Shown: positions 1 to 23,982 of the stretch, one piece after another
How positions within the stretch are numbered: the first letter of the stretch is position 1
Layout: each line of letters opens with the position of its first letter
Virus record (IMG/VR): IMGVR_UViG_3300034101_002224
Coordinates: 1-23,982 of that record
Strand: one strand, 5' to 3'
DNA length: 23,982 nucleotides
DNA from: a virus
The notes under the pieces: generated by a model
Seen by the model: only the letters and a program-made list of their open reading frames with translations
What the model was told of the DNA's origin: nothing
The model's database searches: none
Program-made: the position numbers and the translations under genes

Positions 1-412
1 ACTGGTTGATCGCGTTGCGGGCGTCTTGCGTATACGGATTGTCCAAGCCCGCCGCGAAGCGATTGACTTGGTCGAAGTTCTGCTGCGCGAGCGTGTTGAG
101 TATCGGGACAAAGTCTTCGATTTTCGCCTCGTTGACCGTTCCGGCGGCGGTGGTGGAGGCGGCTTCAATGTTCGGCGCCGACAGGTTCGGCAGAAGTGCG
201 GGCATTGGGCCGAAAAACTCGGCGCTTTTCACCGTGGAGTTCGGCACAAATTGGACGTTGCCGCCCATAATTGTAGGATCGAGCGTCTCGGGTGGCGGCG
301 GTGGCGGTGGTGGCGGCGGTGGTGGAGGCGGCGCTCCGACGGGCGGCGTGGTGCCGTCTGGCCGCCATTGCCGCCTTCTAATCGTGGCGCCGGTGTCAGT
401 TAGTGTTGCCAT
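1..412 (-). CDS. Putative virion protein with polyproline tract (partial)
   Basis: The reading frame opens at an ATG and is still open after 137 codons at the window edge, so the C-terminus is missing. A strong Shine-Dalgarno (AAAGGAG, about 9 bases before the ATG) sits in the last codons of the upstream gene and fixes the start. Residues 1-27 are polar and basic. Residues 28-41 are 14 consecutive prolines, encoded by mixed CCN codons. The rest is a mildly acidic, Asn/Ala-rich chain without cysteines or membrane segments. I do not recognise the family. Its place after the tail-fibre gene suggests a virion or tail-associated protein, with the proline run acting as a stiff linker. That role is inferred from context only. 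Confidence 0.75.
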   Translation of the reverse strand, partial: MATLTDTGATIRRRQWRPDGTTPPVGAPPPPPPPPPPPPPPETLDPTIMGGNVQFVPNSTVKSAEFFGPMPALLPNLSAPNIEAASTTAAGTVNEAKIEDFVPILNTLAQQNFDQVNRFAAGLDNPYTQDARNAINQ

Positions 413-413
413 A

Positions 414-566
414 TTATTCTTCTCCTTTGTTTTGTTTAAGTTCCACCACATCCACCTTCGCCATGAAGTCATTGAGCTGCCCCACAGCAAACTCCAACAG
501 CAACCGGCTACCCGATGCGCGGGCGGCGGCGTAGGCTTCGATTAGTTCGGCGAGTTGGGGTTTCAT
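414..566 (-). CDS. Small hypothetical protein, 50 aa
   Basis: An ATG frame of 50 codons starts 1 base after the stop of the tail-fibre gene and ends 1 base before the next ATG. It therefore fills an otherwise empty gap exactly. The product is alpha-helical in character (KPQLAELIEAYAAARASGS at its start), with a hydrophobic centre (LLLEFAVG) and a charged end (KQNKGEE). The hydrophobic part is too short for a membrane helix. Its last codons carry the ribosome binding site of the following gene, so the two are probably translationally coupled. The function is unknown. Small helical proteins of this type often accompany fibre genes in phages. Confidence 0.7.
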   Translation of the reverse strand: MKPQLAELIEAYAAARASGSRLLLEFAVGQLNDFMAKVDVVELKQNKGEE

Positions 567-567
567 G

Positions 568-1425
568 TTAGTTCAAATCAGCCCAGCTTGTGCCGTTGTA
601 GACCTTTAGCTTGTTGTCCACACTGTTGTAATACACGTCACCGGACTCGGCGCCTGCGGGGTTACTACTTAGTGGCATAAAGCGGACTTGACCCGCATGT
701 TTGAATGTCACCTTTACAGCGGAAGAGGTGTATGCGTCGTTGGTTGTCTCAATGGTCAAAGAGCCATCGCTAATGCCTCCGATCCTCCAAGTTTTTTGGT
801 TGCTGGACGCGTTGTTGTTATATAGTTGAAAGTAAGGATTCGCGCCCGCGGCATCGACCCTTGCTGTAATTCCGTCTTTAGCATTGAGAGTTGAGTTTGC
901 TAATGTAAGCGTCGTCCCAATACTCACATTCCCGCTGGCGTCGATGCGCATGCGTTCGGTGTTGTTCGTGCCAAACTGGAAGGCTCCGTTTTGCTGGTTA
1001 AGAATATATAGATTTGTTCCGTCTCCATAAATGTAGGCAGAGCGATACGATTCAACGGTGCCGGTTCGTCCGAGATTGACCAGAAAGTTTGCGGATGCGC
1101 TTGCGCCAACGCGAAAATCTCCAACGACATCCAGCCTGTAAACCGGCGACGTCCCAATCCCCACATTCCCGCTGGCGTCGATACGCATGCGTTCGGTGTT
1201 GTTTGTCCCGAACGACAGCGCAAAGTTGCCGGTGTTGGTGATCGAGCGGTTGGCGCCGCTGACGGTGATGTCTTGGGCGCCGAAGGCTGGCGCGACTTTG
1301 GTTCCGGCAATCGCCGCGGTGGCGCTGATGTCGGCATTGACAATCTCGCTGACGGTGCGCGCGTTGTTGAGCTTGGTCGGGGTGACAGTGTCGCCGGATG
1401 TGAATGTATATGCGTAGGTAGCCAT
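568..1425 (-). CDS. Tail fibre protein with repeated T-N-N-T-E-R motif
   Basis: The 285-residue product resembles phage tail fibre or receptor-binding proteins. The N-terminus (TFTSGDTVTPTKLNNARTVS) looks like a structural attachment segment. The sequence FGTNNTERMRIDASGNV occurs twice, followed by GIGT or SIGT; this motif is common in phage fibre proteins. The C-terminal segment GDVYYNSVDNKLKVYNGTSW is also typical of fibre ends. The middle is Ser/Thr/Asn/Gly-rich and free of long hydrophobic runs, as expected for a beta-structured trimeric fibre. The repeated motif is conserved at DNA level (near 930-975 and 1170-1215). The central DNA is more AT-rich than its neighbours, which suits a variable host-recognition domain. 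The function is inferred from family resemblance. Confidence 0.85.
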   Translation of the reverse strand: MATYAYTFTSGDTVTPTKLNNARTVSEIVNADISATAAIAGTKVAPAFGAQDITVSGANRSITNTGNFALSFGTNNTERMRIDASGNVGIGTSPVYRLDVVGDFRVGASASANFLVNLGRTGTVESYRSAYIYGDGTNLYILNQQNGAFQFGTNNTERMRIDASGNVSIGTTLTLANSTLNAKDGITARVDAAGANPYFQLYNNNASSNQKTWRIGGISDGSLTIETTNDAYTSSAVKVTFKHAGQVRFMPLSSNPAGAESGDVYYNSVDNKLKVYNGTSWADLN

Positions 1426-1430
1426 AGGAA

Positions 1431-1514
1431 TTATGCTGCTGATCTGGTTTGGCTTTGCTTCGCGGCAGCCTGTCTCGCTGCGCTCGGCTCGGTCGTTATT
1501 GTTTGGAAGTTCAT
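1431..1514 (-). CDS. Candidate small ORF, 27 aa, between two tail genes
   Basis: The 113-base gap between the large tail protein and the tail fibre holds this 27-codon ATG frame. It ends 5 bases before the fibre ATG and starts 24 bases after the preceding stop. The peptide begins MNFQTITTEPSAARQAAAKQ and is Ala/Gln-rich and basic. An A-rich stretch precedes the ATG but there is no clear Shine-Dalgarno. The tight fit to the fibre start favours a real coupled mini-gene. The short length makes chance equally possible. Nothing else is evident in the gap. Confidence 0.35.
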   Translation of the reverse strand: MNFQTITTEPSAARQAAAKQSQTRSAA

Positions 1515-1538
1515 TTCGTCTTTTAGTCTCTTGGTCTT

Positions 1539-3707
1539 TTAGGCCGCACTCCTTGTCTCAGTAGGCGGTAGAGATTTCGGCGATGCCTCAATGGATGCCG
1601 AGCGGATCTCCGGTCGGCCGTTGGATGTTCGATAAACTATTTCTGCCGAGTGCGCTTTGTAGCGGATCGGCGATTTCATGTTGTAGTCTTCGGGATTGTC
1701 GTTGGCCGAGTTGGTCAGCTCGCCGATTTCGCGCCCGCGAAGGGGTACAGGATCAGCGTCGTCAATGTCCGCCGAGAGGTCGGGATTGATCGTTCGGATC
1801 TTGGTTGTGACCGTTGAGTTGATCGGCAAGACCACATCGGCGATGGTGCGGAGGAACCGCTTTGAGTGCATGTCGCCGAAATCGTAGCGCCTTGTCTTGA
1901 TCCATCCGTTGACCGGGCTGGTGCCCGAGCTGCCAGCAGCGTTGTCGTCTTGGGCGCTGTCTTCTTGTTCCAGCAGGTAGAGGTTACCGGAGCGCGGGAC
2001 CGAGAAGACGCGGCGTTGGTTGTCGTAGGTTCCTACAAGGATCTGGTTGACCGAGGCGCTGCTGGGATAGGTGTCGCGGTATTCCCATGTGTCTGTCAGG
2101 GCGTTCCATGCGACGACGAGCTGGTTGCCATCGAGCGGGTCGGTGCTGGTGGGTAGCGCGATGAGGTATCTATTTGCATGCCAGATGCCGAAGGCGCTGC
2201 GTTCTACGCGGCTTTGCACCACTTGGCTAAAGAGGTCGGCGATAGGTTCGCTGAGAGGCTTGGTGTCGCCGCGAAGTTTCAAGTCAAGGCGGCTGTCGAG
2301 GCGGTAGATGCCAGCGTCACTGAGGAAGAAGACGAACGCACCGGCCGTAACAATCGTATTGCGGGCGCTGCATCCGATTTCGTTGGTCAAAAGCTCTAGC
2401 TTGCTTAATGGAAGGTCTATCTCAAAGTCTGAGCCATCGGATGACTGGAACTGATTCAGCGTGGCCAGCCATATAGACTTGCGACAAAACACTAGAGCAC
2501 TTCCCTCAATCCATGGGTGAATGGCAACGATACGGTCGTCGCCGCCAACTCCGGCGGTAAAGGCGTTCCATGCTGGGTCGTAAATATCTGCGTCTAAGAA
2601 GTCTGAGATGCCAACAGTGTATCTGTCCTTAATCAGCCAAAGGCGATTGTTGAAATATGTAGCCCATCCGACCGATGGCATGCGCGTATAGGTCACTCCT
2701 TCGGCGGGAACGCCTGCGGCGCCGCGGACAAAGTTGCCAGATCCGCCGTCCCAATAGATCGGCGGCTTTGTTCTCCGCACCTTGATTCCTGCGGCGGCGT
2801 GGGTCGCTGTGCCGCTTGGGACGGTGATGGTGAAAGAATCCGTGGCTACGCTCTGAATGTCGTATTCGTGGCCTGCATCAAAAGCCGGTGTGGTGCTGCC
2901 TTCGATGCGGACGCGGGCGCCAGCCGGATAGCCATGGGCCGTGACGTTGACTGTGGCCGTGGTCGAGCTGACCGTGATACCTGAAGCCGTTGTGAGCTTT
3001 TGCTCCCAGCCGCTGACGCTGCGGTCGGCTTCGCGGAGGATGTAGAGGCGGTCAAATGCCTGCACCACCGAGACAGTGTCTGTGCCTTCAATCTTTTCAG
3101 CGGGGCTTGTCGGGTAAGTCTTGACCACCGGAGATTGTCCCTGCCGGTAGAGCGTGGCGCTGTCGCTTCCGGCGAGCACGATGAATTCGTTGGCGTTGTC
3201 GTAGTTCTGCGAGGCGAAGACACCGGCCGCATAGAGTCCGCCTTCGTAGCTGTCGCGGACTTCGGGGCCGTTGTTGGCGATGATGGTGCCGGTGGCCGGT
3301 GTCGCGGGGCTTCCGCTGACGGTGTAGGTGAAAGTATTGGCGTCCGTAACGGTGACGATAAAGTCGCCGTTGTAGTCCGTCTGCACGGCGCCTCGGATGT
3401 TCACTTGGTCGCCGGTGGTGAATCCGTGGGCGGTCGCTGTGACGGTGGCCGTGGTCGAGCTGCGGGTGATTGAGGTGACGGTCTTGTCGGTGCCGAGGGT
3501 AAAGTCGAGAGTCAGCGGGGCGCCGGTCGTGCCGATGGTGTCGGTGAGGCGCTTGCTGCCCTTGCGGGTTTGCGCGACTCCGCGATCGAGGCGCATGTTC
3601 ACGCTGTCTTGCAGCATGCCTGCCGGTAGCGTGAGAGGGTTCAAGCGGCTGGCGAAGCCGATGAAGCCGTTGTCGCCGTCGCGTTGGACTGGACTTTCTA
3701 ATGCCAT
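1539..3707 (-). CDS. Large virion protein, candidate tail nozzle (T7 gp12-like role)
   Basis: This 722-residue product is the largest in the window. Its N-terminus (GFASRLNPLTLPAGMLQDSVN then an Arg/Lys-rich RKGSKR) resembles the start of tail tubular protein B-type nozzle proteins: a glycine-rich start, a 'VN' element and an R-x-G motif. Two copies of an Ig-like or cell-surface-type domain are inserted at about residues 77-140 and 243-310. They share S-S-T-T-A-T-V-x-x-T-A-H-G and end with F-T-x-T-V. The middle and C-terminal parts are rich in aromatic beta-strands compatible with a propeller. There are no membrane segments. The start overlaps the endolysin stop as TAATG. Assignment to the nozzle is inference from size, N-terminal pattern and context; a tail spike or other large structural protein is the alternative. 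Confidence 0.7.
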   Translation of the reverse strand: MALESPVQRDGDNGFIGFASRLNPLTLPAGMLQDSVNMRLDRGVAQTRKGSKRLTDTIGTTGAPLTLDFTLGTDKTVTSITRSSTTATVTATAHGFTTGDQVNIRGAVQTDYNGDFIVTVTDANTFTYTVSGSPATPATGTIIANNGPEVRDSYEGGLYAAGVFASQNYDNANEFIVLAGSDSATLYRQGQSPVVKTYPTSPAEKIEGTDTVSVVQAFDRLYILREADRSVSGWEQKLTTASGITVSSTTATVNVTAHGYPAGARVRIEGSTTPAFDAGHEYDIQSVATDSFTITVPSGTATHAAAGIKVRRTKPPIYWDGGSGNFVRGAAGVPAEGVTYTRMPSVGWATYFNNRLWLIKDRYTVGISDFLDADIYDPAWNAFTAGVGGDDRIVAIHPWIEGSALVFCRKSIWLATLNQFQSSDGSDFEIDLPLSKLELLTNEIGCSARNTIVTAGAFVFFLSDAGIYRLDSRLDLKLRGDTKPLSEPIADLFSQVVQSRVERSAFGIWHANRYLIALPTSTDPLDGNQLVVAWNALTDTWEYRDTYPSSASVNQILVGTYDNQRRVFSVPRSGNLYLLEQEDSAQDDNAAGSSGTSPVNGWIKTRRYDFGDMHSKRFLRTIADVVLPINSTVTTKIRTINPDLSADIDDADPVPLRGREIGELTNSANDNPEDYNMKSPIRYKAHSAEIVYRTSNGRPEIRSASIEASPKSLPPTETRSAA

Positions 3708-4291
3708 TAGTTGAGCGCGGCTTTGAGCCGTGACTTAAAGCGCGCTGCGTCGGCGGGGCTGATGTCGTTCTTGCGGTTTGGTGCGATCTGCTGGTGCGTG
3801 ACGATGCGGGACATCGGGATGTGCCACTTCTTCATTCGCGGGATGATGTATTGGATGGCGCTGTCCATCGCTGCTTCACCGAGCGGGTCTTCGTAGGTAT
3901 TGCCGTCCCATGCCACGCCGAGGGAATAGCTGTTGCAGTCCGGCACGCCTTGCCATGAGCTGATGCCTGCGTGCCAGCAACGCGCCGTATCGTCGGCGAG
4001 GACGGTGCGGTTGCCGTTGCGGGCGATGATGACGTGGTAGGACACTTTGCTCTCAGGGTTCATGCACCAGCTCACGGAGCCGTTGTAGCTACCGGATGTG
4101 TGATGCAAGACGATCATGGTCGGCGTGATGGGTCTGCCACTTTTGTTCGGGGTGTTGAGACGGCGCTCGTCGTAGGCTTTGCTCGCGGCGGGTGTGGAGA
4201 CGGTTGTGGATTCTAATGGCAAGCTCGGCGAGGCTGGCGCTGGGCCAGTCGCGGACTTTTTGCCAAACAGATTCTTGATCCACTTCCACAT
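3707..4291 (-). CDS. Endolysin: N-acetylmuramoyl-L-alanine amidase (Amidase_2/PGRP fold)
   Basis: The product (194 aa) cuts the amide bond between N-acetylmuramic acid and L-alanine of peptidoglycan at the end of infection. The catalytic domain spans about residues 55-190 and shows the family signatures: LHHT (H63/H64), SYHVIIARNG, CWHAG (H107), SLGVAWDG and IVTHQQIAPNRKNDISP (H166, D176). H63 or H64 with H166 and D176 are the likely zinc ligands. The first 40 residues are a basic amphipathic start (MWKWIKNLFGKK) followed by a Pro/Ser/Thr linker. This may bind membrane or wall but is not a clear signal peptide, so release through a holin is expected. It directly follows the small lipoprotein and holin-like genes and completes the lysis cassette. 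Confidence 0.93.
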   Translation of the reverse strand: MWKWIKNLFGKKSATGPAPASPSLPLESTTVSTPAASKAYDERRLNTPNKSGRPITPTMIVLHHTSGSYNGSVSWCMNPESKVSYHVIIARNGNRTVLADDTARCWHAGISSWQGVPDCNSYSLGVAWDGNTYEDPLGEAAMDSAIQYIIPRMKKWHIPMSRIVTHQQIAPNRKNDISPADAARFKSRLKAALN

Positions 4292-4293
4292 GG

Positions 4294-4446
4294 TTACTTC
4301 GCGTGACCTTTGGGCGGCGGGTTGACGGTGACGGTGGCCTGTTGCTTCAAGAAGTCATAGCCGACCGTGACGCAGCCAGCCGCAGCGACAGCCCAAGACG
4401 CGGCGAGGATCGCAACTGCAATGGCTTTTGTGACGCGGGCGGGCAT
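4294..4446 (-). CDS. Small lipoprotein, candidate Rz1-like outer spanin
   Basis: This is an ATG frame of 50 codons. It has a positively charged start (MPARVTK), a hydrophobic segment (AIAVAILAASWAVAAAGC) and a lipobox-like A-A-G-C with the acceptor cysteine at residue 25. The mature peptide is about 26 residues and ends in a proline-rich, basic tail (VNPPPKGHAK). This layout matches Rz1-type outer-membrane lipoproteins that help disrupt the outer membrane during lysis. It starts 4 bases after the holin-like gene and ends 2 bases before the endolysin. No typical Rz partner is visible, so it could act with a separate inner-membrane protein or alone. A general small lipoprotein is the alternative. 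The A at position -3 of the lipobox is weaker than L or V. Confidence 0.65.
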   Translation of the reverse strand: MPARVTKAIAVAILAASWAVAAAGCVTVGYDFLKQQATVTVNPPPKGHAK

Positions 4447-4450
4447 GGAG

Positions 4451-4624
4451 TCAGAGTCTCGCGTTGTTGTCTTTCGCCATCACCAAGCCCCAACCGGCGA
4501 GCAGGCTCGCGGCGATGAGGCCGAGGTCAGGGATTGTGCCGCTGGCCAGAAATTCGCGTCCGGCCGTGGACAAGCTGGCGATGATAGTGAGTGCTCCGAG
4601 CAGGTTCGTTTTCCAGTTTCTCAT
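4451..4624 (-). CDS. Holin-like small membrane protein, 57 aa
   Basis: An ATG frame of 57 codons begins 1 base after the stop of the previous membrane protein gene. The product starts MRNWKTNLLGALTIIASLST, then has a short polar stretch, then a second hydrophobic segment (LGLIAASLLAGWGLVMA), and ends KDNNARL. The 'W-K-T-x-x-x-G' start and the 'GWGLVMAKDNN' end recall a widespread phage family annotated as holin-like or membrane protein. Two membrane passes are likely. Its position just before the lipoprotein and amidase supports a role in letting the endolysin reach the wall. The holin function is inferred from topology and context. Confidence 0.7.
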   Translation of the reverse strand: MRNWKTNLLGALTIIASLSTAGREFLASGTIPDLGLIAASLLAGWGLVMAKDNNARL

Positions 4625-4625
4625 A

Positions 4626-4838
4626 TTATTTCAGTTCCTTCCGTTTCTTTTGAATGTCGTGCAGGACGCTCACAAGAGTCGCCAAGCCGACCAAAATACC
4701 GATGCAAAGACCTGCAACACGCAGGGTTGTTTCTAAATGGGGCAGCATAGAAAACACCGAGGAGCCGATAGACGTGGCCGTGCCGATGACGCCTTTTTCC
4801 GTCGTTGTGAAATGGTGATGGAAGTGCGTGATGCTCAT
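4626..4838 (-). CDS. Small membrane protein of the lysis region
   Basis: The preferred start is the ATG at 4838, which overlaps the upstream stop as ATGA, giving 70 aa. An ATG two codons earlier is possible. The N-terminus is His-rich (SITHFHHHF), residues 11-38 are Ser/Thr/Gly-rich and moderately hydrophobic, residues 40-60 form one clear membrane helix (RVAGLCIGILVGLATLVSVL), and the end is strongly basic (KKRKELK). One membrane pass with a charged cytoplasmic tail fits a holin, antiholin or an Rz-like anchor. It lies directly upstream of the holin-like gene. I cannot tell which of the two is the holin. Confidence 0.7.
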   Translation of the reverse strand: MSITHFHHHFTTTEKGVIGTATSIGSSVFSMLPHLETTLRVAGLCIGILVGLATLVSVLHDIQKKRKELK

Positions 4839-5110
4839 AGCCAAACCCTCCGTTGCTGCGTCGGAGTGACGCTGTAGTCTGCCGCCGGATCGGGCCGGTC
4901 GTCAGTCACGCGCAGGTTGAGGTGCCAGCCGTCGAGCGGCGTGCTGACCGGATTCTCAGGGTCGGTCATGTCGGTGTCCACCAGCACGCCTACCGGATCA
5001 AGGGCAAAGCCGGTGCCGCTGGTTTGCCATCCGGTCTCGGCATCGTAGTAATCGGCCAGCGCGGTTTGGGCCGTGGCCTCGTCGGGGAACTTATAAAGGT
5101 AGTCTTGCAT
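4835..5110 (-). CDS. Conserved phage hypothetical protein, 91 aa
   Basis: The product starts MQDYLYKFPDEATAQTALAD and contains ALDPVGVLVDTD, then LDGWHLNLRVTDDRPDP, then a short end with TPTQQRRVW. The order 'YLYKFPDE', 'DPxGVL', 'GWHxNLR' resembles a small protein seen near tail-fibre and lysis genes in many phages, for which I know no established function. It is acidic, lacks cysteines and membrane segments, and looks like a compact alpha/beta domain. It overlaps the next gene by ATGA. A role in fibre assembly or adsorption is a guess from position. Confidence 0.7.
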   Translation of the reverse strand: MQDYLYKFPDEATAQTALADYYDAETGWQTSGTGFALDPVGVLVDTDMTDPENPVSTPLDGWHLNLRVTDDRPDPAADYSVTPTQQRRVWL

Positions 5111-5121
5111 ATCAGGCGGTT

Positions 5122-5328
5122 TTAGGGCTTAATTGCGGCGTGGATAAATGTGCCCGTTGTTCCTGTGAAATTCCCTCCGGCGGCGTTGGCTGGCATGTGT
5201 GCTTCGACCCTTGCCATGAGCGCAACATCTGGGGCGGCGACACCTTTGAGACCCGCGCCTACCTGTGCGCCGAATGCGGCGAGCACTTGGCCAGCGTGAG
5301 CGGGATTGAGGATGAGGTTGGCGCTCAT
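5122..5328 (-). CDS. Small hypothetical protein, 68 aa
   Basis: The frame starts with ATG directly overlapping the stop of the lectin-like fibre gene (TAATG), and ends 11 bases before the next gene. The product is Ala/Gly-rich (LILNPAHAGQVLAAFGAQV, then NAAGGNFTGTTGTFIHAAIKP), with no cysteines and no clear membrane helix. I do not recognise a family. The Gly/Thr-rich end may be a beta-structured tip or linker. Position suggests a virion-associated or fibre-associated protein. Confidence 0.55.
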   Translation of the reverse strand: MSANLILNPAHAGQVLAAFGAQVGAGLKGVAAPDVALMARVEAHMPANAAGGNFTGTTGTFIHAAIKP

Positions 5329-6623
5329 TAGGTCGTGAGCTGTTGCAGCAGCGTGTTGCTCAAGCGGCGGGGCCAGTAGGCCACTTTGCGGATGTGGCCG
5401 TTGAGGGACCCCGAGCTTCCTGCGCGGCCACCGAGGCGCAGTCGATTTGCCGCTATTGGGTTGTGCGCGTTGGAATTGGTGGCCGAAACAAATGATCCAC
5501 CGTCGCTTCTACCCCCTACAAAAAACTCGCCAGACTTGATGCCAGCCACAAGTCGCGTGACTTGGCCCATTGTCAGTCCGCCGACAAACGCGTCTCTCGT
5601 TGTTTCTCCAGTGGCAGCGACGGCAAGGTATGCAATCGTATTAACAGAACTGGGATTAGTCGCTTGACTTAAATAAATTTCATTGCTCCCGCTGTTTGCG
5701 TCTGTAGCAAACGAGTATCCCTGAAAGGACGAAGTTGCAGAGGCATACCGCTGATGCTCCGCAAACAACGTCCCCTCCGCTTGATTATAAAACGAAGAGA
5801 TCGGCGTGACGACCGCACTGTCCGCGGCGCGTGTGGCGGCGGCGCTTGTCGTCGGGATGTAGCTGGTGGCGAAGGCGCCTTGCTCTAGCTGCGGGGCGGC
5901 TATGCGGAGGGTTAGGTCGATGGTGGCTCCGTTGGCAAATGTAAAACCCAACCCAAAGCGAACGCGCAGCGTTCCCGCATCAGCAAGTGTGCGCGTTCCA
6001 GAGTATCTTACCAAAGAGCTTGTTAGCGTGTGGTTTGTGTTGCCCGAAGTTAAGAGATTGCTTGAATTATCGTATTCAAGAAACGCAGCGCGGAATGTGT
6101 TGACGCCTACGCTTGATCCAGCGATGAGCGCCGCATAATAAGAGCCGGTCCATGTTTGGCTTGGAGCCGCTACAATATTGGTTGTTGTGTCAAAATATAC
6201 GGCCGCTGTCGTAGTGCTTGTTGTTCCAGAAAATTTAATGTCTACATAAGACAGTCCCGTCGAAGTCCCCGTTCCAACCACCTCGACAGCTAAAGTGCCC
6301 TGCACCGTTGCCCAATTCGTAGGCATCACCCCACCACTTCCAATCACCCCATTGGTCGAACCACCAGCCTGCGAGTTGCGGATGCTATTCGTCCGCGCCT
6401 CCTCGATGAGAAGCCCCAAGCTGCTGCCGCCGGAATGGTCGAAGCGGGGCGCATCGTTGGCGGCCGTTTGCAGCGTGCCGCTCGCGTCGAAGAAGGTGGC
6501 GTTGCTGGCTCTTGTGAAGGTGATCGCGGGGCCGACACCATGATCCAGCGTCTTCAAGCCCGCGAAGTCGCGGCTGAAGCTCGGCGCTGTCTGCAAAGCG
6601 CGTCTGGAAAATGGGAGCGGCAT
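5328..6623 (-). CDS. Tail fibre / adhesin with lectin-like (LamG/ConA-type) domains
   Basis: The 431-residue product contains a signature common in phage adhesins: TFTRASNATFFDASGTLQT, PRFDHSGG and GLLIEEARTN at about residues 35-80. A beta-rich domain follows (about 95-255), ending ASYIPT-like (AFATSYIPTTSAAATRAAD), which is typical of the same family. The C-terminal part (about 280-431) resembles a concanavalin-A/LamG-type sandwich: EGTLFAEH, RLVAGIKSGEFFVGG and a closing GHIRKVAYWPRRLSNTLLQQL. Such modules bind carbohydrates, so the protein probably recognises a surface polysaccharide or glycan. The middle DNA is distinctly more AT-rich than both ends of the gene, a sign of domain exchange. 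There is no visible enzymatic motif. Confidence 0.82.
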   Translation of the reverse strand: MPLPFSRRALQTAPSFSRDFAGLKTLDHGVGPAITFTRASNATFFDASGTLQTAANDAPRFDHSGGSSLGLLIEEARTNSIRNSQAGGSTNGVIGSGGVMPTNWATVQGTLAVEVVGTGTSTGLSYVDIKFSGTTSTTTAAVYFDTTTNIVAAPSQTWTGSYYAALIAGSSVGVNTFRAAFLEYDNSSNLLTSGNTNHTLTSSLVRYSGTRTLADAGTLRVRFGLGFTFANGATIDLTLRIAAPQLEQGAFATSYIPTTSAAATRAADSAVVTPISSFYNQAEGTLFAEHQRYASATSSFQGYSFATDANSGSNEIYLSQATNPSSVNTIAYLAVAATGETTRDAFVGGLTMGQVTRLVAGIKSGEFFVGGRSDGGSFVSATNSNAHNPIAANRLRLGGRAGSSGSLNGHIRKVAYWPRRLSNTLLQQLTT

Positions 6624-6629
6624 GGAGTC

Positions 6630-7112
6630 TTAGGCTGCGGTCTCTAGCTGTAGGCTCAGGCGCACGCGGATGTCGCTGGCGGCGGTGAAGGTCGGCGTGC
6701 CGCCGGTTGTGGCGGCGACGAAGAGGGTTTGCGCGGGCAGCTCAAAGGGCAGGACGAGGCCGCTGGTCTCGCCGTATTTGCAGCCGCCCAAGTCGGTGCC
6801 GGTGGTCACTGTGCAGGTGCCGAGGATCTCGGCGGCGTTGTCGTCGGAGATGCTGGGCGCGGCGTTGACGGTGCCGAGGCTGACGTTGCTGCGCAGGAAG
6901 TAGAGCGTGATGGTCTGCGAGGATTCATCGTCGCGGTCAATGATGCTGGCCGTGAGGATGGTGCCGCGGGCGGCGGCTGCGGCGTTGCTGCTGAGTGTGA
7001 CGGCAGTGGTGTCGAAGAGGACATCACCGGCGGCGTAGGCGCTGGTGTCTACGACTGGCGTGAACCGCACGATCTTGGTGCGGAAGTTTGTGAGGGAGAC
7101 GTTAGGGTGCAT
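6630..7112 (-). CDS. Putative virion structural protein, 160 aa
   Basis: The product begins MHPNVSLTNFRTKIVRFTPV and continues with DTSAYAAGDVLFDTTAVTL, then alternating hydrophobic and polar residues, ending IRVRLSLQLETAA. The 'Y-A-A-G-D-V-L' element and all-beta character resemble small decoration or tail proteins found between connector and fibre genes in related phages. Two cysteines lie 11 residues apart (GTCTVTT and GGCKYG). There are no membrane segments. It starts 6 bases after the preceding stop and ends 6 bases before the fibre gene. A structural role is inferred from context and composition. Confidence 0.65.
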   Translation of the reverse strand: MHPNVSLTNFRTKIVRFTPVVDTSAYAAGDVLFDTTAVTLSSNAAAAARGTILTASIIDRDDESSQTITLYFLRSNVSLGTVNAAPSISDDNAAEILGTCTVTTGTDLGGCKYGETSGLVLPFELPAQTLFVAATTGGTPTFTAASDIRVRLSLQLETAA

Positions 7113-7118
7113 AGGTTT

Positions 7119-7736
7119 TTAGTATTGGTTGACGCGGGCGGTCCACATGGAGGGTTGCCCTTGCTGGAAATAATATTTGTCGCGCTGCGCGATTAGCTCG
7201 GACTCGGCCATCTGTTCCATGGCGAGTGCTTTTTCTGTCTGTCCGTCCTCTTGGAGCAGGTCAGAAGTCAGCATGAGCGCGACTGCTTTGGCTATGACGG
7301 CGGGCACTGTCGCGGTGAGGTTGCTTGCGCTGTATTCAGTCGGACGCACGCGGAAGTTGACCCAGACGCTAGTTGGCAGGTCGGTGTCTTCGGGGAAGCG
7401 AATGGCATCTCCGAGGAGCGTATAGCCAATGGCGCGGGGAGCGGCGTGGGTTGCAGGGTTGTCTCTTAGGACGCCAAAGACCTCGCCCATGGCGGTCTGG
7501 CCGCTTTGCTCGTAGTCGATGTAATAGCCGTTCGTAGCATCGCCCTGCACGGTGCGGCTTTCGACGCGCATGAGTTCTGGCCAATCGGCCCATTCCCAGC
7601 AGTCGGCGATGCGCTCGTTGGCGGCGGCGGTCATCATGGTTCTTGCGCCGGATGGGATGGCGTCGATGGTGCTGGCGTCGTTGCCGACGCGTTGCCATGC
7701 GCGGAGGAGGATAGACTGTAAAGTGACAGTCCTCAT
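7119..7736 (-). CDS. Putative head-tail connector / tail adaptor protein, 205 aa
   Basis: The product is largely helical. It starts MRTVTLQSILLRAWQRVGND, then ANERIADCWEWADWPELMRV, a beta-rich middle (YIDYEQSGQ to WVNFRVRPTEYSA), and a helical end with VIAKAVALMLTSDLLQEDGQ and LIAQRDKYYFQQGQPS. Helix, beta insert, helix with a final 'AESELIAQRDKYYF'-type segment is what tail tubular protein A/gp11-like adaptors of short-tailed phages show. These link the portal to the nozzle. Direct family membership is not certain. The start overlaps the upstream small gene as TAATG. Its placement between fibre genes rather than next to the portal is unusual but compatible. Confidence 0.6.
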   Translation of the reverse strand: MRTVTLQSILLRAWQRVGNDASTIDAIPSGARTMMTAAANERIADCWEWADWPELMRVESRTVQGDATNGYYIDYEQSGQTAMGEVFGVLRDNPATHAAPRAIGYTLLGDAIRFPEDTDLPTSVWVNFRVRPTEYSASNLTATVPAVIAKAVALMLTSDLLQEDGQTEKALAMEQMAESELIAQRDKYYFQQGQPSMWTARVNQY

Positions 7737-7897
7737 TATTCAGCAGCGGGTGCTTCCTCCGTGAGTTGCTTCTCGATGCTCGTAGCCAGCGGCAGGATCT
7801 GCGCGGCGGCGTTCAGCCCGCCGGTTTTGACGACGAGGTCTAGGCACTGCATGACCACTTTGGCCTCTGCTTCGGTAAGCGTGACGGTCTTATTCAT
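7736..7897 (-). CDS. Small hypothetical protein, 53 aa
   Basis: An ATG frame of 53 codons overlaps the end of the upstream gene by 8 bases (ATGAATAA) and the start of the connector gene as TAATG. This fills the space exactly. The product begins MNKTVTLTEAEAKVVMQCLD, followed by LVVKTGGLNAAAQILPLATS and an acidic end (KQLTEEAPAAE). Two amphipathic helices are likely. Small proteins of this pattern occur beside tail-fibre genes in other phages, without known function. Strong GC at third codon positions supports coding. Confidence 0.72.
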   Translation of the reverse strand: MNKTVTLTEAEAKVVMQCLDLVVKTGGLNAAAQILPLATSIEKQLTEEAPAAE

Positions 7898-8198
7898 TGG
7901 GCTGCTCCTGCTGGCTGGCCAAGTAGGCTTGGGTCGCGGGAATCGCGGCGAGGACGGCGGCGAATGCGGCGGCGAGTTCGGGAACGGCCTGCATGATTTC
8001 GGGCGTCAACGGCGCGGTAATCTTTTGGACGAGGCTTCCGTTGGCGAGTTCGCCGTCTGCGGTTGCGGGCAAAAGCTCCACGGTGATGCTGCCGCTGTCG
8101 ATGGTCGGCTGGATGGCGGACAACGTGTAAACGTGGAGCCTGTCATAGACCTTGGCGGCTACGGCGGGCGTTTCGATGGGATTAGGGTTGGTTAGCAT
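7890..8198 (-). CDS. Hypothetical protein, 102 aa
   Basis: The frame begins 4 bases after the stop of the long tail fibre gene. The product has a beta-rich first half (IETPAVAAKVYDRLHVYTLS, SGSITVELLPATADGEL) and a hydrophobic helical second half (EIMQAVPELAAAFAAVLAAI, then PATQAYLASQQEQPNE). The helical part is moderately hydrophobic but contains E and Q and is more likely amphipathic than membrane-spanning. I recognise no family. Its position directly after the fibre suggests a fibre-associated or chaperone-like role, which is only inferred. Confidence 0.65.
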   Translation of the reverse strand: MLTNPNPIETPAVAAKVYDRLHVYTLSAIQPTIDSGSITVELLPATADGELANGSLVQKITAPLTPEIMQAVPELAAAFAAVLAAIPATQAYLASQQEQPNE

Positions 8199-8202
8199 AA
8201 GA

Positions 8203-9924
8203 TTATGTCGCGATAAGTCCCAAGGTGCGGAGTCGGGCGAGCAGATCGTTGAGGCGGTCTTGCGTGGTGGCGGCGTCGGTGGCGTCTGCCACGGCGGCTT
8301 GTTGGACTACGGGTGTCGCGTTGAAGAAGCCGAGCTTCTGCGTGGTGCCGGTGCCGATCTTGGTGCCGGTCGTGGTGTCGGTGACGATGTCTCGCGTGGA
8401 GGCGTCGAGGTTGCCGTTGAGGGTCAGCGCACCGCATGAGAGATCACCAAACGCCGAATCATCCGCGAGCCTCACTTGCAGCGTTGCGCCGCTCCGCTTC
8501 AGCGCGGGAAAGCTGCTGGTTGTGCCGCCGAATTGGAGGCGGTTGAAGTCGGTATTTCCGTTATTAGTTAAACGCAACACTCCGTCTCCAGTTGCCTGCA
8601 AGTTTGCCGAGTGGCTTGAGGACGTAGCAGAGTAGTATTGAAACACCAATCCCTGCCGCGTCTGGATTTGACCCGTTGAGGTAAAGGTAAGCCTCGTCAC
8701 CCCATCCGTCTGAAACTCCATCGCCCTCGTCGTCCCGCCGCCAGACCCCTTCTCCGTGCCGATCTGAAACACGTTGCTGCTCCACTTGAGGAAGCCGCGT
8801 TCGTGGTTCGTGGTGGAGGTGAAGGTGTTGTAGATGTTAAAGGTTTGGGCGTTGGTGGTGCGCTGCAACGCAAGAACATCATCTGCGCCGTCACGAAGTA
8901 GCTGGACGCTGGTCGCTCCTAATGTGGCATCTGCGTTGTTTCGCCATGTTATCGGAGTTGCACTCCCAAGCGAGATTCCTGACGAATTTATTTCCACACG
9001 CAAGGCGCTCAACGCTGATCCTGCTGTAAAACTTGTAGAGAAACACGTTGTATTAACCGCGCTTGTGCGCCTTACCGAAAATATGGTGGTGCCTCCAAGG
9101 TTAATATCAAGGAAACGGCTTGTAGGTGTTGTTCCGCTGTTGCCAGCAGATGCGGTATTTGTGATGTTGATTTCTGCTGCTGAAAACGGAACTCTGCCAG
9201 TAATGGTTGCCGAAGCTCTGGTTTGAGATGCGCTGACTGTGTAGGTTCCCGTTCCCCCGCTTCCTGTCCCAAGGGCAGTGATCGTCGTTCCAGATGTTAT
9301 TGTTCCTGCGCTTGTCAGAATCATGCCAGCGCGAATCGTGCCAGAGGCAACGCTGGTCACCGTCATTGTGGTGCCGCTTATTGACGCATCAAATACCGCT
9401 TCACCATTCCACGTTTGGCTCAAATCCAGCACAGGCGCGGACGCCGTGAGCGTGCCGTTGTTGGCGGTGAGCGTGGTGAAGGTGCCTGCGGCGGGCGTGG
9501 TGTTGCCGATGGGCTGGCCTTCGATCTGGATGCGGCCAGACGCATTCGGCGCGGTTAATGTGCGGACGGTGCCGGTGGAGATGCTGCCGAGGTCGAGCTG
9601 GAGGTTGCGCGTGCTGTCGCTGTTGTCATACAGCAAAAACGCGGAGTCTGCGAAGACATCCGGCAGCTTCGTGTCGGCCAGCGTGTAGTCGTTGTCGCGG
9701 GAGGCGCCGACGATGGAGGTGCGGATGTAGATGCCGCCCTGACGGTAATTCGGGAACGGCCATGTGCCGCTGGAATTGCGCACCAGCCAGCGGGAGTTGA
9801 GCGCAGCGGTTCCGTCCAATGGCAAATCCGCATAGGTGGCGACCTCTCCAGCAAAAAACGCAGACCCGCCGCCCGATCCTACAAGATCGAACGTGCTGGT
9901 CAGCGGATTGAACTTTAGCCCCAT
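8203..9924 (-). CDS. Modular tail fibre protein, 573 aa
   Basis: The N-terminus ([20 protein letters not shown]) is a typical phage fibre or head-binding start, followed by [14 protein letters not shown] and GGIYIRTS. Residues 138-157 contain [20 protein letters not shown], a repeat unit common in fibres. Residues 177-242 form a glycine/threonine module ([33 protein letters not shown]) that recurs in many adhesins. The middle is Ser/Thr/Asn-rich beta structure with FGTEKG-like and [17 protein letters not shown] motifs. The last 35 residues ([20 protein letters not shown]) form a predicted helical end, possibly a trimerisation coiled coil. Central DNA is AT-rich compared with both ends, indicating module exchange. 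It most likely binds the host receptor. No depolymerase motif is visible. Confidence 0.85.
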
Positions 9925-9927
9925 GCT

Positions 9928-10149
9928 CTAGCTGCGTGTAACTGTGGCGATGTCCGCGTCGTTCGCAGTCGGCGGCTGCGTCGGCGTATAGGTGAAATTG
10001 ATCGTGGCAACCACCTGTCCACTGCCGCCGCCCTCGCGGAATGTGACGGTCTGCAAATTGTTCGTGCCGGAGTAATAGGCGCAGGTGATGTGGTCGTGCT
10101 GGGGGATGTTTAGACCGGCGACGTTTCTAATGTTGACGTTTGGAGTCAT
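9928..10149 (-). CDS. Small virion-associated hypothetical protein, 73 aa
   Basis: The gene lies 1 base downstream of the portal gene and 3 bases upstream of the tail fibre gene. The product begins MTPNVNIRNVAGLNIPQHDH, continues with ITCAYYSGTNNLQTVTFREG and VVATINFTYTPTQPP, and ends in TVTRS. It is all beta, without membrane segments. The 'IPQHDHI' and 'YxGTNN' pattern is one I associate with small proteins near portal or fibre genes, but no function is established. A small structural or connector accessory role is inferred from context. Confidence 0.68.
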   Translation of the reverse strand: MTPNVNIRNVAGLNIPQHDHITCAYYSGTNNLQTVTFREGGGSGQVVATINFTYTPTQPPTANDADIATVTRS

Positions 10150-10150
10150 A

Positions 10151-12250
10151 TCAAGCGGCGGCAGGCTGCGGCCCGCCTATCTGTTGTTCTTGCGCCATCT
10201 TCTGCAGCGCGGGTTGCGTGCCAACGCGGCCAATAATTGCGTTCTGTTGCTGCTGCAGTTGGAAATTAAACGCCTGCATGCGCGCATCGATCATGCGCTT
10301 AAAGATCTCGTCGGATTGATAGCGCTGCATAACAGCAGGGTTGCTTTGGATAATCTGTTGCAGGGTCTGCAATCGGATCTGGGCATTTTGTCCGCCCTCT
10401 TTAAGCGGCGGCTCGGTTCCCGCGGCTATCTTCGCAAATGCGGTCTGCTCGTCCTCAACTTCCATCTGCGTCGCGGCTCCAATATCCCTGACCAAAAGGT
10501 TGGCGAGGTTCTGGTCTACGCTGCCGAGCATGACCTTGATCAATTGCGCTCGGTCGATAACCCCCATTGAATCCAGAGGCACTAGATTTTGGGTCAGGAA
10601 CGTCATCTTGGCCTCCAAGGCGGCGTTATCGAGGGTTCTCGCGTCGAACTCGGCAGTGATGTCATAGCGACCGCGGATGTCGGCGGCGCCTTCAGCTAAC
10701 GGCGTGGCGTTTCCGGTGACGCGAGAAATTTCCTCTGGCAGCATATACTGCTGCGCCAAGGCGAGGATCTGGATCATCATGACCTTCATGTCGAGGAGCC
10801 ATGAGTCGGCCAAGTCCTGCATGTGCAGCATGGCGATGTTGGGGTTGACGCTCTCGGTCATGCGACCGAAGTAGCGGTCAACGTCCGCGCGGGTTGCCTG
10901 CTCGACCTCGATGCTGCCTTGGTCAAACGGCGGCGGCGTCATCCAGTTGATTTCGTTCGGGCGCCTCTCCGGTATCTGCATCGCTGGTCCGAGGACGAGA
11001 TCGAGGCGGCCTCTGGAAGCGGGCACTTTGAGCGGAGGAATGATGCTGATACTGGCGCGGTCAACGCGGTAGTCGCGCTGCACCTTCACCTCTTCCTGCG
11101 CCGACTGGACGATCTCAGGGATGCCGCGGCTTTCGAGAAGCGGGCGGGTGTTGCGCTCGCGTGGAAGCTCGACAAAGGGATACATCTGATGCTCGTACGG
11201 CATCAGCTCATGCAGGGCGACGGAGTCGGTGATGCTGTAGTTGACGACGGTGCGGGTGACTTTAGTCGCTCCAGTGCGGTCGTCGTGCTCCTTGCGGTAG
11301 ACGTGCCACACTTCGATCAGGTCGCGCATTTGCTCGTACAGGAACTGGTCCGAGCGGTGGATGTTCATGTGGATGCGCTTCATCTCGCCGCGATGCTTCA
11401 CCGCGCGCTCGACCCACTCCTTGTCCCAGCCTTCCAGCGCGGCGCGCTCGCGCAGCTCGAACTCGCTGAGTAGCTCGCGGCGGGCGATGAAGGGCGCCCT
11501 TTGCAGGGAGTCTGTCTGGATTGGGAAAATCACGTCTTCCCATGCTTCGAGGGCGCGCACCACCGGCTTGGACGAAAATATATAAGGGCTTTCCCACTCG
11601 ACCTCGCCCTTCTCGCGGAGCTGGCGGACCTTGGACACGCTGCCCAGCTCCGGCACAACCTGACCGAGAAGCTCCGCGGCCAGCTCTTCCTGAGCCGGAT
11701 CGAGGACGACTTCGAGGAGCGCCTGCAAGTTGGGATCTTGCGTCTCCTCGATCATCATCATGGCTTCTTCGAGCGTGAACCGCTTCACCTCGACGCGGGT
11801 CTGGCGCTCCCAATCCACGGCCATGACGGCGAGGCCATAGGTCTCTCTAAACTCGGCAGCCAAGCGGATCTCGCGGCGCATGTCATCAGCGCAGTGGCTG
11901 TGCAGGAGCCAGCGAAGCACAGTCTCGGCGGCGTTCTTCTTCGGGGCGTCCATCACCTCGACCGGCTGGACTTGCAGGCGAGACTTGAAGAATGCGGACG
12001 TGAGCGAGATGACCCGCTCCCGAATGATCGATTCGGCCATCCTGACGGAAACGTCGCTACTGTTCTCCCAAGGGAAGACCTTTTTGCCGTAGTAGGCTTG
12101 GTGCTTGCGGCCGTCGTCGCTCTGTCCGGCCCAGATGCAATACCGGACGTTGAAGTTCTTGAGCTTGCGATGCAGGTAACCGGAGCCGTCGTGGTCCGCC
12201 TGATCGATGTCGCTGATCATGCGCGTGATTTTGTCGCGGTCGAGTTTCAT
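10151..12250 (-). CDS. Portal protein, 699 aa
   Basis: The portal forms the ring at one head vertex through which DNA is packaged and released. The N-terminal half shows portal-like features: LHRKLKNFNVRYCIWAGQSD, KKVFPWENSSDVSVRMAESI, and a stretch of helices then WHVYRKEHDD. The middle contains SRGIPEIVQSAQEEVKVQRD, INWMTPPPFDQGSIEVEQ and YFGRMTESVNPNIAM, typical of large portals of podovirus-like phages. The end is Gln-rich and helical (FNFQLQQQQNAIIGRVG), suiting a barrel domain. At about 700 residues it is longer than siphovirus portals (around 400-500). It starts with a TAATG overlap. The location downstream of the capsid gene is unusual. Antisense frames here are shadows. Confidence 0.85.
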   Translation of the reverse strand: MKLDRDKITRMISDIDQADHDGSGYLHRKLKNFNVRYCIWAGQSDDGRKHQAYYGKKVFPWENSSDVSVRMAESIIRERVISLTSAFFKSRLQVQPVEVMDAPKKNAAETVLRWLLHSHCADDMRREIRLAAEFRETYGLAVMAVDWERQTRVEVKRFTLEEAMMMIEETQDPNLQALLEVVLDPAQEELAAELLGQVVPELGSVSKVRQLREKGEVEWESPYIFSSKPVVRALEAWEDVIFPIQTDSLQRAPFIARRELLSEFELRERAALEGWDKEWVERAVKHRGEMKRIHMNIHRSDQFLYEQMRDLIEVWHVYRKEHDDRTGATKVTRTVVNYSITDSVALHELMPYEHQMYPFVELPRERNTRPLLESRGIPEIVQSAQEEVKVQRDYRVDRASISIIPPLKVPASRGRLDLVLGPAMQIPERRPNEINWMTPPPFDQGSIEVEQATRADVDRYFGRMTESVNPNIAMLHMQDLADSWLLDMKVMMIQILALAQQYMLPEEISRVTGNATPLAEGAADIRGRYDITAEFDARTLDNAALEAKMTFLTQNLVPLDSMGVIDRAQLIKVMLGSVDQNLANLLVRDIGAATQMEVEDEQTAFAKIAAGTEPPLKEGGQNAQIRLQTLQQIIQSNPAVMQRYQSDEIFKRMIDARMQAFNFQLQQQQNAIIGRVGTQPALQKMAQEQQIGGPQPAAA

Positions 12251-12585
12251 TAGATCAGGACGGTGGTTTTGCGCGGGGTATACTTAATCGCGCACTCAGG
12301 GTTCCGTTTTAGAAACCAGTGGCGGAATGTTTTGTCAGACCAGCAGCCGTCACCTAGATGCTTCTGCCACGCAAAATAAGCATCGGCCGGAACGTCCATA
12401 ACGTGCTGACCGATGCCGTCTACAGTGCAGTGTTCTAACTGGTCGTTGACCTGTTTGGCTTTGCGAGCTTCGATAGCGGCCATCACTTGTTGTGCGCGCC
12501 ATCCTGTCTGCAGCTCCTCTTTGACAAGGTGAGCCAGCTCGTCATCCATGTCTCCGACCAGATCGGAGAATATTTGATCTGACAT
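12250..12585 (-). CDS. Hypothetical head-region protein, 111 aa
   Basis: The product starts MSDQIFSDLVGDMDDELAHL, is acidic and helical in its first half (VKEELQTGWRAQQVMAAIEA), then contains cysteines C53, C81 and C97 and several aromatics (YFAWQKHLGDGCWSDKTFRHWFLKRN). I do not recognise a characterised family. It lies between the candidate decoration protein and the portal and overlaps the portal start as TAATG, so it is probably made with head proteins. A long hairpin precedes it. A head-completion or portal-assembly accessory is possible but unproven. Confidence 0.65.
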   Translation of the reverse strand: MSDQIFSDLVGDMDDELAHLVKEELQTGWRAQQVMAAIEARKAKQVNDQLEHCTVDGIGQHVMDVPADAYFAWQKHLGDGCWSDKTFRHWFLKRNPECAIKYTPRKTTVLI

Positions 12586-12593
12586 CCTAACTT

Positions 12594-12629
12594 CTGCCGT
12601 CCGACCCGCATACGCAGTGCGGACGGCAG
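12594..12629 (-). promoter_or_regulatory. 10-bp perfect hairpin between head genes
   Basis: CTGCCGTCCG and CGGACGGCAG form a perfect 10-base stem around a 16-base loop in the 57-base gap between the decoration-like gene and the next gene. There is no U-run after the stem on either strand, so a classical terminator is unlikely. An RNA-processing, stability or partial-termination element that lowers expression of downstream genes relative to capsid genes is more plausible. Confidence 0.55.
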
Positions 12630-12642
12630 TGTGTTAAGACGC

Positions 12643-13092
12643 TTAGAGGTCGCTCAGTTTGGCGACGCCGAGGTAAACGTGAAGTTCACCGGTGTCGATA
12701 TCGCTGAGGCTTTTGGCCGTCATCGATTCAACCAAGAGTTCGACCGCATTGGCCGCCGTGTAAACGAACGGAACGGAGGCGGGAGCGGCGGCGGCGAAGA
12801 GGACTTCGGTGCCGTTCTCGTTGACCTGCGTGGCGGCGACGTATTCGTCGTCGTCGGAGCTGTCGCCGAGCTGAACCTTGGTGTCGTTGAGGGCGCTGTC
12901 GCTGGCATCCTTGAAGGGCGTGACCAGTTTCCAAGCGGCCGTGGTGACCACGTCGCCAGCGGCCAAGGCCAGAAGCGAGAGCGTCTGGTCGGTGTCGGCG
13001 GTGGACTCGGTGAGGTCGCTGTGGGTAACGACGGCCTTGTGCGTGAAGCCGGTTGCGGCTTTGGTCTCAGCGGGGAGTTCGAAGATTTCCAT
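12643..13092 (-). CDS. Candidate capsid decoration / head protein, 149 aa
   Basis: This gene follows the major capsid gene with its own leader, which repeats the CTAGAAAGA element found before the capsid gene at the same 10-base distance from ATG. The product is acidic and beta-rich: MEIFELPAETKAATGFTHKA, then LSLLALAAGDVVTTAAWKLV, DSSDDDEYVAATQVNENGTE, and an end in HVYLGVAKLSDL. The third codon positions are strongly GC and no cysteine or membrane segment is present. Small abundant proteins directly after the capsid gene are often decoration or stabilising proteins. That is inference; I do not recognise the family. Confidence 0.65.
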   Translation of the reverse strand: MEIFELPAETKAATGFTHKAVVTHSDLTESTADTDQTLSLLALAAGDVVTTAAWKLVTPFKDASDSALNDTKVQLGDSSDDDEYVAATQVNENGTEVLFAAAAPASVPFVYTAANAVELLVESMTAKSLSDIDTGELHVYLGVAKLSDL

Positions 13093-13123
13093 AATAGTAC
13101 GATCTTTCTAGTTAGTTGTTCGA

Positions 13124-14143
13124 TTAGGAAGTCGCGGAGAACTTGCCCATATTTTTGGGTGACATAACTGCGAGCGACACGATGCAATCCACGAGTCCGC
13201 GAGGTCCGCCACCGGAATCTTGCAATTCTTGGAAGCGCGGCTTGCGGCCGTAGCGAAGCATGACGCTCTCAGGCGACATGATGTAACCGCGAGCATACTT
13301 CTCGGCGTCGGTCGAAGCGTTGGCAGCCAAAAATAGGCTGGTCACGATTTCCACGGTCGAAAAATCTCCTTCGTAGAACGAGATATTCGACACCAGACGA
13401 TCCGAGCTGGAAGCCTGCGCGGTCTGGCGCAGATTGAACACGTTCGATGTGCTGTTCACAGTGAAGCGTGTCATATTAGTCACAGCCTTTTTAAGGCTCG
13501 GTCCCGCCACAAGGACGAGTCGATCCTGACTGCCAGTCTGCTCGTAGATGCTCTGCAAGACGTTCTGCAGGGCGCTTTCGGTGAGCGACGCGGTCGCGGT
13601 CGTGTTGATCGAAGCGGACGGCGTGCGCTGTGATGCGGGCACAGGCAAATCAGCTTGCGCCGTGGATTTCACCCACTCGCCCAATCCGCGAAGTTTATAC
13701 GCCACGCTGCCGGAACCTTCGACGGAGTCGTTGTCCGAGCTGATGGTCGCTTCCACATCGCGTTTTACTTCCAAGATCGTCTTGGCGATGGCCTTGGAAA
13801 ATTCCTTGCGACGGCCGATAGCGGCAACGTCAGCAAGGTTCGCCTGCCAATCGGAAACGCGGGCAGTTCTGCGAATTTTTTGGGCGCGAGCACTGAGCAT
13901 GACGCGGTTTGCGGCCGCATCGGCAAAGTCGGTCACATCGGCGGAATCAACAACGCCGTCTGTGGACGGAGCGCTGTAGGAATCGGCGAGGTAAGAGTAG
14001 ACGCTCGGATTAGTAATGTCCGCACCTACGCGAGCGATGCTCGAAGAGATGGGTGTGTTTTTGTTATCGACGTAGGTAAGAACATCAAGGATGTCCTCCC
14101 TATTTCCAACTGAGGGGAACAATTGTCCCGCGGGAGCTGCCAT
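13124..14143 (-). CDS. Major capsid protein, SU10-like (DUF5309 type)
   Basis: The product (339 aa) is the main shell protein. Its N-terminus has NREDILDVLTYVDNKNTPIS, then the family hallmark RAQKIRRTARVSDWQANL followed by RRKEFSKAIAKTILEVKRDV with EATISSDND. This matches the pattern of SU10-type capsid proteins (a 'G-N-x-x-Q-I' or 'R-T-x-x-V' element, then a long 'K-x-x-x-E-L-K-R-D-x-E' helix). The C-terminal part has DRLVSNISFYEGDFSTVEIV and YARGYIMSPESVMLRYGRKP, also as in that family. An HK97-like fold is expected. It has an A-rich leader with CTAGAAAGA 10 bases before the ATG. It sits immediately downstream of the scaffold-like gene. Confidence 0.88.
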   Translation of the reverse strand: MAAPAGQLFPSVGNREDILDVLTYVDNKNTPISSSIARVGADITNPSVYSYLADSYSAPSTDGVVDSADVTDFADAAANRVMLSARAQKIRRTARVSDWQANLADVAAIGRRKEFSKAIAKTILEVKRDVEATISSDNDSVEGSGSVAYKLRGLGEWVKSTAQADLPVPASQRTPSASINTTATASLTESALQNVLQSIYEQTGSQDRLVLVAGPSLKKAVTNMTRFTVNSTSNVFNLRQTAQASSSDRLVSNISFYEGDFSTVEIVTSLFLAANASTDAEKYARGYIMSPESVMLRYGRKPRFQELQDSGGGPRGLVDCIVSLAVMSPKNMGKFSATS

Positions 14144-14174
14144 AGTAAGTTTTTCTTTCTAGTGTGAGGTTTTG

Positions 14175-15209
14175 CTAACTAAACAGAGCTTCGGAGACGT
14201 AATCGGCAAGATCATCGATCCTGCCGCTCGACATAACTCTGTCCTTTGCCGCTTTAGAAACGGCGCCTTTGGTAGAAGTTTTCGGTGCGCTAATCGGATT
14301 TGCTGGGGTAGGTGTCTTTGCGATCTTGTTAGACGAGACTTTCTTCGACGCGGCGGCTTTAGCGTTAGACGCTGCCTGCTTGGCCATGAGCTGCTGCTCG
14401 CCGTAGAGCGCCAAGCCGACCCAGTATTCATTTTGCGGGAGCCTCAGAAGCTCCGGCGCCTGCTTGATGGTCGCTTGGTACGCTTGGTTGAGCGCGCTGC
14501 CTTTCTTGAAGAGGTCGGGGAACAGGTTCTTCGCTGCTTCGACTGCTGGCTGCCTCTGAGATAGCCATTCGCGTCGAGCGGGAGCATGCACCGTCAAAAC
14601 GTCGTCTGCACGAATCAGGTAGTTTTTTACCTCATCGGCGTCAACGTAGACCTCGGTGCCATCCGGTCGTTTGACCGTGGCGCCGTCTGTGTTGCGCAAA
14701 GCCCAGCGGCGAACCTCCTGAGCGCTCTTGATTTTCGCATCAAGCGCTTCGGCGGTATCGACATCGGCGAGCGGGTTCTCCGCGCTAGGCTGCAGGATCG
14801 GGCGCGAAGCCTCATTGACCTGAGCCTCCAGCTCTTGAAGGCGCTTTTGCGCTTCTTCGTATTGCGATTTGACGGTGGCTGCCTCTTCGGCTGCGGCCTT
14901 CTTTTGGGCCGTCAGTTTATTGATACGCTTCTGGACGTTGTCCGGTGATGGCGCTTCGCCTTCCTCGTCTTCGCTGTCCTCGGAATCTTCCGAGTCGCCA
15001 GACTCTTCTGTGCTGTCCTCTTCGGAGGTTTCCTCGGTGTTCTCCTCGGTCTCCTCTTCGTTTGTCTCGTCTTGTAAAAGATCTTCGGCTTCGTCAGCCG
15101 ACTTCACTTCTTCCAGTTTCTGCTCCGGCATGCCGCCAGAAAGCTCCTGAATAGCTAGTGAAACTACATCTACATCAGCGTCGTTCGACGCCACTTTCCC
15201 TTCCGCCAT
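14175..15209 (-). CDS. Scaffold-like head assembly protein, acidic with coiled coil
   Basis: The start MAEGKVASND is chosen because it has a good Shine-Dalgarno (GGAGG, about 9 bases before ATG). An upstream frame extension of 18 codons lacks one. The product (344 aa) has a very acidic N-terminal region (EETEENTEETSEEDSTEESG and a Ser/Glu/Asp repeat), a predicted coiled coil at about residues 90-140 (NVQKRINKLTAQKKAAAEEA, then EEAQKRLQELEAQVNEAS), and a basic C-terminus with Lys/Ala/Ser repeats. No enzymatic motif is visible. This make-up and the place directly upstream of the capsid gene fit a phage scaffolding protein. Family-level similarity could not be tested. Confidence 0.75.
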   Translation of the reverse strand: MAEGKVASNDADVDVVSLAIQELSGGMPEQKLEEVKSADEAEDLLQDETNEEETEENTEETSEEDSTEESGDSEDSEDSEDEEGEAPSPDNVQKRINKLTAQKKAAAEEAATVKSQYEEAQKRLQELEAQVNEASRPILQPSAENPLADVDTAEALDAKIKSAQEVRRWALRNTDGATVKRPDGTEVYVDADEVKNYLIRADDVLTVHAPARREWLSQRQPAVEAAKNLFPDLFKKGSALNQAYQATIKQAPELLRLPQNEYWVGLALYGEQQLMAKQAASNAKAAASKKVSSNKIAKTPTPANPISAPKTSTKGAVSKAAKDRVMSSGRIDDLADYVSEALFS

Positions 15210-15213
15210 GGAC

Positions 15214-15273
15214 TTATACCTCCAAGTAGTGCCAGAGAGTTCGTCTCTCAGTCCGATCAACACCCAGCGCCAT
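15214..15273 (-). CDS. 19-codon leader ORF upstream of scaffold gene
   Basis: A short ATG frame (MALGVDRTERRTLWHYLEV) ends with TAA 4 bases before the scaffold ATG. A GGAG lies about 9-10 bases before its own ATG. The scaffold Shine-Dalgarno is built into its last codons (TTG GAG GTA TAA). A ribosome finishing the leader would therefore stop right on the scaffold ribosome binding site, which suggests translational coupling. Chance cannot be excluded at this length. Confidence 0.4.
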   Translation of the reverse strand: MALGVDRTERRTLWHYLEV

Positions 15274-15300
15274 GAAAGCGCACTCCACGTTGATATATCT

Positions 15301-15329
15301 AGTATTCGGTAATACTGAACGGATGTCCA
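15301..15329 (-). promoter_or_regulatory. Candidate sigma70-type promoter for the head block
   Basis: On the minus strand TGGACA (5 of 6 to TTGACA) is followed by 17 bases and AATACT (4 of 6 to TATAAT). Transcription would start near 15293, about 20 bases before the 19-codon leader ORF. The 182-base stretch from 15264 to 15445 otherwise lacks a gene, which favours a regulatory role. It is not clear if the phage uses host sigma70 here. Confidence 0.35.
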
Positions 15330-15337
15330 GTAGTATT
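15301..15337. repeat. Three-part inverted repeat (mutually exclusive hairpins)
   Basis: AGTATT at 15301-15306, AATACT at 15311-15316 and AGTATT at 15332-15337. The middle copy can pair with the first (4-base loop CGGT) or the third (15-base loop), but not both at once. The element overlaps the candidate promoter. It could be an operator or an attenuator-like switch. Confidence 0.45.
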
Positions 15338-15445
15338 TTAAGAAGCCGGAATGTTTACTTCACGCTGCACTGCGCGGGTATAGTGTCGCCGCATGCTTGC
15401 ATTGGCGGCTGAAACCCAAAGCACGCTTGGACTACAGCGCAAAAG

Positions 15446-15730
15446 CTACTCCACGCGATGCGACTCCGCGCGGCGTGCTTCGAGCGCGTCCCACAGTTCC
15501 TGCAGCGCGCAGAGCTGACCGGCCGCGTGCGCGAGATATCCGCCCTCCTTCGAGGTTGCCATCGTGCTGCACAGCGTGACGGCGTCGGCGATGCGGTCCT
15601 GCAGCTCGGTCATCACGGCCAAGTAGGCATTGGGCGCCTGCTCGCGGCTGAAGGCGAGAGCGCCCTTTGGGTCGTAGTTGTCGGACACGGCATAGCGGTC
15701 CACCGGTATGGTTTTGGTTTTTGTGAACAT
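15446..15730 (-). CDS. Hypothetical protein, 94 aa
   Basis: The product starts MFTKTKTIPVDRYAVSDNYD, continues with GALAFSREQAPNAYLAVMTE and helical segments (LQDRIADAVTLCSTMATSKE, then LAHAAGQLCALQELWDALEA), and ends basic. It has two cysteines and no membrane segment. I recognise no family. The helical C-terminus could form a coiled coil. It starts 3 bases after the stop of a tiny basic ORF and is followed by the non-coding promoter stretch, so it may be the last gene of the terminase operon. Confidence 0.65.
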   Translation of the reverse strand: MFTKTKTIPVDRYAVSDNYDPKGALAFSREQAPNAYLAVMTELQDRIADAVTLCSTMATSKEGGYLAHAAGQLCALQELWDALEARRAESHRVE

Positions 15731-15733
15731 AAG

Positions 15734-15841
15734 CTATTGGCGGCGGTGGCGGGATTCGACACCCGCTCTTGTTACATATTCGTGTGTTATTTTGTAACGC
15801 TCCGCTGTCCGGCCGCGTGTCCTTCCACGCCGCACCGCCAT
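15734..15841 (-). CDS. Candidate small basic ORF, 35 aa
   Basis: This 35-codon ATG frame fills most of the gap between the zinc-ribbon gene and the 94-residue gene and ends 3 bases before the latter. The peptide is very basic (MAVRRGRTRGRTAERYKITH, with an end in SRHRRQ). The same DNA also shows a tRNA-like acceptor and T-arm. The frame could therefore be a by-product of that structure. No Shine-Dalgarno is obvious. Confidence 0.3.
   Translation of the reverse strand: MAVRRGRTRGRTAERYKITHEYVTRAGVESRHRRQ
15738..15839 (-). other. tRNA/tmRNA-like 3' end with matching acceptor strand
   Basis: On the minus strand the 3' end reads GCGGG, an 8-base loop TGTCGAAT, CCCGC, then CACCGCC, G and CCA. 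This is a T-arm contiguous with an acceptor strand, discriminator base and CCA. A GGCGGTG at the 5' end (15833-15839) pairs perfectly with CACCGCC, and a D-arm-like hairpin (GCGT/ACGC) follows it. The 48 bases between the D- and T-arms do not make a normal anticodon arm. The T-loop has one base too many. It may be a degenerate tRNA, a tmRNA-like end, or an attachment-site core copied from a host tRNA or ssrA gene. Confidence 0.3.
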
Positions 15842-15884
15842 GAGTTTAAGTTGTTTGAGTTCGGGGTTTGCGAATGGCGAATGG

Positions 15885-16091
15885 TTATATCCAGAAGGGA
15901 TACATGACGTTGTTGGCGGCGATGACGTGCGGGCCGCACTCGCGGCAGATGGGGCCGAGTTGTTCGTCCACTCCGTGGATGTCCTCGATACGAAGTCGCT
16001 TGCTACACACGCCACAGCGCGGCGGCTCCTTGCTGCGTCCGCGCCATGGCCTCGCGCGCGGAGGCGGGGGAACTATGCCAGTGGGAGCCAT
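15885..16091 (-). CDS. Small zinc-ribbon protein, 68 aa
   Basis: The start overlaps the terminase stop (TAATG). The N-terminus is proline- and arginine-rich (VPPPPRARPWRGRSKEPP). Residues 26-52 hold CGVC and CREC, spaced C-X2-C-X19-C-X2-C, a typical zinc-ribbon or treble-clef layout, with a histidine at residue 55 close to the last cysteine. The rest ends in a hydrophobic tail (VMYPFWI). No catalytic histidine-asparagine pair of an HNH nuclease is visible. Coupling to the terminase suggests a DNA-packaging or regulatory accessory; HNH nucleases often sit beside terminases, but this one looks too short. Confidence 0.72.
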   Translation of the reverse strand: MAPTGIVPPPPRARPWRGRSKEPPRCGVCSKRLRIEDIHGVDEQLGPICRECGPHVIAANNVMYPFWI

Positions 16092-17722
16092 TAGTAGCTT
16101 CCTCCTCCGCGGGACATCAGCGTCTCGCCGTCCACGTTTCCTGCGCCGGAGAGCGCGATGAATTTCACGCAGTCAACCGGATCTTTCGTCGCGCCCTTCT
16201 TGCCGTCCGCTCCGGTATAGGTCGCCAGCGCATAAATCGTATTCTTGCACCGCTCCGAGATGTAGAGCTTCGGCTGGTTGAGCGCGCTGATCGGCTGCTC
16301 GTTGTTGTAGTGCAGCATCGAGTTGACCATGGCGACACCTTCGTCAATCGAGTCGGCCGGTGCGGCGAGGAAATCCACACCCAGCTCGCCCATCTCATCG
16401 ATCAGGGTCGTCGGCATCTCGCGCGCGAGCGTTGGCGCGTTGCCAAAGCGACTGTCCATGTATCTCTCGAAGATCTTCTCGCCGTTTTCGACGCGCTTAA
16501 TCTCCTCGACGTATCGCTCCAAGCCGAAGCCGAAATCGCTCTGCGCCGGTCCCGCTTTGCCGTCCATCTTCTTGCCGTCCGGCAGCGCCCACTCTCCGGC
16601 ATATCCGATAGATGGGATGTAGTCATCCATGCTTGGCCATTCGCGGTAAATTATGCAGCGACCGGCCGAGTCGTGAACGGACCAGAGCTGAAACCAGTTT
16701 CTGCCGCTGGCCGGATCGACCCAGTGATACCGCGTGCCCTCCGGCACGTCGCTGTGCCTGATGACGTGGACCTTTTCGTTGAATAGTGGGAAGCGGCCGG
16801 AGATTGCCTTGGTTGGCACGCCATAGGCGCGACATAAAATCTTCTCCTTGGTCTCGTTTTGAAGCTCCCTGCGCATGCGCGACCATCCGGCCCATGGATT
16901 GGCCTTGGTGTGGAAATACAAGATCGGCCGGTTGCGCGTAGACACCTGCAGGAGCGGCACCTTTTCGTAGCCGGTGACAAGTTTCTGGCCATTCTCTTCC
17001 TTGTGCAACGGCAGCAGCTCGGCGTCGGCCTCTTCGATGGTCTTGGCGCCGTTGAGGTACGATGCGACTGTCGGGCTGTAGCCTTGAACCGGCGTAAACG
17101 TCACGGCGAGCTTGCCATTGCGGTCCAACAGACGGAATCGCAACGTCTCAATGAGCGAAAGACCGACTAATTCGTCGCAGTAGGCCATATCCAGCTCCGC
17201 ACCTTCTATGACACTCAAATCTTGCGCGTAATTTTTAAAAATACAGACTGACGCGTTTGGAGCGACGAACTTGGCCTCTGAGAAGCCATTTTTAATAGTG
17301 AAACTTATTGAAGTGACGGAACTCTTCCGCGCCGTCCGCCATTCCGGCGGCATAAATTTCCACAAACGCGGCTGCTGCGACTCGATGCTGGTCGCGGAGG
17401 TCTCGGCGAAGCACCAGACGACGGCTCCGGCCTTGTTATACATCGTTTTGATGATCTCCTTCGCGGCCCATTCCGTTTTTCCGCTGCGGTTTCCGCCAAG
17501 GACAAGCAGCTCTCTATGTTTTTCGAGGAGTTCGCTGGCCCTTTTCCATACCGGAGGCTCGTAGCCGTAGCGGAATGGGTCGGCCTTCTCGCGGGCGATC
17601 AATTCCTCGCGGGTTTTTAAGTATGTCCAGCCGTCCTCTGGTCCGAGTTTGCTCAGAAGATCGGTGTCGATCTTCATAATCGGATGCTCAGACGGCTGAA
17701 ACCGTTGTTTCTGTTCGTTCAT
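16091..17722 (-). CDS. terL: Terminase large subunit
   Basis: This ATP-driven motor cuts concatemeric phage DNA and pumps it into the prohead through the portal. The ATPase half has Walker A GGNRSGKT (residues 76-83), the adenine-side segment AVVWCFAETSA (100-110), Walker B LDMAYCDE (177-184) and a coupling motif VTFTPVQGY (207-215). The nuclease half starts near RYHWVDPASG and has later acidic residues in YMDSRFGNAP and DEMGELGVDF, compatible with an RNase H-like fold. The length, 543 aa, is normal for the family. The start overlaps the upstream stop as ATGA. No small terminase subunit is recognisable nearby; it may be one of the unknown small genes or be absent. Confidence 0.93.
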   Translation of the reverse strand: MNEQKQRFQPSEHPIMKIDTDLLSKLGPEDGWTYLKTREELIAREKADPFRYGYEPPVWKRASELLEKHRELLVLGGNRSGKTEWAAKEIIKTMYNKAGAVVWCFAETSATSIESQQPRLWKFMPPEWRTARKSSVTSISFTIKNGFSEAKFVAPNASVCIFKNYAQDLSVIEGAELDMAYCDELVGLSLIETLRFRLLDRNGKLAVTFTPVQGYSPTVASYLNGAKTIEEADAELLPLHKEENGQKLVTGYEKVPLLQVSTRNRPILYFHTKANPWAGWSRMRRELQNETKEKILCRAYGVPTKAISGRFPLFNEKVHVIRHSDVPEGTRYHWVDPASGRNWFQLWSVHDSAGRCIIYREWPSMDDYIPSIGYAGEWALPDGKKMDGKAGPAQSDFGFGLERYVEEIKRVENGEKIFERYMDSRFGNAPTLAREMPTTLIDEMGELGVDFLAAPADSIDEGVAMVNSMLHYNNEQPISALNQPKLYISERCKNTIYALATYTGADGKKGATKDPVDCVKFIALSGAGNVDGETLMSRGGGSY

Positions 17723-18369
17723 TTGCGCGCAGTAAAGTTTTCGAGGAGCGCAAACGGCCGCGTGCCATACGCGGCGAGGTAGTCGTCCTCATCGACAGCC
17801 AACCCAAGGCGCTGCGCCTCATCGCGGCTCCACACAACTTGCGCGTATTTCAGTCCGTGCGCGCCAATCAGCTCGTCGTGCTTGCCGCCAACGCTTGCCT
17901 GCAGCACAAGGTTGCGCGGAATGTCTCCAAGGCGCGCAACCCAGAATGGAAGGCTCTTTGTGAACGCCCAAAAGTGAACCCGCTCGTTGCGGATGCAGAA
18001 TTGCAGCCAGCCATCGAAGTAGTCCTGCGAGAAAAAGTCTCCGGCGGTGTGTATGCGAACGCGCTGCGCCCTCCGCGGCATACAGGAAAGCGCCTCGCAG
18101 ATTTCCTCAGGCGACTTTCCTTTGACGGCGTCGAAGTTTGCCCACAAGCGCTCGCGCACAGACGGAAAGCGCTCGGTGACCGCCGAGTAGCACCGGAAGA
18201 CTTGCTTGGGACCGTTCCAAAGTTTTCCGGTGTGCCTGTCCGCCTTGGCCAAACAAAGCAGCGCACTAGGGCACGTCGTGCCGCTGGGCAGCGACCAAGA
18301 CCATGCCCTGTCGTCAAATATGTATTTATTGACCCGCGTAAAGGCGGGCGCCTTTGCTTTCGTACTCAC
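17719..18369 (-). CDS. GP88-like cysteine-motif protein, 216 aa
   Basis: The product resembles the 'gene product 88' family of phage proteins. It has SLPSGTTCPSALLC (C33, C39), FRCYSAVTERFPSV (C60), RVRIHTAGDFFSQDYFDGW (about 104-121), then FWAFTKS (133-139) and VLQASVGGKHD. In that family the N-terminal cysteines followed by an 'R-x-H-x-x-G-D-F' and 'A-x-T-K' are conserved; the biochemical role is not established. The three cysteines suggest a metal or Fe-S site, an inference. The start is a GTG at 18369, preceded by a hairpin-rich gap. The gene overlaps the terminase by ATGA. Confidence 0.72.
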   Translation of the reverse strand: MSTKAKAPAFTRVNKYIFDDRAWSWSLPSGTTCPSALLCLAKADRHTGKLWNGPKQVFRCYSAVTERFPSVRERLWANFDAVKGKSPEEICEALSCMPRRAQRVRIHTAGDFFSQDYFDGWLQFCIRNERVHFWAFTKSLPFWVARLGDIPRNLVLQASVGGKHDELIGAHGLKYAQVVWSRDEAQRLGLAVDEDDYLAAYGTRPFALLENFTARK

Positions 18370-18376
18370 TCCCTCT

Positions 18377-18394
18377 GCGCAGGCTCCGCTGCGC
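18377..18394. repeat. Short hairpin upstream of the GP88-like gene
   Basis: GCGCAG and CTGCGC form a 6-base perfect stem with a 6-base loop, 7 bases upstream of the GTG start on the minus strand. The GAGGGA that could act as ribosome binding site lies between this hairpin and the GTG but is very close to the start. A modest regulatory role is possible. Confidence 0.35.
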
Positions 18395-18413
18395 TCTCCC
18401 CTCTAAAATGTAA

Positions 18414-18478
18414 TGGGCGCTGACTGGTTAGCGCTCGGCCCCTCCCAGAACCGATTTGTTAAGCCGTGTCAGCGCCCA
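18414..18478. repeat. 11-bp perfect inverted repeat with 43-base spacer
   Basis: TGGGCGCTGAC at 18414-18424 and GTCAGCGCCCA at 18468-18478 are perfect inverse complements. The right arm lies at the end of the small gene upstream and the left arm in the gap before the GP88-like gene. No U-run follows on the minus strand. It could be an operator, an RNA stem around a structured loop, or a recombination site. Confidence 0.5.
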
Positions 18479-18674
18479 AATTTGCTATGTCTAAAGTCGG
18501 ATTCTCAGAAAAATGAAACTGGTCGCTGCGGACGTGCAGCGGTTGGCCGGTGGACTCCGGCACAAAAGTCCAAATGTCGTTCGCCATGCCGCCCTGCGGC
18601 TGAACGTAGAGCAGCCACGCGGTGCCGACACCGGCAACTTCGGCGCGCATGGGGTATGGTGACCAGCTAATCAT
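18459..18674 (-). CDS. Hypothetical protein, 71 aa
   Basis: The product starts MISWSPYPMRAEVAGVGTAW, continues LLYVQPQGGMANDIWTFVPE, then QPLHVRSDQFHFSENPTLDI and ends ANLGADTA. It looks like a compact beta-rich domain; I associate the 'YVQPxGGMxNDxW' and 'HxRSDQ' pattern with small phage proteins of unknown function. It lacks cysteines and membrane helices. It is preceded by a hairpin with a nearby T-run and followed by the inverted repeat region. The start ATG has no close Shine-Dalgarno; a GGAGG lies 17 bases upstream. Confidence 0.6.
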   Translation of the reverse strand: MISWSPYPMRAEVAGVGTAWLLYVQPQGGMANDIWTFVPESTGQPLHVRSDQFHFSENPTLDIANLGADTA

Positions 18675-18682
18675 GAGAAAAA

Positions 18683-18717
18683 GTAGAGCGGCCTCCGTTT
18701 TATGCGGTTACGGAGGC
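18683..18717 (-). terminator. Candidate terminator hairpin
   Basis: On the minus strand GCCTCCGT pairs with ACGGAGGC around an 11-base loop (18691-18717). A run of five T follows 8 bases after the stem. The stem is strong but the T-run is further away than in a classic intrinsic terminator. It lies between an unclear coding stretch and the 71-residue gene, so it may mark the end of the replication operon. Confidence 0.45.
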
Positions 18718-18766
18718 AGGGGTATGAAATGACCAGTCCACAACGACCGCCGCATTCCCTGACGCT

Positions 18767-18856
18767 CTAAAGTTTGATGGCGCCCCACTGGTCGTGCTCC
18801 GTGGGGCTGGGCATACCGGCTTGCTCCGAGGCGCACACCACCATGCGCGCCTGCAC
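18767..18856 (-). CDS. Candidate short ORF in an ambiguous stretch
   Basis: The 196 bases from 18686 to 18881 have no clear gene. This frame can start at a GTG and gives 29 residues, with an end in HDQWGAIKL. Third positions are strongly GC, like real genes nearby. A competing frame (18700-18885, 61 codons) has the ATGA overlap with the upstream gene but poor third-position GC and an Arg/Ser/Pro/Cys-rich start. One of the two, or a frameshifted gene joining them, may be real. Confidence 0.25.
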   Translation of the reverse strand: MQARMVVCASEQAGMPSPTEHDQWGAIKL

Positions 18857-18881
18857 GAACCCGCTTTTGCCATCAGAAAAT

Positions 18882-19037
18882 TCATCTGGATTGCTTGCGC
18901 TTGCGCATCTCCGCGCACAGCGCATCCGCCTTCTTCTTTGCCGCCGCGGCGACAAGTTTGGTGCGCTGCGTCTTTAGCAGGGCAATGGTCTTGTCGATTT
19001 CGGCAATTTCGTCTGTCATAATGCTGTATTTACTCAT
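18882..19037 (-). CDS. Small coiled-coil protein, 51 aa
   Basis: The ATG lies 3 bases after the stop of the small membrane protein gene. The product begins MSKYSIMTDEIAEIDKTIAL and continues with LKTQRTKLVAAAAKKKADAL and a basic end (RKRKQSR). A single amphipathic helix or coiled coil with a basic tail is expected. Third codon positions are GC-rich as in neighbouring genes. A second ATG at codon 7 is possible. Function is unknown; DNA or protein binding would suit the basic helix. Confidence 0.6.
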   Translation of the reverse strand: MSKYSIMTDEIAEIDKTIALLKTQRTKLVAAAAKKKADALCAEMRKRKQSR

Positions 19038-19040
19038 GAA

Positions 19041-19196
19041 TCATGGCCGGATAGTCATGTGCCAAAGCCCGATCTGGCTAACGCTGTAGCCAAACCAGAC
19101 CACACCGGCCCAAAAGTTGTGCTGTATGCAAAATTGATCGATGGCCACGGCGAAGTAGAGCAAGCCGACCAAGGCGATGAGGATTGCGCTAGTCAT
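19041..19196 (-). CDS. Small membrane protein, 51 aa
   Basis: An ATG frame of 51 codons overlaps the stop of the upstream gene as ATGA. The product has two hydrophobic segments (SAILIALVGLLYFAVAI and WAGVVWFGYSVSQIGLW) joined by a short polar loop containing DQFCIQHN. The layout 'L-L-Y-F-x-x-A-I-D-Q-F' then 'G-Y-x-x-x-x-I-G-L' recalls a small phage membrane protein of unknown function that is often located in replication regions. It probably sits in the host inner membrane. It is too far from the lysis cassette to be an obvious holin. Confidence 0.68.
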   Translation of the reverse strand: MTSAILIALVGLLYFAVAIDQFCIQHNFWAGVVWFGYSVSQIGLWHMTIRP

Positions 19197-19720
19197 TCGT
19201 TGATAGCTTCTAGCGCTGCTTCAATGGCCTCCGGTCGCTCGATTGTCATCCCATCGAACGGACGCAGCGGGCCGCAATACCACCAAGACGGTCGCCCTTG
19301 GCCTGTTTTGCGCCACTGTGGCTGCATTGCTTCGTGGCCGTATGCCCAACCGCGGATCATGAATCCCTTCATCGGGTCGCACACCACCAGCACATAGCGC
19401 CTCGCGGGATCGTCGTTGTCGCGCACGATCAGGGCACCGTTGAGGTGGACCGTGCTGCGAACCTCGATGTCGTCGCCCACGTCGGCGCGCTTGTGGAAGC
19501 TATTCGTCGCAGGCAAATAGGTTTTGTCGAACCTGCGGCCGACAACAATCTCGGCGAGAATGCCGCCGATGTCGCGCGCCATGATCTCGCAGTAGTCCGA
19601 GTCGTAGGTTGTAGCCGCGTTCAGCTTCATGACCCGCGCTTCGAGCCAGCGCAGCTCGGCGATTTTGATAGCCTCCATCAGAGTGGTAAGGCGGAAGGGT
19701 TTAAGGACGACGTCGCTCAT
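19193..19720 (-). CDS. Unknown protein with possible PD-(D/E)XK-like motif, 175 aa
   Basis: The start MSDVVLKPFR is preferred since its ATG overlaps the upstream stop as ATGA; a longer frame begins 10 codons earlier. The N-terminus is helical (LMEAIKIAELRWLEARVMK). Residues 50-62 read DIGGILAEIVVGR, and residues 79-104 contain ADVGDDIEVRST then GALIVRDNDD, followed by a YVLVVCDP strand. A helix with a Glu, then D80 and E86-V-R88 would fit a degenerate nuclease core with Arg instead of Lys. The tail is Trp- and Pro-rich. Function is not established; a nuclease or DNA-binding role fits the neighbours. Confidence 0.68.
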   Translation of the reverse strand: MSDVVLKPFRLTTLMEAIKIAELRWLEARVMKLNAATTYDSDYCEIMARDIGGILAEIVVGRRFDKTYLPATNSFHKRADVGDDIEVRSTVHLNGALIVRDNDDPARRYVLVVCDPMKGFMIRGWAYGHEAMQPQWRKTGQGRPSWWYCGPLRPFDGMTIERPEAIEAALEAINE

Positions 19721-19965
19721 TCCATGACCCTCCTCCATTTGTCGCGCCACATGCTGCGCGCCATGACTCCGGCGGCATCGGCGACGGCCTCTTCGCTCAG
19801 GTGGGGGAAACAGTCGTGCAGCAACTCATGGACGATGGTGTCCAGCTCGTTGATGCCGCTTTGCCGCGGATCAATGAACACACGGCCATCACCCATAGTG
19901 AGTCCGTCCGCTTTTTCGCGGCCGAGCTTCCTGCGGATGATGGCTATGTATTTGCGGCGAGGCAT
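19717..19965 (-). CDS. Small HExxH metalloprotein, 82 aa
   Basis: The product has a basic N-terminus (MPRRKYIAIIRRKLGREKAD) and a zinc-binding motif HELLH at residues 46-50 inside LDTIVHELLHDCFPHLSEEA. Two glutamates follow at 58-59, one of which could be the third ligand. It then ends in a helix (DAAGVMARSMWRDKWRRVME). Proteins with 'I-D-x-R', 'L-D-T-x-x-H-E-x-x-H-x-x-F-P-x-L-S-E-E' are common in phages as small putative metallopeptidases, with no proven substrate. The start overlaps the exonuclease stop as TGATG. The role next to recombination genes is unknown. Confidence 0.75.
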   Translation of the reverse strand: MPRRKYIAIIRRKLGREKADGLTMGDGRVFIDPRQSGINELDTIVHELLHDCFPHLSEEAVADAAGVMARSMWRDKWRRVME

Positions 19966-20732
19966 CAGGCGGCTTTCTTGTAGCGGAGGTTCGCGTAGTG
20001 CAGATCAAGGCGGGCCTCGAAAAGCTCCCACTCGTTGTCCGAAGAGAACATCCACTCGATGCTGTGGTCGTTCGACTTCTCCTTGCCGATGCGAACGACC
20101 GCGCGGCGCTGAACGCGCTGGTCTGGCCGGTTCTCATTCCACAACCTTTCGTAAGCGGCTAACTGCAGCTTCTGGCTTAGGTAGATGCCGGACGACGTCT
20201 TCCAGTCGAGCAACACGATGCGGCCCTCCTTGTCTACAGATGGCGCGTCGATCGTGCCGCCAAACAAGTGCGCCTCGCTGACGAGCTGCACTTCCGGTTC
20301 CAGCACGGTCAGACCCTGCTCTTCCCAAAAGGACAGGAAGTTGGCGAACGCGATGTCCGCTTTTTCGATGTCCGCGGGGGCAAACTCGGACAGGTCCGGC
20401 TCCCAACCATGGAAAAAGCACTCGATCTTGAAGTGCGTGATCGTCCCGATGTCGGCCGCGCGGTCGCGCACCTTGCGGTAGTCTTGGTTCTTGTTGCCAA
20501 GACCCCATGCCCAGTGGATTAGGTTGCTCTGGTCATCGCCGATCTTAGAAATAGTCGAAGCACCGACCACTTGCGTGCCGTCCTTGAGGATATACTTCTG
20601 GTGCGCTCTGAGCCTCTCCAAACGTACAAGTTTGCGACCGTCCGCGGTCATGCGCTCCGGCGCAGGCTCCGTGGCCTTGGCCGAAGGGGAGCGGCGTTTT
20701 GCCGCCCCCCTTTTGCGTGCAGTGGTTGCCAT
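19965..20732 (-). CDS. PD-(D/E)XK exonuclease, Cas4/RecB-like, 255 aa
   Basis: The ATG at 20732 is chosen; it follows the SSB stop after 2 bases. A GTG three codons upstream overlaps that stop and is an alternative. After a basic Ala/Lys-rich start, the conserved nuclease core appears: GTITH (96-100, H100), a LEPEVQLVSE strand, then GGTIDAPS (D162), VLLDWKTS (D176-x-K178), and QKLQLAAY (187-194). This H, D, D/E-x-K, Q-x-x-x-Y order is typical of RecB/AddB/Cas4-type nucleases. It probably trims DNA ends for recombination or replication together with the neighbouring SSB. Antisense frames here are shadows. Confidence 0.85.
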   Translation of the reverse strand: MATTARKRGAAKRRSPSAKATEPAPERMTADGRKLVRLERLRAHQKYILKDGTQVVGASTISKIGDDQSNLIHWAWGLGNKNQDYRKVRDRAADIGTITHFKIECFFHGWEPDLSEFAPADIEKADIAFANFLSFWEEQGLTVLEPEVQLVSEAHLFGGTIDAPSVDKEGRIVLLDWKTSSGIYLSQKLQLAAYERLWNENRPDQRVQRRAVVRIGKEKSNDHSIEWMFSSDNEWELFEARLDLHYANLRYKKAA

Positions 20733-20734
20733 TG

Positions 20735-21304
20735 CTACCACTCGACCTCTTCGTTGTTGGTTCCGGTTTTGACCGATGCGCGGGGCGCCTCAGTCACCTC
20801 GAAGCCGTAAGCCTCGGCCGTGCCGCCGCTGCTCCAAGTGACGAGATCCAAAATCTGGACAGCTTTCGGCTGCAGCGTGATTCCGGCGCCGAGGCTTGCG
20901 GTGTACCAAAAGTATGGAACCACAGCGACCTTGAGCTTGCTCCCGCCGCCGATGTTTTCGTTGGTGATCTGACCAGACGCATCGAACAGCTTCGGCTGGC
21001 GCGTGTACGTCTCGCCGTCCTTGCTCTTGCCGGTCGCCTTGACCTTCAGCTTGAGCTGCACCAGTCCGTCGTTTTCGGACCATGGCGCTGCGTGGATCTT
21101 GAGAGTGTCCTTTTTCAGCTCGCGTTTTTTGTCAGCGACAAACTCCGAGAACATGGCCTCGATATTTTTGAGAAACGGCTCCGCGTCTTCGGCGGACATT
21201 TCGAGGTCTACTTTGTATTGGCCCTCCTCGGAGAACTTAGTGTCCGGCGAGTTGAGTCTGGGATAGCGAGCGACGCCCGCGGGTGTGGTTATGGTTTTAT
21301 TCAC
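20735..21304 (-). CDS. Single-stranded DNA binding protein, T7 gp2.5-like
   Basis: The product (189 aa) starts TITTPAGVARYPRLNSPDTK followed by FSEEGQYKVDLEMS, the signature of the gp2.5/DUF2815-like single-stranded DNA binding proteins. An OB-fold is expected, with strands around LKIHAAPWSEND, QLKLKVKATG and PKLFDASGQ. A later element KLKVAVVPYFWYTASLGAGI resembles the family's C-terminal half. The last residues are acidic (NNEEVEW), as in gp2.5, where the acidic end contacts replication partners. It coats ssDNA during replication and recombination. The start is GTG and overlaps the upstream nuclease gene by 8 bases. Confidence 0.85.
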   Translation of the reverse strand: MNKTITTPAGVARYPRLNSPDTKFSEEGQYKVDLEMSAEDAEPFLKNIEAMFSEFVADKKRELKKDTLKIHAAPWSENDGLVQLKLKVKATGKSKDGETYTRQPKLFDASGQITNENIGGGSKLKVAVVPYFWYTASLGAGITLQPKAVQILDLVTWSSGGTAEAYGFEVTEAPRASVKTGTNNEEVEW

Positions 21305-21674
21305 TTTGTGTATGTGGGTTTGGTGTTTTTGGTTGGATAGGAAAATCGCTGTGGCGCATGAGTTCGCAGAAGTCCTCGAACGTGAGGGTGACCAGCATGC
21401 GGCAGTGATCCTTGCGATGGATCACGGCACAGTTTTTGCGCTCGGCGTCGCGGTAGGCTTGAGCGATAGCCGCATCGAGGTCGAAACGCGCGCGGCCGTG
21501 GCGTTTGCACTCGAGGTGCCAATCCGGCAAGCAGGGCACGATCACGTCAGGCGCACTGATCCCCCAAGATCCCTGCGAGACCTGCGCGCCCCGCTTGGCC
21601 GGAAACCCTTCGGCGGTCAGAGCCTTGGCGACCTCGCGCTCGAAAGAGGCGCCTTTCTGCCTGCTGTTGATCAT
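21297..21674 (-). CDS. Resolvase-like PD-(D/E)XK nuclease, 125 aa
   Basis: The core motifs are FEREVAK (E12, E14), KRGAQVSQGSWGISAPDV (D43) and WHLECKR (E55-x-K57), followed by a helix IAQAYRDA (Q72). This order is that of Holliday-junction resolvase and related small phage nucleases of the PD-(D/E)XK superfamily. A further segment NCAVIHRKDHCRMLVTLTF supplies the last strands. It likely resolves branched DNA before packaging or acts in recombination. It starts with an ATGA overlap with the helicase gene. A small phage restriction-like nuclease is the alternative. Confidence 0.82.
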   Translation of the reverse strand: MINSRQKGASFEREVAKALTAEGFPAKRGAQVSQGSWGISAPDVIVPCLPDWHLECKRHGRARFDLDAAIAQAYRDAERKNCAVIHRKDHCRMLVTLTFEDFCELMRHSDFPIQPKTPNPHTQSE

Positions 21675-23074
21675 TCGTTGATGGCCTCCCAGAGCTGTTT
21701 ATCCGGTGCGTAGACGCTGTTGCCCTCGTCCGTCAGACGCGGCGCAGAGACGATGTTGCTGACCGGCGCCTTCGCATCAAATCGCGTCAGGCTCGGGCGC
21801 CATGTCATATTCAAGGTGCCGGTTCGTCCGGCCCTGTGTTTCGCAATGATTAACTCCGCGTCCTGTGGTTCTGGCTCCTCGTCGGCGACCGCGTAGTAAG
21901 CGGGGCGATGAACGAGAGCGACCAGATCGGCATCCTGTTCGATGCTTCCGCTCTCGCGCAGATCGGAGAGCTTCGGCCGGTTGTCGGGCCGGTTCTCCGC
22001 TTGCCTGTTTAACTGCGCGGCGGCGACCACTGGAATGCCCAGTTCCATCGCCATCGCTTTTAGTCCGCGCGAAACAAAGCCGACCTCATTCTCACGGCTC
22101 TTGGCGGCGCCGTGGCTTACGAGTTGCAGGTAATCGACAAAGATGATCTTCACGCCCCAGCGCCTCACGGCCAGCCTTGCGCGTCCGCGGATGTCCAAGA
22201 GACTCATGCCGCACCGGTCATCTATGTACAAAGGCTCACCGGAAAAATCCAAGGCGGCGGAACCGATGCGGCGCTTTCCGGCGTGATCGACAAATCCATT
22301 GCGGACCAGCTCGGTGTTGGTGTTCGCGCGCGACAACACTACGCGAGCGGCTAACTCATTGGCGGGCATTTCGAGGCTGAAGTAGAGCACTGGCACCTTG
22401 CGACGCATCAGGTTGTCCGCGATGTTCATCATCAAGGCCGACTTACCCATGGCCGGACGTCCGGCGATGATGCTCAACGTGCCGCCGCGGAGACCGCCAG
22501 TGACTTGATCCAGATCGGCAAAGCCGGTGCGCAGGCCGAGCGTCTGCTTGTTGTCCATGAGCGCTTCCAGCTCTTCGAGGAGCGAGGGCACGATGTCGGC
22601 CGCGCTGCGCATCGAGTCGGTCGGGGCGCCGAGACTAAGCGACAGGACACTCTCTCCGGCAGACTGCAGCACCTCGTCGGCGTTCGCGGCCATGTCGTGC
22701 GCCGCGGCCTGCATGGCGACTGCCGCGGAGATAATCGAGCGACGGCCGTGCAGATCGCGCAGGGTCTGTGCATGGTATTCGAGCGCGGCGAGACCGCCGC
22801 ATGCTTGCGCAAGAAACTCGGTGATAGCTCCGGCGCCGCCGACAAAGGTCAGCTTCTTCTGCGCGTCGAGCCTCTGCGTGACAGCGATAATGTTGGGCAC
22901 ACCGCCATCGGCGCGAATCTCATTGATCGCATCGAAAATCGCGCGATGCGCCGGAGTGTAAAAAAGATCGCCGTGCAATCCGGCAACCTCGTCGGCGAGC
23001 TTCGGCTCGGCCATGAGTGTGCCGAGCACAGCCTTCTCGGTGTTTGGGCTTTGTGGGGTGGTGGTGGTTTTCAT
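21671..23074 (-). CDS. dnaB: Replicative DNA helicase, DnaB-type
   Basis: The product (467 aa) has the DnaB layout. The N-terminal domain (residues 1-150) starts with SPNTEKAVLGTLM and FYTPAHRAIFDAI. The C-terminal RecA-like domain has LRTGFADLDQVTGGLRGG, Walker A GRPAMGKSA (205-213), FSLEMPANELAAR, Walker B IIFVDYLQL (310-318), AQLNRQAENRPDNRPKLSDL and the motif LRESGSIEQDAD. It ends with KHRAGRTGTLNM, where the arginine finger and beta-hairpin are expected. It forms a hexamer that unwinds DNA ahead of the replication fork. No primase or DNA polymerase is seen in this window. The ATG overlaps the stop of a tiny membrane ORF as ATGA. Confidence 0.95.
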   Translation of the reverse strand: MKTTTTPQSPNTEKAVLGTLMAEPKLADEVAGLHGDLFYTPAHRAIFDAINEIRADGGVPNIIAVTQRLDAQKKLTFVGGAGAITEFLAQACGGLAALEYHAQTLRDLHGRRSIISAAVAMQAAAHDMAANADEVLQSAGESVLSLSLGAPTDSMRSAADIVPSLLEELEALMDNKQTLGLRTGFADLDQVTGGLRGGTLSIIAGRPAMGKSALMMNIADNLMRRKVPVLYFSLEMPANELAARVVLSRANTNTELVRNGFVDHAGKRRIGSAALDFSGEPLYIDDRCGMSLLDIRGRARLAVRRWGVKIIFVDYLQLVSHGAAKSRENEVGFVSRGLKAMAMELGIPVVAAAQLNRQAENRPDNRPKLSDLRESGSIEQDADLVALVHRPAYYAVADEEPEPQDAELIIAKHRAGRTGTLNMTWRPSLTRFDAKAPVSNIVSAPRLTDEGNSVYAPDKQLWEAINE

Positions 23075-23166
23075 ACAAAGTTGTCGTCGTCGTCATTCGC
23101 CGCCATCGCTGCCAGAACCAGCAGGGCGAGGAGCGTTAGATAAACGAGCGTTTGCACCGGACTCAT
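23071..23166 (-). CDS. Candidate micro-membrane protein, 31 aa
   Basis: This ATG frame has 31 codons and ends on the helicase start by ATGA overlap. The product begins MSPVQTLVYLTLLALLVLAA and has an acidic end (NDDDDNFV), a one-pass membrane peptide. Its first 74 bases overlap the end of the upstream gene in another frame. Third-position GC is higher in this frame than in the tail of the overlapping gene. The ATGA overlap and the hydrophobic make-up support it; function unknown. Confidence 0.5.
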   Translation of the reverse strand: MSPVQTLVYLTLLALLVLAAMAANDDDDNFV

Positions 23167-23299
23167 TGCGCTCCCTCCGGCGCTGCCGCATTTCGTAGCG
23201 TCGCTTGAGCCAGCGGTCGCACGCTTCGTCCACCGCTATGACATCGTCTGCTACATGGGGCCATACGCTTTTAAGGGTTTGTTTAAGTTCGGGTCTCAT
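23093..23299 (-). CDS. Hypothetical protein, 68 aa
   Basis: The product begins MRPELKQTLKSVWPHVADDV, continues with IAVDEACDRWLKRRYEMRQR and an extremely basic stretch (RRRERNE), then a Ser/Gly/Ala-rich end. The first 45 residues look like a compact helical domain, the rest like a flexible tail. It overlaps the preceding small gene by 17 bases and the candidate membrane peptide by 74. Codon composition degrades in the overlapping tail, so the true product may be shorter or the tail may be a tolerated overlap. Confidence 0.5.
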   Translation of the reverse strand: MRPELKQTLKSVWPHVADDVIAVDEACDRWLKRRYEMRQRRRERNESGANARLSNAPRPAGSGSDGGE

Positions 23300-23483
23300 C
23301 TGCTGCCGTTTCTACGTCACTCGGCGTGGTGGCAGCCGTGGGTTCTTGGTGTGGGCAAGTGTGGACAAATGCGGACGTGGGGGCAACAACTTTTAAGCGT
23401 TTTCTGCAAAAAATTTCGTCCCAGTTTTCGCGGTATTTTGAGCCGTTTATCGGCCGCGGGGCGTCGCCTTTTCCGGCACTCAC
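23283..23483 (-). CDS. Small conserved-type phage protein, 66 aa
   Basis: The GTG at 23483 is chosen as start because it overlaps the upstream stop as GTGA and yields MSAGKGDAPRPINGSKYREN followed by WDEIF. This 'KGDxxRPxxxxKYxxNWDxIF' pattern is common at the N-terminus of small phage proteins of unknown function, often in early regions. An ATG 23 codons upstream would overlap the preceding gene by 73 bases and add an Arg-rich stretch that looks out of frame. The second half is rich in Thr/Pro/Ala and looks flexible, with two cysteines. Function not known. Confidence 0.72.
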   Translation of the reverse strand: MSAGKGDAPRPINGSKYRENWDEIFCRKRLKVVAPTSAFVHTCPHQEPTAATTPSDVETAADETRT

Positions 23484-23728
23484 AGCGGCTCCTCCACAGC
23501 GAGCAGCGCTTCGTGCTTCTCGTCGCTCACGTCGGGAGAGAGCGCCGCGCACCGCTTCAAGACGAGCTTGAGCCGGTTGACGCGCTTAATCAGCTCGCGC
23601 TTCTCCGCTTCGAGGTTGGCCATTTCGGCCGAGTTGCGCTTGTCCTCGGCTCGGTAGAACTCCAGCTCCGCGGAGGAGCCGAAGTTGCTGCCAAAGCCGA
23701 TCTCGCCGACCACTAGGTCAGGGTTCAT
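23480..23728 (-). CDS. Hypothetical coiled-coil protein, 82 aa
   Basis: The product starts MNPDLVVGEIGFGSNFGSSA and is followed by a long charged helix (ELEFYRAEDKRNSAEMANLE, then AEKRELIKRVNRLKLVLKR). A coiled coil at about residues 20-60 is likely. It ends acidic (DEKHEALLAVEEPL). The ATG overlaps the upstream stop as ATGA. I recognise no family. It might be an oligomerising regulatory protein of the early region. Confidence 0.68.
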   Translation of the reverse strand: MNPDLVVGEIGFGSNFGSSAELEFYRAEDKRNSAEMANLEAEKRELIKRVNRLKLVLKRCAALSPDVSDEKHEALLAVEEPL

Positions 23729-23904
23729 TTCTTGGCCCTCCCTTGCTCTTCGGCGAGCCGCTCGATAACCGCGTTGAGCAGCAGGTAGAGCGCGTCGAGG
23801 GTGGCCTTGGCGTCGTCCACGGACGCGGTGATGGTTTCCATGTTGATGGTGTATTCAGCCAACTTGGGCTGAACCGACTTGGTTTTAGCTGTGCGCTTTT
23901 TCAT
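23725..23904 (-). CDS. Small hypothetical protein, 59 aa
   Basis: The frame begins with an ATG (MKKRTAKTKSVQPKLAEYTI) without a visible Shine-Dalgarno and overlaps the next gene as ATGA. The product has a basic start, then an amphipathic helix (ASVDDAKATLDALYLLLNAV, then IERLAEEQGRAKK). It is probably the most upstream gene of the operon in this window. Function unknown. Confidence 0.6.
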   Translation of the reverse strand: MKKRTAKTKSVQPKLAEYTINMETITASVDDAKATLDALYLLLNAVIERLAEEQGRAKK

Positions 23905-23982
23905 GTGTGTGGGAAATGATGAAGGGGAGGGTGGGACATTTGCTGTCCGAGGGGTTAATATGAAATTGATAACTTAGGGGGG
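23905..23982 (-). promoter_or_regulatory. Upstream stretch of the early operon
   Basis: This stretch has no supportable gene. It contains a short AT-rich patch around 23955-23975 and a 5-base hairpin (GGACA/TGTCC, 23934-23948). It is the expected place for an early promoter, but no convincing -35/-10 pair is visible and the window ends too soon to judge. Confidence 0.25.

Follow-up and report, generated by a model that had tools for sequence, protein, structure and literature searches.

A candidate family of phage tRNA-mimic RNAs that carry a hypervariable insert

Known cases of tRNA mimicry include tmRNA, Y RNAs and the 3' ends of plant viruses. The system nearest in concept to the phage element described here is YrlA RNA (Rfam RF02553), which occurs in bacteria, is reported from some phages and, like the element, is a noncoding tRNA mimic that combines D- and T-like arms with a second domain. 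In fetched YrlA loci, however, the RNA is circularly permuted, with the T-arm first, then a capped acceptor hairpin and then the D-arm. It also has a canonical UUCGA T-loop and a UAGCUCA-type D-arm, whereas the phage element is unpermuted and has the T-loops UAUCAAGC or AGUAGCGC. The tmRNA (ssrA) shares a tRNA-like acceptor and T-arm, and a long domain takes the place of its anticodon arm. The phage element differs from tmRNA in its paired D-like arm, its phage-specific insert, the lack of a common tag frame and, usually, the lack of an encoded CCA. Phage tRNAs resemble the element in their same-strand position in arrays, short spacers, 7-bp acceptor stem, 2-nt linker and 5-bp T-stem, but the element has no anticodon arm, has a 5-bp D-stem without A14 and A21, mostly has an 8-nt T-loop and encodes CCA in about 5% of cases. 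GOLLD, which is located near tRNA genes, and ROOL are likewise noncoding structured RNAs of phages and prophages, but are very large and ornate, and the element is unmatched in Rfam. No RNA of this plan, tRNA-like, present over many unrelated tailed phages and with a hypervariable insert, is contained in Rfam 15 or was found in the literature searched, in which subscription journals were thinly covered. The yjdF riboswitch is reported to have an aptamer that takes a tRNA-like shape (PMC9142559). It is a regulatory mRNA leader; the element, in contrast, is intergenic, often lies among tRNA genes, has no fixed downstream gene and has no Rfam match.

The element was found in a viral record of 23,982 bases, the whole of which is called the window here. 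It lies on the minus strand, which is that of the phage genes, in the gap between a 68-amino-acid gene behind the large terminase gene (16091 to 17722, minus strand; Pfam Terminase_6N, PHROG terminase large subunit) and the next downstream gene, which encodes 94 amino acids (15446 to 15730, minus strand) and is kept in relatives with or without the element. A GP88-family gene (Pfam PF17338; 17719 to 18369) is directly ahead of the large terminase.

The whole element comprises 98 nucleotides (15742 to 15839, minus strand), from the 5' strand to the 3' strand of an acceptor-like stem. The 5' strand, GGCGGTG (15833 to 15839), forms seven of seven pairs with CACCGCC (15742 to 15748) and covaries with it in the family. 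It is followed by a family-conserved linker, CG (15831 to 15832), in the place of tRNA nucleotides 8 and 9, and by a near-invariant D-like arm, GCGTG-GAAGGA-CACGC (15815 to 15830), in which a stem of 5 bp with compensatory changes encloses a loop of the form GA-N-GGA. A 48-nt insert (15767 to 15814), hypervariable in the family, stands where a tRNA has its anticodon and variable arms. The T-like arm, GCGGG-TGTCGAAT-CCCGC (15749 to 15766), directly adjoins the 3' strand of the acceptor-like stem and is preceded by a conserved A at 15767. All of these features are on the minus strand, and every part that the original prediction named between 15738 and 15839 was recovered there, including the 8-base T-loop (arm at 15766 to 15749). 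The CCA that had been taken as part of a tRNA-like end fared differently: the GCCA behind the stem (15738 to 15741, minus strand) is coincidental or local, and NCCA is found at this place in 7 of 133 members of the family.

Established RNA models do not account for this region. ARAGORN called neither a tRNA nor a tmRNA in the window, and no Rfam 15 family matched the window at gathering score, an outcome that the original prediction had listed among those that would count against it. A search of the element region up to E = 10 returned only the unrelated bxd_5. In 12 loci that bear members of the family, searched with E up to 1, only abiF, tRNA, a tRNA-Sec-like stretch and mir-8286 were matched, all of them away from the elements. 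The 35-codon open reading frame in which the structure had seemed to be buried is spurious: relatives carry stops and frameshifts, so that conservation of this frame, once proposed as a point against the RNA, turned out to count against the frame instead. The 48 bases between the arms indeed lack a normal anticodon arm, but they are not a failed one. They are a variable insert with two hairpins, CCG-GACAG-CGG (15802 to 15812, minus strand) and GTTACA-16 nt-TGTAAC (15771 to 15798, minus strand), both of which undergo compensatory changes. Within the sub-family of the window, all 26 pairs hold in every one of 16 members; the first hairpin changes to CCA-GACAG-TGG, and the second changes from GTTACA/TGTAAC to GTCACA/TGTGAC (T-A to C-G) or to GACACA/TGTGTC (T-A to A-T).

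The family was first reached when the D-like arm was used as the sole search pattern, which led to many unrelated viral contigs. In these contigs, the 7 nucleotides before the D-like arm have their complement directly behind a T-like hairpin. The resulting plan is a 7-bp acceptor-like stem (P1), a CG linker, a D-like arm, a variable insert, a T-like arm and the returning acceptor strand. P1 can have nearly any sequence apart from an invariant G7-C pair. The D-like arm has the consensus GCGTG-GA(n)GGA-CACGC, with compensated variants GCGCT/AGCGC, GCGTT/AACGC and ACCGC/GCGGT, and the T-like arm is GCCGG-TATCAAGC-CCGGC or a variant of it. The linker is CG in 85 of 93 elements of one loop type (type I) and 66 of 73 of the other (type II), the 3' end of the insert is A in 128 of 133 members, and total length is about 85 to 260 nt. 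Thus, on comparison of sequences, the tRNA-like frame is unpermuted, with a 7-bp acceptor stem, a 2-nt linker, a D-like arm and a T-like arm adjoining the acceptor strand. A strict search over all loci yielded at least 141 candidates, at least 133 of them with the family T-loop; a later count gave at least 144 elements, and more than 200 distinct copies in phages and prophages are found when type II elements are included.

A covariance model, R1, was built from 50 members. It scores the window element at 74.2 bits (E = 5e-12), a value to be read with the window sequence in the training set. Outside the training set, R1 matches phages over its full length in L505 (9e-11), L508 (4e-9), L506 and L507 (both 2e-8), L510 (1e-7), L509 (2e-5), L532 (2.5e-5) and L530 (8e-5). 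The named phages matched are Caulobacter phage DMCA, Komagataeibacter phages phiKX1 and phiKX2, Pseudanabaena phage Pan3, Ochrobactrum phage POI1126, Alcaligenes phage QDWS595, Synechococcus phage Ssp-JY40 and Pseudomonas phage Persinger. A pairing scan detected complete type II elements in Pseudomonas phages PotUPM1 and Orimi01 and in Ssp-JY40, where the element is directly behind the large terminase, an arrangement similar to that in the window. In DMCA, the element lies near 25554 to 25686 of PQ480021.1. None of these named phages has an annotated RNA at the element. Phages that can be cultured at present thus carry it, so that its expression, processing and loss of function are directly testable, and R1 can serve to annotate it elsewhere among phage genomes. 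In Orimi01 (L533), an annotated hypothetical coding sequence at 2994 to 3467 starts inside the element and is probably spurious or mis-started.

Complete elements are found in contigs of many Pseudomonadota and also of Acidobacteriota, Desulfobacterota and Verrucomicrobiota. Among 297 Pseudomonadota genomes drawn at random, one carries the element under strict filters, besides the two seed genomes, and this rarity implies an accessory, phage-borne element instead of a housekeeping RNA. The conserved blocks had no match in E. coli genomes. When the large terminase was used as a query for relatives with and without the element, 41 IMG/VR loci encoding the same terminase were obtained; alignment places the element behind the terminase in L004, L008, L009, L015, L021, L023, L029, L035 and L043 and indicates its absence from many relatives. 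Genes near the elements include those for terminases, helicases, methyltransferases and recombination proteins. Clustering of neighbor genes gave no protein family consistently next to the element, so no partner protein is indicated.

Covariation supplies the main evidence for structure. The first test used an alignment of 50 diverse members, all selected because their P1 pairs perfectly. Paired cells make up 99.8% of it, both sides vary in 14 of 17 pairs, and the covariation score reaches 0.562; shuffles score 0.121 and slid controls no more than 0.087. The test was repeated with elements anchored on the D- and T-arms only. Acceptor pairs 1 to 7 were then 92 to 96% Watson-Crick, pair 8 was 69% and pairs 9 to 16 were 33 to 49%; because pairing drops after pair 7, the stem has 7 bp, as in tRNA, and is extended in a minority of members. 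Among acceptor pairs 1 to 7, there are 28 G-U and 8 A-C combinations, and this excess of G-U suggests that the minus strand acts as RNA. Folding by itself is uninformative about strand, because both the minus strand (single-stranded fold, z = -2.55) and the plus strand fold better than shuffled sequence. The minus strand is favored over the plus strand by the G-U bias and by agreement in strand with tRNA genes. These observations reject the proposal of a degenerate phage tRNA, because the structure covaries and is strongly selected in hundreds of phages, and they bear out the proposal of a tRNA-mimic RNA, which can now be demonstrated by comparison.

The two loops also change in step. In type I elements, the T-loop UAUCAAGC is paired with D-loops of the form GA-N1-3-GGA (80 of 93), and in type II elements the T-loop AGUAGCGC is paired with D-loops ending in GC(n)RGA, typically GAAAGCAGA (62 of 73). 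No crossed combination between the types was seen, and rows classed as "other" are largely the same hairpins in another frame. Seven-nucleotide T-loops (UGCAAGU) accompany longer D-loops, a coupling that is weaker evidence because it occurs mostly inside the sub-family of the window. Such joint change would be expected if the loops touch to form a tRNA-like elbow. Because the conserved tRNA residues U8, A14 and A21 are not retained, the details of the elbow would not be those of tRNA.

Sequence comparison thus establishes the existence, strand and architecture of an RNA family. That this is a real tRNA-like RNA family is almost certain, and the window element is probably a gene for a small structured noncoding RNA of this widespread and apparently undescribed family of phage tRNA mimics. 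As for expression, maturation, partner and function, we infer the following scheme. The RNA would be transcribed together with neighboring phage genes or tRNA arrays and would be excised by RNase P and RNase Z, the enzymes of tRNA maturation. A conserved host factor that recognizes the elbow of tRNA might be the docking site of the constant frame, which might also protect the RNA. The insert might be the phage-specific working part, by analogy to tmRNA and YrlA, in which a constant tRNA-like part is joined to a second domain. The proposal that the element works as a two-module RNA of this kind, with a constant frame and a phage-specific insert, is a tentative one.

Some elements are located within phage tRNA arrays. 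Nineteen of 115 non-redundant elements are within 600 nt of a tRNA predicted by ARAGORN; one of these is a self-overlap, which leaves 18 (about 16%), compared with 5.2% expected if positions within those loci were drawn at random. Every one of the 18 has the same orientation as the tRNAs, often with 8-nt spacers. One locus (L309), for example, has the order tRNA-Leu, element, 8 nt, tRNA-Lys, 15 nt, second element, 15 nt, tRNA-Arg, and POI1126 (L509, 3751 to 4227) has tRNA-Met, element and tRNA-Gln, with both tRNAs unannotated in the record. The short spacing would imply excision by tRNA-processing enzymes. The majority of elements lie away from tRNA genes, and no type II element was in a tRNA array among 30 loci checked. 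In QDWS595 (L510), roughly 12 ARAGORN predictions of tRNA or tmRNA-like type fall at 645 to 5401, one of them a doubtful tmRNA, and the feature table lists no tRNA genes.

Phage tRNA arrays and tRNA-cutting defenses are an active field of study, and the element would be a non-tRNA RNA that sits in some of these arrays. Perhaps it serves as a tRNA decoy, in which an elbow mimic titrates a host defense that cuts or sequesters tRNA and the insert provides bulk or sets specificity. Same-strand position in the arrays is consistent with this role, as is the known ability of phage tRNA loci to counter tRNA-cutting defenses, and an RNA without an anticodon arm would be immune to anticodon nucleases. 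One study reports cleavage of the variable loop of tRNA-Tyr by Septu and the amplification of anti-defense loci by a phage homing endonuclease (PMC13096335). However, a pure decoy needs no distinct insert of 33 to 208 nt in almost every phage, and the type II elements checked are outside the arrays. We therefore regard the decoy role as possible but rather unlikely.

The element moves between phages. Similarity between the DNA of the window and that of L135, L080 or L137 is confined to the element, so the window contains an exact unit that is also present in otherwise dissimilar phages. In L008, L029 and L121, where the element is behind the terminase, and in L059, 99 of 99 nucleotides are identical between dissimilar flanks, and the identical stretch stops at the acceptor stem. 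An identical copy in unrelated flanks implies movement as a unit. Judged from these alignments, the unit spreads between phages and its ends are those of the acceptor stem.

Exact movement bounded by 7-nt repeats, together with the proximity of some copies to integrase or transposase genes, could instead reflect an element that functions as DNA, such as an attP site or a MITE-like or hairpin element bounded by terminal inverted repeats, which a transposase or integrase would move and whose likeness to tRNA would be incidental. This is quite improbable. Across families, the terminal repeats show almost unconstrained covariation and are not conserved as transposase sites would be; on one strand, G-U is accepted more readily than A-C; the D- and T-loops change together; and the strand agrees with that of tRNA arrays in every case noted above. 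For the window in particular, the suggestion of an attP core is unsupported, because the 5' and 3' arms covary and the element occupies varied intergenic sites, and no integrase was seen among the ten window proteins searched.

The preferred reading, a tRNA-mimic RNA, also has to be distinguished from an unusual functional tRNA, or a tRNA with an unrecognized intron, that is charged and decodes. The 7-bp acceptor, the adjoining T-arm, the 2-nt linker and the position in tRNA arrays could be accommodated by such a tRNA. However, an anticodon arm (5 bp with a 7-nt loop) after the D-arm is absent from the window element and from members with short inserts, the shortest of which are 33 nt, and no splice-like core is common to the inserts. 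CCA is encoded in 7 of 133 elements and in 33 of 48 tRNAs in 13 array loci. T-loops are mostly of 8 nt, and the window element has neither an ARAGORN nor an Rfam tRNA call. A decoding tRNA is thus very improbable. The term tmRNA-like, also part of the original prediction, holds as an analogy, in that a tRNA-like part accompanies an inserted domain; the acceptor sequence and loops differ, and tmRNA and other Rfam families were rejected because they gave no match.

Reported Y RNAs of mycobacteriophages (PMC12282133), and the common organization of a tRNA-like module plus a second domain, raise the possibility of a YrlA-type Y RNA that binds the Rsr/Ro60 protein. The opposite order of the arms and the canonical loops of YrlA argue against it, as does the lack of cross-matches: R1 matches none of the YrlA loci, and RF02553 matches neither the window nor, at E up to 1, any of the 12 loci with family members. 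Identity with YrlA was rejected on these grounds, which leaves this explanation only a slight chance. Rsr/Ro60 is absent from the most frequent neighbor families of the element, and bacterial hosts may supply it. Chance resemblance in the GC-rich DNA of the window, in which 7-nt complementary pairs are common, has next to no probability and is refuted by shuffle controls, because the strict detector has one match in the window and none in 200 dinucleotide shuffles, and 50 of 116 T-arm loci contain a full element and none do after shuffling.

The inserts, of 33 to 208 nt, are diverse, with 133 inserts forming 112 clusters. Their folding is only slightly above shuffled stability (mean z = -0.54), and no closing stem or fold common to inserts was found. 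Antisense matches of an insert to its own locus do not exceed chance, and a role as antisense guide to that locus was rejected for lack of a signal. Related inserts keep their hairpins, and L147 and L348 have near-identical inserts under different P1 stems. Three otherwise different elements (L236, L240 and L310) have the insert motif GCAATCCTAGGT in common, which suggests that inserts form sub-families, each with conserved parts of its own. It is conceivable, if somewhat speculative, that the elements constitute a mobile and modular class of phage RNA, in which a tRNA-elbow frame gives entry to a host tRNA-handling machine and phages exchange and diversify effector inserts.

Several individual loci have further features. 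The long inserts of L102 and L533 look related by eye and belong to different phage loci, one of them from a Pseudomonas syringae phage. The insert of the Pan3 element (L508) includes a tRNA-like sequence at 4060 to 4125 that passes the Rfam tRNA threshold with 34.9 bits, a tRNA within a tRNA mimic. The 4.3-kb locus L106 contains, besides its tRNA-like element, an abiF RNA (Rfam, 46.6 bits) at 2631 to 2668. A Bordetella trematum genome carries a tandem pair at G008:C32:6361-6664, in L518, and a third element on another contig; locus L237 also lies in G008. In L054, two elements are arranged back to back, at 7647 to 7755 (minus strand) and 7826 to 7959 (plus strand). They have different inserts and the same acceptor stem, GCTGGAG/CTCCAGC, and one element is of each loop type.
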